Positions 1-64,000 of a stretch of 64,000 nt of DNA are shown here, in pieces. The notes below the pieces were generated by a model. It worked only from the letters and a program-made list of their open reading frames with translations. It did no database searches and was not told where the DNA came from. Source of the stretch: Microlunatus antarcticus (GTDB lineage Bacteria > Actinomycetota > Actinomycetes > Propionibacteriales > Propionibacteriaceae). Location of the stretch: contig NZ_JACHZG010000001.1 in NCBI RefSeq assembly GCF_014193425.1, positions 1,054,001 to 1,118,000 on the forward strand. Direction: 5' to 3'. Numbering within the stretch: position 1 is the first letter of the stretch; each line of letters begins with the position of its first letter. The position numbers and the translations under genes were made by a program.

Positions 1-288
1 CGCGGGGTCAGCGAGTACCGGCTCGTGCGCAAGCACGCCTACCGCCCCGCGCTGATCCCGATCATCACCGTCATCGGCCTCCAGATCGCGCTGCTCCTGG
101 GCGGTGCGGTGCTGACCGAGACGACCTTCGAGTGGAAGGGCCTCGGCTTCCAGCTGGCGCAGTACCTGACCGCGCGCGACTTCGTCGCCGTCCAGGGCAT
201 CGTCGCGCTGCTGGCGGTGATCGTCGCGGTCACCAACTTCGTCGTCGACGTCCTGGCCGCCCTCATCGACCCACGGGTGCGCTACTGA
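1..288 (+). CDS. Peptide ABC transporter permease, DppB type, 3' fragment
   Basis: This is the C-terminal end of an inner-membrane permease; the reading frame is open from base 1, so the gene begins before the window. The roughly 95 residues include the conserved VREYR-like run after the cytoplasmic loop and two hydrophobic segments ending in the LIDPRVRY tail typical of DppB/OppB permeases (family knowledge). Its stop codon overlaps the ATG of the next permease gene by one base, so it is the upstream member of the same operon. It would form the transmembrane channel for di- or oligopeptides, or possibly nickel or glutathione, as a heterodimer with the following gene product. Substrate cannot be told from sequence. 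Confidence 0.9.
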   Translation, partial: RGVSEYRLVRKHAYRPALIPIITVIGLQIALLLGGAVLTETTFEWKGLGFQLAQYLTARDFVAVQGIVALLAVIVAVTNFVVDVLAALIDPRVRY

Positions 289-1391
289 TGACCACCTCGA
301 CCTCCACCCCGCCCGCCGGTGCGGCGCCCGCGAGCCACGCCACGCTGTCCGGCCGCCGTCGTACCTGGCGGGACCTCCCGGTGGTGCACCAGCTGCGCCA
401 GAGCGTGGGCGTCCAGCGCGGGATGCTCGTCGCCGGCCTGGTGCTCACGGCCGTCTTCGTCCTCGTCGCCGTCCTCGCCCCGCTGATCGCCCCGTACCGC
501 TGGGCGCAGCGGGAGGCCGACGGCCAGGCGTTCGACACCCTGCAGCCGCCGGGCGGCGACCACCTGCTCGGCACGACCCAGGGCGGGTACGACGTGCTCT
601 CCCGGGTGGTCTGGGGCGCCCAGACCGCGCTCGAGACGATGGTCGTCGCCGTCGTGCTGTCGATCTTCGTCGGCGTCGCGCTGGGTCTGGTCTCCGGCTA
701 CGTCGGCGGCTGGCTGGACCGCGTCCTCGTCGTCGTGGGCGACGCGATCTACGCCTTCCCGACCCTGCTGCTGGCGATCGTCGTCTCCATCGCCATCTCC
801 GGCGGGCAGTCGAGCAAGTGGGGCGGCATCCTCGCCGCCGCCTTCTCGATCACCGTGGTCTACATCCCGCAGTACTTCCGCGTGATCCGGTCCGAGACCG
901 TCCGGATCAAGGCCGAGGCGTACGTCGAGTCGGCCAAGGTCGTCGGTGCGTCGACCGGGCGGATCATGTTCCGCCACGTGCTGCGCAACGCCACCCGCAC
1001 GCTGCCGCTGATCTTCACGCTGAACGCGAGCGAGGCCCTGCTGACGCTGGCCGGGCTGGGCTTCCTCGGCTTCGGCATCGAGCCCAACTCGGCCGCCGAG
1101 TGGGGCTACGACCTCAACCGCGCCATCTCCGACGTCACGAGCGGCGTGTGGTGGACCGGGCTCTTCCCGGGGCTCGCGATCGTGCTCTTCGTCCTCGGCG
1201 TCACGCTGGTCGGCGAGAGCCTGAACGACCTCGCCGACCCCCGCCTGCGGGGACGTCGCCGGGTGACGGCGGCCGGCGGGACCGTGGCCGCGACGTCCGT
1301 CGTGCCCGGCGGGACGCTCGACTCGGCGGCCGGCCTGGAGACCCCGGGCGGGGCCGCGTACGACCGGGTCGACGGAGGGGAGGACCGATGA
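288..1391 (+). CDS. Peptide ABC transporter permease, DppC type
   Basis: A 367-residue inner-membrane permease. It has a polar N-terminal extension of about 50 residues, then the first membrane helix near residues 45-65 and the DppC N-terminal domain with a LLGTTQGGYDVLSR run. The binding-protein-dependent transport domain follows, with the EAYVESAKVVGAS coupling loop that contacts the ATPase. The tail of about 40 residues is Gly/Ala rich and is probably not part of the fold. ATG at 288 overlaps the previous stop (TGATG), and its own stop overlaps the next ATG (ATGA), so the three genes should be translationally coupled. The fold assignment is firm; the transported substrate is unknown. Confidence 0.93.
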   Translation: MTTSTSTPPAGAAPASHATLSGRRRTWRDLPVVHQLRQSVGVQRGMLVAGLVLTAVFVLVAVLAPLIAPYRWAQREADGQAFDTLQPPGGDHLLGTTQGGYDVLSRVVWGAQTALETMVVAVVLSIFVGVALGLVSGYVGGWLDRVLVVVGDAIYAFPTLLLAIVVSIAISGGQSSKWGGILAAAFSITVVYIPQYFRVIRSETVRIKAEAYVESAKVVGASTGRIMFRHVLRNATRTLPLIFTLNASEALLTLAGLGFLGFGIEPNSAAEWGYDLNRAISDVTSGVWWTGLFPGLAIVLFVLGVTLVGESLNDLADPRLRGRRRVTAAGGTVAATSVVPGGTLDSAAGLETPGGAAYDRVDGGEDR

Positions 1392-3145
1392 GCCTGCACG
1401 ACGCCGCACGTCAGTCCGAGCACGACACCGGCGGGCCGGTGGTGGACATCCGCGACCTCGAGGTCTCGTTCGCCAGCGACCGCGGGTCGGTCAAGGCGGT
1501 CGACGGGGTCAGCCTCCAGGTCGCGCCTGGCGAGGTCCTCGCCGTCGTCGGCGAGTCCGGCAGCGGCAAGACCGTGACGGCCAAGAGCATCCTCGGCCTG
1601 CTGCCGGCCAGCGCCACCGCCTCGGGCATGGTGCTGCTCGGGTCGAAGCGCGGGCACGCGGCGACCGACGTCGTCGCGGTGCCGAAGTCGCGCCTGCGCG
1701 AGCTGCGCGGGACCGACGTGGCGATGGTGTTCCAGGAGCCGTCCGCCGCGCTCAACCCCGTCTACACGGTGGGCTGGCAGATCGCCGAGGGCCTGCGCGC
1801 CCACACCTCGATCAGCCGCGGCGACGCGCGGGCCAAGGCGATCGACGTCCTGCGCCGGGTCGGCATCCCCGACCCCGAGGAGCGCGTCGACTACTACCCC
1901 CACCAGTTCTCGGGGGGCCAGAAGCAGCGGGTCGTCATCGCGATGGCGCTCGTGCTCGACCCCGGGCTGATCGTCGCCGACGAGCCGACCACCGCGCTCG
2001 ACGTCACCGTGCAGGCCGAGATCCTGGACCTGCTGCGGCGTTGCCGGGACGACTTCGGCACGTCGATCCTGCTGATCACGCACAACCTCGGCGTGGTCGC
2101 GGACCTCGCCGACCGGGTCGCGGTGATGTACGCCGGGAAGGTCGTCGAGCAGGCGACCACCGCGGAGCTCTTCGCGCACCCGCAGCAGGAGTACACCCGG
2201 ACGCTCCTCGCCGCCGTCCCGTTCGTGGGGCAGGGCCGCGAGCGGGCCGCCGTACGCGCCTCCGCCCGCGAGGCCACCGCGCAGGACGCGGGCACCGAGC
2301 CGGAGACGGTGGTCGAGGCCGACGGCCTGCGCATCACCTACCCCGGCCGGCTGGGCCGCGCCGGCTTCACCGCCGTCGACGGGGTCTCGTTCCGGCTGCG
2401 GTCGGGCGAGGTGCTCGGCCTGGTGGGGGAGAGCGGGTCGGGCAAGACCACCATCGGGCGCGCCATCGCCGGGCTGACCAAGGTCACCGGCGGGTCGCTG
2501 CGTGTGCTGGGGCAGGAGATGCGCGGGGTCAAGGAGCGCACGTTCCGCCCGCTGCGCGGCGACATCGGCTTCGTGTTCCAGGACCCGGCCTCGAGCTTCA
2601 ACCCGCTGCTCACGATCGCCGACTGCGTCGCCGAGCCGCTGGTCGTGCACGGGCGAGCAACCGACCCGCGGGCCGCGCGGGCCCGCGTCGACGAGCTGCT
2701 CGAGGCGGTGCAGCTGCCGCGCGCGTACGGCGACCGCTACCCCCACGAGCTGAGCGGTGGTCAGCGCCAGCGGGCGAGCCTCGCCCGGGCGCTGGCGCTC
2801 GACCCGAAGCTGCTGATCGCCGACGAGCCGACCTCGGCCCTCGACGTCTCGGTGCAGGCACGGGTGCTGGAGCTGTTCTCCGAGCTGCAGGCCCGGTTGG
2901 GCTTCGCCTCGCTCTTCATCAGCCACGACCTCGCGGTCGTCGACCTGCTGGCCGACCGCATCGCCGTGCTCTACCACGGCGAGCTGGTCGAGGAGGGCAC
3001 CGGCGAGCAGGTGCTCGGCGCTCCGCAGCACCCGTACACGCAGCGGCTGCTCGCCTCCCTGCCCGTGCCGGACCCGGCCGCGCAGGCCGACCGCCGCCAC
3101 GAGCTCGCCCGGCTCAAGGCGGACGAGACCACGTCGCAGCGCTGA
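1388..3145 (+). CDS. Fused dipeptide ABC transporter ATP-binding protein (DppD-DppF)
   Basis: A 585-residue protein with two complete ABC ATPase domains in one chain, replacing the usual separate DppD and DppF. The first domain (about residues 15-270) has Walker A GESGSGKT, signature FSGGQ and Walker B LIVADEPT. The second (about 300-560) repeats GESGSGKT, LSGGQ and LLIADEPT. Each carries the C-terminal oligopeptide extension (HPQQEYTRTLLAAVP and HPYTQRLLASLP). It drives peptide uptake through the two upstream permeases; the ATG at 1388 overlaps the dppC stop by four bases. Fusion of the two ATPases is common in Actinobacteria. Confidence 0.95.
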   Translation: MSLHDAARQSEHDTGGPVVDIRDLEVSFASDRGSVKAVDGVSLQVAPGEVLAVVGESGSGKTVTAKSILGLLPASATASGMVLLGSKRGHAATDVVAVPKSRLRELRGTDVAMVFQEPSAALNPVYTVGWQIAEGLRAHTSISRGDARAKAIDVLRRVGIPDPEERVDYYPHQFSGGQKQRVVIAMALVLDPGLIVADEPTTALDVTVQAEILDLLRRCRDDFGTSILLITHNLGVVADLADRVAVMYAGKVVEQATTAELFAHPQQEYTRTLLAAVPFVGQGRERAAVRASAREATAQDAGTEPETVVEADGLRITYPGRLGRAGFTAVDGVSFRLRSGEVLGLVGESGSGKTTIGRAIAGLTKVTGGSLRVLGQEMRGVKERTFRPLRGDIGFVFQDPASSFNPLLTIADCVAEPLVVHGRATDPRAARARVDELLEAVQLPRAYGDRYPHELSGGQRQRASLARALALDPKLLIADEPTSALDVSVQARVLELFSELQARLGFASLFISHDLAVVDLLADRIAVLYHGELVEEGTGEQVLGAPQHPYTQRLLASLPVPDPAAQADRRHELARLKADETTSQR

Positions 3146-3152
3146 CGCCCAC

Positions 3153-3172
3153 GCCCGGAGCGCGCTCCGGGC
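3153..3172. terminator. Hairpin after the peptide ABC operon
   Basis: A perfect 8-bp stem (3153-3160 with 3165-3172) with a CGCG loop lies 8 bases after the ATPase stop codon. There is no T-run, as is usual for hairpin terminators in high-GC Actinobacteria. It separates the operon from the FUSC gene. Confidence 0.5.
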
Positions 3173-3187
3173 TGGGATGATCGTCCG

Positions 3188-5212
3188 GTGGTGACCCCGG
3201 GACGTGCGGCCGCGCGGCGGTCGGGCTCGCCTCGGACCTTCGGGCGCGACCCGAGCCTGCTCGACCCGATCGCGCCCGACTGGGTGGTGCGGATCCTCGC
3301 GCCCAAGAAGGCCGACGTGCCCTGGGGCGACATGGTGCGCTCCGGCCTGACCGTGCCGGTCGTCCTGGCGCTGAGCCTGCTGCTCGGGCAGCCCGGGCTG
3401 GGGGTGTTCGCCGGCATGGGCGCGCTGGTCGGCTCGTTCGGCGACAACGGCGGCAGCTTCCGCGCCCGGTTCCGCCGGGTGCTGATGGGCGGGGGCGCGG
3501 GCCTGCTCGGGCTCGTGGTCGGGCGTGCGGCCGCCGAGCAGGGGGTCGCGGCCGTGGTGACCATCGGCGTCCTCGCCGCCGTGTCCGCCCTCCTCAGCTC
3601 GCTCAGCGCCAATCTCTCCTTCGCCGGGCTGCAGCTGCTCGTCTACATCGCGGTCGCCGGGGCGCTGCCACGCGACGTCGGGCTGCACCTCATCGCCGTC
3701 GCGTACGCCGCGGGGATCGCGTGGGCGCTCCTGCTGTCCTATGCGCAGACCCGTTTCCAGCCGCCGGGCAACCCGGCCCTGGCCGGCGAGGTGACGGCGC
3801 TGCACGGCCTGGCCGACGAGCTCCGCCGGCCGCTCGACGGTGCCGGGGCCGAGCCCGCGGGCGGGTCCGACCACGTCCGCCGCGTCGCCCTGGTCCGGCA
3901 GCTGTCCACCGCGTACGACGAGGTCGTGACCGCGCGGTCGACCTCGGCCGGGCGTCGTGACGACCTGCGCCGGCTGGCGTCCACGCTGACCGCGACGTTC
4001 GAGCTGGTGACGGCGGTGTTCGCCCTGCCCGCAGCGTCGGACGACCTCGCCTCCGTCCGAGCCGGTGCCGCCGACCTCGTCGACCGGCTCGCCGGGCTGG
4101 TCGGGCAGCGCCGACGCCGCGAGGTCCGGGCGCAGCTCGCCGCGCTCGAGGACGAGGTCGCCCGGATCGGGTCCGCCGAGACCGACGGGTCCGGCGGCGA
4201 CGCCGACGTGCAGCGGCTCCGGGACGCGCTCCTCCACGTGCTGCGGACCGTCGAGGGCCATCCGTCCGTGGCGACGGGGGGTGACCGGCGGTCGTGGGCC
4301 GGCTACCTGCCCGGTCAGAAGGCGTGGGTCTTCGCCGCGCGGCTCGCGATCACGATGGCGGTCGCCGAGACGGTGCGCCAGCTCGTCCCGCTCGAGAAGC
4401 CCTACTGGATCGTGCTGACCGCCGCGCTCGTCCTCAAGCCCGACCTCGGCTCCGTCTTCGCCCGCGGCGTGCAGCGCACGCTCGGCACGCTGGTCGGGGT
4501 GCTGCTCGGCGTCGCGGTCGTCGCCGTCGTGCCCCACGGCGCCTGGCTGCTGCTGCCGATGGCGGTGCTGGCCTTCGCCTTCCCGTACGGGCGCAACCTC
4601 AACTACGGGCTGCTCTCGACCTTCATCACCCCGCTGGTGCTGCTGCTGATCGACTTCGGCGCGCGGGTCGACGGCCGGATCGCGCTCGACCGGCTGCTCG
4701 ACACCGCCATCGGGGCGGGGATCGTCCTGGTCGTGGGCTACCTGTGCTGGCCGGGCACGTGGCGGCCCCGGCTGGGCGAGCACATCGCCGCCGGCGTCGA
4801 GGCCCTCGGCGGGTACGCACGCGTGGCGTTCGGCGCCGACCGGAGCCCGGTCGGGCCGGCGCGGCGGCGGACGTACGGGGCGATGTCGGACATCCGCTCC
4901 GAGCTGCAGAGCACGCTGGCCGAGCCGCCGCCGCTGTCGCGGCAGGCCGCCGCGTGGTGGCCGCTCATCGCCCAGCTGGAGAAGGCGGCGGACGACCTCA
5001 CCGAGGCGGCCGCCCGTGCCCGCCACCCTGCGGAACGGCCGCCCGCGGCCGACGTCGCCCAGCTCGTGGCCGCCTTCGACGACCTGGCCGCCGCCCTGCG
5101 CGGCCACCGCGCGCCGCGGGACCTCGCCGGGCCGTCGTCGCCGCTGCTGGCCGACGTGAGCGGCGACCTGCGCGGTGCGCGCGGGATCGCCCGAGGACCC
5201 ATCGGTGCCTGA
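3188..5212 (+). CDS. FUSC-family membrane protein
   Basis: A 674-residue predicted inner-membrane protein of the fusaric acid resistance/aromatic acid exporter group. There are two clusters of hydrophobic helices, at about residues 55-185 and 390-520. Each is followed by a soluble, Ala/Leu/Arg-rich, probably helical stretch, the duplicated arrangement typical of full-length FUSC proteins. The second half contains EKPYWIVLTAALVLKPDLG and a GRNLNYGLLSTFITPLV run matching the family's conserved core. The start is one of two tandem GTG codons at 3188/3191. It is likely a proton-coupled exporter of small aromatic or organic acids; the substrate is not deducible. Its stop is 9 bases from the next ATG, so both genes are probably co-transcribed. 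Confidence 0.85.
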   Translation: MVTPGRAAARRSGSPRTFGRDPSLLDPIAPDWVVRILAPKKADVPWGDMVRSGLTVPVVLALSLLLGQPGLGVFAGMGALVGSFGDNGGSFRARFRRVLMGGGAGLLGLVVGRAAAEQGVAAVVTIGVLAAVSALLSSLSANLSFAGLQLLVYIAVAGALPRDVGLHLIAVAYAAGIAWALLLSYAQTRFQPPGNPALAGEVTALHGLADELRRPLDGAGAEPAGGSDHVRRVALVRQLSTAYDEVVTARSTSAGRRDDLRRLASTLTATFELVTAVFALPAASDDLASVRAGAADLVDRLAGLVGQRRRREVRAQLAALEDEVARIGSAETDGSGGDADVQRLRDALLHVLRTVEGHPSVATGGDRRSWAGYLPGQKAWVFAARLAITMAVAETVRQLVPLEKPYWIVLTAALVLKPDLGSVFARGVQRTLGTLVGVLLGVAVVAVVPHGAWLLLPMAVLAFAFPYGRNLNYGLLSTFITPLVLLLIDFGARVDGRIALDRLLDTAIGAGIVLVVGYLCWPGTWRPRLGEHIAAGVEALGGYARVAFGADRSPVGPARRRTYGAMSDIRSELQSTLAEPPPLSRQAAAWWPLIAQLEKAADDLTEAAARARHPAERPPAADVAQLVAAFDDLAAALRGHRAPRDLAGPSSPLLADVSGDLRGARGIARGPIGA

Positions 5213-5221
5213 GGAGACGAC

Positions 5222-5848
5222 ATGACCGGACGTACGGAGCTCGAGCTCGCCGACTGGCGGCGGCGGGTGGCCCAGCTCTACGCCGCCGTCCGCGCGGAGG
5301 CGGAGCCGGCCGTGGGCCACGCCCTGTGGCGCGCCGGCCGGGACGCGCTGTTCCGCGAGCACCCGCAGAGCGCGCTGCGCGCCGACGACCCGCTGCGCGA
5401 GACGGGGCTGCCGTTCTGGCCGTACGACCCGGACCTGCGCTTCGAGCTGCCGCTCGGGCCGGTCCCGGAGGGCACGCGGACCCTGGAGCTGCCCAGCGGC
5501 GAGACGGGCAGCACGCTGCTGCGCGCGGTCGGCGTGCTCGAGCTGCCCGACCCGGTCGGCGGGAGCCTCACCGTCTGGTGGCTGGAGCAGTACGCGGGCG
5601 GGCTGTTCCTCCCGATGCGCGACGGCACGGCCGGCGGCGACCCGGCCACCTCCAGCTACGGCGGCGGGCGCTACCTCCTCGACACGGCCAAGGGCGCCGA
5701 CCTCGGGGCGGTGGGGGACCGGATGGTGATCGACCTCAACTTCCTCTACCACCCGTCCTGCCGCTACGACGACGCCTGGCTCTGCCCGCTCGCGCCGCCC
5801 GAGAACTCCGTCACCGCCCGCGTCGAGGCCGGCGAGCGGATGGCCTGA
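5222..5848 (+). CDS. DUF1684 domain protein
   Basis: A 208-residue soluble protein recognised from the DUF1684 pattern: an N-terminal helix with FREHPQSAL, then PFWPYDPDLRF, a beta-rich core with LTVWWLEQYAGGLFLPMRDGT, and the conserved YGGGRYLLDTAKGAD and DLNFLYHPSCRYDDAWLCPLAPPEN segments. No signal peptide or membrane helix is visible. The family has no established biochemical role that I can state. A GAGGAG ribosome site overlaps the preceding stop codon, so translation is probably coupled to the FUSC gene. The gene is closed by a strong hairpin. Confidence 0.88.
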   Translation: MTGRTELELADWRRRVAQLYAAVRAEAEPAVGHALWRAGRDALFREHPQSALRADDPLRETGLPFWPYDPDLRFELPLGPVPEGTRTLELPSGETGSTLLRAVGVLELPDPVGGSLTVWWLEQYAGGLFLPMRDGTAGGDPATSSYGGGRYLLDTAKGADLGAVGDRMVIDLNFLYHPSCRYDDAWLCPLAPPENSVTARVEAGERMA

Positions 5849-5865
5849 CCGCCCCGGGACGCGCG

Positions 5866-5898
5866 AGGGCCACGCACGCCGTCGGCGTGCGTGGCCCT
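5866..5898. terminator. Bidirectional hairpin terminator
   Basis: A perfect 15-bp stem (5866-5880 with 5884-5898) and a 3-base loop lie between two convergent genes, 18 bases after the DUF1684 stop and about 40 bases beyond the stop of the minus-strand TasA-like gene. No T-run is present. The position fits a shared terminator. Confidence 0.75.
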
Positions 5899-5937
5899 GG
5901 TGCGCGAGGTCGTCCGCGCTCGCCCGGGTGCTGCAGG

Positions 5938-6576
5938 TCAGCTGTTCTGCGCCTCCCAGGTGAAGCCGATCGCCGCGGTGCCGCCCTGGGTGTCGTTCGT
6001 GGTCTCGGTCTTGACGCTGTAGGTGAGCTGGTAGGTCCGGGTCTCGGCGGCCGCGCCGGTGGCGACGCCGGCCGTGTTCCAGGTGCCGACGCCGTTGTTG
6101 AAGGCGGTGGCGGTCGTGCCGAAGCCGGCGAGCGTGCCGGAGTAGACGCTCGAGCCGCTGGTCAGCGGGGTGTAGCCGGTGCAGGAGCCGAACGACCCGC
6201 CGGTGCCTTGGGTGATGGTGAGGTTGATGTCGCTGGCCAGCGCCTTCGTCGTCGCCGCGCCGGTGCCGTAGAGCTTGACGGACGAGGGCAGCGAGCCGGT
6301 GGAGGAGACCACGATGCAGCGGGTGCCGGTGGAGCCGGGCTTGAGGTTGGTCGCAGTGAAGGCCGCGGTGTTGTTGTCGTCGTCGGCCAGCGCGACGGTG
6401 CCGGTCGCCCAGTTGCTCGTCGGGTTGACCGTGGTGGCCGAGTAGGCGGAGTAGGACGACTGCGCGACGACGAGGCCGGAGGCGGCGAGCGCGACGGGGA
6501 CGGCGACCAGCGAGACGATCGTGGCGACCTTGCGCGACGGGCGGCGGGTGGCGACAGCGGCGGTGGTGTTCGACAT
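5938..6576 (-). CDS. TasA/camelysin-like secreted protein with SipW-type signal
   Basis: A 212-residue exported protein. Residues 1-16 are polar and basic, 17-38 form a hydrophobic helix, and the helix ends in VAQSSYSAYSATT, the SipW-dependent signal pattern in which the mature chain starts near the Ser/Tyr-rich stretch. The mature part is Thr/Ser/Gly rich with two Cys (CIVV and SCTGY) and ends in GGTAAIGFTWEAQNS. It is a clear paralogue of the protein at 8250-8849, sharing ITQGTGG, SGSSVYSGTLAGF and the WEAQN tail. TasA and camelysin relatives form fibres or surface proteins. The signal peptidase gene lies directly upstream on the same strand, but a 202-base gap containing a palindrome suggests a separate promoter. 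Confidence 0.82.
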   Translation of the reverse strand: MSNTTAAVATRRPSRKVATIVSLVAVPVALAASGLVVAQSSYSAYSATTVNPTSNWATGTVALADDDNNTAAFTATNLKPGSTGTRCIVVSSTGSLPSSVKLYGTGAATTKALASDINLTITQGTGGSFGSCTGYTPLTSGSSVYSGTLAGFGTTATAFNNGVGTWNTAGVATGAAAETRTYQLTYSVKTETTNDTQGGTAAIGFTWEAQNS

Positions 6577-6724
6577 GGCGGGGGGCTCCTCGAGCTGGGA
6601 CGGTGGTCCTTCGAGCCAGCCCCCGCTTGCTCCCCGGCCTCTCTGGGCTGGTGAGAAGAACTCTGCCGGGGGGACCTCCAGTCAGCCTCAAGCCGCTGAC
6701 ACCGTTGTCTCAGGAGTCCCGCAA

Positions 6725-6740
6725 GATTGAAGTATCAATC
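6725..6740. promoter_or_regulatory. GATTGA-N4-TCAATC palindrome upstream of TasA-like gene
   Basis: A perfect inverted repeat with 6-base arms and a 4-base spacer (AGTA) sits in an unusually AT-rich pocket about 150 bases upstream of the minus-strand start at 6576. Two near copies occur upstream of the secreted metalloprotease gene at 31939. It looks like an operator, and the binding protein is unknown. Confidence 0.45.
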
Positions 6741-6778
6741 GTTCAAACCTCAAGAACTGCTCTGGACGCCGCTGAGGG

Positions 6779-8248
6779 TCAGCGTGCGGCCGCCGCGTAC
6801 AGCGCCTGCACCTGGCTCGCGGTGAGCGCGGAGGGGAAGTACGTGGCGTCGTCCAGCGTGCCGGCGAAGAAGAAGCTGGTCGGGGTGGCGTCCCAGTTGC
6901 TGAGGTTGTCGTAGGCGACCCGCACGTACGCCGACGTCCCCGGCTCGCCCGTGGTCGTGGAGGTGTCGGAGGCGACGAGCGCGCCGTCGACGTAGAGGCG
7001 GAGACCCGCGCTCGAGAGCGAGGCGACCGCGAGGTGCCAGGCGCCGTCGTTGTACGCCTTCGACGACGAGACCGTCTTCACCGCGTTGGCGTACACGCCG
7101 AAGTACACCCGACCGGAGTTGGCCAGGTAGATGTGGCGGTCGTAGGTGCCGGAGGAGCCGGTCTGCCCGCTGCCGAACCCGATCAGCTTGCCGCCGGTCT
7201 GCGTGGTGGTCCGGAACCAGACCGCCAGGGTGAGCACCGTGGGCATCCCGTTCGGCAGGCCGGGCGAGGCGAGGGACCCGCGGGACCCGTCGAAGGTCAT
7301 CGAGCCCCCGCTGTCGTTGGCGCAGGGTCGGTCCGTCGTGGGCGTCCGGCCGGCCGTGCTGTAGACGCCGGTGCGGGCGTTGCCCGAGCTGTCGGTCGCC
7401 GCGGTCGCCGTGGCCGACGTCTCGTCCATCCGGTAGTAGAAGTAGGGGTTGAGGGCCGCCACCGTGCTCGCGCAGGTGGAGGCCGGGCTGGTGGCCAGGG
7501 AGACCGTGGTGCTGGTCCGGCTGCTGAAGCCCGCTCCGGCCGGGTCGGCGACGAGGGCGGACAGCACGAGCGCGACGACCAGGGTGGCACCGCGCCGGCG
7601 CGGAGAGCCCCGGCGCGCGAGGACGTCTGGAGACGGTGAGGTCGCGGGCGTGCCGGGCGCGGATTCTGCGGGGCCGGACTCAGTGGTGCGAGGCCCGGCC
7701 GGGTCGTCCGGCTTGTCGGGGTCGTCGTCGAACGTGCGGTCGCGGCCGCTTGCCGCCACCGCCAGCAGCAGGGCGAGGCAGGCCGCGACCAGGGCCAGGA
7801 AGAGCCACTGGCCCTGGCGCACCCAGACGACCGGGAGGGCGACCCACGGCACTCGCAGGGTCCCGATCCCGACGACGGTGCCGAGCGCGACCGGGGTGGA
7901 GTCGTCGGAGCCGTTCGCGTCGCCCCGGGTGACGAGGAGCCCCGCGTCGTCGATCCGGACGAAGCGGTGCATGCGGAGGCGTCCGGGGTGGTCCGGGTCG
8001 TGGAACAGCAGCACGCTGCCCAGCGTCGGCACGTGCGCCGCCAGCGGGCGGGACACGGCGACGTCGCCGACGTGCAGGCGCGGCAGCATCGACCCGCTGC
8101 TGACGGTGGTGGGGTGCCACCCGACGACGGCCGGCAGCGCGCCCCACGCGGCGAGCCCGAGCAGCCCGACCAGGACGGACCGCGCCAGGGTCACGGCGGC
8201 GAGGCGGGGCCAGGTCCACCGGCGGGGGCTCGGCGTGGCGGCCTCCAC
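6779..8248 (-). CDS. SipW-type signal peptidase I fused to a LamG domain
   Basis: A 489-residue fusion. Residues 1-45 contain a membrane helix. The S26 peptidase part has Ser53 in VSSGSMLP and His94 in LRMHRFVRI, the Ser-His dyad of the ER/archaeal/SipW branch (bacterial LepB uses Lys). A second helix lies near 148-168. After a Pro/Ser-rich linker a new hydrophobic segment (about 218-240) ends in GAGFSSRTSTTVSL, itself like a SipW-substrate signal. A concanavalin/LamG-like domain fills about 290-485 (DGAWHLAVA, LRLYVDG). The GTG start is one base from the stop of the TasA-like gene upstream, and the two form an operon. It likely cleaves the two TasA-like proteins encoded beside it. The fusion is unusual. 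Confidence 0.85.
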   Translation of the reverse strand: MEAATPSPRRWTWPRLAAVTLARSVLVGLLGLAAWGALPAVVGWHPTTVSSGSMLPRLHVGDVAVSRPLAAHVPTLGSVLLFHDPDHPGRLRMHRFVRIDDAGLLVTRGDANGSDDSTPVALGTVVGIGTLRVPWVALPVVWVRQGQWLFLALVAACLALLLAVAASGRDRTFDDDPDKPDDPAGPRTTESGPAESAPGTPATSPSPDVLARRGSPRRRGATLVVALVLSALVADPAGAGFSSRTSTTVSLATSPASTCASTVAALNPYFYYRMDETSATATAATDSSGNARTGVYSTAGRTPTTDRPCANDSGGSMTFDGSRGSLASPGLPNGMPTVLTLAVWFRTTTQTGGKLIGFGSGQTGSSGTYDRHIYLANSGRVYFGVYANAVKTVSSSKAYNDGAWHLAVASLSSAGLRLYVDGALVASDTSTTTGEPGTSAYVRVAYDNLSNWDATPTSFFFAGTLDDATYFPSALTASQVQALYAAAAR

Positions 8249-8249
8249 G

Positions 8250-8849
8250 TCAGGTGTTCTGCGCCTCCCAGGTGAGACCGAAGGTCGCGGTCCCGCCCTG
8301 GGCGGAGTCGGGGATGGTCGTGCTGACGGTGTACGTGAACTGGAAGGTCCGGGTCTCCGAGGCGCTGCCGGTGGGTGACGAGGTGCCGAGCCCGCTGCCG
8401 TAGGTCGTGGCCGAGCCCGTGAACCCGGCGAGCGTCCCGGAGTAGACCGACGACCCGGAGGAGAGCGCGGTGAAGCCCGAGCAGGTGCTGTAGGTGCCGC
8501 CCGTGCCCTGCGTGACCGTCCAGCCGAGATAGGTCGCCAGGCTCTTCGTGCCGGCGACGTCCGTCGCGTAGAGCTTGACCGAGGACGCCAGCGAGCCGGT
8601 CGAGGTGACGGCGACGCACCGCGAGCCGGACGCCCCCGGCTTCAGGCCGGTCGCGCTGAACAGGGCGGAGCCGCTGTCGTCGTCCCCGAGCACGACGGTT
8701 CCCGCGGCCAGGCTGTTGCTCGGGATGCTCGTCCTCGCGCTGAACGCGGAGTACGAGGCCTGGCCCACCACCCCGAGGGCCAGGAGCGCCGACACCGGCC
8801 AGACCAGCCAGCGGCTGCGGCGTACGGCTCGGCGCGACGGGGGCTTCAC
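8250..8849 (-). CDS. TasA/camelysin-like secreted protein with SipW-type signal
   Basis: A 199-residue paralogue of the protein at 5938-6576. An Arg-rich N-terminus (KPPSRRAVRRSR) precedes a hydrophobic helix and the SipW-type junction GQASYSAFSART. The mature domain has two Cys, SGSSVYSGTLAGF and the C-terminal GLTWEAQNT. The start is taken as GTG at 8849 because a GGAG ribosome site lies 5-6 bases upstream; the frame stays open further upstream but has no signal peptide there. It is first in the operon with the SipW-LamG gene, one base separating them, as in Bacillus tapA-sipW-tasA-type loci. Likely a secreted or surface-anchored fibre or matrix component. Confidence 0.82.
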   Translation of the reverse strand: MKPPSRRAVRRSRWLVWPVSALLALGVVGQASYSAFSARTSIPSNSLAAGTVVLGDDDSGSALFSATGLKPGASGSRCVAVTSTGSLASSVKLYATDVAGTKSLATYLGWTVTQGTGGTYSTCSGFTALSSGSSVYSGTLAGFTGSATTYGSGLGTSSPTGSASETRTFQFTYTVSTTIPDSAQGGTATFGLTWEAQNT

Positions 8850-8985
8850 GGGGGACTCCAGGACCTCTGCTGCGGACGGGAGGCCGCCCCCGCGGCCATC
8901 CCGAGGATAACCGAGCGGCCGTGGGTGGTCGGGGACCGACGGGTCGACCTGTGCGGCCGCGGCCGGGCCGCGGCACACTCGGGTG

Positions 8986-10185
8986 ATGTCCCGTCCCGCC
9001 GACCTCGACCGTCGACACCTCCTGCTCGGGGTGGCCGGGCTCGCCGTCGGCGGCCTCGCCGGGTGCGGCAGCGGGTCGCCGGCCCCGGCCGTGCCGCCGG
9101 CCCCCGGCAGCGTCGCGCCGTCGTCCCCGAGCGTGACGCCGACGGCCTCCGCGAGCCCCAGCCCGAGCGCGACCCCCAGCCCGACGCCCACGGCGAAGGC
9201 CACGCCGACCGGACCGCCCGACCCCGACGTCGCGGGGACGGTGGCCGAGGACCTGGACGTGCCGTGGGGGATGGCGTTCTTCGCCAACGGCGACGCGCTC
9301 GTCTCCGAGCGCGACCGCGCCCGGTTGCTCCGCATCACGCCGAAGGGAAAGGTGACGCGGCTCGGCGAGGTCGCGGGCGTGGCGCCGGCCACCGGGATCG
9401 GCGAGGGCGGGCTGCTCGGGATCGCCCTCGCGCCCGGCGACGAGGACACCGTCTTCGCCTACCTCACGTCGGCCTCGGACAACCGGCTGGTCCGGCTGAG
9501 CATCCGGGGCGGGAGGGTGGGCCGGCCCAAGGCCCTCCTCACCGGCATCCCGACGAGCGTCCACCACCACGGCGGCCGGCTGCTCTTCGCCCCGGACGGC
9601 ACCCTCTTCGTCAGCGTGGGCGACGCCGAGGACTCCGCGCTGGCCCAGCAGAAGGGGTCGCTCGCCGGCAAGATCCTGCGGCTGCGGCCCGACGGGCGGG
9701 CCGCGTCGGGCAACCCGTACGGCAACCGGACGTGGAGCTACGGCCATCGCAACGTCGAGGGCCTGGCCTTCGACGCGTCGGGGCGGCTGTGGGCGACCGA
9801 GTTCGGCGACAAGCGCGCGGACGAGCTCAACCGGATCGTCAAGGGCCGCAACTACGGCTGGCCGCGCGTCGAGGGCCGGAGCTCGAACGACGCGTACGCG
9901 AGCCCGGCCGCCACCTGGTCGCCCACCAGCAGCTGCTCACCCGCCGGGCTCGCCATCACGCGCTCGACCGCGTTCGTCGGCGCGCTGCAGGGTCAGTGCC
10001 TGTTCTCGGTGGCGCTGGACGGCACGGACGCGGCGAAGCCGAAGGCGCACTTCGCCCGCGACCACGGCCGCATCCGGAACGTCGCCGTCGCGCGGGACGG
10101 GTCGCTCTGGATGACCACGAGCAACACCGACGGACGGCGTACGCCCGGTCGGGACGACGACAAGATCCTGCGGGTGAAGTTGTAG
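8986..10185 (+). CDS. PQQ-type glucose/sorbosone dehydrogenase lipoprotein
   Basis: A 399-residue lipoprotein. An N-terminal RRHLLLGVAGLAVGGLAGC signal ends in an LAGC lipobox, followed by a long Pro/Ser/Thr/Ala linker (to about residue 75). The beta-propeller glucose/sorbosone dehydrogenase domain then follows: DVPWGMAF at its start, the conserved GEGGLLGIAL loop, SVHHHGGRLLFAPDGTLFVS, SYGHRNVEGLAF and ELNRIVKGRNYGWP. Related enzymes oxidise aldoses with PQQ at the outer face of the membrane; whether this one binds PQQ is not shown. Either GTG 8983 or ATG 8986 could be the start. It converges tail to tail with the JmjC gene. Confidence 0.9.
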   Translation: MSRPADLDRRHLLLGVAGLAVGGLAGCGSGSPAPAVPPAPGSVAPSSPSVTPTASASPSPSATPSPTPTAKATPTGPPDPDVAGTVAEDLDVPWGMAFFANGDALVSERDRARLLRITPKGKVTRLGEVAGVAPATGIGEGGLLGIALAPGDEDTVFAYLTSASDNRLVRLSIRGGRVGRPKALLTGIPTSVHHHGGRLLFAPDGTLFVSVGDAEDSALAQQKGSLAGKILRLRPDGRAASGNPYGNRTWSYGHRNVEGLAFDASGRLWATEFGDKRADELNRIVKGRNYGWPRVEGRSSNDAYASPAATWSPTSSCSPAGLAITRSTAFVGALQGQCLFSVALDGTDAAKPKAHFARDHGRIRNVAVARDGSLWMTTSNTDGRRTPGRDDDKILRVKL

Positions 10186-10186
10186 G

Positions 10187-11401
10187 TCAGCCCGCGACGA
10201 CGACCGCGCCGAGGAGGAGGCGTCGGGCCAGGTCCTCGCCGAGGTCGGACACCCGCGTACGGCCCTCGTCGAGCAGGGTCTTGACCGGCGCCACGTCGGA
10301 CTCCTCGAGCGCCAGCTCGCCCGCCCGGCTGCGCAGCACGCTGCGTCCACCCGTCTGGTCGAGCGACGCGGCGAGGTGCTCGCGCAGGCGGAGGCTCGTC
10401 GACGGCTCGAGCGCGGCCGCGGTGTCGAGCTGGCGCAGCGGGCCCACCGGGGCCGGGCGGCGGGAGTCGCGCTCGGACCGGGCCAGGGCCGCCACCACCG
10501 TGTCGAGGTCAGCGGTCCGCACGGCCTCGAGCAGGGCGGCCCGGACGCGTTCGACGTCGGGGGCGAGCGTGTCCGGCCGGGTGGGGTCGGTGCCGAGGGC
10601 GAGCGACGCGCGCAGGTCGGCGTCGCCGGCCAGCGAGCGGAGGGCCTGGGCCGTGAGCTGCTCGGCGAGGCTCAGCCGGGTCCAGGTGTGGACGCCGAGG
10701 GTGAGGTGCGTGCTGACGCCCCCGAGCGCGGTGGCCGCGTGGAGGAAGCCGCGCGGCAGGTAGAGGCAGTCGCCGGGCTCGAGGACGGCCTCGATGAGCG
10801 GCGGTTCGGCGGCGGCGCGCTGCACGGCGGCGCGGCGGTCGGTCCACGGCTGGTCGCGCAGCGGCGACTCCCAGACCGGGGCGTGGATGCGCCAGCGCTT
10901 GGCGCCGGAGACCTGGAGCACGAAGACGTCGTGCACGTCGTAGTGGTCGTCGAAGCCCTGGTTCTGCGGCGGGGTGACGTACGCGTTGGCCTGGACCGGG
11001 TGCCCCAGCTCCTCGGCCAGCGCCCCGACGAAGTCGATGATCGGCGGCCAGACGCGGTGCAGGCCCTGGAGGACGAGGGTCGCGCCGCCGCCGAACAGGG
11101 CGACGAGCTTGCTGTCACTCACCTGGTCGGCGATGCCGGCCCCGACGCCGCCGGGGGCGGTGAAGGCGCGGTCGCCGAGGGTCTGGCCGCTCTTGGCCAC
11201 CCGGAGGAACGGTGCGCGCAGCCCGCGCTCGGAGACGAGCTCGTCGACGCTGCGCTCGTCCAGCAGGTCGGTGAACGGCCGCGGCAGGTCGCCCGCGCGG
11301 CTCAGCAGCGCCTGGCGGCCCCAGTGCTGCCCGGCGAACGTGGCCGGGTCGGTCGCGACCAGCCGGTCGAGGGCCGGGGTGGCGTCGTCGGGCAGGGGCA
11401 C
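10187..11401 (-). CDS. JmjC/cupin-8 domain oxygenase (ribosomal oxygenase-like)
   Basis: A 404-residue soluble protein. The N-terminal 110 residues include PATFAGQHWGRQALL, characteristic of RoxA/NO66-type cupin-4 proteins. The JmjC core follows, with iron ligands HYD in FDDHYDVHDVF and the distal His in LPRGFLHAATA, plus KRWRIHAPVW. The C-terminal third is a helical winged-helix-like region. Family members are Fe(II)/2-oxoglutarate hydroxylases, several acting on ribosomal proteins; the substrate here is inferred only by family. ATG at 11401 lies about 60 bases beyond a strong hairpin, so it probably has its own promoter. Confidence 0.87.
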   Translation of the reverse strand: MPLPDDATPALDRLVATDPATFAGQHWGRQALLSRAGDLPRPFTDLLDERSVDELVSERGLRAPFLRVAKSGQTLGDRAFTAPGGVGAGIADQVSDSKLVALFGGGATLVLQGLHRVWPPIIDFVGALAEELGHPVQANAYVTPPQNQGFDDHYDVHDVFVLQVSGAKRWRIHAPVWESPLRDQPWTDRRAAVQRAAAEPPLIEAVLEPGDCLYLPRGFLHAATALGGVSTHLTLGVHTWTRLSLAEQLTAQALRSLAGDADLRASLALGTDPTRPDTLAPDVERVRAALLEAVRTADLDTVVAALARSERDSRRPAPVGPLRQLDTAAALEPSTSLRLREHLAASLDQTGGRSVLRSRAGELALEESDVAPVKTLLDEGRTRVSDLGEDLARRLLLGAVVVAG

Positions 11402-11461
11402 GGGGTCCTCACGTGGGGTGCGGTGGTGCTGAGGGGCTGGGTGGATCGGGGGTGAACGACA

Positions 11462-11493
11462 GACGGTGCCCGGCCAGGAGGCCGGGCACCGTC
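11462..11493. terminator. Hairpin terminator after the acidic repeat gene
   Basis: A perfect 14-bp stem (11462-11475 with 11480-11493) with an AGGA loop lies 13 bases beyond the stop of the minus-strand repeat protein and upstream of the JmjC gene start. Confidence 0.7.
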
Positions 11494-11506
11494 CGCACAG
11501 ATGTGG

Positions 11507-11734
11507 CTAGGCGCTGCCGTCGGCTCCGCCGTCGCTCACGCCCGGGGTGCCGTCGGCGCCACCGTCGGCGGGACCCTCGGCCCCGCCGTCGGCTCCACCG
11601 TCCTGGACGCCCGGGGTGCCCTCGGCGCCACCGTCAGCGGGACCCTCGGCCCCGCCGTCAGCTCCGCCGTCCTGGTGGCCCGGGATGCCCTCGGCTCCGC
11701 CGTCGGCCGGTCCTTCGAGGCTGCTGTCGCTCAT
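11507..11734 (-). CDS. Small acidic Gly/Ala/Asp repeat protein
   Basis: A 75-residue protein made almost only of Gly, Ala, Asp, Glu and Pro. It starts MSDSSLEGPADGG and then repeats a unit of about 24 residues built of EGPADGGAEG, (I/T)PG(H/V)QDGG and ADGGA, about two and a half times, ending GGADGSA. It has no Lys or Arg and no Cys, so it is strongly acidic and probably unfolded. The ATG is preceded by GGAGGG three to four bases upstream and the gene is closed by a strong hairpin, which supports real expression. The opposite strand is also open, but that frame lacks these signals. I do not recognise a function; similar low-complexity acidic peptides are known in Actinobacteria. Confidence 0.6.
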   Translation of the reverse strand: MSDSSLEGPADGGAEGIPGHQDGGADGGAEGPADGGAEGTPGVQDGGADGGAEGPADGGADGTPGVSDGGADGSA

Positions 11735-11909
11735 AAGCCCTCCGTCTGCTCGTGTGCGGTCCCGTCAGAGCTGACGGACCGCGGTGACGCGCCTGATCGG
11801 CGCCCTGGGCACATGCAACCACCCCGGTCCACGCGGTGGTGGGGAGGGGTGGTTTCCCACCCGCTCGCGCCACCCGGTTCTGTCGGAGGCCCCGGTTAGC
11901 ATCGCGAGC

Positions 11910-14900
11910 ATGCGGGGCGACGAGGTGTTCGAGGAGGCGGAGGCGGCGCTCTCCGGGCTCCTCGCGGCCCCCGAGGCGCCCTCCGCGGTGACCTCCGGCG
12001 CGGCCGGCGGGGGCGTGGCCGCCGCGCTCGGCGACGCCGCGATCAACGCCCTGGTCGGACCGGAGGCGTTCGCCCGGGCGATGGTCGCCGTCCGGTCCGG
12101 GCACGTGAGCCACGTGGAGGTCGACGACGCGGCCCGTACGGTGTCGGGCCGGGTCCGAGGCCACCACCGCGACGACTACGAGGTCACCGTGTTCCTGGCG
12201 TCGTCCCCGTCCGGGTCCACCACCGTCCACCGCAGCCGGTGCAGCTGCCCGGTCGCCATGGACTGCAAGCACGCGGCCGCCGTCCTGGTCGTCGCCCGCC
12301 ACCAGCAGGGTCCCGGCCCGCGGGTCGAGCGGGCCGAGTGGGAGCGGGTGCTCGGGCCGCTGGTGGCCGCAGCTCCGCCCGTCGCGTCGGTGGAGGTGGC
12401 ACCCCTCGGGCTCGAGCTCGGCGTCGAGCGCATCCCGGCCCACCGCGGCTACGCGGGCCGGCTCGACCTGCGCGCACGTCCGGTGCGGCGTGGCCGGGGC
12501 GGAGGGTGGGTCCGCTCGGGCATCTCCTGGGAGGACCTCGACTTCGTCGCCCGCTCGTACGTGCCCGCCCACCGTGAGCTGCTGCTCCAGTTCAGGGCCG
12601 CCGCCGGGGCCGGCGCTCGCAACGCCCTGCCGCGCAACCCGTGGCTCTCCCTGCAGACGGTCAGCAGCGCCTTCTGGTCGCTGCTCGACCAGGTCGGTGC
12701 GGCCGGGCTCGAGGTCGTGGTGGAGGACCCGCTGCGCACGCTCGAGGTGCTGGCGAGCGCCGAGGTCTCGATCGACGTCCGCCGCGTGGAGCAGGTCGGC
12801 CTGCTGGTGGGGCCGCGGGTCCGGGTGGGCGAGGACCGCGTCGAGCTGACGTCGGTCGGGGTGCTGGGCGAGCCGGCGCACGGCGTCTACACGGTGGGGG
12901 CCGACCAGCAGCTCACCGTCGCGCGCCTCGACCGCCTGCTGCCCCGCGAGCTGCGCTCGATGGTCGTCGGCGCAAGGCCGCTGCTGGTGCCCCGGACCGA
13001 CGAGGAGCGCTTCCTCGACGAGTACGTCCCCGGGCTGCGGCGCCACGCCCCGGTCGGCTCGCGCGACGGCAGCGTGGCGCTGCCGCTCGACGTCCCGCCG
13101 CGCCTCGCCCTGACCGTGACCCCGCGCGACGAGCACCGGGTCCGGCTCGACTGGTGCTTCCGCTACGTCGCCCCCGGGTCGCCCGGCCCGGGCACCAGCT
13201 ACGACCTCGACGACCCGGGGGCCGGTCGGCTGCGCGACGCCGCCGCCGAGCGGGCGCTGCTCGTCGACCTCCCGCTGCCGTACGCGACGACGCCCGTCCT
13301 GCAGGAGCCGGGCAGCTCACCCGCGACCCCGGCGGCGCACGCGCTGCTGGACGGGCTCGACGCCGCGCTCTTCGTCGAGCGCGTCCTGCCCGGCCTCGAG
13401 GCCGCGGGGGTCCTGGTGGAGCTGGTGGGGGACCTGCCGGGCTACCGCGAGTCCGTCGCCGAGCCGGCGATCGCGGTGAGCGCGACCGAGCGTGCCGACA
13501 CCGCCGACTGGTTCGACCTGCACGTCGAGGTGTCCGTCGAGGGCGAGCGGGTGCCCTTCGACCAGCTCTTCGTGGCGCTCAGCCAGGGCGAGGAGCACCT
13601 GGTGCTCGAGAGCGGGGTGTGGTTCAGCCTCCAGCGACCCGGCCTCGACCGGCTCCGCGACCTCATCGAGGAGTCCCGCTCGCTGGCCGACCGCGACTCC
13701 GGCGAGCTCACGATCAACCGCTTCCAGGTGTCGCTGTGGGAGGACCTCGTCGACCTCGGCGTCGTCGCCTCGCAGGCGGCGCGGTGGAGCCGCGCCGTCC
13801 GCGGTCTGGCGGACGGCGGGCCGACCGGAGCGCCGGAGCTGCCGCCGACGCTGCTGGCCGACCTGCGGCCGTACCAGCGCGAGGGCTACGCCTGGCTGCA
13901 CACCCTCTGGTCGAACGGGCTCGGCGGGATCCTCGCCGACGACATGGGGCTGGGCAAGACCGTCCAGACGCTCGCGCTGGTGGCCCAGGCCCGGCTCGAG
14001 CAGCCCGCGGCGCCGCCGTTCCTCGTCGTCGCGCCGACCAGCGTCGTGCCGGGCTGGGTCGGCGAGGCAGCCCGGTTCGTCCCGTCGCTGCGGGTGGTGA
14101 CCCTCGACTCGCGGGCGCGGCGCCGCGGCTCGCTGGCCGAGCTCGCCGCCGGCGCCGACGTGGTGGTGACGTCGTACGCGCTCCTGCGGCTCGACGCCGA
14201 CGAGATCGCCGCGCTGGCGTGGTCGGGGCTCGTGCTGGACGAGGCCCAGTTCGTCAAGAACCACCGGGCGAAGACGTACCAGGCGGCGCGACGGGTCGAC
14301 GCCCCGTTCGCCCTCGCCATCACCGGGACGCCGCTCGAGAACAGCCTGATGGACCTCTGGTCGCTGCTGTCGGTCACCGCGCCGGGGCTGTTCCCGTCGC
14401 CGCAACGGTTCTCGCAGTTCTACCGCCGCGCGATCGAGCGGGACCACGACACCGACAAGCTGCGGCAGCTGCAGCGTCGGGTCCGGCCGTTCCTGCTGCG
14501 GCGTACGAAGCAGGCGGTGGCCGCCGACCTGCCGCCCAAGCAGGAGCAGGTCGTCGAGGTCGAGCTCGCACCGCGGCACATGCGCGTCTACCAGACCCAC
14601 CTGCAGCGCGAGCGCCAGAAGGTGCTCGGTCTGCTGGACGACCTCGACCGCAACCGGTTCACCGTGCTGCGGTCGCTGACCCTGCTGCGCCGCCTCTGCC
14701 TGGACCCGGCGCTGGTCGACGAGGCGCACGCCGACATCCCGGCGGCCAAGGTCGAGATGCTCCTCGACGACCTGACCGAGCTGGTCGCCGAGGGCCACCG
14801 TGCGCTGGTCTTCAGCCAGTTCACGAGCTTCCTGGGCCGGATCCGGGAGCGGCTCGAGCAGGCGGGGATCGAGCACGCCTACCTCGACGGCTCGACGACC

Positions 14901-15248
14901 CACCGCGAGCAGGTCGTGGAACGGTTCCGGACCGGCGCGGCGCCGGTCTTCCTGATCAGCCTCAAGGCGGGCGGGTTCGGGCTCAACCTCACCGAGGCCG
15001 ACTACTGCTTCGTGCTCGACCCCTGGTGGAACCCGGCGACCGAGGCGCAGGCCGTCGACCGGGCGCACCGGATCGGGCAGACGCGCAAGGTGATGGTCTA
15101 CCGGATGGTGGCCAAGGACACCATCGAGGAGAAGGTGATGGCGCTCAAGGCCCGCAAGGCGGAGCTGTTCGGCTCGGTCTTCGACGCCGACGCTCTCGGC
15201 GGGGCCGAGCTGGGCGCCGACGACATCCGGGAGCTCCTCGCCGCCTGA
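11910..15248 (+). CDS. SWI2/SNF2 helicase with N-terminal SWIM zinc finger
   Basis: A 1112-residue soluble ATPase. A SWIM-type zinc site lies near residues 110-125 (CSCPVAMDCKH). A long middle region up to about 640 matches bacterial SNF2 N-terminal domains. The SNF2 motor follows: YQREGYAWL, Walker A DDMGLGKT, VVTSYALLR, DEAQ box in LVLDEAQFVKN, GTPLEN, and in the second lobe SQFTSFLGRI, FLISLKAGGFGLNLTEAD and DRAHRIGQT. Such proteins translocate on DNA and remodel protein-DNA complexes; the partner is unknown. ATG 11910 is chosen because TAGCAT lies 7 bases upstream, fitting a leaderless transcript. A hairpin follows the stop. Confidence 0.93.
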   Translation: MRGDEVFEEAEAALSGLLAAPEAPSAVTSGAAGGGVAAALGDAAINALVGPEAFARAMVAVRSGHVSHVEVDDAARTVSGRVRGHHRDDYEVTVFLASSPSGSTTVHRSRCSCPVAMDCKHAAAVLVVARHQQGPGPRVERAEWERVLGPLVAAAPPVASVEVAPLGLELGVERIPAHRGYAGRLDLRARPVRRGRGGGWVRSGISWEDLDFVARSYVPAHRELLLQFRAAAGAGARNALPRNPWLSLQTVSSAFWSLLDQVGAAGLEVVVEDPLRTLEVLASAEVSIDVRRVEQVGLLVGPRVRVGEDRVELTSVGVLGEPAHGVYTVGADQQLTVARLDRLLPRELRSMVVGARPLLVPRTDEERFLDEYVPGLRRHAPVGSRDGSVALPLDVPPRLALTVTPRDEHRVRLDWCFRYVAPGSPGPGTSYDLDDPGAGRLRDAAAERALLVDLPLPYATTPVLQEPGSSPATPAAHALLDGLDAALFVERVLPGLEAAGVLVELVGDLPGYRESVAEPAIAVSATERADTADWFDLHVEVSVEGERVPFDQLFVALSQGEEHLVLESGVWFSLQRPGLDRLRDLIEESRSLADRDSGELTINRFQVSLWEDLVDLGVVASQAARWSRAVRGLADGGPTGAPELPPTLLADLRPYQREGYAWLHTLWSNGLGGILADDMGLGKTVQTLALVAQARLEQPAAPPFLVVAPTSVVPGWVGEAARFVPSLRVVTLDSRARRRGSLAELAAGADVVVTSYALLRLDADEIAALAWSGLVLDEAQFVKNHRAKTYQAARRVDAPFALAITGTPLENSLMDLWSLLSVTAPGLFPSPQRFSQFYRRAIERDHDTDKLRQLQRRVRPFLLRRTKQAVAADLPPKQEQVVEVELAPRHMRVYQTHLQRERQKVLGLLDDLDRNRFTVLRSLTLLRRLCLDPALVDEAHADIPAAKVEMLLDDLTELVAEGHRALVFSQFTSFLGRIRERLEQAGIEHAYLDGSTTHREQVVERFRTGAAPVFLISLKAGGFGLNLTEADYCFVLDPWWNPATEAQAVDRAHRIGQTRKVMVYRMVAKDTIEEKVMALKARKAELFGSVFDADALGGAELGADDIRELLAA

Positions 15249-15283
15249 GCGGTGGCCTCCCGACCCCGTGGGGACCCCTTCCG

Positions 15284-15305
15284 CACCCGGCAATTCAGCC
15301 GGGTG
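15284..15305. terminator. Hairpin terminator after the SNF2 gene
   Basis: An 8-bp perfect stem (15284-15291 with 15298-15305) with the loop AATTCA, 36 bases after the helicase stop codon. Confidence 0.6.
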
Positions 15306-15925
15306 GGGAATGAACGCGGTTCCGCAGGTACTTGAGCAAACCCTGAGGAACCCTTAGCCGGAGCCGTTCCCAGAGCAGAGACAGCACGACGAGGATCGGT
15401 CGCATCCGGGGACGAGAGCCCCCGGAGAGGACAGCATCTCGTCGGTCGACGCGGGAGCCCGGGGCCACGGCACCGGGACGACGCAGGACCCGCGAGGGCC
15501 AGGTCGTCGCCTCGGGGGAGGGACCGACCGTGTCTGGGCCGGAGTCCCGCCGTCAGGCGGTCACCGGCTTGTGGGGGGAGCACGGCTGACGGACGAGGAG
15601 GTCCTTCAGGTCTCATCGGGGAACGACCGGCACGGGGGTGGACGGTGACGTACGACGCCGTCCGAGGGTCGGAAGTGCACACGCAGGAAGCGTCGCGGGG
15701 GGATGCGACGTGAAGGGGGATGCAGGGGCGTTCGGGGGAACGCAGGGGCCGCGGCCGACCGGATCGACGAGGGGAAGAACCGGTGGTGGCGGACGAGTGC
15801 GGTGGGGAGATGCCGGGCTCGCGTCGCAGACGTCCTGCGAACCTCCGGACGGAGCCGGTCGTGGACCGGTCTCGGAGGGTCGCCCACCGCTCGCGCCGGC
15901 TCACGCCGGCTCACCAGGAGGCCCG
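15306..15925 (+). promoter_or_regulatory. Long gene-free leader rich in G-runs and small hairpins
   Basis: No convincing gene is present for about 620 bases before the Hpt-like gene. From about 15510 to 15810 there are around eleven runs of four or more G, often followed by A. Two runs sit in hairpin loops: 15691-15696/15705-15710 with loop GGGGGGAT, and 15728-15733/15738-15743 with loop GGGG. Read on the minus strand these are C-rich loops, reminiscent of the actinobacterial 6C RNA. A 15-codon ORF (15310-15357) opens at the front but has no clear ribosome site. This is either a structured 5' leader or an antisense small RNA. Confidence 0.35.
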
Positions 15926-16246
15926 ATGGCCGAGCACGACGCCATGATGGCGCGCTTCGTCCACGACTACCTCGAGCTGCTCGACCACCGGGTCGCGTCG
16001 ATCCGGAGCCACCTCGAGCAGCGGAACTTCATGACCGCGCACGTCGCGCTGCTGAGCCTGGAGTCGACCAGCGTCATGGTCGGGGCGACCGTCCTGGCGC
16101 AGGCGGCCGGGCGGCTCCGCGAAGCCGTCGAGCAGGGCGACCGCGACACGGTGCCGTCGCTGCTCGCCGACGTCACCGTCGAGGCGGAACGGACGCGGAA
16201 CGATCTCGTCGGGGTGCCCGAGCCGGCACCCGCGTCGTCGGACTGA
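15926..16246 (+). CDS. Degenerate Hpt-like helical protein
   Basis: A 106-residue all-alpha protein resembling a histidine phosphotransfer domain: DYLELLDHRVASIRSHLEQRNF, then ALLSLESTSVMVGATVLAQAAGRLREAVEQGD and a last helix. The segment that in Hpt proteins reads A-H-T-L-K-G-S-A is LLSLESTS here, so the phosphorylatable His, the Lys and the Gly are all missing. A His lies four residues earlier (TAHVALL), out of register. ATG 15926 has a strong AGGAGG 5 bases upstream. It converges with an OmpR-type regulator and a histidine kinase next door. It may be a non-phosphorylatable adaptor binding a receiver domain; this is inference. Confidence 0.6.
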   Translation: MAEHDAMMARFVHDYLELLDHRVASIRSHLEQRNFMTAHVALLSLESTSVMVGATVLAQAAGRLREAVEQGDRDTVPSLLADVTVEAERTRNDLVGVPEPAPASSD

Positions 16247-16262
16247 GCGCGGCGGGACGGGC

Positions 16263-17072
16263 TCAGCGGCGGGAGTCGGCGAGGCGGTAGCCGACGCCGC
16301 GCACCGTCTCGATGTAGCGCGGCGAGGCGACGGGGTCGTTGAGCTTGCGCCGCAGGTTGGCCATGTGGACCTCCACCGCCCGCCGGTCGGAGTCGCTGAC
16401 GTAGCCGCTGCTGGCGTAGTCGCCCCGCAGCTCCAGAGCCAGCGTGTCCTTGGAGATGACCCGACGGTTGCCCGACATGATCGCCAGCAGCAGGTCGAAC
16501 TCGCTGCGCGTGAGCTCCAACGGAGCCCCGTCGAGGTCGACGAGCCACATGTCCGAGTTGATCCGCAGGCCGTTGTGGCTCAGCCAGCCCCCGGTCTCGT
16601 CCTCCTCGGGCTGGGGCGGCGGTGCCGCGGTCGTCGGCGCCGTGGCGGCCACCGGCGCCGGCGCGGTGCCCGAGGCGGCCGCGGCCTGCACGGGGGTCAC
16701 GTAGCGCCGGAGCATGGCCTCGATCCGGGCGCGCAGCTCCCGCGGCCGGAAGGGCTTGGTCAGGTAGTCGTCGGCCCCAGCGTCCAGGCCCATCAAGGTG
16801 TCGATCTCCTCGTCGCGGGCCGACAGCATGATGATGTACGTCGAGCTGAAGGCCCGGATCTGGCGCGCGACCTCGAAGCCGTCGATGCCGGGCAGGCTGA
16901 TGTCGAGCGTGGTGAGGATCGGGTCGTACGTCCGGACGGCCTCGATGCCCTCGGCCCCGGACTCGCACGTGTGGCAGGTGAAACCGGCCTGGTCGAGGAT
17001 GGCGGCGAGGAGGTTCCGGATGTCGGCGTCGTCCTCGATCACGACCGCGACGCGTTCCGGCTCGGCTGCCAT
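16263..17072 (-). CDS. OmpR/PhoB-type response regulator
   Basis: A 269-residue two-component regulator. The receiver domain (about 8-122) has acidic residues EDD at 13-15, phospho-acceptor Asp57 in TTLDISLPG, and Lys in DDYLTKPF. A Pro/Ala-rich linker of about 35 residues is unusually long. The C-terminal winged helix has LTRSEFDLLLAI, VISKDTLALEL, the recognition helix around RRAVEVHMANLRRKL and the wing IETVRGVGYRL. It is probably activated by the kinase encoded upstream on the same strand, 92 bases away. ATG 17072 is chosen over GTG 17081 since neither has a clear ribosome site. Confidence 0.93.
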   Translation of the reverse strand: MAAEPERVAVVIEDDADIRNLLAAILDQAGFTCHTCESGAEGIEAVRTYDPILTTLDISLPGIDGFEVARQIRAFSSTYIIMLSARDEEIDTLMGLDAGADDYLTKPFRPRELRARIEAMLRRYVTPVQAAAASGTAPAPVAATAPTTAAPPPQPEEDETGGWLSHNGLRINSDMWLVDLDGAPLELTRSEFDLLLAIMSGNRRVISKDTLALELRGDYASSGYVSDSDRRAVEVHMANLRRKLNDPVASPRYIETVRGVGYRLADSRR

Positions 17073-17164
17073 GCTGGTCACCGTACCGACACCGTTGCCG
17101 TTCGCGGTGCACGGCGGGCAGATCCGAGCACCACGAAGTGGCCGAAAATCATGTCCGCCATCCC

Positions 17165-19300
17165 TCAGGCACCCGCCGAGGCCGGAACTGCTTCGACCGT
17201 CGAAGGATCTCGTTCGGGGCGGTCGGCCGCACGCGGCAGGGTGAAGTGCAGGGTCGCCCCGCGGTCGGCGTTGTTGGTGGCCCAGATGCGGCCCCCGGAA
17301 CGCTCCACGAGGCTGCGGCTGATGGCGAGCCCCAGCCCGAAGCCGCCCTTCTCGCGCGCGTCGCTGGAGTCCACCTGCTCGAAGCGGTTGAAGATCCGCT
17401 CCAGCCGGTCGTCGGGGATCCCGCGGCCCTGGTCGGTGACGCAGAACTCGACGACGTCGTCGCCCGCCCAGGCGGTGATCTCGACGAGGCCGCCGGGGTA
17501 GGAGAACTTGAGGGCGTTCCCGAGCAGGTTGATCAGGGTCTGCGTCGCCCGGTCCGGGTCGGCGTGCACCGCGCCCGACACGGTCCCGACCCGCAGCTCG
17601 ACCCCGGCCTCGACGGCCAGCACCTGCATCTGCTCGGCCGCGGCGCCGACGAGCACGCGGGCGTCCTGCCACGCGGGCTGGAGCACCAGGACGCCGGACT
17701 CGATGCGCTCGATGTCGAGGATGTCGTCCACCAGCCGGTTGAGCCGGTGCGCGCTGATCGAGGCGATCTCCAGCATCCGCGCGGCACCGGCGGGCAGCGG
17801 ACCGAGCGCTCCGCCGGAGATGAGGCCCAGCGACCCCTGGATCGCGGTGAGCGGGGTGCGGAGCTCGTGGCTGACCATGGAGACGAACTCGGACTTCAGT
17901 CGCTCCACCTCCCGGCGCTGCGTCACGTCGCGGAAGATGACGACCGCCCCGACCACCGTGTCGTCCTCGGTCAGCGGGGTGGTGGTGACCTCGACGGGGA
18001 GCAGGCGGCCGTCGCGGCGGACGTAGCTGTCGTCCTCCGACGTGGCGACGAGACCCTCGCGCACGGCCTCGGCGATGTAGCACTGGTCCTTGGGCAGCAG
18101 CTCTCCGTCCGGTCCCCGCGCGTGGAACGTCGTGTGCGCGTCGCAGCCGGTCAGGTCCTCGGCGGCGTAGCCGAGCGCGTGCGCGGCCGCCGGGTTGACG
18201 AAGGTGATGAGCCCGTCGGGGTCCACGCCGTAGATGCCCTCGCCGACCGAGTCGACCATCAGGTCGGTCCGCGCCGTGATCTGGCGCAGGGACCGGGTGC
18301 GTTCCGCGACGCGCTCCTCGAGCCGGCGCCGCAGCCGGTCGTTGTCGATCCCGAGCAGGCTCTGCCGGGCGAGCACCGCGAGCACCACGAGCAGCAGCAG
18401 GACGACGGCCGGCAGGCTGACGCCCTCGCTGCTGAACTTGACGAGCGTGATGCCGAGCCCGACCAGGAAGAGCACGAACATGACCGCCGTGCTCAGCACC
18501 GGCGACTTCTCGGTGGTGACGACGTCCGGCTCGACGGGACCGTGCGCCGGCACCCAGATCGCCAGCACCAGCAGCAGGTAGCCCGAGAGCCAGCCGGCGT
18601 CGACGATCGACCCGTACGTGAACTGCCGCCCCGACGCCGCCACGAAGGCGAAGCCGAAGTCGGAGGCGGCGAAGCAGAAGAAGCTCAGGGCGAGGAGCCC
18701 CAGCATGAGGTGGTCGCGGCGCGAGCGCAGGTAGAGCAGCGTCGCGAGCGTGGCCAGCACCACGTCCGTCACCGGGACGACCAGCAGCGGCCAGCCCCCG
18801 GGGTTGTCGACGAGCAGGTCCGGGAAGAGCGTGACGTCGGCGACGAGCAGGATCGAGCCGCCGATCACGATCCCGTCGAGGATCATCCGCGTCACGTCGG
18901 TCGTCCGCCGGGCCCGGCTGGGGAAGTGGACCATCCCGGCGACGCCGACGGCCAGGGCGAGCGTCAGGACGACGTCGCCGGGCATCACCCGCCCGGGGGC
19001 GGTCGCGCGCGGCAGGACCAGCTGGAGCAGGTTCGACGTCGTGGCGAGCAGGCACGCGCCGGCGAAGAGGAGGTACGCCCGCTGCCGTCGACCCGTGCTG
19101 GCCAGGATCCGGCGGCGGAAGCCGAGGGCGGCGACGACCCCGCTCAGGGCCAGCGTCGTCAGGGTGACGGTCTGCCGGACGCGGTGCGGGAGGTCGCTGA
19201 CGAGGACCACGGCGAGCACCGCGAGCACGAGGGCGACGGCCAGGCCCATGAGCCGGAGCCGACGGACCGCCCTGTCCTGGGGGTCGAGGTGGACCTCCAT
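17165..19300 (-). CDS. Membrane PAS-containing sensor histidine kinase
   Basis: A 711-residue kinase. About ten hydrophobic helices fill residues 15-320 (a multi-spanning sensor module), followed by a coiled RLRRRLEERVAERTRSL stretch. A PAS domain (about 340-455) reads VDSVGEGIYGVDPDGLITFVNPAAA. HisKA follows with phospho-acceptor His478 in SMVSHELRTPL, then HATPase_c with N-box NLLGNALKFSYPGG, G1 DQGRGIPDD, and GGFGLGLAISRSLVERSGG. It should autophosphorylate and feed the downstream OmpR-type regulator, and possibly the CheY-like protein divergently encoded. The signal sensed is unknown. ATG 19300 follows a weak ribosome site; a GTG 24 bases upstream is an alternative. Confidence 0.93.
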   Translation of the reverse strand: MEVHLDPQDRAVRRLRLMGLAVALVLAVLAVVLVSDLPHRVRQTVTLTTLALSGVVAALGFRRRILASTGRRQRAYLLFAGACLLATTSNLLQLVLPRATAPGRVMPGDVVLTLALAVGVAGMVHFPSRARRTTDVTRMILDGIVIGGSILLVADVTLFPDLLVDNPGGWPLLVVPVTDVVLATLATLLYLRSRRDHLMLGLLALSFFCFAASDFGFAFVAASGRQFTYGSIVDAGWLSGYLLLVLAIWVPAHGPVEPDVVTTEKSPVLSTAVMFVLFLVGLGITLVKFSSEGVSLPAVVLLLLVVLAVLARQSLLGIDNDRLRRRLEERVAERTRSLRQITARTDLMVDSVGEGIYGVDPDGLITFVNPAAAHALGYAAEDLTGCDAHTTFHARGPDGELLPKDQCYIAEAVREGLVATSEDDSYVRRDGRLLPVEVTTTPLTEDDTVVGAVVIFRDVTQRREVERLKSEFVSMVSHELRTPLTAIQGSLGLISGGALGPLPAGAARMLEIASISAHRLNRLVDDILDIERIESGVLVLQPAWQDARVLVGAAAEQMQVLAVEAGVELRVGTVSGAVHADPDRATQTLINLLGNALKFSYPGGLVEITAWAGDDVVEFCVTDQGRGIPDDRLERIFNRFEQVDSSDAREKGGFGLGLAISRSLVERSGGRIWATNNADRGATLHFTLPRAADRPERDPSTVEAVPASAGA

Positions 19301-19397
19301 GCCCGTAAAAATACCACCCGGCACCCCGTCCGCGAGGTGCTCGCGGCGCTCTGCCGGTCGGGGGCGAGCCTGTCACCCAGGTCGGCGGCACCCTACG

Positions 19398-19784
19398 ATG
19401 ACCAGCGTGACGGGACCGGTCCGGCGGGTGCTCGTGGTCGACGACGACGAGCTGCTGCGCGAGGTCGCGAAGGCGTCGCTGGAGCTCGTGGCCGGCTGGT
19501 CGGTGAGCACCGCCGCGTCCGGGGTGGAGGCGCACGAGAAGGCCCGGGTCGAGCACCCCGACGCGATCATGCTCGACGTGATGATGCCCGGCCAGGACGG
19601 GCCGAGCACCTTCGCCGCCCTGCGGCGCGACGCGGCCACCCACGACATCCCCGTGATCTACCTGACGGCCAAGAACAACACGCTCGGCTGGACGGGCGAG
19701 GGGCTGGCCGGGGTGATCGCCAAGCCCTTCGACGCCATGCGGCTGTCGGCCCAGGTCAGCGCGCTGCTCGGCTGGCCGGACTGA
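19398..19784 (+). CDS. CheY-like stand-alone receiver protein
   Basis: A 128-residue single receiver domain with no output domain: RVLVVDDDELL, phospho-acceptor Asp60 in IMLDVMMPGQDG, Thr in IYLTAKN and Lys in VIAKPFDA. It is divergent from the histidine kinase with 97 bases between the starts, so it is a likely third partner. A TACGAT box at 19394-19399 stands 7 bases before GTG 19407, so a leaderless start at 19407 is an alternative to ATG 19398. Such proteins act by protein-protein contact or as phosphate sinks. Confidence 0.9.
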   Translation: MTSVTGPVRRVLVVDDDELLREVAKASLELVAGWSVSTAASGVEAHEKARVEHPDAIMLDVMMPGQDGPSTFAALRRDAATHDIPVIYLTAKNNTLGWTGEGLAGVIAKPFDAMRLSAQVSALLGWPD

Positions 19785-19802
19785 GCGGGCCGACCCGGCG
19801 GC

Positions 19803-20405
19803 TCAGCCGTAGAGCGCGGTCGCCGGTGCGGTCGGGCGCCGCTGGACGTCACGCCGGTGCAGCAGCCACGCCGCGACCACACCACCCACGGCACCACCGA
19901 GGTGGGCCTGCCAGCTGACCCCGGCGGTGGTGGGCAGGACGCCCCAGAGCAGGCCTCCGTAGACGAAGAGGATCGCCAGCGCCAGCACCACCTGGCCCGG
20001 GCGGCGCGACCAGATGCCGCGGACGAGCAGGTAGGTCAGCCAGCCGAAGATCAGCCCGCTCGCGCCGAGCACGATCGTCCCGGCCGGGGTGAGCAGCCAC
20101 GCGGTCAGCCCCGACGACACGACGCTGACCAGGGAGGCGGCGACCCAGCGCGCGACGCCGCCCAGCAGGACCAGGGCGCCGAAGGCGAAGAACGGCACCG
20201 AGTTGCTCGCCAGGTGGTCCCACCCGGCGTGCAGCAGCGGGGCGGTGAAGATCTCGGGCAGCCCGTCGAGCTCGCGGGCGTGGATCCCGTACGTGTCCAG
20301 CGCGTTGCCGCTGAGCTGGTCGAGGCCCTCGACCACCCAGAGGCCGGCGAGCAGCACGGCCATGGCCACGGCGGCGTGCAGGGGGCGGACCGGCTGGGTC
20401 GTCAT
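19803..20405 (-). CDS. Rhomboid family intramembrane serine protease
   Basis: A 200-residue polytopic membrane protein with about six helices. The rhomboid signature is present: HAGWDHLASNSVPFFAFG in helix 2, catalytic Ser in VLGASGLIFGWL (GxSG) in helix 4, and catalytic His in WQAHLGGAVGG in helix 6. It would cleave single-pass membrane proteins within the bilayer; substrates are unknown. It ends 18 bases past the stop of the convergent receiver gene. A 170-base region separates its start from the DUF4192 gene and carries a repeated TCGTCCACA motif. Confidence 0.92.
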   Translation of the reverse strand: MTTQPVRPLHAAVAMAVLLAGLWVVEGLDQLSGNALDTYGIHARELDGLPEIFTAPLLHAGWDHLASNSVPFFAFGALVLLGGVARWVAASLVSVVSSGLTAWLLTPAGTIVLGASGLIFGWLTYLLVRGIWSRRPGQVVLALAILFVYGGLLWGVLPTTAGVSWQAHLGGAVGGVVAAWLLHRRDVQRRPTAPATALYG

Positions 20406-20484
20406 GGGCTCCTCCGTCGGGTTGCTTCATCCAGGGTGCCCGGCCCCCGCAAGCCCGGCGTCGTGCGCGGTGCGGACGTGCCGG

Positions 20485-20523
20485 TCGTCCACAGGGCCAC
20501 GACGTCGTGGCGGGTCGTCCACA
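20485..20523. repeat. Paired TCGTCCACA motifs
   Basis: Two direct copies of TCGTCCACA(G) at 20485-20493 and 20515-20523, exactly 30 bases apart, lie between divergent rhomboid and DUF4192 genes. They differ by one base from the actinobacterial DnaA box TTGTCCACA. A similar pair lies upstream of comEA (34813-34821 and 34845-34853). Confidence 0.3.
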
Positions 20524-20575
20524 GACGGGCCGCGGGAGGCGACCCGGACGGTGGCCCCGTCACCACAGTGCAGAC

Positions 20576-21625
20576 GTGACCACCTCGTACTCACCCGCCG
20601 TCCCCCCGTCCGAGCCCGACGGACCCGTCCGGCTGAAGGCCCGGCGGCCCTCGGACCTGCTCGCGGCCGTCCCGTTCCTGCTCGGCTTCCACCCGCAGGA
20701 GTCGTTGGTCGCGCTGTTCCTCGAGTCGGGCCGCGTCCGGCTCACCGCGCGCTACGACCTCGGTGACCACCTCGACCTCGACGTCGCGGACCTCGTCGAC
20801 CAGCACCGCCCGACCGGTCTGGTGCTCGTCGTCTACTGCGCCGACGCGGACCGGGGCCGCGCCGCCCTGCGGGACCAGGCCGAGCGGTTGACCGACGTCG
20901 ACCTCGTCGACCTCCTCCTGGTGGACGGCGAGCGGTGGTGGTCGCTCGACCGCTCGACCGGCTGCTGCCCGTCCGAGGGCAACCCGTACGCGCCGGGGGA
21001 CCACCCGCTGAGCGCCGAGGCGGTCTGGGCCGGACTGGTCGCCCGCCCCGACCGTGCCGCCGTCGTCGCGACCGTGGGCGGGCCGGACGAGGAGGAGTGG
21101 GCGGCGCTCGGGCGGCTGGCCCGTCCGATCCGCAGCCGGCTCGCCCGCGAGAGCCGGACCGCGCGGCAGGACGCGCTCGGGCGGGCGGTGGTGGCGGCGC
21201 TGCCGCACCTCGAGGCAGGGCCGGCGGCGGGCGCGGACGAGGAGGGACGGGCGGCTCGGGTCGCCCGGCTGGACGACGCGGCGTGCCTGGAGCTCGCGCT
21301 GCTCGTGCGCGACACCCTCGTCCGCGACGTCGCCTGCGCGCTGGTGACGCGGGAGGACGCGCCCCGCCACCTGGCCCTGTGGCAGCAGGTCGTCGCCCGC
21401 ACGCCGCCCGACCTCGCGTCGGCGCCGCTCTGCCTGGTCGGGGTGGCGGCCTGGGCCGGCGGCAACGGGACGCTGCTGAACGCCTGCTGCGAGCGGCTGG
21501 CCGAGCTCGACCCCCGCTACCCGATGGGGCGGCTGCTGTCCGACGTCAGCCGTCGGGCGCTGCCGCCGGCCTGGTGGGACGCGATGGCCGACGGCCTGCG
21601 GCGCGACCTGGGGCTGGGGGGCTGA
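20576..21625 (+). CDS. DUF4192 domain protein
   Basis: A 349-residue soluble protein of the actinobacterial DUF4192 family, recognised by its opening RRPSDLLAAVPFLLGFHPQESLVALFL and the downstream WWSLDRSTGCCPSEGNPY and LCLVGVAAWAGGNGTLLNACCERL segments. The family is usually 300-400 residues long. No catalytic motif or membrane helix is apparent and no role is established. GTG 20576 is the first plausible start. The gene runs into a PfkB kinase gene that has its own leaderless-type promoter 32 bases further on. Confidence 0.85.
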   Translation: MTTSYSPAVPPSEPDGPVRLKARRPSDLLAAVPFLLGFHPQESLVALFLESGRVRLTARYDLGDHLDLDVADLVDQHRPTGLVLVVYCADADRGRAALRDQAERLTDVDLVDLLLVDGERWWSLDRSTGCCPSEGNPYAPGDHPLSAEAVWAGLVARPDRAAVVATVGGPDEEEWAALGRLARPIRSRLARESRTARQDALGRAVVAALPHLEAGPAAGADEEGRAARVARLDDAACLELALLVRDTLVRDVACALVTREDAPRHLALWQQVVARTPPDLASAPLCLVGVAAWAGGNGTLLNACCERLAELDPRYPMGRLLSDVSRRALPPAWWDAMADGLRRDLGLGG

Positions 21626-21656
21626 GTGCGGGTCGAGAGCCACTAGATTGCCCGCC

Positions 21657-22607
21657 ATGACGCGCTTCGTGGTGTGCGGGGAGACCCTCATCGACCTGGT
21701 CGAGTCGTCGACCGACGTGCCGACCTCGTTCCGCTCGACCTGGGAGGCCCTCTCCGCGGGCGGGCCGATGAACTCGGCCGTCGCGCTGGGGACGTTGGGT
21801 GCGGAGGTGCAGTTCCTGGGGCGGCTGTCGGGCGACTCCTTCGGCCGTCAGCTGCGCGAGCACGTCGTCAAGGCCGACGTCGGTCTCGACCTCGCCACGG
21901 AGTCGACGCAGGCGACGTCCATCGCCGTCGTCAGCCTCGACGACGACGGCGTCGCGAGCTACGTCTTCCACTTCCACGACACCGCGAACTTCGGCTGGCG
22001 GCCCGAGGAGCTGCCCGCGCTCGACGCGGGCGACTGGCTGCACATCGCCTCCCTGTCGTGCGTCGTCAGCCCCGGCAACCAGGTCCTCCTCGACTGGATG
22101 CCCTCGGTGCGCAGCGGGGTGTCGTACGACATCAACGTGCGGCCGACGGTCATCACCGACCCGGGGGAGTACTGGGCGCGCGTCGAGCCCTGGCTGCGGG
22201 CGGTCGGCGAGCGCGACGGCATCCTCAAGGCCAGCGACGTGGACATCGCGTTCCTCGCCCAGGCGGCCGGCGGGTCCGACCCGGTCGAGATCGTCACCGG
22301 GTGGGTGGAGCGGTACGGCCTCGGGCTGGCCGTGGTGACGCTCGGCCCCGACGGCTCGGTCGCGGTCGAGCCGGGCGGGGCCGTCACCCGGGTGCCCGGC
22401 TTCCCCACCGAGGTGGTCGACACCGTGGGCGCGGGCGACACCTTCATGGCCGGGTTCCTCGAGGCGCGGGTGGAGCAGGAGCTCTCCCTGGAGGAGAGCC
22501 TGCGCCGCGGTGCCGCCGCCGCGTCCATCGTGTGCTCGCGGCAGGGCGCCCAGCCGCCGACGGCGGCCGAGGTCGACGCGCTGATCGCCCGCGCCACGCA
22601 CGCCTGA
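21657..22607 (+). CDS. PfkB-family carbohydrate kinase
   Basis: A 316-residue ribokinase-fold sugar kinase. The N-terminal GETLIDLVE and the substrate loop SAGGPMNSAVALGTLGAEVQFLGRLSGDSFG are present. The C-terminal PfkB signature VVDTVGAGDTFMAGFL holds the anion hole (GAGD) with catalytic Asp. It phosphorylates a sugar, most like fructokinase or 2-keto-3-deoxygluconate kinase by overall pattern, but the substrate is not fixed by sequence. ATG 21657 is chosen because TAGATT ends 7 bases upstream, typical of leaderless genes in this window; TTG 21648 would overlap that box. Confidence 0.92.
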   Translation: MTRFVVCGETLIDLVESSTDVPTSFRSTWEALSAGGPMNSAVALGTLGAEVQFLGRLSGDSFGRQLREHVVKADVGLDLATESTQATSIAVVSLDDDGVASYVFHFHDTANFGWRPEELPALDAGDWLHIASLSCVVSPGNQVLLDWMPSVRSGVSYDINVRPTVITDPGEYWARVEPWLRAVGERDGILKASDVDIAFLAQAAGGSDPVEIVTGWVERYGLGLAVVTLGPDGSVAVEPGGAVTRVPGFPTEVVDTVGAGDTFMAGFLEARVEQELSLEESLRRGAAAASIVCSRQGAQPPTAAEVDALIARATHA

Positions 22608-22652
22608 GGTCTCCGGGACGTCTGGCTCCCGGGGCATCAGACCGCGGGGACG

Positions 22653-26745
<4,093 letters not shown>

Positions 26746-26914
26746 GCTGCTTCTTCCTGGAGCTGGACTGGAGCTGGACGACACGAAGCTGTCCGGGGGA
26801 CCTGCCCGCGCCACGGTCGAGGCGGCGCGCGAGGATAGCGATCCGAACTCTGCTGGACTCGTGTTGCACAGGACGTGCGGCCGGTTACGGCGGCATGACA
26901 GTTCTCACGCGTGC

Positions 26915-26930
26915 GTGACGCTGAGGTTTC
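26915..26930 (-). promoter_or_regulatory. Candidate GlnR-type nitrogen-control site
   Basis: On the amtB strand this reads GAAAC, six bases, GTCAC, matching the GAAAC-N6-GTNAC core of actinobacterial GlnR boxes. Further weaker half-sites flank it (GAGAAC near 26901-26906 and GTAAC at 26884-26888). It is the expected position for nitrogen control of amtB. Confidence 0.45.
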
Positions 26931-26966
26931 GCGTGTGAGGATTTCTTTCCGAACAGGGAGATGCAG

Positions 26967-27947
26967 ATGACGTGGCTGGTCACCGGCGGTGCGGGGTACA
27001 TCGGGTCCCACGTGGTCCGCGCGTTCCGCGAGGCCGGTGAGGGCGTCGTCGTCCTCGACTCCCTCAGCAGCGGGCACGCGTCCTTCGTCCCGGCCGACGT
27101 CCCCTTCGTCCGCGGCACGCTGCTCGACGGCGACCTCGTCCGGCACACCCTGGCCGAGCACGACGTGAGCGGCGTCGTGCACCTGGCGGGCTTCAAGTAC
27201 GCCGGGGTGTCGGTGAGCAAGCCGCTGCTGACCTACCAGCAGAACGTCACCGCCACCGCGACCCTGCTCGAGCAGATGGACGCGGCGGGCGTGCGCCGGA
27301 TCGTCTTCTCCAGCTCCGCCGCGACGTACGGGACGCCCGACGTCGACCTCGTCACCGAGGCCACGCCGACGCACCCGGAGTCGCCGTACGGGGAGAGCAA
27401 GCTGATCGGGGAGTGGCTCATCGCCGACCAGGCGCGGGCGGCGGAGCTGGCGGGCACCGACCTGCGCCACACGTCGCTGCGCTACTTCAACGTGGTCGGC
27501 TCGGCGACCCCGGACCTCTACGACACCAGCCCGCACAACCTCTTCCCGCTGGTGCTCGGCATGCTGGCGCGCGGCGAGACGCCCCGGATCAACGGCGACG
27601 ACTACGCGACCCCCGACGGCACCTGCGTCCGCGACTACGTCCACGTCGCCGACCTGGCCCACAGCCACGTCGTGGCGGCGCACGCCCTCGAGGCGGGCAC
27701 CGCGCTCGAGGCCGTCTACAACCTCGGCAGCGGCGACGGCGTCTCGGTGCGCCAGATCATGGACGTCGCCGCCGAGGTCACGGGCGTCGACTTCACCCCC
27801 TCCGTCGCCCCCCGCCGGCCCGGCGACCCGGCCCGCATCGTGGCCTCGGGCGAGCTCGCCGCGCGCGACCTGGAGTGGGAGATGCGGCACTCGCTGCGCG
27901 ACATGGTCGCGAGCGCCTGGGAGGCGCAGGAACGCCACTCGCGCTGA
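26967..27947 (+). CDS. galE: UDP-glucose 4-epimerase
   Basis: A 326-residue extended short-chain dehydrogenase. The NAD site is VTGGAGYIGSHVV, the catalytic Ser lies in VFSSSAATYG, and Tyr-Lys in SPYGESKLIGEW. LRYFNVVGS and the C-terminal RRPGDPARIVAS are GalE hallmarks. It interconverts UDP-glucose and UDP-galactose for sugar use and envelope glycan synthesis. ATG 26967 is chosen over 26961 because the AGGGAG ribosome site is 6 bases before it. It is divergent from amtB. Confidence 0.92.
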   Translation: MTWLVTGGAGYIGSHVVRAFREAGEGVVVLDSLSSGHASFVPADVPFVRGTLLDGDLVRHTLAEHDVSGVVHLAGFKYAGVSVSKPLLTYQQNVTATATLLEQMDAAGVRRIVFSSSAATYGTPDVDLVTEATPTHPESPYGESKLIGEWLIADQARAAELAGTDLRHTSLRYFNVVGSATPDLYDTSPHNLFPLVLGMLARGETPRINGDDYATPDGTCVRDYVHVADLAHSHVVAAHALEAGTALEAVYNLGSGDGVSVRQIMDVAAEVTGVDFTPSVAPRRPGDPARIVASGELAARDLEWEMRHSLRDMVASAWEAQERHSR

Positions 27948-28033
27948 GCGCCACCGCTCCCGCCGGACCTCGGTCGCGCCCACTAGGCTCGCGGGGCGCG
28001 GCCACGAGGCCGCCGGTGCGAGGGAGAACGAGC

Positions 28034-28396
28034 GTGAGCGGCAACGTGGTCGAGGTCGGCGACATCCGGGAGTGGCAGGGCCTCAACGTGGTCGACGGGT
28101 CCGGGTCCAAGATCGGCTCGCTCGAGGGCGTCTACTTCGACACCTCGACCGACCAGCCCGCCTTCGCCAGCGTCAAGCGCGGCGTCCCGGCCAAGCTCGT
28201 CTTCGTCCCCCTGGTCGGGGCCACGGTGAGCCCCAAGCAGGTGCGCGTGACCGCCGACAAGAAGACGGCCAAGGACGCCCCGTCCATCGAGACCGACGGC
28301 GAGCTCAGCTCCGAGCAGGAGCCCGACCTGTACGCGCACTACGGCCTGGTCTACGAGCGCGGCGCGAGCGGCGAGCGTCGCCTCGGCCGCCGCTGA
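28034..28396 (+). CDS. PRC-barrel domain protein
   Basis: A 120-residue protein with one PRC-barrel: IREWQGLNVVDGSGSKIGSLEGVYFDTSTDQPAFASVKRG, then LVFVPLVGATVSPKQVRVTADKK. The tail is acidic and ends DLYAHYGLVYERG. PRC-barrel proteins bind RNA or other proteins in diverse roles; a stress-linked or structural role is common in Actinobacteria but cannot be inferred here. GTG 28034 has GGGAG about 8 bases upstream; a TAGGCT box lies near 27984. Confidence 0.85.
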   Translation: MSGNVVEVGDIREWQGLNVVDGSGSKIGSLEGVYFDTSTDQPAFASVKRGVPAKLVFVPLVGATVSPKQVRVTADKKTAKDAPSIETDGELSSEQEPDLYAHYGLVYERGASGERRLGRR

Positions 28397-28422
28397 CCTC
28401 CTCCGACCGGCCGACGGGCCGG

Positions 28423-29004
28423 GTGCTGCCGGTCCTCGACCTGCTGGCCAAGCTGGCGCTCGTCGTCCTGCTGGTCGTGGCGCTGGCGTACCCGGACCTG
28501 TCCAACCTCAAGGCCAAGGGCGCGGGCCTGCGCCTGGTCGTCTACCCGCTCGGGGCGCTCGCCGTCCCGATCTGGTGGTGGTTGCGGGGGCGGCGGCGCG
28601 CGGGCCGGACGTTCCCGTGGGCGGCGGACCTGCTGGTCACGCTGCCGTGGCTGTCGGACCTGCTCGGCAACCGGCTGAACCTCTTCGACACGGTGACGTG
28701 GTGGGACGACGTCAGCCACTTCGCCCACTGGCTGCTCCTGACCGCCGGAGTCCTCCTCGCGTGGCACCCGGACCGGCGGACCGGCGGCGGCGTGGTCGTC
28801 ATGGTCGGGCTCGGCTTCGGCGCGACCGCCGCGGTCGTCTGGGAGCTGGGGGAGTACGCCGCGTTCCTGCGGACGCTGCCGACGTACGCCTTCGTCTACC
28901 CCGACACGCTCGGTGACCTGACCCTGGGCACGAGCGGTTCCCTGCTGGCCGGGCTGCTGGTCGCGACCTGGCGACGGCTGCGTACCTGGCCTGACGCTCC
29001 CTGA
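28423..29004 (+). CDS. Polytopic membrane protein, YjdF/DUF2238-like
   Basis: A 193-residue predicted membrane protein with about five or six helices. Conserved polar residues inside the helical region read WWDDVSHFAHWLLL, VVWELGEYAAFL and YPDTLGDLTLGT, matching the His-Phe, Trp-Glu..Glu and Asp-Thr..Asp pattern I associate with the YjdF/DUF2238 group. Function is unknown. GTG 28423 is the chosen start; an in-frame CTG at 28393 sits in a CTGA overlap with the preceding PRC-barrel stop and cannot be excluded. Confidence 0.7.
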   Translation: MLPVLDLLAKLALVVLLVVALAYPDLSNLKAKGAGLRLVVYPLGALAVPIWWWLRGRRRAGRTFPWAADLLVTLPWLSDLLGNRLNLFDTVTWWDDVSHFAHWLLLTAGVLLAWHPDRRTGGGVVVMVGLGFGATAAVVWELGEYAAFLRTLPTYAFVYPDTLGDLTLGTSGSLLAGLLVATWRRLRTWPDAP

Positions 29005-29028
29005 GCCGGTCGAAGGGCTCAGGGGCGT
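28994..29028. repeat. Imperfect palindrome with CTGAGCCGGTCGAAG motif
   Basis: Right at the 3' end of the membrane protein gene, CTCCCTGAGCCGGTCGAAG is followed by its near inverse GGCTCAGGGGCG. This looks like the dispersed CTTCGACNGGCTCAG-type extragenic palindrome seen in many high-GC genomes (recalled, not searched). It may also act as the gene's terminator. Confidence 0.45.
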
Positions 29029-29048
29029 TCTCGACTAGAGTGGACGAC

Positions 29049-29075
29049 GTGTCCGGGACGTTCCTGCTTACCTAG
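29049..29075 (+). CDS. leuS leader peptide (MSGTFLLT)
   Basis: An eight-codon ORF, GTG TCC GGG ACG TTC CTG CTT ACC TAG, begins 7 bases after a TAGAGT promoter box (29036-29041), so it would be translated as a leaderless message. Two adjacent Leu codons, one of them the rare CTT, stand just before a 10-bp hairpin (29074-29083 with 29088-29097) and an intrinsic terminator before leuS. This is the layout of ribosome-mediated attenuation by leucyl-tRNA supply. Confidence 0.65.
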
Positions 29076-29097
29076 CCGCGCAGCACGCTGCGCGGCT

Positions 29098-29129
29098 GCC
29101 CCTGGTGCCTGCCGGCACGGGGGCTTTTT
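29098..29129 (+). terminator. Attenuator terminator upstream of leuS
   Basis: A two-part stem (29098-29102 with 29120-29124; 29105-29109 with 29114-29118) is followed directly by five T, a true intrinsic terminator and the only one with a T-run noted in this window. It lies 31 bases before the leuS ATG, so read-through must be regulated. Confidence 0.7.
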
Positions 29130-29160
29130 CATGCCCGGAGAAGTGAACGAGGAGACACCC

Positions 29161-31677
29161 ATGACCGCCGTCGAGGCCGCCGCCGACCCGAGCTCCGACG
29201 AGGCTCCCGACCGCTACGACGCCGCCGCCGCGCAGCTGCGCTGGCAGGAGTACTGGGAGACCAACGGCACCTTCGTCCCGCGCGACGACGACTCGAGCGA
29301 GCGCGCGTACGTGCTCGACATGTTCCCGTACCCCTCCGGCGACCTGCACATGGGCCACGCCGAGGCGTTCGTCATGGGCGACATCGTCTCGCGCTACCTG
29401 CGGCTCAAGGGCCTCGACGTCCTGCACCCGATCGGCTGGGACTCCTTCGGCCTGCCCGCGGAGAACGCGGCGATCCAGCGCGGGACGCACCCGGCCGAGT
29501 GGACGTACGCCAACATCGACACCCAGGCCACCTCGTTCCGCCGCTACGGGCTGAGCCTGGACTGGTCGCGCCGGCTGCACACCTCCGACCCCGAGTACTA
29601 CCGCTGGACGCAGTGGCTCTTCCTGCGCTTCCGCGAGCGGGGCCTGGCCTACCGCAAGGCGAGCTTCGTCAACTGGTGCCCCAAGGACCAGACGGTGCTG
29701 GCCAACGAGCAGGTCGTGCAGGGCACCTGCGAGCGCTGCGGCACGACGGTGACCAAGCGCCAGCTGACCCAGTGGTACTTCCGCGTCACCGAGTACGCGC
29801 AGCGCCTGCTGGACGACATGGGCGAGCTGGAGGGCGGCTGGCCCGACCGCGTGCTGGCCATGCAGCGCAACTGGATCGGCCGGTCCGAGGGCGCCTACGT
29901 CGACTTCGCGGTCACCCTGGGCGACGGCTCGCACCGCGCGGAGCCCGTCCGGGTCTTCACGACCAGGCCCGACACGCTGTACGGGGCCACGTTCTTCGTG
30001 ATCGCCCCCGAGGCGCCGCTGGCCGCCGAGCTCGTCACCGACAAGCACCGCGCGGCCTTCGAGGCCTACCTCGAGCAGACCAAGCGGATCACCGAGATCG
30101 AGCGCCAGGCCACCGACCGGCCCAAGACCGGCGTGTTCCTGGGGGTGCACGCGACCAACCCGGTCGACGGCGCGCAGATCCCCGTCTACGCCGCCGACTA
30201 CGTGCTGGCCGAGTACGGCACGGGTGCCGTCATGGGCGTCCCGGCGCACGACCAGCGCGACCTCGACTTCGCCCGCGCCCACGGCCTGCGCGTGCAGATG
30301 GTCGTCGACACGGGTCAGCCCGACCCGGCCGAGACCGGCGTCGCGACGTCGGGCGACGGCGCGTACGTGTCCTCGGGCCCGCTGGACGGGCTGACGGACA
30401 AGACGGCCGGCATCGCGCGCATCGTCGAGCAGCTGCAGGACGACGGCGTGGGCGAGACGGCGGTGACGTTCCGCCTGCGCGACTGGCTGCTGAGCCGGCA
30501 GCGCTACTGGGGCGCGCCGATCCCGATCATTCACTGCCCAGGCTGTGGCGAGGTCGCGGTCCCCGACGACCAGCTGCCCGTCGAGCTGCCGCACCTCTCG
30601 GGTGCCGCGCTGGCCCCGAAGGGCACCTCGCCGCTGGCCAGCGCCACGGACTGGGTGAACGTCGCCTGCCCGCAGTGCGGCGAGCCGGCCAAGCGGGACA
30701 CCGACACGATGGACACGTTCGTCGACTCGTCGTGGTACTTCTTCCGCTACTGCAGCCCCGGCTACGAGGGCGGGCCGTTCGACCCCGACGACGTCCGCCG
30801 CTGGATGCCCGTCGCGCAGTACGTCGGCGGCGTGGAGCACGCGATCCTGCACCTGCTCTACATGCGCTTCTTCACCAAGGTGCTGTTCGACATGGGCCTG
30901 GTCGACTTCGTCGAGCCGATGCGGCGGCTGCTCAACCAGGGCCAGGTCATCAACCAGGGCCGGGCCATGAGCAAGTCGCTGGGCAACGGCGTCGACCTGG
31001 GCGCGCAGATCGACGCGTTCGGGGTGGACGCGGTCCGGCTGACCGTCGTCTTCGCCGGCCCGCCCGAGGAGGACATCGACTGGGCCGACGTGTCGCCGGC
31101 CGGGTCGCTGAAGTTCCTCCAGCGGGCGTACCGCTTCGCCACCGACGTCACGAGCGCGCCGGGGACCGACCCGGCGACCGGTGACCGGGCGCTGCGGCGC
31201 GAGACCCACCGGCTCCTGGCCGACGTGACGGCGGCGCTGGAGTCCCAGCGCTTCAACGTGGCGGTCGCGCGCGTGATGGAGATGGTCAACGCCGGCCGTC
31301 GCGCCGTCGACACGGGCGCCGGGCCGGCCGACCCCGCGGTCCGCGAGGCCGCCGAGGTGATCACGGTCGCGCTGAGCCTGGTGGCGCCGTACGTCGCCGA
31401 GGAGATGTGGGAGCGGCTCGGCCACGCGCCGTCGGTCGCCCACGCCCCCTGGCCCCAGGTCGACCCGTCGCTGCTGGTCGCCGAGACCGTGACCTGCGTG
31501 TTCCAGGTGCAGGGCAAGGTCCGCGGCCGCATCGAGGTGGCGCCCGACGTCACGGAGGACGAGCTGCGCGCGGCCGCGCTGGCCGACGAGGGGGTGCTGC
31601 GGGCGCTGGCCGGGCGTGAGGTCGCCAAGGTCATCGTCCGGGCGCCCAAGCTCGTCAGCATCGTCCCGGGGAAGTAG
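29161..31677 (+). CDS. leuS: Leucyl-tRNA synthetase
   Basis: An 838-residue class I synthetase charging tRNA-Leu. The HIGH motif is HMGH in [14 protein letters not shown]. The editing CP1 insert holds [18 protein letters not shown] and [15 protein letters not shown]. Zinc-type Cys pairs occur (CERCG, CPGCG, CPQCG), and the KMSKS loop is [11 protein letters not shown]. The anticodon-binding domain and the C-terminal [12 protein letters not shown] follow. ATG 29161 has GAGGAG about 6 bases upstream; an in-frame ATG at 29131 lacks one. Expression is probably controlled by the leader-peptide attenuator just upstream. Confidence 0.98.
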
Positions 31678-31704
31678 CGCCGCTCGTCCCGCTCGCCCGT
31701 CCGC

Positions 31705-31740
31705 CTGCCCGCCGTCCTGGAACCTCAGGGCGGCGGGCAG
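31705..31740. terminator. Hairpin terminator after leuS
   Basis: A 15-bp stem with one G-U wobble (31705-31719 with 31726-31740) and a 6-base loop, 27 bases after the leuS stop. Confidence 0.7.
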
Positions 31741-31782
31741 CGCTCGCTCTGGACCTGCGCAGGAACAGGGCCGACCCTGAGG

Positions 31783-31892
31783 GATTGAATCATCAACTGA
31801 ATTTCTCCTCCAGCGTCGCCCGGACGAACTCTGACAACGTTGCCCTGGCGTGAGGACGACGCTGACGTCGCGTGATGGTTGAGCGATCAATC
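31783..31892. promoter_or_regulatory. Two TTGA-N4-TCAA palindromes before the metalloprotease gene
   Basis: Site one, GATTGA-ATCA-TCAACT (31783-31798), and site two, GGTTGA-GCGA-TCAATC (31877-31892), are near copies of the perfect palindrome at 6725-6740. They stand 94 bases apart in a relatively AT-rich 260-base gap upstream of the start at 31939, a placement typical of operators. Confidence 0.45.
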
Positions 31893-31938
31893 TTCTGGGG
31901 AGGGCCTGACCGGGCCCCCTGAACCCCAGGAGAACCCG

Positions 31939-32562
31939 ATGAGCGTCACCCCCGCGCACCTCGCCGTCACCCGACCGAGCCGCCTGCAGCCCACCCTCCG
32001 CCTGACCTTCACCCTGCTGGCGCTCGCCCTGGTGGCCGTGCTCCTCGGCCAGGGTGCGCCGGCCCAGGCCGCCACGAACCCGGCGCCCTCGTCCACCGCG
32101 AACGTCGGCCCCCAGCTCGGCTGGACCGAGGACACGGTCTACGTGCAGAGCGACGCCACGAGCCGCTGGCCGGTGAAGACCGCGACGGAGCGGCTGAGCC
32201 AGGGCTCCCCGCTGCGGCTCGTCCTCGTCAAGACCTGCCCGGTGCGCACCTCGGCGTCCCAGCCGGCGGTGCAGTGCATCAGCGTGACGTCGGGCGACCT
32301 CGGCGGCGGCACGCTCGCCGGCACCACGAGGTGGACCTTCGCCAAGAGCACCAACAAGCTGACCACGGCCACCACGACGCTGAACGACCGCTGGGCCAAG
32401 CACGCCTCGTCCGCCGACCGGCTGAACATCGCCGAGCACGAGCTCGGGCACGCCGTCGGGCTGCCCCACGTGAAGCGCAAGGCCAGCATCATGGACGCGT
32501 ACGCCCACGGGCGGACCAAGCCCGACGCCGGCGACCTCCGCGCCCTGAACGAGCGCTACTGA
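31939..32562 (+). CDS. Secreted metzincin-type zinc metalloprotease
   Basis: A 207-residue exported protein. The signal peptide has a hydrophobic core (LRLTFTLLALALVAVLLG) and a probable AQA-A cleavage near residue 42. The mature part is small and carries HELGHAVGLPH, the HExxHxxGxxH zinc site of metzincins, with His167 first and Glu168 as general base, followed by a Met-containing turn (KASIMDAY), matching the Met-turn. Two Cys may form a disulfide. No propeptide is obvious, unlike matrixins. A CAGGAG ribosome site precedes ATG 31939. Two palindromes upstream suggest dedicated control. Confidence 0.85.
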   Translation: MSVTPAHLAVTRPSRLQPTLRLTFTLLALALVAVLLGQGAPAQAATNPAPSSTANVGPQLGWTEDTVYVQSDATSRWPVKTATERLSQGSPLRLVLVKTCPVRTSASQPAVQCISVTSGDLGGGTLAGTTRWTFAKSTNKLTTATTTLNDRWAKHASSADRLNIAEHELGHAVGLPHVKRKASIMDAYAHGRTKPDAGDLRALNERY

Positions 32563-32720
32563 TGAGCGGCCCGACGACGTTCGCCGACCGCGCACCGCTC
32601 CAGCTGGGGACGCGGTCCCCGATGGACCGGCGGGCGACCCGCCACGCGGTGACCTGCGACTACCTGATCGGGCGCGGCTTCCGCGCGTGCAGCTGCTCCG
32701 GGGCCCGGAAGGCCCGCTGA
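32562..32720 (+). CDS. Small Cys-containing hypothetical protein
   Basis: A 52-residue ORF whose ATG overlaps the metalloprotease stop (ATGA), as real coupled genes do in this window. The C-terminal half reads RHAVTCDYLIGRGFRACSCSGARKAR, with three Cys and many Arg. No signal peptide or known domain is seen. It might be a zinc-binding or redox peptide, or a chance ORF; the overlap and Cys pattern are the only support. Confidence 0.4.
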   Translation: MSGPTTFADRAPLQLGTRSPMDRRATRHAVTCDYLIGRGFRACSCSGARKAR

Positions 32721-32754
32721 CCACCGCGGCTCGGACGCGGCTCGGACGCGGGGC

Positions 32755-33780
32755 TCAGCGCGTGCCCGCGAGGGTCGACAGCAGGCCGAGGTGGTCGCTG
32801 CCGGGCATCCGGACCGTGCGGAGCGACGTCGCGGTGAGCTGGTCGTCCACCAGGACGTGGTCGATCGGCAGCAGTGGGGGGAACGCCCGGTTCGACGGGT
32901 AGGTCGGGACCCAGCCGGCGCCGACGAGGTCGGCCGCGCTGCGCATGCCGTCCGCCCGCAGCCGCTGCAGGGGTGCGTGGTCGTCGATGGCGTTCAGGTC
33001 CCCGGCCACGACGAGCGGCTGGGACCGGTTGGCCAGCACCGTCTGCTCGAGGACGGCGTGGTCGCGGGCGAAGGCCCCGCCGCCGCAGTACGGGTTGCAC
33101 GGGTGGGTGCCCACCAGCCGCACGGGGGTCCGGTCGGGCACCTCCAGCGTCATCACCCACTGGGTCGACAGCGAACCCGCCAGCACCTGCGCGTCCTCCA
33201 GGGGGAAGCGGGAGAAGACGGTGGTGTCGCTCGGCGAGCCCGAGAGGTCGCCGACCGCGTACGGGAAGCGCTCGCCCCACGCGGGGGTCTGGAGGCGGCG
33301 CAGGAACGCCCGCGTCGTCTCGCTGAGGACGACCACGTCCGCCTCCGCGGCGACCTCGGCGAGCCGGTCGGTGTCGGCCTGGCCGAGGTAGACGTTCTGC
33401 GCGTAGACGGTGAAGGTGGGTCCGACGACCGGGCGGTGGTCCGGCACGAAGAACGGCGCCAGCCAGCTGACGTGCAGCGCGGTCAGCGCGGCCACGACCA
33501 CCGTCACCGCCCCGAGCGCCGCCCGGCGTCGCGCGCGGGCGAGCCCGACGAGCAGCAGCACGAGGGCGAGGACGTAGGTGAGGAGCCCGTACGGCACGAA
33601 CGAGGCGAGCATCGCCCCGATGTCGTCGGTGGGGGCGAGGACCCGGAGCAGCGTCGCCGCGACGGACGGCACCAGCAGGACGGCGGCGACCACGACGGCC
33701 ACGGGCGGGCGGCGTCGGTGGTCGGGGGTGCTGTCCCAGGCCGGACGGGCGGACGTCGTCGGAGGGGCCGGGACGTTCAC
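32755..33780 (-). CDS. Membrane-anchored endonuclease/exonuclease/phosphatase family protein
   Basis: A 341-residue protein. Three N-terminal hydrophobic helices (about 25-115) are followed by an EEP domain: TVYAQNVYLGQAD, VVVLSETTRAFL with the metal-binding Glu, VGTHPCNPYCGGG, VVAGDLNAIDDHAPLQRL with the Asp-x-Asn pair, and GSDHLGLLSTL with the catalytic His. The domain should face outside the cell and hydrolyse phosphodiester or phosphomonoester bonds; the substrate is unknown. GTG 33780 overlaps the stop of the upstream GNAT gene (GTGA), so the two are coupled. Confidence 0.85.
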   Translation of the reverse strand: MNVPAPPTTSARPAWDSTPDHRRRPPVAVVVAAVLLVPSVAATLLRVLAPTDDIGAMLASFVPYGLLTYVLALVLLLVGLARARRRAALGAVTVVVAALTALHVSWLAPFFVPDHRPVVGPTFTVYAQNVYLGQADTDRLAEVAAEADVVVLSETTRAFLRRLQTPAWGERFPYAVGDLSGSPSDTTVFSRFPLEDAQVLAGSLSTQWVMTLEVPDRTPVRLVGTHPCNPYCGGGAFARDHAVLEQTVLANRSQPLVVAGDLNAIDDHAPLQRLRADGMRSAADLVGAGWVPTYPSNRAFPPLLPIDHVLVDDQLTATSLRTVRMPGSDHLGLLSTLAGTR

Positions 33781-34742
33781 GCGGCCCGGCGGGGCCTGCT
33801 GCGGACCTGCTTGACCATGCGGAGCTCCTCGGGGTGCGGCGGGTAGCGGCTCGGTCGCCGCTGCCCGGTGTCGGTCCAGCCGTGACGGCGGTAGAAGGCC
33901 CGCGTGCCCGCGTCGCCCTCCAGGACCCACAGGCCGCCCTCGGGCTCGCCGCCGTCATGGATCTGACGAACGGCGAACTCCAGGAGTGCCGAGCCGTAGC
34001 CGAGCCGGGTGCGGTGGGGCACGACCGCGAGGTGCAGCACCTCCGCGCCGGCGAAGGCGACGAGCCCGAGTGCCTCGTCGTCGTCGGCGTGCACGAGCAC
34101 GAAGACCCGGGCGGCCGGGTCGTGCAGGAGCTGGCGCCACAGCGTCGTGACCTCCCGGACCGGGTAGGGGAACTCCTCGGGCAGGAAGAGGTGCTCCAGG
34201 CGCTCCTCGCTCGCGGCCCGCTCGATGCGGGTCAGCAGGCGTGCCTCGTCCGGCCGCGCACGCCGGATGCGCAGCCCCGTCTCGCGGTCCTCGAGCGGGG
34301 GGTCCCGCAGCTCGAGGGCGTCGATGAGGTCGTGGGCGACGGCGTCGGCCCGGGTGAAGCGTCCCTGGGCGATCGCGGCGTTGGACTTCTGGACGCACCA
34401 GGCCTCGGCGACCTCGTCGTCGGTGCCGATGACCAGCCCGTTCTCGCCGGGGGCCACGAGCGTGATCTCGCTCCACGGGAACGACCGCGAGGAGAACGGG
34501 TTGCGCACGTGCACCCCGTCGTCGTCGGCGACGAGGCGCGGGTGGAGGCCGAAGCGCCACGCGTAGAGCAGCGCGAGGACCGCCAGCAGCGCGAGCGCGC
34601 CCGGGATCCAGGGCGTGCCCTGACGGCGGTAGACGAGGTAGGCCAGCCCGGCGACGGCGCCGGCGGCCAGGACGGTGAAGACCACGACCGCCGCGAGCGT
34701 CCCGGGCGCCGCGCGCCAGACGCGCCTCGACCCATCCGTCAC
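33777..34742 (-). CDS. Membrane PH-like domain fused to GNAT acetyltransferase
   Basis: A 321-residue fusion. Two helices (about residues 12-65) lead to a bacterial PH-like domain (LHPRLVADDDGVHVRNPFSSRSFPWSEITLV), as in actinobacterial membrane PH proteins. From about 165 a GNAT domain follows: IRRARPDEARLL, the acetyl-CoA loop region in VVPHRTRLGYGSALLEFAV and GDAGTRAFYRRHGWTDTG. The combination suggests a membrane-tethered N-acetyltransferase with unknown acceptor. GTG 34742 has GGAG about 10 bases upstream. It is coupled to the EEP gene. Confidence 0.8.
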   Translation of the reverse strand: MTDGSRRVWRAAPGTLAAVVVFTVLAAGAVAGLAYLVYRRQGTPWIPGALALLAVLALLYAWRFGLHPRLVADDDGVHVRNPFSSRSFPWSEITLVAPGENGLVIGTDDEVAEAWCVQKSNAAIAQGRFTRADAVAHDLIDALELRDPPLEDRETGLRIRRARPDEARLLTRIERAASEERLEHLFLPEEFPYPVREVTTLWRQLLHDPAARVFVLVHADDDEALGLVAFAGAEVLHLAVVPHRTRLGYGSALLEFAVRQIHDGGEPEGGLWVLEGDAGTRAFYRRHGWTDTGQRRPSRYPPHPEELRMVKQVRSRPRRAA

Positions 34743-34902
34743 CGGTCCGACTCTCCCTTGCCACCTGATGTTCGACGGGACTCTACGTCGTGGACGGGCG
34801 CCGGGGTGCCGCTCGTCCACACCTCGTGCCCGGGACGGGAAGCGCCGTCCACAGGCCACGGCCGGACCGGCACGTCCTCCCCGGTCTCCGTACAACTCCG
34901 GT

Positions 34903-35814
34903 GTGGCCCGACGACACGCACCGCCCGACCCCGAGCTCGCCGCCCTGGCGCGCGAACGCCTCGCGCGGGTCCTGGGCGACGGCGCGGCCGGCCTGGGCGT
35001 CCGGCCGCGGCGGGCCGCGCGGCCGGTGGAGGAGCCCGACCTGCTCGACCTGACCGACGTCGACCGCGGCGGGTCGGGCCCGGCAGCCGCGGACGAGGTC
35101 GGGGTGGAGGTCGGGGTCGAGGACCTGGAGCCCCCGCGCCGGTTCACGCGCTGGCACCTGGGAGTCGTGGTCGCGGTGCTGCTCGTCGGCCTGGTCTGGG
35201 GCGGCTGGTCGTGGGTGCGCACCCGGCCGGAGGCGGTGGCCGCCCCGACGGCGGTCCAGACCGCGAACGTTCCCGAGGCGTCGGCTGCGCCCGCGGGGAC
35301 GACGCCGGGCGCGGCCACGCCGAGCGCCGAGCCCTCGCCCGCCGGGCCGGTCGTGCACGTCCTCGGCGCCGTACGCCGACCGGGCCTGGTGCGGCTGCCG
35401 GCCGGGGCGCGCGTGGCGGACGCGATCAAGGCGGCCGGTGGGCTGCGCGACGACGCCGACCCGGACGAGCTCAACCTGGCGCAGCCGCTGACCGACGGCG
35501 TGCAGGTCGTCGTCGGCACCCGCAAGCACCCCGCAGGCGAGGTCCGGTCGTCGTCGAGCGGCGGCGGCTCGAGCTCGGGCAGTTCGAGTGGCTCCGACGG
35601 GTCGGCGTCCGGGGCCGGGGGTGCGGTGGTCGACCTCAACGCGGCGACCGTCGACCAGCTGGACAGCCTGCCCGGGGTCGGGCCGGTCACGGCGCAGAAG
35701 ATCCTCGACTGGCGCCAGCAGCACGGCCGCTTCAGCCGGGCCGACGAGCTGCAGGAGGTCGACGGCATCGGGCCCAAGACGTACGCCCGCCTCGCCCCGC
35801 ACGTCCGCGTGTGA
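34903..35814 (+). CDS. comEA: Competence protein ComEA
   Basis: A 303-residue DNA receptor for transformation. A cytoplasmic N-terminal part (about 90 residues) precedes one membrane helix (HLGVVVAVLLVGLVWGGW), then a Pro/Ala linker, an SLBB domain (VVHVLGAVRRPGLVRLPAGARVADAI) and a Ser/Gly-rich spacer. The C-terminal helix-hairpin-helix DNA-binding domain reads LNAATVDQLDSLPGVGPVTAQKILDWR and ELQEVDGIGPKTYARL. GTG 34903 is preceded by TACAAC 6 bases upstream, a leaderless-type promoter. It overlaps comEC by four bases (GTGA). Confidence 0.93.
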   Translation: MARRHAPPDPELAALARERLARVLGDGAAGLGVRPRRAARPVEEPDLLDLTDVDRGGSGPAAADEVGVEVGVEDLEPPRRFTRWHLGVVVAVLLVGLVWGGWSWVRTRPEAVAAPTAVQTANVPEASAAPAGTTPGAATPSAEPSPAGPVVHVLGAVRRPGLVRLPAGARVADAIKAAGGLRDDADPDELNLAQPLTDGVQVVVGTRKHPAGEVRSSSSGGGSSSGSSSGSDGSASGAGGAVVDLNAATVDQLDSLPGVGPVTAQKILDWRQQHGRFSRADELQEVDGIGPKTYARLAPHVRV

Positions 35815-38138
35815 CGGGGGCGCGGGTCCGGGCGCCGCGCGACCTGCGGATGGTTCCGGTGACGCTCGCGGCGTGGGCGGGCGCGTGGCTCGGGACGGCA
35901 GGCTCCGGGCCGGTGTGGGGTGCGGTCGTGCTCGTCGCGGTCGGGGTGGCGATGTTCGCGTGGCGGCGACGTTCCGCGGTGCTCACGGCGGTCGCCTGCG
36001 TGCTCCTGGCCGTCGGGGCCTCGGGGGCCGTCCGGGCGGAGGCGCTGGCGACCGGTCCGGTCGCGACCCTTGCCCGGGAGCGGGCCGTGGCCGACCTCGT
36101 GGTCGAGGTCCGCGGCGACGCCCGGGTCCATCCGGCGGAGGGCGTACGTCCTCCTTACGCGAGCCTCGACGCGGTCGCTGTGCAGGTCGAGGGACGCGGC
36201 CAGGCCTGGCGCACCCGCACCCCGGTGCTCCTCGTCGTGACCGGGGGAGCCGTCCCCGCCTGGAGCCACTGGCCCGTCGGCTCACGGCTCCGCGTCGGCG
36301 GTCGGCTGGAGAGCGCGGAGGCGGGTGACGCGTTCGCTGCCGTGGTGCGGGTGCGGTCGGGGGGCGTCCTGGTCCGCCCGCCACCGGCGTCGCTGCGGCT
36401 CGTGGAACGGGTCCGGGCAGGCCTGCGCGCCTCCGTCGCGCACCGGCGGCCCGAGCCGCGGGCCCTCGTGCCGGCGCTGGTGCTGGGCGACACCTCGGCC
36501 CTGACCCCGGCGGTGGTCGACGACTTCCGGACGACGGGCCTCTCCCACCTCACCGCGGTGTCCGGCGCGAACCTGACGCTGCTGCTCGCCTTCTGCCTCG
36601 TCCTTGCCCGCTGGATCGGCGTACGGGGGTGGGCGCTCCGCGTCGTCGGTCTCGGCACGGTCGTCGTGTTCGTCGCGCTGTGCCGGACCGAGCCGAGCGT
36701 GCTCCGAGCCGCCGCGATGGGGCTGGTCGCCCTGGCCGCGCTCGGGTCCGGGGGTCGGCAGGCGGGGATGCGGCACCTCGCGGTGGCCGCCACCGCGCTG
36801 CTGCTGCTGGACCCGTACCTTGCGCGGTCCGTCGGGTTCGTGCTGTCCGTGCTGGCCAGCGGAGGGATCGTGTGGTGGGCGCGCTCGTGGACCCGGCTGC
36901 TGCGCCGTTGGCTGCCCCGGGTCGTGGCCGAGTCCGTCGCCGTTCCGCTTGCCGCCCACCTGGCCACGCTGCCGGTCGTGGCGGCGATCTCCGGACGGGT
37001 CAGCGTCTCCGGGCTGCTGACCAACGCCGTTGCTGGGCCATTCGTGGGGCCGGCCACGGTCCTCGGCTTCGCCGCGGCGGCGGCCTCGCTGCTCAGCGCC
37101 CACCTGGCGGCCGTCCTCGGCTTCGGTGCGGCGTGGTCGGCGCAGCCGATCCTCTGGGTCGCGCACGCGGGCGCGGCGCTGCCTGGCTCCTCGCGGGACT
37201 GGCCGGCCACGCCGTTCGCCGTGGCGTGGCTGGGGGCGGCGTCCCTGGCGACCGCGTTCCTCGTGCCGGCCGTCCTGACCCGTCGCTGGCTGTGCCTCGT
37301 CGTCGCCCTCGTGATGGTCCTCGCGCTGGTCGGCTCGCCCCGCCGACCGGGCTGGCCACCGTCCGACTGGGTGCTGGTCGCCTGCGACGTCGGCCAGGGC
37401 GACGGGCTGGTGCTCCGGGCGGGCCGTCACGACGCGGTCGTGGTGGACACCGGCCCGGACCCGGCCCCGATGCGCCGCTGCCTGGCCGAGCTCGGCGTAC
37501 GCCGGGTGGTTCTGCTGGTGCTCACCCACTTCCACGACGACCACGTGGGCGGGCTGGACGGCGTCATCGGCGTACGTCCGGTCGGTCAGGTCTGGGTGTG
37601 CCCGCTGGCGTCACCCGCCGGCGGCGTGGCCGAGGTCCGGGCCGCGGCCGCTGCGCACGGCGTCCCCGTGCTCACGCCGGCCGTGGGTGCCTCGGGCACG
37701 GTCGGCGGGATCGCCTGGCAGGTCCTCGGCCCACGGACGGGACCGGCCGCCGAGGTGGCGGCCGAGGACGAGTCTGGCCGTCAGAACGACGCCAGCCTGG
37801 TCGTGATGATGACCGTCGACGGTATGCGGGTGCTGCTGAGCGGCGACGTGGAGCCGCCGGGGCAGGAGGCGATCGTCGCGGCCGGCGCCGACCTGCGGGC
37901 CGACGTCCTGAAGGTGCCGCACCACGGGTCGGCGCGGCAGGACCAGACGTTCCTGGCCGCGACGCACGCGCGGCTGGCGATCGCGAGCGCCGGGGTCGAC
38001 AACGACTACGGCCACCCGGCGCCGAGCACGGTCGCCCGGCTCCGCGCCCTAGGCATGCAGGTCCTCGCGACGAACGAGCACGGCGGTGTGGCCGTCGAGG
38101 AGCGCGGCGGCCGGCTGACCGTCGCGACCGAGCGCTGA
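35811..38138 (+). CDS. comEC: ComEC/Rec2 DNA uptake channel
   Basis: A 775-residue membrane protein forming the DNA import channel. An N-terminal DUF4131-like region with helices leads to the Competence domain (ALVPALVLGDTSAL, TTGLSHLTAVSGANLTLLLAF) with about ten helices. The C-terminal beta-lactamase-like domain has CDVGQGDGLVLR, the metal motif THFHDDHVGGLDG and VLKVPHHGSARQD. It acts with ComEA to bring single-stranded DNA inside. GTG 35811 overlaps the comEA stop. Confidence 0.94.
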   Translation: MTGARVRAPRDLRMVPVTLAAWAGAWLGTAGSGPVWGAVVLVAVGVAMFAWRRRSAVLTAVACVLLAVGASGAVRAEALATGPVATLARERAVADLVVEVRGDARVHPAEGVRPPYASLDAVAVQVEGRGQAWRTRTPVLLVVTGGAVPAWSHWPVGSRLRVGGRLESAEAGDAFAAVVRVRSGGVLVRPPPASLRLVERVRAGLRASVAHRRPEPRALVPALVLGDTSALTPAVVDDFRTTGLSHLTAVSGANLTLLLAFCLVLARWIGVRGWALRVVGLGTVVVFVALCRTEPSVLRAAAMGLVALAALGSGGRQAGMRHLAVAATALLLLDPYLARSVGFVLSVLASGGIVWWARSWTRLLRRWLPRVVAESVAVPLAAHLATLPVVAAISGRVSVSGLLTNAVAGPFVGPATVLGFAAAAASLLSAHLAAVLGFGAAWSAQPILWVAHAGAALPGSSRDWPATPFAVAWLGAASLATAFLVPAVLTRRWLCLVVALVMVLALVGSPRRPGWPPSDWVLVACDVGQGDGLVLRAGRHDAVVVDTGPDPAPMRRCLAELGVRRVVLLVLTHFHDDHVGGLDGVIGVRPVGQVWVCPLASPAGGVAEVRAAAAAHGVPVLTPAVGASGTVGGIAWQVLGPRTGPAAEVAAEDESGRQNDASLVVMMTVDGMRVLLSGDVEPPGQEAIVAAGADLRADVLKVPHHGSARQDQTFLAATHARLAIASAGVDNDYGHPAPSTVARLRALGMQVLATNEHGGVAVEERGGRLTVATER

Positions 38139-38143
38139 GGAGG

Positions 38144-39565
38144 TCAGCGAGGAGCGGTCAGCCCCGTGACCGGGTCGAACCGCAGACGTCGACCGCCGCA
38201 CGTCAGCACGACGGCGTCACCCGGATCCCCCGGAACCGTCGCCGTCGAGGCCGGGTCGCGCTGCCCGCCCGCGAACCGGGCGCGCACCTCGCGCTTGTCC
38301 CCGCACACGAAGCGCCACAGCGCGGGTCCGCCGTGAACCGAGACCGCGACCAGCTGGTCCGCCGTGCGGTCGAGGCGGTTCGAGCCGGCGAGGACGACGA
38401 CGTCGCCGTACCGGGCGCCGACGAGCGGGCGCGGTTCACCGGCGGGGCCGACCCGCCGGGTGAGCAACGGACCGTCCGACTCCGCGTCGGAAGAGGCGCC
38501 GACGGCGGGCCCCCGCAGGGCGACGGGGGAGACCGTGACGTCGGCGTCCGTCGTGCCCAGCTGGCGGTAGCCGACGTACGTCGTCACGGTCGAGCAGCCC
38601 GACCCGCTGACGGCGACGGTCTGGGTCGGGGTGTCGGCCGGCTGCTCGGGCGTCGGCGGGTAGACCCACGTGGCGCAGGTGAAGTGCAGGTCGGCGACGG
38701 GGTCGCCGTAGCGGAGCTCGGTCACCCGCTGGCCGGCCACGGTCTGCGCCGTCCACCAGAGCTCGAGCAGGGCGACGAAGCCGACCGCGAGCGCCGCGTA
38801 CCACCACCAGGAACGTCGCCCGCCCGAGCGCGGCCAGCACTGGTAGCCCAGCCAGGTGACGAGGACCAGGAGGGCGCCGAAGAGGTAGAGCCGCACCGAG
38901 GCGCCCGTGAGCAGCGCCGAGAACCGGAGGGCGACGGAGTTGCCGGCCAGGAGGGCGGCCTCGGCGCGCAGGTCGAAGGCCAGCAGCCAGCGGCCCAGCG
39001 CGAGCGGGCCCGGCAGGAGCACGATCCAGGCGGCGACGAGGAGGGCGCCCGTCCGCGTCGTCACCGGCGGCCGGGGCGCGAGGCCGGCCAGGACAGCGTG
39101 GCCGACGGCCCACCACGTCGTGCCGAGCCAGACCAGCACGACGATGACGGACAGCGCGCCAGTGCTGAGGCCGGCCACGGCCTGCTCCACGAGGACGAGG
39201 AGGGCCATCAGCGTCCCGACGGCGGCCGGCGCCGCCAGCCAGGCCCGTCCGATCCGCTGGCCCCGGCGCACCAGCACCGTGAGGCCGGCGCTGCAGAGCA
39301 GCAGCAGGCCCACGTTGACCGGGTGGCGGAAGAGCGACAGCGCGCCCAGCTGGGCCAGCCACCAGGTCCGCGCCGGCAGGGCGGAGGTCTCGGGCAGCCC
39401 GCCCGCGACCAGGAACAGCCACTGCACGGCCAGGAGCACGGCGAGGGGGAGGGTGGCGGCGGTCCGTACGGTCCGACGCTGCACGGCGAGCTCGCGGCCG
39501 GGCCAGGGCGAGCCGAGCTCGGGCTCGGTCTCGTGCCGGCTGACGTAGCCGTGGACGAGGGTCAT
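38144..39565 (-). CDS. Polytopic membrane protein of unknown function
   Basis: A 473-residue protein with about eight helices between residues 35 and 280, ending in LLELWWTAQTVAG. A C-terminal domain of about 180 residues, probably outside the membrane, is rich in beta-type sequence with Cys residues in FTCATWVYPP, SGSGCSTVTTYVG, WRFVCGDKR and VVLTCGG. I do not recognise the family. Its ATG overlaps the stop of the SPFH-like gene upstream (ATGA), so the two are translated together and probably work together. It converges on comEC with a 5-base gap. Confidence 0.7.
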   Translation of the reverse strand: MTLVHGYVSRHETEPELGSPWPGRELAVQRRTVRTAATLPLAVLLAVQWLFLVAGGLPETSALPARTWWLAQLGALSLFRHPVNVGLLLLCSAGLTVLVRRGQRIGRAWLAAPAAVGTLMALLVLVEQAVAGLSTGALSVIVVLVWLGTTWWAVGHAVLAGLAPRPPVTTRTGALLVAAWIVLLPGPLALGRWLLAFDLRAEAALLAGNSVALRFSALLTGASVRLYLFGALLVLVTWLGYQCWPRSGGRRSWWWYAALAVGFVALLELWWTAQTVAGQRVTELRYGDPVADLHFTCATWVYPPTPEQPADTPTQTVAVSGSGCSTVTTYVGYRQLGTTDADVTVSPVALRGPAVGASSDAESDGPLLTRRVGPAGEPRPLVGARYGDVVVLAGSNRLDRTADQLVAVSVHGGPALWRFVCGDKREVRARFAGGQRDPASTATVPGDPGDAVVLTCGGRRLRFDPVTGLTAPR

Positions 39566-40227
39566 CGCGACACGGTGGCCGGCGGCGCCGGCACGACCCA
39601 GCCGCGGCCCTCGGTCGGCCAGTCGACGTCGACGACCTCCAGGCCCGACCGCTCGACCAGGCCGCCCAGGAACGTCTCCGGCAGCGCCCCGTCGAGCAGG
39701 ACGCCGAGGCTGGAGTCGACCAGCTCGTGCAGCGTGCGCCGGCGTACGGCTTCGGTGGTCCGCGCCGAGACCTCGCGGGCCAGGCGGTCCAGGATCGCGT
39801 CGCCCAGCCCCTCGAGCCCGTCCGACCCGGCGCTCCCGGACTCGTCGGCGAGCTCGCGCAGGCCCGACGCCGAGTCCCCGAGCGCCACCGTCAGCCGCAG
39901 CTCGACCTGCTGCACGACGCGGTCGTCGTGGGTGTCGAAGGGCCCGACGCGCAGCCAGACCTCGACGGGCTCGTGCGTCACGACCACGTACGTCGGTGCG
40001 CCCAGCCCGAGCAGGGCGGGCAGGACCAGGCTGCCGGCGGGCAGGACCTCGAGCTCGCCCTCGGGTCGGCGGACCAGCGCGGTGGTCCGGTCGGCCACGT
40101 AGGCGACGCTCTCGACCGGGTGGGGCCGGCTGACGAGGCGGGTGGGCCGGTGCTCGGGCGCGCGCGTCCCGGCCGGTCGGCGCCGGACCGCGCGGAGCAG
40201 CAGGGCCTCGACCAGCGGCGCGACCAC
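39562..40227 (-). CDS. SPFH/band-7-like domain protein
   Basis: A 221-residue protein. The N-terminal half is beta-rich (VESVAYVADRTTALVRRPEG, VEVWLRVGPFDTHDD). VQQVELRLTVALGD, LDRLAREVSARTTEAVRRRTLHELV and the final ERSGLEVVDVDW resemble the SPFH (stomatin/prohibitin) pattern of beta domain plus amphipathic helix, but without the usual N-terminal membrane hairpin. The start is GTG 40227, with GAGGGG about 5 bases upstream. It forms an overlapping pair with the membrane protein gene that follows. The SPFH assignment is by pattern only. Confidence 0.6.
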   Translation of the reverse strand: MVAPLVEALLLRAVRRRPAGTRAPEHRPTRLVSRPHPVESVAYVADRTTALVRRPEGELEVLPAGSLVLPALLGLGAPTYVVVTHEPVEVWLRVGPFDTHDDRVVQQVELRLTVALGDSASGLRELADESGSAGSDGLEGLGDAILDRLAREVSARTTEAVRRRTLHELVDSSLGVLLDGALPETFLGGLVERSGLEVVDVDWPTEGRGWVVPAPPATVSR

Positions 40228-40348
40228 GACGACCCCCTCGCCGGGACGGGCCCCGACCTCGGGGTCAGTCTGGCACCGGCACCGGTGGTCGCCGCCGAGC
40301 CCGCGCCGAGCCGGGAGACGTGTCGGCGGGGCCTGGCATGCTGACGCC

Positions 40349-41335
40349 GTGGCTGCAGCGACCCGGGGACGGAGCACTCCGTCCCCCTTCGGGCGGACGA
40401 CGCTGGTGAGCGGTCCGGAGGGGCTGCTCGCCGACCGGGCCGTCGCCGGGCTCCTCGCCCAGGCGCGCAAGGAGTCGGCGGAGGTCGAGGTCAGCCGCAC
40501 CGAGGCGGTGCTGCTCGACGGCGGCCGGCTCACCGAGCTGAGCGGCTCGTCGCTCTTCGCCACGCGCAAGGCGGTCGTCGTCACCGACCTCGCCAACCTG
40601 TCGCCCGAGGTCGCTCCCGACCTGCTCGAGGTGGTGGCGGCGCGGCTGCCGGACGTCGCGCTGGTGCTCGTGCACGGCGGTGGACAGAAGGGCAAGGGCG
40701 TCCTCGACAAGCTCAAGGCGCTCGACGTCACGGTCGTCGACTGCCCGCCGGTCAAGACGTGGGAGCTGCCGCAGTTCGTCGCGGCCGAGGTCCGCCAGGC
40801 CGGCGGGACGGTCGAGGCGGGCGCGGCCCAGGCGCTCGTGGACGCGGTCGGCAACGACCTCCGCGCCCTCGCCGCCGGCGCCGCGCAGCTGGTCTCCGAC
40901 ACCGAGGGCCACGTGGAGACCGAGGACGTCCGGCGCTACTTCGGCGGCCGGGCCGACGTGACGAGCTTCGCGGTCGCCGACGCCGTGCTCTCCGGGCGTA
41001 CGGGTGCGGCGATGGAGCAGCTGCGCTGGGCGCTCACGACCGGGGTCGCGCCGGTGCTGGTGACGAGCGCGCTGGCCTCCGGCGTCCGGGGCCTCGGCAA
41101 GCTCGTCGGCGCGGACCCGGGGCAGCGCGACGTCGACCTCGCCCGCGAGGTGGGGGTCCCGCCGTGGAAGCTCAAGTCGATGCGGTCCCAGGCGCGTGGC
41201 TGGGACGCGCGCGGCCTCGCCACCGCGCTGCGGGCCGTCGCCACCGCGGACGCGGACGTCAAGGGCGCGGCCGAGGACGCGGCGTATTCCCTGGAGCGTG
41301 CCGTCCTGGCCGTCGCAGCGGCGCGCCGCACCTAG
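40349..41335 (+). CDS. holA: DNA polymerase III delta subunit
   Basis: A 328-residue clamp-loader subunit. It has the AAA+-like N-terminal fold without Walker motifs: LVSGPEGLLADRAVAGLL, VEVSRTEAVLLDGGRLTELSGSSLFATRKAVVVTDL and LVLVHGGGQKGKGVLDKLKAL. The helical C-terminal collar reads DVDLAREVGVPPWKLKSMRSQARGWDARGLATAL. It opens the beta clamp during replisome loading. GTG 40349 is the start. Position between comEC and convergent rpsT, followed by lepA, is the standard actinobacterial order. Confidence 0.93.
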   Translation: MAAATRGRSTPSPFGRTTLVSGPEGLLADRAVAGLLAQARKESAEVEVSRTEAVLLDGGRLTELSGSSLFATRKAVVVTDLANLSPEVAPDLLEVVAARLPDVALVLVHGGGQKGKGVLDKLKALDVTVVDCPPVKTWELPQFVAAEVRQAGGTVEAGAAQALVDAVGNDLRALAAGAAQLVSDTEGHVETEDVRRYFGGRADVTSFAVADAVLSGRTGAAMEQLRWALTTGVAPVLVTSALASGVRGLGKLVGADPGQRDVDLAREVGVPPWKLKSMRSQARGWDARGLATALRAVATADADVKGAAEDAAYSLERAVLAVAAARRT

Positions 41336-41378
41336 TCGTCGTCGGGCGCAGTTCCGACAGCACGGGGTCCCGACAGCA

Positions 41379-41414
41379 CGACGTCCCGGTCACCGCGAGG
41401 TGACCGGGACGTCG
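41379..41414. terminator. Bidirectional terminator between holA and rpsT
   Basis: A perfect 15-bp stem (41379-41393 with 41400-41414) with loop CGCGAG lies between the convergent stops of holA and rpsT. Confidence 0.75.
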
Positions 41415-41435
41415 AGGACGTGCTGGGGGTGGTGC

Positions 41436-41699
41436 TCAGCCGAGGCTGGCGGCCTTGCTGGCGATGGCCGACTTGCGGTTCGCCGCCTGGTTGGCGTGGA
41501 TGACGCCCCGCGAGGCGGCCTTGTCGAGCGCACGGTTGGCGGCGCGAGCGGCGATCGTCGCCTTCTCGGCGTCACCGGACTCGGCGGCGTCGCGGAACTT
41601 GCGCACCTGGGTGCGCAGCGCCGACTTGACGGCCTTGTTGCGCTGACGAGCCTTCTCGTTCGTCTTGATGCGCTTGATCTGAGACTTGATGTTGGCCAC
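41436..41699 (-). CDS. rpsT: 30S ribosomal protein S20
   Basis: An 87-residue basic helical protein: [30 protein letters not shown] at the N-terminus and [29 protein letters not shown] near the end, both S20 hallmarks. It binds 16S rRNA in the small subunit. The start is GTG 41699. It is transcribed away from lepA and ends at a strong shared terminator. Confidence 0.98.
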
Positions 41700-41847
41700 G
41701 GGGTAATTGATCCTTGCGAGGCTGGCGTGAGTGAGACGAGATGACGCGCCCGTTCCCAGGCACGATCGCTCAGACTACCAGCGCCCGGCACGGCCGCCCA
41801 ACTCGAACGGTCGGGAGTCTTCGGGACGCGTGGAATAGTTGTCCGTT

Positions 41848-43698
41848 GTGATCCCTGCCCCGTCTCCCGGCCGCACCGATCCTGCGCTCATCCGGAACTT
41901 CTGCATCATCGCCCACATCGACCACGGCAAGTCGACGCTGGCGGACCGGATGCTCGGCCTGACCGGTGTGGTCGACGCGCGCTCCGCCCGCGCGCAGTAC
42001 CTCGACCGCATGGACATCGAGCGCGAGCGCGGCATCACCATCAAGTCCCAGGCGGTCAGGCTGCCGTGGCGCCTCTCGGGGAGCTCGGCCGACGACCCGA
42101 CGTACATCCTGAACATGATCGACACCCCGGGCCACGTCGACTTCACGTACGAGGTGTCCCGCTCGCTCGCCGCGTGCGAGGGGGCCGTGCTGCTCGTCGA
42201 CGCCGCGCAGGGCATCGAGGCGCAGACGCTGGCGAACCTCTACCTCGCCCTCGAGGCGGACCTGCACATCATCCCGGTGCTCAACAAGATCGACCTGCCC
42301 AGCGCGCAGCCGGACAAGTACGCCGCCGAGCTGGCCGGGATCATCGGCTGCGACCCCTCCGACGTGCTGCGGGTGTCGGCCAAGACCGGGATGGGCGTCG
42401 AGGACCTGCTCGACGCGATCGTCGCCCAGGTCCCGCACCCGGTCGGCGACCCGACGGCCCCGGCCCGGGCATTGATCTTCGACTCCGTGTACGACACCTA
42501 CCGCGGCGTGGTCACCTACGTCCGCGTGGTCGACGGCGAGCTCAAGCACCGCGAGCAGGTGCAGATGATGTCGACCCGCTCCACGCACGAGGCGCTGGAG
42601 GTCGGGGTCATCTCGCCCGACCCGGCCAAGTCGCCGTCGTTGGGGGTCGGCGAGGTCGGCTACCTGATCACCGGGGTCAAGGACGTCCGGCAGTCCCGCG
42701 TCGGCGACACGGTCACGACGCTGGCGCGGCCGGCGACCCAGGACCTCGGCGGCTACAAGACCCCGAACCCGATGGTCTACGCCGGGCTCTACCCGATCGA
42801 CGGCGCCGACTACCCCGAGCTCCGCGAGGCCCTCGACAAGCTGCAGCTCAACGACGCCGCGCTGGTCTACGAGCCGGAGACCTCGGGCGCCCTCGGCTTC
42901 GGCTTCCGGATCGGCTTCCTGGGCCTGCTGCACATGGAGATCGTCCGCGAGCGGCTGGAGCGCGAGTTCAACCTCGACCTCATCTCCACCGCGCCCAGCG
43001 TGGTCTACCGCGTGGTCATGGAGGACGGCTCCGAGGTCACGGTGACCAACCCGTCGGAGTACCCGACGGGCGGCAAGATCGCCGAGGTCTACGAGCCCGT
43101 GGTCAAGGCGGCGGTCCTCACCCCGGTCGACTACATCGGCACGATCCTGGAGCTGTGCCAGGCCCGCCGCGGCGTCCAGCACGGCATGGAGTACCTCTCC
43201 GCCGACCGGGTCGAGATCCGCTACACCCTGCCGCTCGCCGAGATCATCTTCGACTTCTTCGACGCCCTCAAGTCGCGCACCAAGGGCTACGCGAGCCTGG
43301 ACTACGAGCCGAGCGGCGAGCAGGAGTCCGACCTGGTCAAGGTCGACGTGCTGCTGCAGGGCGAGCCGGTCGACGCCTTCTCCGCCATCGTGCACAAGGA
43401 CAAGGCGTACGCGTACGGGCTGATGATGGCGGGCAAGCTCAAGGAGCTCATCCCGCGCCAGCAGTTCGAGGTGCCGATCCAGGCCGCGATCGGCGCCCGG
43501 GTCATCGCCCGGGAGACGATCAGCGCGATCCGCAAGGACGTCCTGGCGAAGTGCTACGGCGGTGACATCACCCGCAAGCGCAAGCTGCTGGAGAAGCAGA
43601 AGGAGGGCAAGAAGCGGATGAAGATGGTCGGCCGCGTCGAGGTCCCCCAGGAGGCGTTCGTCGCCGCGCTCTCCACCACGGAGCCGGCCAAGAAGTGA
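41848..43698 (+). CDS. lepA: Elongation factor 4
   Basis: A 616-residue translational GTPase (EF-4) that acts on stalled ribosomes. G1 is [10 protein letters not shown]2 in [13 protein letters not shown]3 DTPGH, G4 NKID, and G5 near SAKTGMG. The EF-4-specific C-terminal domain ends with [36 protein letters not shown] 41848 is preferred: TAGTTG stands 6 bases upstream, and TTG 41839 would fall inside that box. The stop overlaps the next gene's GTG. Confidence 0.97.
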
Positions 43699-44447
43699 CG
43701 TCGGCGGCGGACAGCGCCGAGGTCGCGGCCCGCCGTGCGCGGGTGGAGGCGCTGCTGGCCCGTCCGTCCAGCTCGGGGACGCTGCGCTTCCTCGTGTCGG
43801 TCGGCGCGGGCCTCGTCGTCTGCGTCGTGCTGTCGCTGGCCACCGCGCTGCGCTACGGGATCATCGGCGGGCTGATGACCATCGCCGCCGCGTACGTCGT
43901 CTGGACCTACTTCTCGGTGCGCCGGTTTCACGGCCAGGGCACGTACGCGCACGCCGGCCGGGAGGACCCGAGCTGGCTCGTCCGCCAGGTCGGCATCACG
44001 ATGGTCATCGTCGGCAACCTCGGCGCCGTCGTCGCGGTCCTGGTGCTGGACCAGGGCGAGGGGCGCGACCTCGACGCCGGGCTCGCGGTCGGCAGCGTGC
44101 TGCTGTCGTGGTTCCTGCTGCACACGCTCTACGCCCCGCACTACGCCCGGATCTTCTACGGTCCGCCCGAGCCGGACGTCCCACCCCTGGTGCTCACCGA
44201 GCCGGGCACCGACCGGACCGTCACCGTGGCCGGCGGCATCGACTTCAACGTCGACGGCTACTGGCCGATGTACGGCGACTTCACCTACTTCGCGTTCAAC
44301 CTCGGCATGACGTTCCAGGTGTCCGACACCTCGGTGAAGAGCCCGACGATCCGGCGGTTGGTGCTGGGCCACTGCCTGCTGTCGTACTTCTTCGCCACCG
44401 CGATCACGGCGACGGTGATCAACCTGGTCGTCGGGCTCGTCTCCTAA
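43695..44447 (+). CDS. DUF1345 membrane protein
   Basis: A 250-residue membrane protein with about six helices. It shows DUF1345 hallmarks: [50 protein letters not shown] and the last helix with a [13 protein letters not shown] segment. The family has no known function. GTG 43695 overlaps the lepA stop (GTGA). Its TAA stop overlaps the TAG stop of the convergent sugar permease by two bases, so no terminator space exists between them. Confidence 0.88.
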
Positions 44448-45283
44448 TCGATCCCGGAACGTTCCACGCCCTGCACGAGCTGGCGCTGCAGCACGAGGAA
44501 GACGATCAAGACCGGCAGGATCGCGACGGCCGAGCCCATGAAGACCTGGGCGGTGTCCACCCGTTGCGACGCCGTGTACGCGCTCAGCGCCACCTGGACG
44601 GTCCGGTAGGCCGGGTCCTGCCCGATGAGGAGCGGCCAGAGGAACGAGTTCCAGGCGTTGAGGAACGTGATGGTCCCGACCGCGGCGCAGATGCCCCACG
44701 CGTTGGGCAGCACGATGCGGGTGAAGGTGCGCCAGCGCCCCGCGCCGTCGATCGACGCCGCCTCCTCGAGCTCGACGGGGAAGCCGGAGAAGAACTGCCG
44801 GAACAGGAACGTCGCGAACGCCGAGAAGAGCACCGGCACGACCAGCCCGCGCAGGCTGGAGATCCAGCCGAGGCTGGACACCATGACGAACGTCGGCACG
44901 AAGGTCACCGTCGTCGGCACCATCAGCGTCAGCACGGTCATCCCGAGCACGAGTCGGCTGGCCCGCGAGGGGACGCGCGCGAGCCCGTAGCCCGCCATGG
45001 CCGAGATCACGACGGTGAGGACGGTCTGCAGGACCGAGACCACGGCGGAGTTGAGCAGGCTCCGGGCGAACTGCACGTTCTCGTCGGCGAAGAGGCGGCG
45101 CAGGTTCTCCAGCGACGGGTTCGCCGGCCACCAGACCCAGGACGCCGAGACCAGCTCGGCGGGCGAGGCGAGCGCGTTGCGCACCACGACGTAGAACGGC
45201 AGCAGGAAGACCAGCGCGAGCAGGGCGAGCAGCCCGTGCCGCGCCACCTCCGGTCCCCGCCGGACGCGTCCGCCGATCATCAT
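44444..45283 (-). CDS. Carbohydrate ABC transporter permease, MalG/UgpE type
   Basis: A 279-residue inner-membrane permease with six helices. The coupling loop reads PVELEEAASIDGAGRWRTFTRIVLPNAW, the EAA motif of sugar permeases, and FNAWNSFLWPLL is a MalG-type signature. It pairs with the MalF-type permease encoded upstream; ATG 45283 overlaps that gene's stop (ATGA). It is the last gene of the sugar operon and no ATPase gene follows, so a shared MsiK-like ATPase elsewhere probably energises it. Confidence 0.92.
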   Translation of the reverse strand: MMIGGRVRRGPEVARHGLLALLALVFLLPFYVVVRNALASPAELVSASWVWWPANPSLENLRRLFADENVQFARSLLNSAVVSVLQTVLTVVISAMAGYGLARVPSRASRLVLGMTVLTLMVPTTVTFVPTFVMVSSLGWISSLRGLVVPVLFSAFATFLFRQFFSGFPVELEEAASIDGAGRWRTFTRIVLPNAWGICAAVGTITFLNAWNSFLWPLLIGQDPAYRTVQVALSAYTASQRVDTAQVFMGSAVAILPVLIVFLVLQRQLVQGVERSGID

Positions 45284-46194
45284 GCGGCCTCCCGCCGCTC
45301 GCGGAGCAGCCGCAGCTGCCCGACCCCGAGGGCAGCGACGACGAGGGTCAGGATGACCGTGCCGGCGCTGCCGACCCCGAGGTCCTGCGTGCCCTGCCCG
45401 AGCGAGACGAGGTAGAGGTAGACCAGCGGCGGGCGCGCGTACGGCGGGTAGCTGCCGACCGAGATCAGGGTGTTGTAGAACTCGTCGAAGGCCTGGAACG
45501 CGCCGATGGTCAGCAGCAGGAGCACCGCGACCGACGTCGCCCGGAGCTGCGGCAGCGTGATCCAGCGGACGACCCGCCAGCCGGTGGCGCCGTCGAGCGC
45601 GGCGGCCTCGTACGTGTCGGTCGGGATGCGCTGCAGCCCGGCGAGGAACAGCACCATGTAGAAGCCGGCCTGCAGCCACAGCCGCAGCGACACGAGCACC
45701 ACCCAGTAGAGGTAGTGCTCGCCGCTGAGCCAGGCCACCGGGTCCTGGCCCAGGGCCCGCAGCGCGGAGTTGATCAGGCCGAACCGGGCGCCGTTGAAGA
45801 TCGAAAGCCGCCAGACGAGGGCGGCGACGACGTACGAGCAGGCCGTGGGCAGGAAGAAGGCGGACCGGAAGAACGCCTGCGCGAACCGGGCCCGGGCCAC
45901 GAGCAGCGCGAGGCCGAGCGAGAGCGCGAACGTCGTCGGCACGATGAGGACGGCGAAGACGACGAACGTGCCCATGCTGACCAGGAACGCGCGGTTCGTC
46001 AGCAGGTAGGCGTAGTTGCCCAGCCCGACGAAGCGCGTCGGCGTCACCGTGTTGCGGGCGTCGAAGAACGACAGGTAGACGCTCCACGCGACCGGCACGT
46101 AGACGAAGACGAGCAGCCCGAGGACGAAGGGGCCGCAGAAGACCCAGAACCAGAGGCGGTCCGAGCGCGCCCGCGCGGGTGCCGCGATGCTCAC
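45280..46194 (-). CDS. Carbohydrate ABC transporter permease, MalF/UgpA type
   Basis: A 304-residue inner-membrane permease with six helices. The start region is WVFCGPFVLGLLVFVYVPVAWSVYLSFFD, then GLGNYAYLLTNRAF, and the EAA loop is PTDTYEAAALDGATGWRVVRWITLPQLR. GTG 46194 is 8 bases after the binding-protein stop. Sugar specificity is unknown. Confidence 0.92.
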   Translation of the reverse strand: MSIAAPARARSDRLWFWVFCGPFVLGLLVFVYVPVAWSVYLSFFDARNTVTPTRFVGLGNYAYLLTNRAFLVSMGTFVVFAVLIVPTTFALSLGLALLVARARFAQAFFRSAFFLPTACSYVVAALVWRLSIFNGARFGLINSALRALGQDPVAWLSGEHYLYWVVLVSLRLWLQAGFYMVLFLAGLQRIPTDTYEAAALDGATGWRVVRWITLPQLRATSVAVLLLLTIGAFQAFDEFYNTLISVGSYPPYARPPLVYLYLVSLGQGTQDLGVGSAGTVILTLVVAALGVGQLRLLRERREAA

Positions 46195-46201
46195 GCGGGA
46201 C

Positions 46202-47506
46202 TCACCCCCGGGCGCGGGCGATCTCGGTCTTGGCGGTGGCCGCGACCTGGCCGATCTCCGTGCGCGGGTCGGCGTTCTTGGTCAGGACCCGGGTCAGGGC
46301 GGCGGTGAGCGCGTTGGAGGTCGCCGGCGTCCACAGCTTGCTCGGGGCGTGGCCGAGCTCGTCGACGAACTTCGCCGCCTCGGCACCCGGGCCCGTGGCG
46401 ATCTTGGTCGCCTGCGGCACGAGCGAGGGCTTGGCCGGGATGTGGACGCCGTAGGAGTTGGAGAAGTCGACCTGGTCGGCCTCCTGGTCGACCCAGAGCC
46501 AGCGCACGAAGGCCTTCGCCGCCTCCGGGTCCTTGCCCTTGGCGGCGACGATCGACCCGTACGAGCCGAAGGGCACGCTCGGCCGACCGGCGGCCCCGAC
46601 TGCGGGGAAGGGCAGGACGCCGAAGTCGTCGCCGAGCTTGTCCTGCACGTCGGGCAACGTCCAGAGCCCGGTCCACTGCATGGCGGTCTCGCCGTTGGTC
46701 AGCGGCGCCGCGTCGAACCAGTCGGCCGAGGCGCTGCGGACGAGACCACCGGACGTGGCGAGGTCGCGGTAGGCGGCGAAGGCGGCGTACCCGTCCGCGT
46801 CGTCGAAGCCGATGCCGGTGGAGTCGGCGTTGAGCTGCTCCCTCCCGGCCGACCACACGAGCATCTGCGCCAGGGTCGAGACGCCGCCGTCGTTGCCGGC
46901 GAAGAAGCCGCCCATGTCCTTGGTCGCGACGGCCTTGGCCGCCGCCGTCAGCTCCGCCAGGGTCGTGGGCGGGGCGACGCCCGCCTTCTCCAGCACGGAC
47001 TTGCGGTAGAAGAGCAGCTGCATGTCGACGGTCTGGGGGATCGCGTAGACCTTGCCCTCCCAGGTCATCGCGTCGAGCACGGGCTTGGAGAACTGGCTCG
47101 CCGCGTCGCCGAGGGTGTCGGTGAGGTCGACGACCTGGCCCGCCCGAATCATGTCCAGAGTCGGTCCGTTGCCGTACTCGAAGACGTCCGGCACGTCCGC
47201 CGTGAGCAGCGAGGCCGAGGCGAGCTTGTCGTAGTCGCCCGGGTTCCAGCGCACCGTCACGCTCGCCTGGTCGTACGCGGCCGCGTAGCGCTTCACCGCC
47301 GCCTCGACGCCGTCCTCGCCGTACTCGTGGTACCACTGCGACAGCGCCGGCTTCGGGCCGCCGGACGCCCCGGCGGATCCGCTCGAGGAGGCGCCGGCCG
47401 GGGGACGGCCGGTGTTGCCGCCGCAGCCGGCGAGGCCGACGGCGAGCGCGGAGGCGCCCACCCCGGACAGGAAGCGGCGACGGGGCAGCGACGAGGGAAT
47501 ACCCAT
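46202..47506 (-). CDS. Sugar ABC transporter substrate-binding lipoprotein
   Basis: A 434-residue extracellular binding protein. The signal RRRFLSGVGASALAVGLAGC has a twin-Arg-like start and an LAGC lipobox. The family 1 solute-binding fold follows: WYHEYGEDGVEAAVKRYAAAY, TADVPDVFEYGNGPTLDMIRAG, VYAIPQTVDMQLLFYRKSVLEKAG and WTGLWTLPDV. It should capture an oligosaccharide or similar solute and deliver it to the two permeases downstream. ATG 47506 has TAGAGT 7 bases upstream, so the operon probably starts as a leaderless transcript. The promoter region is shared with the divergent quinone oxidoreductase gene. Confidence 0.92.
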   Translation of the reverse strand: MGIPSSLPRRRFLSGVGASALAVGLAGCGGNTGRPPAGASSSGSAGASGGPKPALSQWYHEYGEDGVEAAVKRYAAAYDQASVTVRWNPGDYDKLASASLLTADVPDVFEYGNGPTLDMIRAGQVVDLTDTLGDAASQFSKPVLDAMTWEGKVYAIPQTVDMQLLFYRKSVLEKAGVAPPTTLAELTAAAKAVATKDMGGFFAGNDGGVSTLAQMLVWSAGREQLNADSTGIGFDDADGYAAFAAYRDLATSGGLVRSASADWFDAAPLTNGETAMQWTGLWTLPDVQDKLGDDFGVLPFPAVGAAGRPSVPFGSYGSIVAAKGKDPEAAKAFVRWLWVDQEADQVDFSNSYGVHIPAKPSLVPQATKIATGPGAEAAKFVDELGHAPSKLWTPATSNALTAALTRVLTKNADPRTEIGQVAATAKTEIARARG

Positions 47507-47570
47507 GTCCGGGACTCTAGTTACTTGGGTTGCCGCCACCGCGGGCGACACCGACCCGAGGAGACTCCAG

Positions 47571-48476
47571 ATGCGCGCCCTGACCTACACCGAGAACGGC
47601 GGCCCCGAGGTCCTGCACGTGGCGGCGGTGCCCGAGCCGCACGCCGGACCGGGCCGGATCCGGGTCAAGGTCGCGGCGGCCGGGGTCAACCCGATCGACT
47701 GGAAGATCATCGGCGGCTTCATGCCGGGCAGCGAGGCCCCCACGCAGGCGACCGTCCCCGGCTTCGACGCGGCCGGCGTGGTCGACGAGGTCGGCGACGG
47801 CGTGGCCGGTGTGGCCGTCGGCGACGACGTCTTCGGGCTCGGGACGGGGACGCAAGCCGAGCTCGCCGTGCTGACGGCCTGGGCGCCGAAGCCGGCCTCG
47901 CTCGACTGGAGCGTCGCCGCCGCGGCGCCGAGCGCGCTGGAGACGAGCGAGCGCGTCCTGCGGCTCGTCGGCGCGCAGCCCGGGCAGATCCTGTTCGTGG
48001 CTGGCGGCGCCGGTGGGGTGGGCGCGGTCCTCGTCCAGCTGGCCGTGGCCCGGGGCCTCACCGTCGTCGCCTCGGCCGGGGCCGACAACCAGGGCTACCT
48101 GACCGAGATCCGGGCGATCCCCGTGCTCTACGGGGACGGCCTGGTCGAGCGCGTCCGTGCCGCCGCTCCCGGCGGGGTCGACGTGGTCGTGGACGTGGCG
48201 GGCAAGACGCCGGCCGCCGATCTCTTCGCGCTCGCCCCGAGCCACGACAAGGTCATCTCGATCGCCAACTTCGACCTGGCCGCCGAGGGCGGGCTCGTGA
48301 CCGGCGGCAACCCGGCCGAGCAGCACCCGGTCGAGGCCCTGGCGGAGGGGGTCGACCTGCTGCGGGAGAACAAGATCGTGATCAAGGTCCAGACGTTCCC
48401 GCTCGACCGGGCGGCGGAGGCGTACGCCACCAGCCTGTCCGGTCACGTGCGCGGCAAGCTCGTCCTGCTGCCCTGA
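47571..48476 (+). CDS. NADP-dependent quinone oxidoreductase (MDR family)
   Basis: A 301-residue medium-chain dehydrogenase/reductase without zinc ligands. The N-terminal groES-like domain has VKVAAAGVNPIDWKIIGGF and PGFDAAGVVDEVGDGV. The Rossmann domain has FVAGGAGGVGAVLVQLAVARG (AxxGGVG, NADP type) and ends HVRGKLVLLP. It reduces quinones or enones. A GAGGAG ribosome site precedes ATG 47571. An AGTAACTAG sequence in its promoter (about 47517-47525, minus strand) matches one before the azoreductase gene at 61513. Confidence 0.9.
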   Translation: MRALTYTENGGPEVLHVAAVPEPHAGPGRIRVKVAAAGVNPIDWKIIGGFMPGSEAPTQATVPGFDAAGVVDEVGDGVAGVAVGDDVFGLGTGTQAELAVLTAWAPKPASLDWSVAAAAPSALETSERVLRLVGAQPGQILFVAGGAGGVGAVLVQLAVARGLTVVASAGADNQGYLTEIRAIPVLYGDGLVERVRAAAPGGVDVVVDVAGKTPAADLFALAPSHDKVISIANFDLAAEGGLVTGGNPAEQHPVEALAEGVDLLRENKIVIKVQTFPLDRAAEAYATSLSGHVRGKLVLLP

Positions 48477-48499
48477 CGCGGCGCGACTAGCCTCTCCCG

Positions 48500-49720
48500 G
48501 TGCCTTCCGCGCTGCCCGAGGGCGACCCCGCCCCCGAGGACGGCCGGCTCCCCGACGAGGTCGTGGCCGAGGTCGGTCGGCGTCCGTTCGGGATCTACCT
48601 GCACGTGCCGTTCTGCACGACGCGCTGCGGCTACTGCGACTTCAACACGTACACGGCGACCGAGCTCGGGCCCGACCCGGGCGCGAGCCGGCTCGGCTAC
48701 GTCGACCGCGCGATCACCGAGCTCGACCTCGCCGTCGCGTCGCTGGGCCCGGACACGCCCCCGGTGCAGACCGTCTTCGTCGGCGGGGGCACGCCGACGC
48801 TCCTGCCCCCGGCCGACCTGGCGCGCTTCCTCGCCGCCGTCGACGCGCGCTTCGGCCTGGCCGCCGACGCGGAGGTGACGACCGAGTCCAACCCGGACTC
48901 GATCGACGCGGCCGGGCTGGCCACGCTGCGCGAGGCCGGGTTCACCCGCGTCTCCTTCGGCATGCAGTCGGCGGTGCCCCACGTGCTGGCCACGCTGGAC
49001 CGGGTGCACACGCCGGGCCGGGCGCAGCAGGCCGTCGCGGACGCGTGGGCCGCGGGCTTCGACCACGTCAGCCTCGACCTCATCTACGGCACGCCGGGGG
49101 AGTCGTCGACGGACTGGGCGACCAGCGTCGAGGCGGCGCTGGCCGCCGGGCCCGACCACGTCAGCGCGTACGCCCTGATCGTCGAGGAGGGCACCCGCCT
49201 GGCCGCCCGGGTCCGGCGCGGCGAGCTGCCGATGCCGGACGACGACGGGCTCGCCGACGCCTACGTCGCGGCGGACGACGCGTTCTCGGCCGCCCGGCTG
49301 GCCGCGTACGAGGTCAGCAACTGGGCCCGCGACGACGCCGCCCGCTGCCGCCACAACCTCGGCTACTGGCGCGGCGACGACTGGTGGGGGATCGGTCCCG
49401 GCGCCCACAGCCACGTCGCCGGCCTGCGCTGGTGGAACGTCAAGCACCCGGCCCCGTACGCCGCCCGCCTCGCCGCCGGTCGCTCGCCGGCGGCCGGTCG
49501 CGAGCGGCTGGACGCCGAGCAGCGCCGGGTCGAGCGCGTGCTGCTCGAGGTCCGGCTCGCCGAGGGCATGAGCGTGGACGTCCTCACGGCCACCGAGCGC
49601 CGCCGTCTTCCCGACCTCGCCCGGCGCGCGCTGATCACCGACGCGTCCGGCGACCGGATCGTGCTCACCCGCGCCGGCCGCCTGCTCGCCGACGGCGTGG
49701 TCCGCGACCTGCTCGACTGA
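48500..49720 (+). CDS. hemW: Radical SAM heme chaperone HemW
   Basis: A 406-residue radical SAM protein. The Fe-S motif FCTTRCGYCDFNTY gives CxxxCxxC. VQTVFVGGGTPTLLPP, TTESNPDSIDAAGLATLREAGFTRVSFGMQS and FDHVSLDLIYGTPGES match the HemN/HemW core. The C-terminal HemN domain has YEVSNWARDDAARCRHNLGYWRGDDWWGIGPGAHSH. The single Cys set and length fit HemW (heme insertion) rather than the oxygen-independent coproporphyrinogen oxidase. GTG 48500 has TAGCCT 6 bases upstream. Confidence 0.93.
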   Translation: MPSALPEGDPAPEDGRLPDEVVAEVGRRPFGIYLHVPFCTTRCGYCDFNTYTATELGPDPGASRLGYVDRAITELDLAVASLGPDTPPVQTVFVGGGTPTLLPPADLARFLAAVDARFGLAADAEVTTESNPDSIDAAGLATLREAGFTRVSFGMQSAVPHVLATLDRVHTPGRAQQAVADAWAAGFDHVSLDLIYGTPGESSTDWATSVEAALAAGPDHVSAYALIVEEGTRLAARVRRGELPMPDDDGLADAYVAADDAFSAARLAAYEVSNWARDDAARCRHNLGYWRGDDWWGIGPGAHSHVAGLRWWNVKHPAPYAARLAAGRSPAAGRERLDAEQRRVERVLLEVRLAEGMSVDVLTATERRRLPDLARRALITDASGDRIVLTRAGRLLADGVVRDLLD

Positions 49721-49741
49721 GCCGCCCGAACAGGGTGGCCG

Positions 49742-50317
49742 TCAGCGGGGTCCGCCGAAACCGATCACGCCCTTCTCGGCCGCCTTCTTGACGGCGTCGG
49801 CCTCGGCCTGGGTCAGCGTGCCGGCCTTGACCGCGGCGGCGAGCCGGTCGTCCAGCGCCTTGGTCCGGTCCGCCTCGCGCGCGGCGCGGATCTCGTCGAG
49901 GGCGGTCTTGACCTTGGCCTCGTCGACGCCGAGCTTCGGCGCGAGCGCCTTCGCCAGCGCGGCGTCGTCGGCCGCCGGGTCCCGCGGGGTGGGCGCGGTG
50001 CCCGGGGTGGGCCTGGTCGTGGGCCGGTTCGCCTCCCGCACCTCCTGGACCGCCGTCGCGACCTTGGCCTGGTCGAGACCGAGCTTGGTGGCGAGCTCGG
50101 TCGCCAGCTGGCCTCCGTCCTTCTGGCCGTGGCCGCGGCCGCCGTGACCGCCGGGGCCGGGCTGAGCGGGGGCGGACGCGCCGGAGCTGGGGGCGGCAGG
50201 GGTGGGGGTGGGGGCGGCGCTGGCGAAGCCGGCGATCCCGGCGGCGGCGCCGACGGCGACGACACCCATGGAGGCACCGAGGACGGTGCGCTTGGCCTTC
50301 GTGGACAGGTTCTTCAT
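49742..50317 (-). CDS. Secreted protein with two helical repeats
   Basis: A 191-residue exported protein. A signal peptide (KRTVLGASMGVVAVGAAAGIAGFASAAP) is followed by a Pro/Ser/Gly/His-rich stretch and two related units: QLATELATKLGLDQAKVATAVQEVREA and ALAKALAPKLGVDEAKVKTALDEIRAA, each a compact helical hairpin. A final TLTQAEADAVKKAAEKG resembles a calcium-free EF-hand-like helix pair, as in SHOCT-like or DUF-type secreted proteins. Function unknown. ATG 50317 is chosen since the signal begins there; ATG 50329 is an alternative. Confidence 0.75.
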   Translation of the reverse strand: MKNLSTKAKRTVLGASMGVVAVGAAAGIAGFASAAPTPTPAAPSSGASAPAQPGPGGHGGRGHGQKDGGQLATELATKLGLDQAKVATAVQEVREANRPTTRPTPGTAPTPRDPAADDAALAKALAPKLGVDEAKVKTALDEIRAAREADRTKALDDRLAAAVKAGTLTQAEADAVKKAAEKGVIGFGGPR

Positions 50318-50392
50318 GGGCCGAAGCATCCGGGCCGTATCTGAGCGACGGCTCGGACGGACCTGTCAGGACCCTGGGTGTCGCTGTGCCCG

Positions 50393-50409
50393 GCGGGCCG
50401 GCGGCCCGC
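50393..50409. terminator. Hairpin terminator after the SDR gene
   Basis: A 7-bp perfect G/C stem (50393-50399 with 50403-50409) with a GGC loop lies about 35 bases beyond the stop of the minus-strand SDR gene. Confidence 0.5.
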
Positions 50410-50441
50410 GGCGCCTCGATGACGCCGCGGACCCGTCGGGC

Positions 50442-51338
50442 TCAGGCGCGGAAGTACGAGCCGCTCTCGAGGTCCTCCAGCAGGGTCGGACCCGTGGGGG
50501 TCCAGCCCAGCAGCTCCTGGGTGAGGGTGCTCGACGAGGACATGTCCATCGCGAAGAAGTTGCCGATGAAGCCGAAGTGCCCGACCGCGTCCTCCGGGGC
50601 GACCGAGGTCGCCGGGAGACCGAGCCCGCGACCGATGGCCTCGGCGATCGTGCGGGTGGGCACGCCGGGCTCACCGACGGCGTGCAGCAGGCTGCCGGCG
50701 GGAGCGAGCTCGAGCCCGAGCCGGATCATGCGGGCGGCGTCGGACACGTGCACCGCGGCCCAGCCGTTCATTCCGTCGCCGACGTAGCCGGAGACGCCGG
50801 TGGCCCGGGCCGCCGCGACGATCAGGGCGATGAAGCCGTGGTCGCCGGTCCCGTGGGTCGTCGGGGAGAACCGGAGGCTGATCGAGCGCACACCCTGCTC
50901 GACGAAGTCCATCGCCAGGTTCTCCGCGCCGCCGCGCATGGAGTCCGGGCCGCTGAACGGCGACCGGTCCTGCTCGGTGGACGGACGGCCGGCGGCCAGG
51001 CCGGCCACGCCGGAGGCGAGGAGGAACGGGCGGTCCGACCCGACGAGGACGTCGCCGAGGGTCTGCACCGCGGCCCGCTCGGCCCGGTTCGACTCGGCCG
51101 GGTTCGACCAGTCGTGCTTGTTCGCGAGGTGGATGGTCGCCTCGGCGCCGTCGGCGCCCCTGCGGAGGGCGTCGAGGTCGTCGAGGTCGCCGCGCAGCGC
51201 GGTCGCCCCCTTGGCCTCGAGCGCCGTCGCGGCGGCGTCGGAACGGACGAGGCCGGTGACCCGGTGGCCGGCGCCGAGCAGCTCGTCGACGGTGGCGGAA
51301 CCGATCCAGCCGGACGCGCCGGTGACGAAGACGTGCAT
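50442..51338 (-). CDS. NAD-dependent epimerase/dehydratase family (extended SDR)
   Basis: A 298-residue Rossmann protein. MHVFVTGASGWIGSATVDELL holds the TGxxGxxG nucleotide site, and DLDDLDALRRGADGAEATIHLA follows. The usual YxxxK catalytic pair is not clear: the region after LLASGVAGL reads RPSTEQDRSP, so this is an atypical member closer to NAD(P)H-binding reductases. It is divergent from a TetR regulator gene, with two near-identical operator palindromes between them, so it is almost surely that regulator's target. ATG 51338 has AAGGAGAAC upstream. Confidence 0.88.
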   Translation of the reverse strand: MHVFVTGASGWIGSATVDELLGAGHRVTGLVRSDAAATALEAKGATALRGDLDDLDALRRGADGAEATIHLANKHDWSNPAESNRAERAAVQTLGDVLVGSDRPFLLASGVAGLAAGRPSTEQDRSPFSGPDSMRGGAENLAMDFVEQGVRSISLRFSPTTHGTGDHGFIALIVAAARATGVSGYVGDGMNGWAAVHVSDAARMIRLGLELAPAGSLLHAVGEPGVPTRTIAEAIGRGLGLPATSVAPEDAVGHFGFIGNFFAMDMSSSSTLTQELLGWTPTGPTLLEDLESGSYFRA

Positions 51339-51377
51339 GGTGTTCTCCTTCGAGGTCGGTCCTTCGACCTGACCTGC

Positions 51378-51395
51378 TGATGTCAGTGACTGATG
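51378..51395. promoter_or_regulatory. TetR operator candidate A
   Basis: TGATGTCAGTGACTGATG is an 18-base sequence with inner dyad symmetry (TCAGTGACTGA). Its inverse complement recurs at 51437-51454 with 17 of 18 bases identical. It lies 40 bases from the SDR start. Confidence 0.65.
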
Positions 51396-51436
51396 TCGGT
51401 CACTGCTGTCAGCGTACGCCCGATTTCAGTGGCTGT

Positions 51437-51454
51437 CATCAGTCGCTGACATCA
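51437..51454. promoter_or_regulatory. TetR operator candidate B
   Basis: CATCAGTCGCTGACATCA, the inverted copy of site A, ends one base before the TAGACT promoter box (51456-51461) of the tetR gene, so binding would block its own transcription. Confidence 0.65.
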
Positions 51455-51467
51455 CTAGACTGGCGCC

Positions 51468-52040
51468 ATGGTCCGATGGGAGCCCGGTGCGGAGGGGCGG
51501 CTGCAGGCGGCCGCGCTGAACCTCTACGCCGAGCGCGGCTTCGAGCAGACGACGACCGCGGACATCGCGCAGTCGGTGGGGCTGACGGAGCGCACGTTCT
51601 TCCGCTACTTCGCCGACAAGCGCGAGGTGCTGTTCGCCGGGCAGGAGCACTTCGAGCAGGTCTTCCTCGACGGCGTGGCCGCGGCCCCCGCGGGGGCGTC
51701 GGCGCTCGACGTGGTCGCGTCCGCCCTGGAGGCGGCGTCCGCGTACTTCCCGGACGAGCGTCGTCAGCACTCCCGGGTGCGCTACGCGGTCATCTCCGCC
51801 AACCCGGGCCTGCAGGAGCGCGAGCTGCTGAAGATGGCGACGCTCGCCGACGCCATGGCCCGTGCGCTGCAGGAGCGGGGCGTGGACGAGGCCCACGCGG
51901 TCCTCGCCGCGGAGACCGGGACCACCGTCTTCACCGTCTCCTACCGACGGTGGATGGCCGAGGGCGAGGAACGTTCCCTGGCCGCCGTGCAGGCGGACAC
52001 GCTGGCCGATCTCCGGGCCCTCGTGCTCGCCGCGGGCTGA
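51468..52040 (+). CDS. TetR/AcrR family transcriptional regulator
   Basis: A 190-residue repressor. The N-terminal helix-turn-helix reads [42 protein letters not shown], fully typical. The C-terminal ligand domain includes a TetR_C pattern with [13 protein letters not shown] 51468 has TAGACT 6 bases upstream, a leaderless promoter overlapped by operator B, so it is self-regulated. It should also control the divergent SDR gene. The inducer is unknown. Confidence 0.93.
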
Positions 52041-52077
52041 CCGGACGTCTGCGCCTGGGGGGGTTACGGTCGTCCCC

Positions 52078-53124
52078 GTGCCCTCTGCCGAGCCTGTCCC
52101 CGACGGCCCTCGGCCGGACGTCTCGCTCGCCACGGGGAGCACCGACGACCTCGTCGCGCTGACCCCGGCCTCGTCCCGGCCGGACGAGGACGGCAAGGGC
52201 GGCGGCGAGAGCCTCTTCACCGTCATCCTGGCCTTCGCGGCGAACCTCGTCATCGCGGTCGCGAAGTCGATCGCGGCCTACCTCACCGGCTCCGCCTCGA
52301 TGCTGGCCGAGGCGGCGCACTCCTGGGCCGACACCGGCAACGAGATCTTCCTGCTGATCGCGCAGAAGCGCTCGGATCGCACCCGCGACGAGCGGCACCC
52401 GCTGGGCTACGGGCGCGAGGCCTTCGTCTGGTCGATGTTCGCGGCCTTCGGGCTCTTCACCGCCGGCGCGGTGGTCTCGATCAGCCACGGCATCAGCGAG
52501 CTGCGCGACCCCGAGCCGGGTTCGGACTTCCTGGTGGCATACATCGTGCTCGGCATCTCGTTCCTGCTCGAGGGGACGAGCTTCGCCCAGGCCTTCCGTC
52601 AGTCGCGCAAGGACGCCAAGGCGTACGGGCGGACGACGTTCGGCTTCGTCCTCAACACCTCCAACACCACCTTGCGCGCCGTCTTCTTCGAGGACTCGGC
52701 GGCGCTGCTGGGCATCCTCATCGCGGGGACGGGCATCGTCCTGCACCAGGTCACCGGCTCGCCGGTCCCCGACGCGCTCGGCTCGATCGGTGTCGGCGTG
52801 CTGCTCGGCGTGGTGGCGGTGATCCTGATCAACCGCAACCGGCGGTTCCTCATCGGCGAGGCGATCCCGGCCGACGCCCGGGCGCTGGTCCTCGGCTTCC
52901 TGCTCGCCCAGCCCGAGGTCGATCGCGTGACCTACCTGCACCTGGAGTTCGTCGGTCCGGCGCGCTACTACTGCGTCGCCGCCATCGACGTCGTCGGCGA
53001 GGCGAGCGAGACGAAGGTCGCCTACCTCCTCCGCGAGGTCGAGCGCGAGCTGGAGCAGCAGGACGTGATCGAGGAGGCCGTCATCACCCTCAGCACGCCC
53101 GAGGAAGAGTCGATCCTCGCCTGA
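52078..53124 (+). CDS. Cation diffusion facilitator transporter
   Basis: A 348-residue six-helix exporter of divalent metals. LTGSASMLAEAAHSWADTGNEIFLL carries the HxxxD metal site of helix 2. The second membrane site region DSAALLGILIAGTGIVLHQVTGSPVPDALGSIGVGVLL has the D-x-x-(A)-x-x-G pattern of helix 5, and a cytoplasmic C-terminal domain follows. It exports zinc, iron, manganese or cobalt in exchange for protons. GTG 52078 stands 7 bases after TACGGT, a leaderless promoter. Confidence 0.92.
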   Translation: MPSAEPVPDGPRPDVSLATGSTDDLVALTPASSRPDEDGKGGGESLFTVILAFAANLVIAVAKSIAAYLTGSASMLAEAAHSWADTGNEIFLLIAQKRSDRTRDERHPLGYGREAFVWSMFAAFGLFTAGAVVSISHGISELRDPEPGSDFLVAYIVLGISFLLEGTSFAQAFRQSRKDAKAYGRTTFGFVLNTSNTTLRAVFFEDSAALLGILIAGTGIVLHQVTGSPVPDALGSIGVGVLLGVVAVILINRNRRFLIGEAIPADARALVLGFLLAQPEVDRVTYLHLEFVGPARYYCVAAIDVVGEASETKVAYLLREVERELEQQDVIEEAVITLSTPEEESILA

Positions 53125-53142
53125 GCCGAGGGGCGTGAACGC

Positions 53143-54294
53143 TCAGGCAACGGCCGCCGTGACCAGGGCGAGGGCCTCGTCGAGGTCGTCGACGACGTGG
53201 ACGGCGCCGGCCATGGGTGAGTCGTGGGCGAGGGCCTGCAGGAGCGGCCAGGCCGGCAGCGTGGTCGTCCAGTGCTCGCGGCCGAGGAGGACGAGCGGGG
53301 CGCCGGAGCTGCCGCGCAGACCATAGAAGCGGTCGTTGGCGGCCTGGAAGATCTCCTGGACCGTGCCGGCGGCGCCGGCGGCGAAGACGATCCCGCCGCG
53401 GCAGCGGTGCAGCAGGGTGTCCTCGCGCAGCGCGTTGGCGAAGTACTTGGCGATCGACGTGCCGAAGACGTTGGTGGGCTCGTGGCCGTAGAACCAGGTG
53501 GGGATGCTCAGGCTCGCCCCCACCCGGTCGCCCCGCCAGCGGTCGCGGACGGCGAAGGCGGCGGAGGCCCAGCCGTCGGCGTCGTCGCCGTAGTCGGACG
53601 AGGTGGCCAGCTGCTCGAGCGCCACGGGCAGCGCGTCGTCCCAGCCGCTGAGGTAGGCCCCCAGGTTCGCGGCCTCCATCGCGCCCGGCCCGCCGCCGGT
53701 GAGCACGGTGCGTCCCGCCCGGGTGAGCCCGGCACCCAGCCGGGCCGTCGCCGCGTACGCGGGGTCCTGGCGGCGCAGCGCGTGGCCGCCCATCACCCCG
53801 ACGACCCGCGTGGGGTCCAGCCGGTCGGTGACGTCGTCGAGCGCGCCGTCGACGCTGTGGTCGTGGAGCGTCGCGGCGAGGTCGGCGGTCAGGGTGTTCC
53901 CGGCCGGCGAGCGGGTCCAGGCGTAGACGGCGGAGTCGGGGCTGCGGGCGTACGGCGGCCGCCGGCCGTCGTGGACGCCGTACAGCTCGTCGGGGGAGTA
54001 GAGGAGCGGGCGGTACGGGTCGAAGGGCACGTCCGGCAGGGCCGGGAAGAGCAGGGCGCCGCCGGACCGCAGCCGTTCCGCGACGTCGGGACCCGGGTCG
54101 GCGCCGCTCGCCGCCGCCCGTTCGGCGAAGCGGCACCCCAGGAACACGGCGCCCGTGACGTCGACACGGAGCAGGACGTCGGTGCGGTCCCGCAGGTCGA
54201 GCGAGGAGACGAAGCAGCCGTTCAGCGCGCCCGTGCGGGCGACCTGCGCGTCGAGGTCGGCCAGGCTGTCGATCTCCACGCTCCGAGCCGTCAC
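53143..54294 (-). CDS. LOG/SLOG-fold nucleotide-binding protein
   Basis: A 383-residue protein with an N-terminal region of about 130 residues (GCFVSSLDLRDRTDVLLRVDVTGAVFLGC) and a C-terminal Rossmann-like LOG domain. VVGVMGGHALRR and TVLTGGGPGAMEAANLGAYLSG give the nucleotide-binding glycine loops. The catalytic motif PGGxGTxxE of LOG phosphoribohydrolases appears as AAGAAGTVQE, keeping G-T-x-x-E (Glu314) but losing the first PGG. It is third in the operon with the S8 peptidase and the CHAT protein, 13 bases after the CHAT stop. GTG 54294 is the start. It may bind or hydrolyse a nucleotide signal. Confidence 0.8.
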   Translation of the reverse strand: MTARSVEIDSLADLDAQVARTGALNGCFVSSLDLRDRTDVLLRVDVTGAVFLGCRFAERAAASGADPGPDVAERLRSGGALLFPALPDVPFDPYRPLLYSPDELYGVHDGRRPPYARSPDSAVYAWTRSPAGNTLTADLAATLHDHSVDGALDDVTDRLDPTRVVGVMGGHALRRQDPAYAATARLGAGLTRAGRTVLTGGGPGAMEAANLGAYLSGWDDALPVALEQLATSSDYGDDADGWASAAFAVRDRWRGDRVGASLSIPTWFYGHEPTNVFGTSIAKYFANALREDTLLHRCRGGIVFAAGAAGTVQEIFQAANDRFYGLRGSSGAPLVLLGREHWTTTLPAWPLLQALAHDSPMAGAVHVVDDLDEALALVTAAVA

Positions 54295-54307
54295 CCGGCC
54301 ATCCTGG

Positions 54308-56887
54308 TCAGGCGGGCGCCGCGAAGCGGACCGCCGCGCCGAAGCACACGAACGGCACGGGCCGACCGGTCGCGGCGATCGCGTCGGCGAGCGCGACGGC
54401 GGTGTCCGCGCCGCCCGCCAGCCGCCGGTGGTAGCCGACCATCACCTCCGCCGCGAGCTCGTCGCCGACCTCCGCCACCCCGGCGACCACGCAGCGTGCG
54501 CCGAGCTGCAGCAGCACGCTGGTCAGCCCGAGCGACTCCTCGCCGGGGCGCACCGTCGCCTGGCCCAGCTCGCAGGCCGACAGGACGACGTGCGCGGGGA
54601 CCTGCGCGGCGTCGAGCTCGTACGCGAACAGCGGCCCGTCGGCGAGGTCGAGGGAGGAGAAGAGCGGGTTCTGCGCGACGTGGTGCCCGTGGGCGGCGAG
54701 GTGGGCGATCGTCGCCGTCGACCCCTGCTCCGCGAAGGCCTGGCCCGTGGCCGCCGGTCCGGTGAAGACCCGGGTGCCCGGCCAGGTCGCCGCCACCCGC
54801 GCGACCTCGTCGACGGCGGCCGGCACCCCGGGCCCGGCGAGGGCGACGACCCGGGCCGGCAGGACGTCGTCCGCCTGACCTCCGCCGGACCCGGCCCGCT
54901 GCCACCACGCCCCGGCGGTGGGCGCGACCTCGACCGGTCGACCGACGAGCGACGGCAGGCACGACCACGGAAGGGTGCTGAGGTCGGCGGTGGGCACGAC
55001 GACGAGCGGCGCGTCGGACAGGCCGAGCGGCTCCAGCAGCAGGCGCTCCAGCGCGGCGAGCTTGTGCGTCGCGGACGCGGTCGCGCTGGTCCGCAGCCGT
55101 TCCGGGACGCGGGAGCGGGCGACGACGTCGAGGTCGGCGCGCACGGTCCGGGCCAGAGCACCCGCGCGGGCGGCCCCCGGGAGCCCGACCAGTCGCGGGC
55201 GCCCGGCCCCGAGGACGACGGCCACGAGGTCGCCGCGGTGGCGTCCGAGCACGACCAGCTGCCGGCCGCGCTGCGCGAGCCGCTCGCGCACCCGGGCCAG
55301 GGCGGCACCCGCGTGGGCCGGGCCGAGGCCGGCGCTGCGCCAGGCGAGACCCCGCAGCCGGTCCTCGACCTCGCTGATGCGCTCGCGGACGTCCTGCGCC
55401 TCCGCCCGGCGGCCCGGGTCGGCGCCGATCTCGTGCAGCGTCGCCGTCAGCCGGCGCAGCTCGACGAGCGAGGACGCGGACGCGTCGGCCGGCGGGGTGA
55501 CCGGCACCAGCCGTCGGGACTGGGCCCGACCCCGCTCGAGCGCGGCGAACACGTCCGCCGGCCGACCCCGCTCGAGCGCGAGGTCGAGGTCGAGGGCGGC
55601 CAGGCGGCGGCCGTGCAGCGCGCTCGCCGTCTGCAGGTCGACGCTGCCGAACTGCGCCTGGTGCCGGACCAGCTCGTCGAGGCCGCGACGCACCTGGCGG
55701 GCGGCCAGCGCGGCGTCGCCGGCCGCCCGGGCCAGCTGCGCGGCGACCGTGCGCTGCTGCAGCCGCAGCTCGACGATGTCCGTCCGCCGCGGCGGGGCGA
55801 TCGTCGCGAAGACCGCGGCCGCCTCCGACCGACGGCCGGCGGCCAGCAGCGCCTCGCAGCCGAGCAGGCGCGCCGACTTCGCGTACGTCGTGAGCTCGTC
55901 GGCCGCGAACTCGTCGGCCAGGCGCAGCGCGGGAGCGGCGAGCAGGCCGGGCGGCCGCCCGGCGGACAGGTCGCCCGCCAGCAGGACCAGCTCGGCCCGC
56001 CGCCGCCACGACACGTTCCCGCGGCGTCGGAACCGCGTCCGGGCGGAGCCGGCCAGACGGCGGGCCAGGTCGAAGCGCCCGGTCAGCAGCGCGACCTGGG
56101 CGCCCGACAGCTCCGTCTCGGCGAGCGACGCCCAGGCCCGGCCCTGCCGGAACTGCTCGGCGGCCTCGCGCAGCGTGGCGTCGGCGTCGTCGGTCAGGCC
56201 GGCCTCGATCAGCACCCGGGCCCGGTCGAGCAGCGCGACGGCCGGTGCGGCACCACCGCCCAGGTCGGCCGCGTCGCTCATCCGCTGCAGCGCCGCCGGC
56301 TGGTGGCCGGACAGGTGCTCCACCCAGCCGAGATTGTGGGTGGCCATCATGGCCAGCGTCAGCAGCTCGGGGTGACCCGCGGCGCGGTCCAGGCAGCGGG
56401 CGAAGTCGCGCCGCGCGGCGACGAGGTCGAGCCGTTCGAGGTTGACCACGCCCCGGTTCAGCAGCATCTTCACCGCGTCCAGGTCGGTCGCGCTGCGCAG
56501 CAGGGGCTCGGCCGCGGTGAAGTGCGTCAGCGCCTCGTCGAAGGCGCCGCTGCGCAGCGACTGCAGGCCGAGCGTCTGGTGGATGACGAAGGCCAGGTCG
56601 TCGGCCCGGACCGCGACCGCCAGGTCGGACGCGGCCGCGAGCGGGGCCCGGCTCCGGGCCGGGCCGCCGACCTCGTACTCCATGTTCGACAGCAGCACCA
56701 GGAGCCGCACGCGGACCCGCTGCACCTCGACGGTGCCCGGCGCGGGCCGGACGAGCTCCAGCGCACGGGCGGCGCGGCGCCGGCTGAGGTCGTAGCGGCC
56801 GGCGAAGGCGTGTGCGAGCGCCTCGTCGTGGTGGCGGGTCGCGCGGACGACGAGGTCGACGTCCGGGTGGGCGCGCGCCGGCGTCAG
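54308..56887 (-). CDS. TPR-CHAT (caspase-like) protein, probable CTG start
   Basis: An 859-residue protein. Residues 1 to about 560 are helical TPR-type repeats (for example AFDEALTHFTAAEPLLRSA, WVEHLSGHQPAALQRM). The C-terminal CHAT protease domain has the catalytic His733 in IAHLAAHGHH and Cys772 in LSACELG, both intact. The first in-frame ATG/GTG/TTG would be GTG 56725, losing 54 residues including repeat sequence. An in-frame CTG at 56887 overlaps the S8 stop (CTGA) and has GGAGGAG 5-6 bases upstream, which is the best start. It probably cleaves target proteins on a signal; it is coupled to the S8 peptidase and LOG genes. Confidence 0.85.
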   Translation of the reverse strand: MTPARAHPDVDLVVRATRHHDEALAHAFAGRYDLSRRRAARALELVRPAPGTVEVQRVRVRLLVLLSNMEYEVGGPARSRAPLAAASDLAVAVRADDLAFVIHQTLGLQSLRSGAFDEALTHFTAAEPLLRSATDLDAVKMLLNRGVVNLERLDLVAARRDFARCLDRAAGHPELLTLAMMATHNLGWVEHLSGHQPAALQRMSDAADLGGGAAPAVALLDRARVLIEAGLTDDADATLREAAEQFRQGRAWASLAETELSGAQVALLTGRFDLARRLAGSARTRFRRRGNVSWRRRAELVLLAGDLSAGRPPGLLAAPALRLADEFAADELTTYAKSARLLGCEALLAAGRRSEAAAVFATIAPPRRTDIVELRLQQRTVAAQLARAAGDAALAARQVRRGLDELVRHQAQFGSVDLQTASALHGRRLAALDLDLALERGRPADVFAALERGRAQSRRLVPVTPPADASASSLVELRRLTATLHEIGADPGRRAEAQDVRERISEVEDRLRGLAWRSAGLGPAHAGAALARVRERLAQRGRQLVVLGRHRGDLVAVVLGAGRPRLVGLPGAARAGALARTVRADLDVVARSRVPERLRTSATASATHKLAALERLLLEPLGLSDAPLVVVPTADLSTLPWSCLPSLVGRPVEVAPTAGAWWQRAGSGGGQADDVLPARVVALAGPGVPAAVDEVARVAATWPGTRVFTGPAATGQAFAEQGSTATIAHLAAHGHHVAQNPLFSSLDLADGPLFAYELDAAQVPAHVVLSACELGQATVRPGEESLGLTSVLLQLGARCVVAGVAEVGDELAAEVMVGYHRRLAGGADTAVALADAIAATGRPVPFVCFGAAVRFAAPA

Positions 56888-58626
56888 CGGGGCTCCTCCA
56901 CACCGGGCGCCTCGGCCCGGACCGCCCGCCAGCCCGCCTCGACGCGGGCCTCGACGTCGCGGGCGTCCTCGAGCCGGGTGGCGCCGTCGTCGAGCAGGCG
57001 CCGGGCCAGGTCGCCGGCGAGGATCGGGGCCGCGAAGGACGTCCCGCTCCAGGTCGCGAAGCCGGAGGAGAAGTTGTCCGGGTCGATGGTCGACCGGACC
57101 CCGCCGTCGGCCGTCACCCGCGAGCTCGCCTGCTGCCCGCCGTCGAACGTCGTCGGCACCGTGCTGACGATCGAGGCGCCGGGCCGCCAGGCGCGCACCC
57201 ACGGACCGTCGTTGGAGAACAGGGCCGCGGTCCCGTCCGGGTTGAGGGCGCCGACGGCCACGAGCGGCACCTCGTCGACCGACGTCTCGGTGACGACGCC
57301 ACCCGGGTGCGGGGCGAAGGACGCGGGGAAGATCGGCCGGCTCGTGGCGTCGTTGCCGGCCGAGGTCACCACGAGGACGCCGAGCCGCGCGAGCGCCTGC
57401 AGGGGAGCGAGCAGCAGGGGGTCGAACGCGGCGTCGGCCGGGTCCTCGTGGTAGTAGCCGAGCGAGAGCGACACGACGTCGACCAGCGCGTCCGGCTCGT
57501 CTTCGGCCAGGGCCAGCACCTGACGCACCCAGAGCATGTTCAACGCCTGGAGGACGTCGTACTCGTCGATCACGCCGTCCGGCTGCACGACCCGGACCGA
57601 CAGGATCCGTGCGTCCGGGCAGCGCTGGTGCACCAGCCCGGCGACGAACGTGCCGTGCCCCGCCTCCACGTCGAGCGACCCGGTGAGCCCCCCGGTGACG
57701 ACGCCGGACCGCTCGAGGTCGGTCGCAGGGTCGGTCAGCCCGATCCGCAGCGGGCCGCAGGTCGGGGTGCGGTCGACGACGTCGTCCAGCCACGGGTGCC
57801 GGCCCGTCCCGGTGTCGAGCACGGCCACGACGGGGCGGCGGCGTCCGGCGAGCTGGGCCTCGGTCAGCCGGGCCGGCCGTGGGCCCACCCAGCGCACCGG
57901 CACCCGCCCGCCCCAGCCGGGCTGGGCGTACTCCCCGGTGGCCGCCGCGGAGGACGACCCGGCCGGGTGGGCGACGTAGGGGTGGGCGACGTACGGGTTC
58001 GGGGTGGGGGCGTGCGCGACGTAGGGGTTGGTCTGCGGGGCATGCGCGACGTACGGGTTCGGGGTCGCGGCGTGCGCGACGTACGGGCTGGGCTGCATGC
58101 CGTGACCGTCGGTGCGTTCGCCGGACCCGGCCGAGGTGGTCAGGAGGTGCTGCAGCTGGACCGCGCCCCGCCAGGAGGCGTCGACGTCCGCGCGGTAGCG
58201 CTGCAGCACCGGCCACGCGTCGGGCGTCGTCCGGGGCCGGGTGTCGTCGACGGGCCGAGCGAGCGACACCCGCACGACCAGCGGGCTGCGTCCGCCGAGG
58301 AGGCCGGCGCGGCGGACGAGGTCGACCAGCGCGGTGTCGGTGGGGTCGACCTCGAGGGCCCAGCCCTCGGCGTCGGCCGCCGACCGCAGCGCGTCCAGGA
58401 CCTCCGGCTCGACCGCCCCGTCAGGCCCGGGACGCACGAGCAGCCCGCCGCCGACGTACGGGGTCGGCTGCAGCCGCTGCCCGGCGAAGCGGACCGCCGT
58501 GCCCGGGTCGAGGAACCGGGCGCCCCGCGGGTCCAGGTGGTCGCGCCGCGGGCCGTGCCGTCGAGGCGTCGGCGCGAGCGGAGGGCGCGCGGTCGGGGCG
58601 TTGCTGTCGGCGGGGTCGTACGGCAT
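56884..58626 (-). CDS. Cytosolic S8 (subtilisin-family) serine protease with PYVAH repeats
   Basis: A 580-residue subtilisin-family protein. The catalytic triad is Asp271 (VAVLDTGTGRH), His324 (GHGTFVAG) and Ser530 (SGTSFAAP). There is no signal peptide, so it should act inside the cell. Before the protease domain, about residues 178-221 form a Pro-rich linker with five PYVAH units (NPYVAHA type), and an earlier QPTPYVGGG lies near residue 53. The N-terminal 150 residues have no recognised domain. It heads the operon with the TPR-CHAT and LOG genes and overlaps the CHAT start. Operon context suggests a protease cascade. ATG 58626 is the first start after the promoter region. Confidence 0.87.
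   Translation of the reverse strand: MPYDPADSNAPTARPPLAPTPRRHGPRRDHLDPRGARFLDPGTAVRFAGQRLQPTPYVGGGLLVRPGPDGAVEPEVLDALRSAADAEGWALEVDPTDTALVDLVRRAGLLGGRSPLVVRVSLARPVDDTRPRTTPDAWPVLQRYRADVDASWRGAVQLQHLLTTSAGSGERTDGHGMQPSPYVAHAATPNPYVAHAPQTNPYVAHAPTPNPYVAHPYVAHPAGSSSAAATGEYAQPGWGGRVPVRWVGPRPARLTEAQLAGRRRPVVAVLDTGTGRHPWLDDVVDRTPTCGPLRIGLTDPATDLERSGVVTGGLTGSLDVEAGHGTFVAGLVHQRCPDARILSVRVVQPDGVIDEYDVLQALNMLWVRQVLALAEDEPDALVDVVSLSLGYYHEDPADAAFDPLLLAPLQALARLGVLVVTSAGNDATSRPIFPASFAPHPGGVVTETSVDEVPLVAVGALNPDGTAALFSNDGPWVRAWRPGASIVSTVPTTFDGGQQASSRVTADGGVRSTIDPDNFSSGFATWSGTSFAAPILAGDLARRLLDDGATRLEDARDVEARVEAGWRAVRAEAPGVEEPR
57964..58095 (-). repeat. NPYVAHA-coding tandem repeat
   Basis: Five imperfect in-frame copies of a unit encoding PYVAH (context SPYVAHAA, NPYVAHAP, NPYVAHAP, NPYVAH, PYVAHP). 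The DNA copies share GCGTGCGCGACGTA-like cores, so they probably arose by duplication. Confidence 0.8.
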
Positions 58627-58747
58627 CGGCGGGCCTTCGGACGAGGAGTGATGACAGTTCTACCGCTCCGGAGACGAAAGGGCGATGGTTGATACGCCCC
58701 TGAGGGTGGGGCTTGGGTCCCGCGGGCGCACGGGTAGCGTCAGCCGG

Positions 58748-59740
58748 ATGGAACAGCGCGTGCTCGGCCGGACCGAACGACCCGTCTCGACCGTCGGTCT
58801 GGGGACCTGGCAGCTGGGCGCCGACTGGGGCGAGGTCGACGAGCGTGACGCGGTCGCGGTCCTCGACGGGGCCGTGGAGGCGGGGGTCACGTTCTTCGAC
58901 ACCGCCGACGTCTACGGCGACGGCCGCAGCGAGCGGCTGATCGGCAGCTACCTCGGCGAGCACGACGACATCGAGCTCGTGGTGGCGACCAAGATGGGCC
59001 GCCGGATGGACCAGGTGCCCGAGAACTACGTCCTCGAGAACTTCCGCGCCTGGACCGACCGCTCGCGCCGCAACCTCGAGGTCGACCGCCTCGACCTCGT
59101 CCAGCTGCACTGCCCGCCGACCGCCGTCTACTCCGCCGACGAGGTGTACGACGCCCTCGACACCCTGGTGTCCGAGCACGTGATCGCCGCGTACGGGGTC
59201 AGCGTCGAGACGTCCGACGAGGCGCTGACGGCGATCAGCCGCCGGGGGACCGCGTCGGTGCAGATCATCCTCAACGTGTTCCGGCGCAAGCCGCTCGAGT
59301 TCGTGCTGCCCGCCGCGCAGGCGGCCGGCGTCGGGATCATCGCCCGCGTGCCCCTGGCCAGCGGGCTGCTGAGCGGCCGCTACGACGAGCAGACGACCTT
59401 CGCGGAGAACGACCACCGCAGTTACAACCGCCACGGCGAGGCCTTCGACGTCGGCGAGACGTTCTCGGGGGTGGACTACGAGACCGGCGTCCGCGCCGCC
59501 CGTGAGTTCTCCCGCCTCGTCGCGGCGCTGCCGTTCGAGGCCACCCCGGCCCAGGCCGCGCTCGCCTGGGTGGTCCAGCAGCCGGGTGTCACCTCGGTGA
59601 TCCCGGGCGCCCGGTCCCCGGAGCAGGCGCGGGCCAACGCCGCTGCCGGCGAGCTGCCGCCGCTCGGCGACGACTTCATGGCCGCCGTCGAGGAGCTCTA
59701 CGCCCGCGAGATCGCCCCGCTGGTCGCCGACCGCTGGTGA
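58748..59740 (+). CDS. Aldo/keto reductase
   Basis: A 330-residue NADPH-dependent reductase with a TIM-barrel fold. VSTVGLGTWQLG opens it, catalytic Asp and Tyr lie in VTFFDTADVYGDG, Lys in VVATKMG and His in DLVQLHCPP, with the C-terminal cofactor site SVIPGARSPEQARANAAA. It reduces aldehydes or ketones; the substrate is unknown. ATG 58748 has TAGCGT 7 bases upstream, a leaderless promoter divergent from the S8 gene. Confidence 0.93.
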   Translation: MEQRVLGRTERPVSTVGLGTWQLGADWGEVDERDAVAVLDGAVEAGVTFFDTADVYGDGRSERLIGSYLGEHDDIELVVATKMGRRMDQVPENYVLENFRAWTDRSRRNLEVDRLDLVQLHCPPTAVYSADEVYDALDTLVSEHVIAAYGVSVETSDEALTAISRRGTASVQIILNVFRRKPLEFVLPAAQAAGVGIIARVPLASGLLSGRYDEQTTFAENDHRSYNRHGEAFDVGETFSGVDYETGVRAAREFSRLVAALPFEATPAQAALAWVVQQPGVTSVIPGARSPEQARANAAAGELPPLGDDFMAAVEELYAREIAPLVADRW

Positions 59741-59745
59741 TCCCG

Positions 59746-59776
59746 TCCCGCTGCTGCCCTCAGGGCAGCAGCGGGA
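59746..59776. terminator. Bidirectional terminator overlapping a stop codon
   Basis: A perfect 14-bp stem (59746-59759 with 59763-59776) whose TCA loop is the stop codon of the minus-strand DUF2000 gene. It sits just after the aldo/keto reductase stop. Confidence 0.7.
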
Positions 59777-60239
59777 GCCGGCCGACGACCTTGTCGACCC
59801 GGTTCCGGGGGCCGACCAGGCTGACCGCGAGCAGCGCGAGCTCGTCGGAGCGGTGCTCGGCCACACGCTCGAGGTAGCCGTCGTAGACCCGGGTCGCCTG
59901 CGCGTCGGCCGGCATGTCGGCCACGAAGAGGTCGGGCCGGGTGATTGCCCTGGCCCGGATGGCGGCCAGCTGCTCGGTCGTCGCGGCGAGCACCGAGCAC
60001 CCCGCCCAGGGCAGGCCCGGGTGGACCGAGCCGTCGGCATCGACGGCGGCGGGACCCAGGAGACCGTCGACCCCGGCCTGCGTCGCCGCCGCGAGGCAGA
60101 CGGCGGCGTTCACCGCGCGGCCCGGCGGGAGGGCCGCGTCGACGACGACGACCCACTTGAGCCGGGCGTCCCGGGTGGGCGCGTCGGTCCGCACCTCGTC
60201 GGGGGTGAAGCCGATGCGTGCGTCCGTGCGTTCGTCCAC
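59760..60239 (-). CDS. DUF2000 domain protein
   Basis: A 159-residue soluble protein. KWVVVVDAALPPGRAVNAAVCLAAATQAGVDGLLG and DLFVADMPADAQATRVYDGYL match the DUF2000 pattern of small Rossmann-like proteins. No function is established. GTG 60239 is chosen by length; TTG 60281 is an alternative. It is divergent from an Lrp/AsnC regulator, which probably controls it. Confidence 0.78.
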   Translation of the reverse strand: MDERTDARIGFTPDEVRTDAPTRDARLKWVVVVDAALPPGRAVNAAVCLAAATQAGVDGLLGPAAVDADGSVHPGLPWAGCSVLAATTEQLAAIRARAITRPDLFVADMPADAQATRVYDGYLERVAEHRSDELALLAVSLVGPRNRVDKVVGRLPLLP

Positions 60240-60343
60240 GAGTGGGTCCTGCCGTCGGTCGTGCGGTGCTGGAGGCCTCAACCTCGCCTACGCGACCAGC
60301 TGGGTCCAGCGAGTCCGTACGACGTCCGGCTAGCCTCACCCGC

Positions 60344-60826
60344 ATGGCGGACCTCGACGTACTAGATACGGCGATCCTGGCCGCGCTGCAGGTCGACGCA
60401 CGGCGGACGAACCGTGACGTCGCTGCGGCGGTCGGGGTCGCTCCCACCACCGCGCTCGACCGGACGCGGGCGCTCCGGGACCGGGGCGTCATCACCGGCG
60501 CGCGGCTCGAGGTCGACCTCGCGGCGCTCGGCCGCCCGATGCAGGCCCTCGTGGCGATCCGGATCCGGCCGCCCACCCGGGTGAACATCGAACGGTTCCG
60601 GGGGTGGGCGGCCGCGCTGCCCGAGACCGTCGGGGTGTTCGTCACCAGCGGCGCCGAGGACTTCCTGCTGCACCTCGCCGTCCCGGACACCGACGCCCTG
60701 TACGCCTTCGTCGTCGACCGCCTGACCAGCCGGCCCGAGGTCAGCGACGTCCGGACGTCGGTGGTCTACGAGCACCTGCGCAGCAACGTGCTGCCGCCCG
60801 CGCGAGGCCGGTCCCCCCGGTCCTGA
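60344..60826 (+). CDS. Lrp/AsnC family transcriptional regulator
   Basis: A 160-residue regulator. The N-terminal winged helix has LDVLDTAILAALQVDARRTNRDVAAAVGVAPTTALDRTRALRDRGVITGARLEVD. The C-terminal RAM ligand domain has MQALVAIRIRP and VGVFVTSGAEDFLLHLAVPD. These proteins form dimers or octamers and respond to amino acids. ATG 60344 has TAGCCT 7 bases upstream. The divergent DUF2000 gene is the likely target. Confidence 0.92.
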   Translation: MADLDVLDTAILAALQVDARRTNRDVAAAVGVAPTTALDRTRALRDRGVITGARLEVDLAALGRPMQALVAIRIRPPTRVNIERFRGWAAALPETVGVFVTSGAEDFLLHLAVPDTDALYAFVVDRLTSRPEVSDVRTSVVYEHLRSNVLPPARGRSPRS

Positions 60827-60856
60827 CCCCGCGCGGGCAGTCCTGGGCCCGTCGGC

Positions 60857-61513
60857 TCAGGCCGCGACCTCGGCGCGCCGACGGCTGAGCTCGGCGCCGT
60901 GCTGACGGGCGACCGCCTCGGACTCGGCGCGCATCTCGGCGGCCATGTCCTTGAACTGGTCCATCGCCGGGTTGACCCCGACCAGGGTGAAGTCGGTCTC
61001 GGTGACCGTGACGTCCAGGCCCCAGACGTCGGCGAGGACGCGACGCATCCACGGGGTGGCGTGGTCCCAGCCCTCGCGCGGGGTGCCCGCGCGGTAGTTG
61101 CCGCCGCGGACGACGACGAGCTCGGCCGGCTTGCCGGCGAGCGGCGTCTGGCCCGGGCCCATCCGCGGGTCGGCGATGACCAGGTCGACGTAGGACTTGA
61201 AGTGCTGCGAGACGCCGAAGTTGAAGAGGGGGACCGCGAAGAGCAGCGCGTCGGCCTCGAGCAGCTCGTCGACGAGGGTCGCGGCCAGGGCCACGGCCTC
61301 GCGCTGGGCGGGGGTGCGCTGGTCCTCGGGGACGTACGCGGCGGTGACGGCGTCGCCCCAGGCGGTGGCGGGGATCGGGTCGGTGCCGACGTGGCGGCGC
61401 AGGACGCGCTCGCCCGGGTTGGCCTCGGTCCAGGCGGCCTCGACGACGTCGGCGACGGCCCGGCTGTGCGAGCCCTCGACGCGGAAGCTGGCGTCCAGTC
61501 GGAAGAGAGTCAT
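60857..61513 (-). CDS. FMN-dependent NADH-azoreductase (flavodoxin-like)
   Basis: A 218-residue flavodoxin-fold quinone/azo reductase. The flavin loop FRVEGSHSRAVADVV, LLFAVPLFNFGVSQHFKSYVDLVI and VVVRGGNYRAGTP match AzoR. It reduces quinones two electrons at a time. It is divergent from an HxlR regulator carrying N-terminal Cys, the arrangement known for YodB-AzoR in Bacillus. A perfect CTAGGAA-T-TTCCTAG palindrome lies 32 bases before its start. Confidence 0.9.
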   Translation of the reverse strand: MTLFRLDASFRVEGSHSRAVADVVEAAWTEANPGERVLRRHVGTDPIPATAWGDAVTAAYVPEDQRTPAQREAVALAATLVDELLEADALLFAVPLFNFGVSQHFKSYVDLVIADPRMGPGQTPLAGKPAELVVVRGGNYRAGTPREGWDHATPWMRRVLADVWGLDVTVTETDFTLVGVNPAMDQFKDMAAEMRAESEAVARQHGAELSRRRAEVAA

Positions 61514-61544
61514 GGGAGATGCTCCACTACTGTGATCTGAGTAA

Positions 61545-61559
61545 CTAGGAATTTCCTAG
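61545..61559. promoter_or_regulatory. Operator candidate CTAGGAA-T-TTCCTAG
   Basis: A perfect 15-base palindrome in the 97-base gap between divergent azoreductase and HxlR genes, preceded by AGTAACTAG. It is the probable HxlR binding site. Confidence 0.65.
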
Positions 61560-61610
61560 CAGGTAGCCCGATGCTAGCACCACTAGACTGGGGCGCAAGG
61601 AGTGTGGACG

Positions 61611-62018
61611 ATGACCGACACGATCGACCCGGCGCAGGTGCAGCAGGCAGAGCAGGACGCGGACCCGGCGGCCCAGGAGCCGACCTGCGAGGACGTCGCG
61701 CCCGGGATCGTGCGCTGCGACGCGGCGCTGTCGCACGTCTTCGAGATCCTCGGCAAGCGCTGGAACGGCGTCATCGTCGGCGCCCTGTCGAACGGGCCGG
61801 CGTCGTTCTCCCGGCTCGCCCGCGGCGTGACCGGCATCAGCGACTCGGTGCTCTCCGACCGGCTCTCCGGGCTGGCGGCCGCCGGCGTCGTCACCCGGGT
61901 CGTCGACAGCGGGCCGCCGGTCTCGGTCTCGTACGCGCTCACCCCCGCCGGCCAGGCGCTGCTGCCGGCCATGGACCAGCTCAAGGTCTGGGCGCACGAG
62001 CACCTGCCGCGCGCCTGA
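61611..62018 (+). CDS. HxlR family redox-type regulator
   Basis: A 135-residue winged-helix regulator: LSHVFEILGKRWNGVIVGALSNGPASFSRLARGVTGISDSVLSDRLSGLAAAGVV. Two Cys before the DNA-binding domain (PTCEDVAPGIVRCDAAL) fit a QorR/YodB-type redox switch. ATG 61611 follows AAGGAG by 8-9 bases; GTG 61602 is too close to that site. A TAGACT box is at 61583-61588. It probably represses the divergent azoreductase gene until quinone or electrophile stress. Confidence 0.92.
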   Translation: MTDTIDPAQVQQAEQDADPAAQEPTCEDVAPGIVRCDAALSHVFEILGKRWNGVIVGALSNGPASFSRLARGVTGISDSVLSDRLSGLAAAGVVTRVVDSGPPVSVSYALTPAGQALLPAMDQLKVWAHEHLPRA

Positions 62019-62219
62019 GCGGCCGGCCCGCCCCGGGCGACGGTCGAGGGCCGCGTAGGTCAGAGATTTACCTGCTCAGCAAATCTGCGTTGCTTTCTCA
62101 GTTTCCCTGAACCGACCGTCACACGCCCGACACACTGGTCGCGGCTCGGGGGGGCTGCCAGGGCACTTCGCCCAATCTCTTCCTGAGTTCGCGCTCGTCG
62201 CACTCGGGGGGGATGGGTC

Positions 62220-62813
62220 ATGCGCGCTGAAGGGCTGCGGCCTGACGTCTTCGTGCACCCGCAGGGGCTGTGCGACTCGACCGACGTCGGCGCCGGCACG
62301 CGGGTCTGGGCCTTCGCCCACGTGCTCGAGGGTGCGCGCATCGGGGCGGGCTGCAACGTCTGCGACGGCGCGTACGTCGAGGGCGGTGCCGTCCTCGGCG
62401 ACCGCGTCACGGTGAAGAACCAGGTCATGGTCTTCGCCGGGGTCACCGTCGCCGACGACGTGTTCCTCGGCCCGGGCGTCACCTTCACCAACGACTTCAC
62501 GCCCCGCGCCCACGTCCGCAAGGGACCCGACGACCTGGACCCGACCCGGGTCGAGCAGGGTGCCACGCTCGGCGCCCGCGTGACCGTGGTCTGCGGCGTC
62601 ACGATCGGGGCGAACGCCTTCGTCGGCGCCGGCGCGGTCGTCACGCGCGACGTCGCCCCGCACGCCTTCGTCGTGGGCAACCCCGGGCGCCAGATCGGCT
62701 GGGCCTGCCGCTGCGGCCGCCGGCTCGACGCCGACCTCCGCTGCTCGTGCGGCCGGGCGTACGCGCTCGGCGCCGACGGGCTGCACGAGGACGTGGAGCT
62801 CGCGTGTACGTGA
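62220..62813 (+). CDS. Left-handed beta-helix sugar N-acetyltransferase
   Basis: A 197-residue hexapeptide-repeat protein. The repeats run TDVGAGTRVWAFAHVLEGARIGAGCNVCDGAYVEGGAVLGDRVTVKNQV and on to GVTIGANAFVGAGAVVTRDVAPHAFVVGNPGRQIGW, the WbpD/WlbB type that acetylates a UDP-amino-sugar for surface polysaccharide. A C-terminal zinc-ribbon-like part (CRCGRRLDADLRCSCG) follows. ATG 62220 is preceded by a G-rich run. The stop overlaps the MFS start (GTGA). Confidence 0.9.
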   Translation: MRAEGLRPDVFVHPQGLCDSTDVGAGTRVWAFAHVLEGARIGAGCNVCDGAYVEGGAVLGDRVTVKNQVMVFAGVTVADDVFLGPGVTFTNDFTPRAHVRKGPDDLDPTRVEQGATLGARVTVVCGVTIGANAFVGAGAVVTRDVAPHAFVVGNPGRQIGWACRCGRRLDADLRCSCGRAYALGADGLHEDVELACT

Positions 62814-64000
62814 GCCTGCGCAACAGCCCCACGCCCGCGGCCACTGCCCCCGCCGCGGGCGTGGCTCCCGCGCCCGACCGCGAGCGCCGCACGCGCCGCA
62901 AGGGCGGCCGCGTCCCCGGGGTCGTGCTGGCCCTCGGCCTGACGAGCCTCTTCACCGACATCTCGTCCGAGGCGATCACCGCCGTCCTGCCCCTCTACCT
63001 CACCGCCGTGCTCGGGCTCGGGCCCGTGGCGTACGGGTTCGTGGACGGCATCTACCAGGGCTTCGCCTCGCTGGTGCGGGTCCTCGGGGGCTGGTGGTCC
63101 GACCGCAGCGGGCGGCCCAAGCTCGTCGCCGGGCTCGGCTACGGCATCTCCGCCCTGTCCCGGGTGCTGCTGCTCCCGGTCGTCGGCATCGCCGCCCTCA
63201 CCGGGGTGGTCGCGCTCGACCGGCTGGGCAAGGGGCTCCGGACCGGGCCGCGCGACGCGATGATCGCCGCCGCGAGCACGCCCGAGCAGCTCGGGCGCAA
63301 CTTCGGCGTGCACCGCGCGCTCGACACCGCCGGCGCCATGGCCGGCCCGCTCCTCGCCTTCGGCGTCCTCGCCGTCGTCCCGGCCGGGCTCGCCGGCTAC
63401 CGGGCGGTGTTCGTGCTGAGCATCGCGGCCGCGGTCGTGGGGCTCGCGTTCCTCCTGCTCGCGGTGCCGAGCCGGGTGCGGGGGAGCGCTGGGCTGCCGC
63501 CGGCGCAGCAGCCGGTACGCCGCTGGCGCTGGCGCGACCTCGGCGACCGCCGGATCCGCTCGCTGATGATCGCCGCCGCGCTCCTCGGCCTGCTGACCGT
63601 GGGCGACGGCTTCCTCTACCTCGTGCTCGCCGACGCCGGCGGCATCGGCCTCACCTGGTTCCCGCTGCTGATGGTCGGGACCAACGCGGCCTACTTCGCG
63701 CTCGCCGTCCCCGTCGGCCGGCTGGCCGACCGGGTCGGACGGACCCGGGTGCTGCTGGGCGGGCACGTCCTCCTGGTCCTCGCCTACGCGGTCGCCGCGA
63801 CCACCGGTGGTCACCTCGCCGGCGTCATCGCCGTGCTGCTCCTGCTGGGCTGCTTCTACGCCGCGACCGACGGGGTCATCAGCGCCCTGGCCAGCCAGTG
63901 CGTGCCCGAGGGCGCCAAGGCGACCGGCATCGCGTCGGTGCAGACCGCGGTCGGGCTCAGCCGCTTCGCCTCCTCGGTCTGCTTCGGCCTGCTGTGGCAG
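62810..64000 (+). CDS. MFS transporter, 3' truncated by window
   Basis: A frame open to the window end (397 residues seen). After a 30-residue polar N-terminus come major-facilitator helices: LTSLFTDISSEAITAVLPLYL, GGWWSDRSGRPKLVAG (the loop 2-3 motif) and LDRLGKGLRTGPRDAMIAAA. FGVHRALDTAGAMAGPLLAFG and the second half around GRLADRVGRTRVLLGG follow. It is a drug or metabolite exporter-like permease of unknown substrate. GTG 62810 overlaps the acetyltransferase stop (GTGA). Confidence 0.9.
   Translation, partial: MSLRNSPTPAATAPAAGVAPAPDRERRTRRKGGRVPGVVLALGLTSLFTDISSEAITAVLPLYLTAVLGLGPVAYGFVDGIYQGFASLVRVLGGWWSDRSGRPKLVAGLGYGISALSRVLLLPVVGIAALTGVVALDRLGKGLRTGPRDAMIAAASTPEQLGRNFGVHRALDTAGAMAGPLLAFGVLAVVPAGLAGYRAVFVLSIAAAVVGLAFLLLAVPSRVRGSAGLPPAQQPVRRWRWRDLGDRRIRSLMIAAALLGLLTVGDGFLYLVLADAGGIGLTWFPLLMVGTNAAYFALAVPVGRLADRVGRTRVLLGGHVLLVLAYAVAATTGGHLAGVIAVLLLLGCFYAATDGVISALASQCVPEGAKATGIASVQTAVGLSRFASSVCFGLLWQ

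Follow-up and report, generated by a model that had tools for sequence, protein, structure and literature searches.

The window, by which the whole 64-kb stretch of Microlunatus DNA analysed here is meant, contains a locus with the following features:

53143..54294, minus strand: gene of a LOG/SLOG-cluster4 protein of 383 aa, a bystander of the S8-CHAT system
54308..56887, minus strand: gene of a TPR-CHAT cysteine protease of 859 aa (His733/Cys772), with an apparent CTG start that overlaps the S8 stop codon
56884..58626, minus strand: gene of an S8 subtilisin-like serine protease of 580 aa
57967..58086, minus strand: five PYVAH copies that form the repeat array of the S8 linker, aa 181-220
58671..58695, minus strand: promoter-like motif GTATCA-N16-CTC, which begins 69 bp upstream of the S8 ATG
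58685..59740, plus strand: aldo-keto reductase gene (Pfam Aldo_ket_red), given as the longest ORF, the first codons of which may be unused

The three minus-strand genes are real and had been read correctly in the original prediction, with a 4-base overlap between S8 and CHAT (CTGA) and a 13-base gap between CHAT and LOG. Because the 4-base overlap needs a CTG start for TPR-CHAT, the protein appears to begin at this codon, directly upstream of which GGAGGAG is found; the next in-frame ATG, GTG or TTG is located 54 codons past the CTG. The encoded proteins were matched in Pfam to Peptidase_S8 (6e-20), to CHAT (3.9e-23) and, barely over the cut-off, to SLOG cluster4 in the case of the LOG protein (1.6e-6).

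The S8 protease is composed of an N-terminal region, a repeat linker and then the catalytic domain (aa 264-542), with no apparent signal peptide at its N-terminus when this was inspected by eye. The triad proposed for it (D271/H324/S530) was identical in 38/38 aligned homologues, and the H733 and C772 residues proposed for CHAT in 41/41, the window protein being counted in both alignments; as these residues are invariant, they had been called correctly. A PADLOC scan of the three window proteins gave no meaningful defence match, and against IetS, of the anti-phage S8 systems, the S8 protein scored 13.7 bits in PADLOC and 14.5 bits in NCBIfam, where the cut-off is 900. Its assignment as a T7SS mycosin was rejected on the basis of the NCBIfam equivalog (59.9 bits for a cut-off of 278.75), and its QhpE, dentilisin and IetS hits in NCBIfam scored far under the cut-off.

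The LOG gene beside the protease pair

The altered catalytic motif noted for the LOG protein could be confirmed. The usual LOG motif is PGGxGTxxE; the window protein reads FAAGAAGTVQEIF and a 76%-identical orthologue reads FAAGASGTVQEVF. As both depart from the usual form, the departure is common to the window LOG and that orthologue.

S8, CHAT and LOG had been proposed to form a three-gene cascade with LOG as the nucleotide sensor. The gene spacing speaks for such a cascade in the window genome and in Microlunatus flavus (G042), as does a LOG-CHAT distance of ~11-20 kb in nine genomes belonging to genus g24. However, the window genome and G042 were the only two out of 80 genomes having both genes in which LOG was found within 1 kb of CHAT, and 69 of the 80 showed neither this arrangement nor that of g24. 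A strong LOG match (E below 1e-60, some matches not being full length) was detected in 126/196 sampled genomes of the order, 51 of which lacked the small protein of the system described below.

The congener G107 has no S8 match and no CHAT match. Between the end of its LOG gene (tblastn identity 71%) and the aligned start of an aldo-keto reductase gene (83%) there are 91 bp, and more of the window neighbours are present on both flanks with their order kept. In the window, S8-CHAT sits exactly between LOG and the reductase gene, which flanks the pair on the side opposite LOG and is the direct neighbour of LOG where the pair is absent. This locus of G107 is an empty site lacking S8-CHAT. LOG lies beside the reductase in G001 too, where the genome's own S8-CHAT is located elsewhere.

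Because of this distribution across genomes and the empty site in G107, LOG was ruled out as a component of the system, and the proposed cascade loses its nucleotide sensor; we give the three-gene cascade hardly any credence. The part of the proposal that stood is the linked pair of S8 and CHAT: the gene-neighbourhood search that had been suggested as a check of the three-gene system supported the linkage of these two and not that of LOG with them.

A four-gene unit and its division in the window genome

The conserved unit is formed by an ECF sigma factor, a small protein of ~160 aa, TPR-CHAT and a serine protease. In profile searches, with the sigma factor identified by Pfam, an ECF sigma gene was found beside the small-protein gene in 37/40 fetched CHAT loci, and S8 was found in 37/40, with at least four gene arrangements. 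Sigma and small protein were missing in L049 (a 5.7-kb contig), L052 (from G042), L056 (from G012) and the window locus, and S8 in L049, L062 and L063. Among the 196 sampled genomes, the small protein was present in 89, accompanied by a CHAT match in 89/89 and by an S8 match in 87/89. Seven genomes had a CHAT match without the small protein, these being the seven weakest best matches, and four had an S8 match without it; L120 and L121, two of the genomes lacking the small protein, carry a distant S8-sigma-CHAT set. The Fisher value for co-occurrence over the 196 genomes was 5e-48 but, as these genomes are related and presence follows phylogeny, it cannot be read as the probability of independent events.

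A contig scan with the window CHAT sequence alone gave no match; with an alignment as query it yielded 416 relatives, the best 80 of which, all actinobacterial loci, were used as a set of named loci. Within these best 80 of 416, sigma was present in 70, the small protein in 72, S8 in 61 and all four genes in 53, several of the loci being cut by contig ends and L123 and L158 being counted though seen before. The small protein was found without a detected sigma gene in two named loci. When S8 was searched for elsewhere in 12 genomes (11 without S8 in the fetched locus, plus L169, which has one), a match was obtained in six, in two of them with E below 1e-40 and unlinked or on another stretch.

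For the sigma factor, the sigma70-ECF superfamily was the only NCBIfam model above its cut-off among the matches listed. The small protein was modelled with N-terminal helices followed by a predicted Ig-like beta sandwich, and a weak CarboxypepD_reg match, below the cut-off (E 0.02), was obtained for one of the two small proteins scanned. No match to anti-sigma factors was found for it by sequence or by fold, nor any trustworthy match to solved structures.

In the window genome (G000) the unit is split, with the genes of sigma and the small protein at G000:C1:642304-643382, 466 kb from S8-CHAT. The original prediction, right on S8-CHAT and wrong on LOG, had missed both this sigma half and the repeats in the S8 linker. 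The sigma-small pair is likewise apart from S8-CHAT in G042, a member of the same genus, and in G012, and a second split, with 883 kb between the halves, was found in G126. In L136, from a Friedmanniella MAG, S8-CHAT was present and neither sigma nor the small protein was found in the fetched stretch.

Sigma-small of G000 and G042 is flanked by a Na/H exchanger gene and a CNNM gene. Relatives of these two genes enclose the complete S8-sigma-small-CHAT cluster of G001, G116 and G053, which also has a tRNA-synthetase gene next to it. As S8 and CHAT flank sigma-small in these three genomes, the two protease genes would most simply have moved jointly to the LOG-reductase site, with sigma-small staying behind. 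S8 and CHAT thus belong together, as had been predicted, in that they co-occur and are neighbours across the order and were apparently relocated jointly in the window lineage. G107 and G162 have no S8 match, no CHAT match and no small protein, and contain only distant ECF paralogues.

The 64-kb window contains a single match to the pattern GTATC[AT]-N15-17-CTC, located 69 bp upstream of S8, and the 20 kb around the sigma gene of the window genome likewise contain a single one, upstream of sigma; GTATCA-N16-CTC precedes both halves of the split module. In 28/44 loci the pattern was found in the 300 bp that precede a system gene, measured from the start of the profile match, and in 16/44 it was missing; the expected number of matches was 0.004 for each stretch of 330 bp, of which a locus had at most four. 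It had been drawn from eight of the 44 loci, all of which match, and 20 of the other 36 match as well. As the pattern was relaxed with the upstream sequences of the remaining loci already in view, the named loci constitute the fresh test: it was present in 57 of the best 80 of 416 and missing in 23. The two-part form and the spacing of the motif fit an ECF promoter, and we infer that it is read by the module's own sigma factor. The split genome and the shared promoter-like motif tie the proteases to the ECF sigma group.

Tandem peptides and the protease head

In S8, the tandem peptide follows the N-terminal region and precedes the catalytic domain. Its units are PYVAH in the window and NPYATG (~12 copies), NPVWDG (eight copies), APFTRG (eight copies), PYYAGV, GHPITG and others elsewhere. 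For S8 genes on the CHAT strand, an array was detected in 71/96 at score 8 and in 65/96 at score 11.5, the top score among 270 shuffles being 5; among the 71, that of L178 is an acidic stretch located outside the linker. This count omitted L123 and L158, which come from the genomes of L052 and L059, as well as L112, whose CHAT is on a different contig and whose S8 does carry an array; close relatives were counted separately. The unit had six residues in 58/71 arrays, and P followed by F, Y, W, H, V, I or L occurred in 60/71. There were 55 different units among the 71 arrays, uniform inside a gene and differing between species. Among the 25/96 genes in which no array was scored, some contain irregular copies, for example PHVAF, present four times in G042, and others contain none. 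S8 genes on the strand opposite CHAT had an array in 0/19.

The codons of neighbouring residue-identical units differ at 634 of 1683 positions (0.38), and those of random same-residue pairs elsewhere in the same proteins at 0.42. With codons nearly randomised and residues identical, the arrays are old as DNA and kept uniform as protein, and the peptide sequence itself seems to be under selection. The repeats look like a recognition tag which, given that no array is scored in 25/96 same-strand and 19/19 other-strand S8 genes, would not be needed in every version of the module.

Nineteen of the best 80 of 416 named loci lack S8. In 16 of them, all named Cellulomonas, a divergent trypsin-like protease gene was found, and in the other three (L140, L152 and L192) the sequence is cut shortly upstream. 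Of five trypsin-like proteins that were scanned, two passed the Trypsin_2 cut-off (L135 being the best, with E 1.3e-6) and three did not. C-terminal PFTE or PFTQ arrays were present in 14/16 of these proteins, and the remaining two run off the contig end. In a tree of 136 CHAT domains, built quickly with FastTree, with uncertain long branches and with L123 and fragments under 550 residues omitted, the trypsin-like group needs two changes. Judged from these genes, the protease head is exchangeable, being either a subtilisin or an unrelated trypsin-like protease.

The repeats in the Cellulomonas loci turned up within the divergent trypsin-like gene itself. In L062 and L063 (from G192 and G119), which have no S8 match, an ORF of ~60-67 codons, a putative gene, carries PYYVPL or PYYVPM repeats; it follows the motif and directly precedes the sigma gene. 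No free repeat ORF was seen upstream of sigma in 25 named loci. L068 has a trypsin-like gene without repeats plus a repeat-bearing S8.

Proposed sigma switch, its alternatives and known systems

S8 and TPR-CHAT may constitute the protease half of a four-component ECF54-type signalling module, with a tag and a sigma switch as its putative working parts, a reading to which we give an even chance. From GTATCA-N16-CTC, the sigma factor would transcribe both the operon in which it lies and that of the proteases, and the small protein would be the regulator of the sigma factor. The TPR-CHAT protein, separase/Csx29-like, would recognise the repeat tag via its TPR superhelix, and the tag would link the serine protease to CHAT in the role of a substrate, an activator or a product. 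The small protein or the sigma factor would be cleaved by one of these proteases, and sigma would be switched in this way. What counts against this reading are the S8 genes without a scored array, the loci in which the motif pattern is missing, the genomes with a CHAT or S8 match and no small protein, the two named loci having the small protein but no detected sigma gene, and the lack of an anti-sigma match for the small protein. More tentatively, with the balance somewhat against it, the tandem peptides could be the very core of the module: a species-specific tag, read by the CHAT TPR superhelix, which would be borne on a subtilisin, on a trypsin-like protease or as a bare peptide and would switch an autoregulated ECF sigma factor. 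If true, this would represent a code of intracellular peptide tags, divergent between species and with exchangeable protease heads.

The same components could also work as a zymogen cascade, in which the repeats are redundant CHAT cleavage sites, the S8 or trypsin-like catalytic domain, freed from its N-terminal part when CHAT cuts the linker, degrades cellular proteins as a response to stress or in dormancy, and sigma controls expression only. The location of the S8 array ahead of the catalytic domain and the conservation of the catalytic residues in S8 (38/38) and CHAT (41/41) are consistent with it, but the array of the trypsin-like protein is C-terminal rather than interdomain, and that of L062 and L063 is a small ORF without an attached protease, so that we regard such a cascade as unlikely. 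Equally doubtful in our judgement is a switch by degradation, where the proteases would keep sigma low with no anti-sigma factor involved and the repeats would tether the proteases into one particle; degradation has been proposed for ECF54 in section 3.3 of PMC8999054, although the small protein is as constant as sigma (the same 37/40 loci), which suggests a dedicated partner. Much less probable than either is that the repeats represent a linker expanding neutrally and that S8-CHAT is a housekeeping protease pair sharing the neighbourhood. Linkers often vary, and 25/96 same-strand S8 genes have no scored array, but a codon difference of 0.38 against 0.42 at random, with the residues identical, argues against neutrality, as does the presence of such a tail on a protease unrelated to S8 and within a small ORF.

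With respect to the ECF54-type module, the sigma-protease neighbourhood is already in print, since section 3.3 of PMC8999054, which cites Casas-Pastor 2021 and Huang 2015, describes carboxypeptidase, subtilase and CHAT proteins in the genetic context of ECF54 members; the mechanism class is said there to be mainly actinobacterial, and protease control of the group is in that section a proposal only. An ECF sigma factor with subtilase and CHAT neighbours is also what was found in the relatives of the window locus (40 fetched loci and the best 80 named loci). In the window genome itself the module is split, and sigma is not linked to S8-CHAT. The ECF54 section of PMC8999054 is silent on repeat arrays, trypsin-like replacement, a free repeat ORF and the motif. 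No joining of CHAT, subtilisin and an ECF sigma factor was found in excerpts of PMC8195603 and PMC7159879, and no mention of the repeats, the trypsin-like replacement, a free repeat ORF or the motif was found in the literature searched; the primary ECF papers (Casas-Pastor 2021, Huang 2015) may contain some of this.

The nearest worked-out parallel in logic is Craspase/CASP (Csx29 TPR-CHAT, Csx30 and CASP-sigma), in which, according to an excerpt of PMC10028731, a TPR-CHAT protease cuts the inhibitor of an ECF sigma factor. It is no proven relative of the whole module, which has an extra serine protease, and no Csx30 chain was among the sequence matches of the small protein. DdvA (PDB 8rw5, 8rot) is by title a transmembrane anti-sigma factor, whereas no membrane segment was visible by eye in the present small protein. 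Another described neighbourhood contains a caspase-type protease, a TPR protein and an ECF sigma factor, as here, together with other components and, in the excerpt, no subtilisin named. Multi-copy peptide precursors and RRNPP peptide-TPR receptors are known peptide systems; in the present module, in contrast, the peptide sits in the protease, and matches to the TPR fold are frequent.

The CHAT proteases are related to separase and to Csx29, a protease guided by CRISPR, and to our knowledge few of their natural substrates have been described. That a peptide is uniform in a gene, differs between species and also occurs on a protease of another family is a genomic signature which points to a recognition peptide that is short and amenable to testing. 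In other proteins of 32 loci, the repeat peptide gave scattered single 5-mer matches, in L044, L068 and L070 among the matches listed.

Split and variant arrangements of the module

In G126, a genome of the order sample, the module shows a second split, with 883 kb separating the small protein and sigma factor genes from the S8-CHAT pair:
G126:C1:2571120-2571572 and G126:C1:3455048-3457405, the split halves (loci L114 and L113)

In a Friedmanniella MAG (locus L136), the S8-CHAT pair was present with TFNHGV repeats and the promoter-like motif, and neither the sigma factor nor the small protein was found within the fetched stretch; this arrangement may be the very split that the window genome shows. 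A more distant S8-sigma-CHAT arrangement was detected in loci L120 and L121 (genomes G151 and G115), with no small protein detected in either.

The LOG gene lay about 11-20 kb from CHAT in nine g24 genomes (G128, G130, G165, G159, G146, G185, G044, G032 and G124), a proximity that possibly reflects shared synteny. A LOG gene was also observed about 9 kb from the sigma half in G126.

Repeat ORFs and a trypsin-like gene

In the two systems lacking S8, small ORFs with PYYVPL/PYYVPM repeats, predicted from sequence, sit directly upstream of the sigma factor gene:
L062:12102-12171 (-), small repeat ORF
L063:7421-7478 (+), small repeat ORF

At another locus, GGIWGGV repeats are present in the S8 of the system, and a trypsin-like gene that has no repeats lies next to it:
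L068:4451-5938 (-), trypsin-like gene

Apparent CHAT start codon and another gene in the window

The window CHAT seems to start at a CTG codon (position 56887), which lies inside the CTGA overlap and is preceded by GGAGGAG; the next usual start comes 54 codons later. Elsewhere in the window, a putative signal peptide was recognised by eye in the product of one further gene:
49742-50329 (-), small Ala/Pro-rich protein gene
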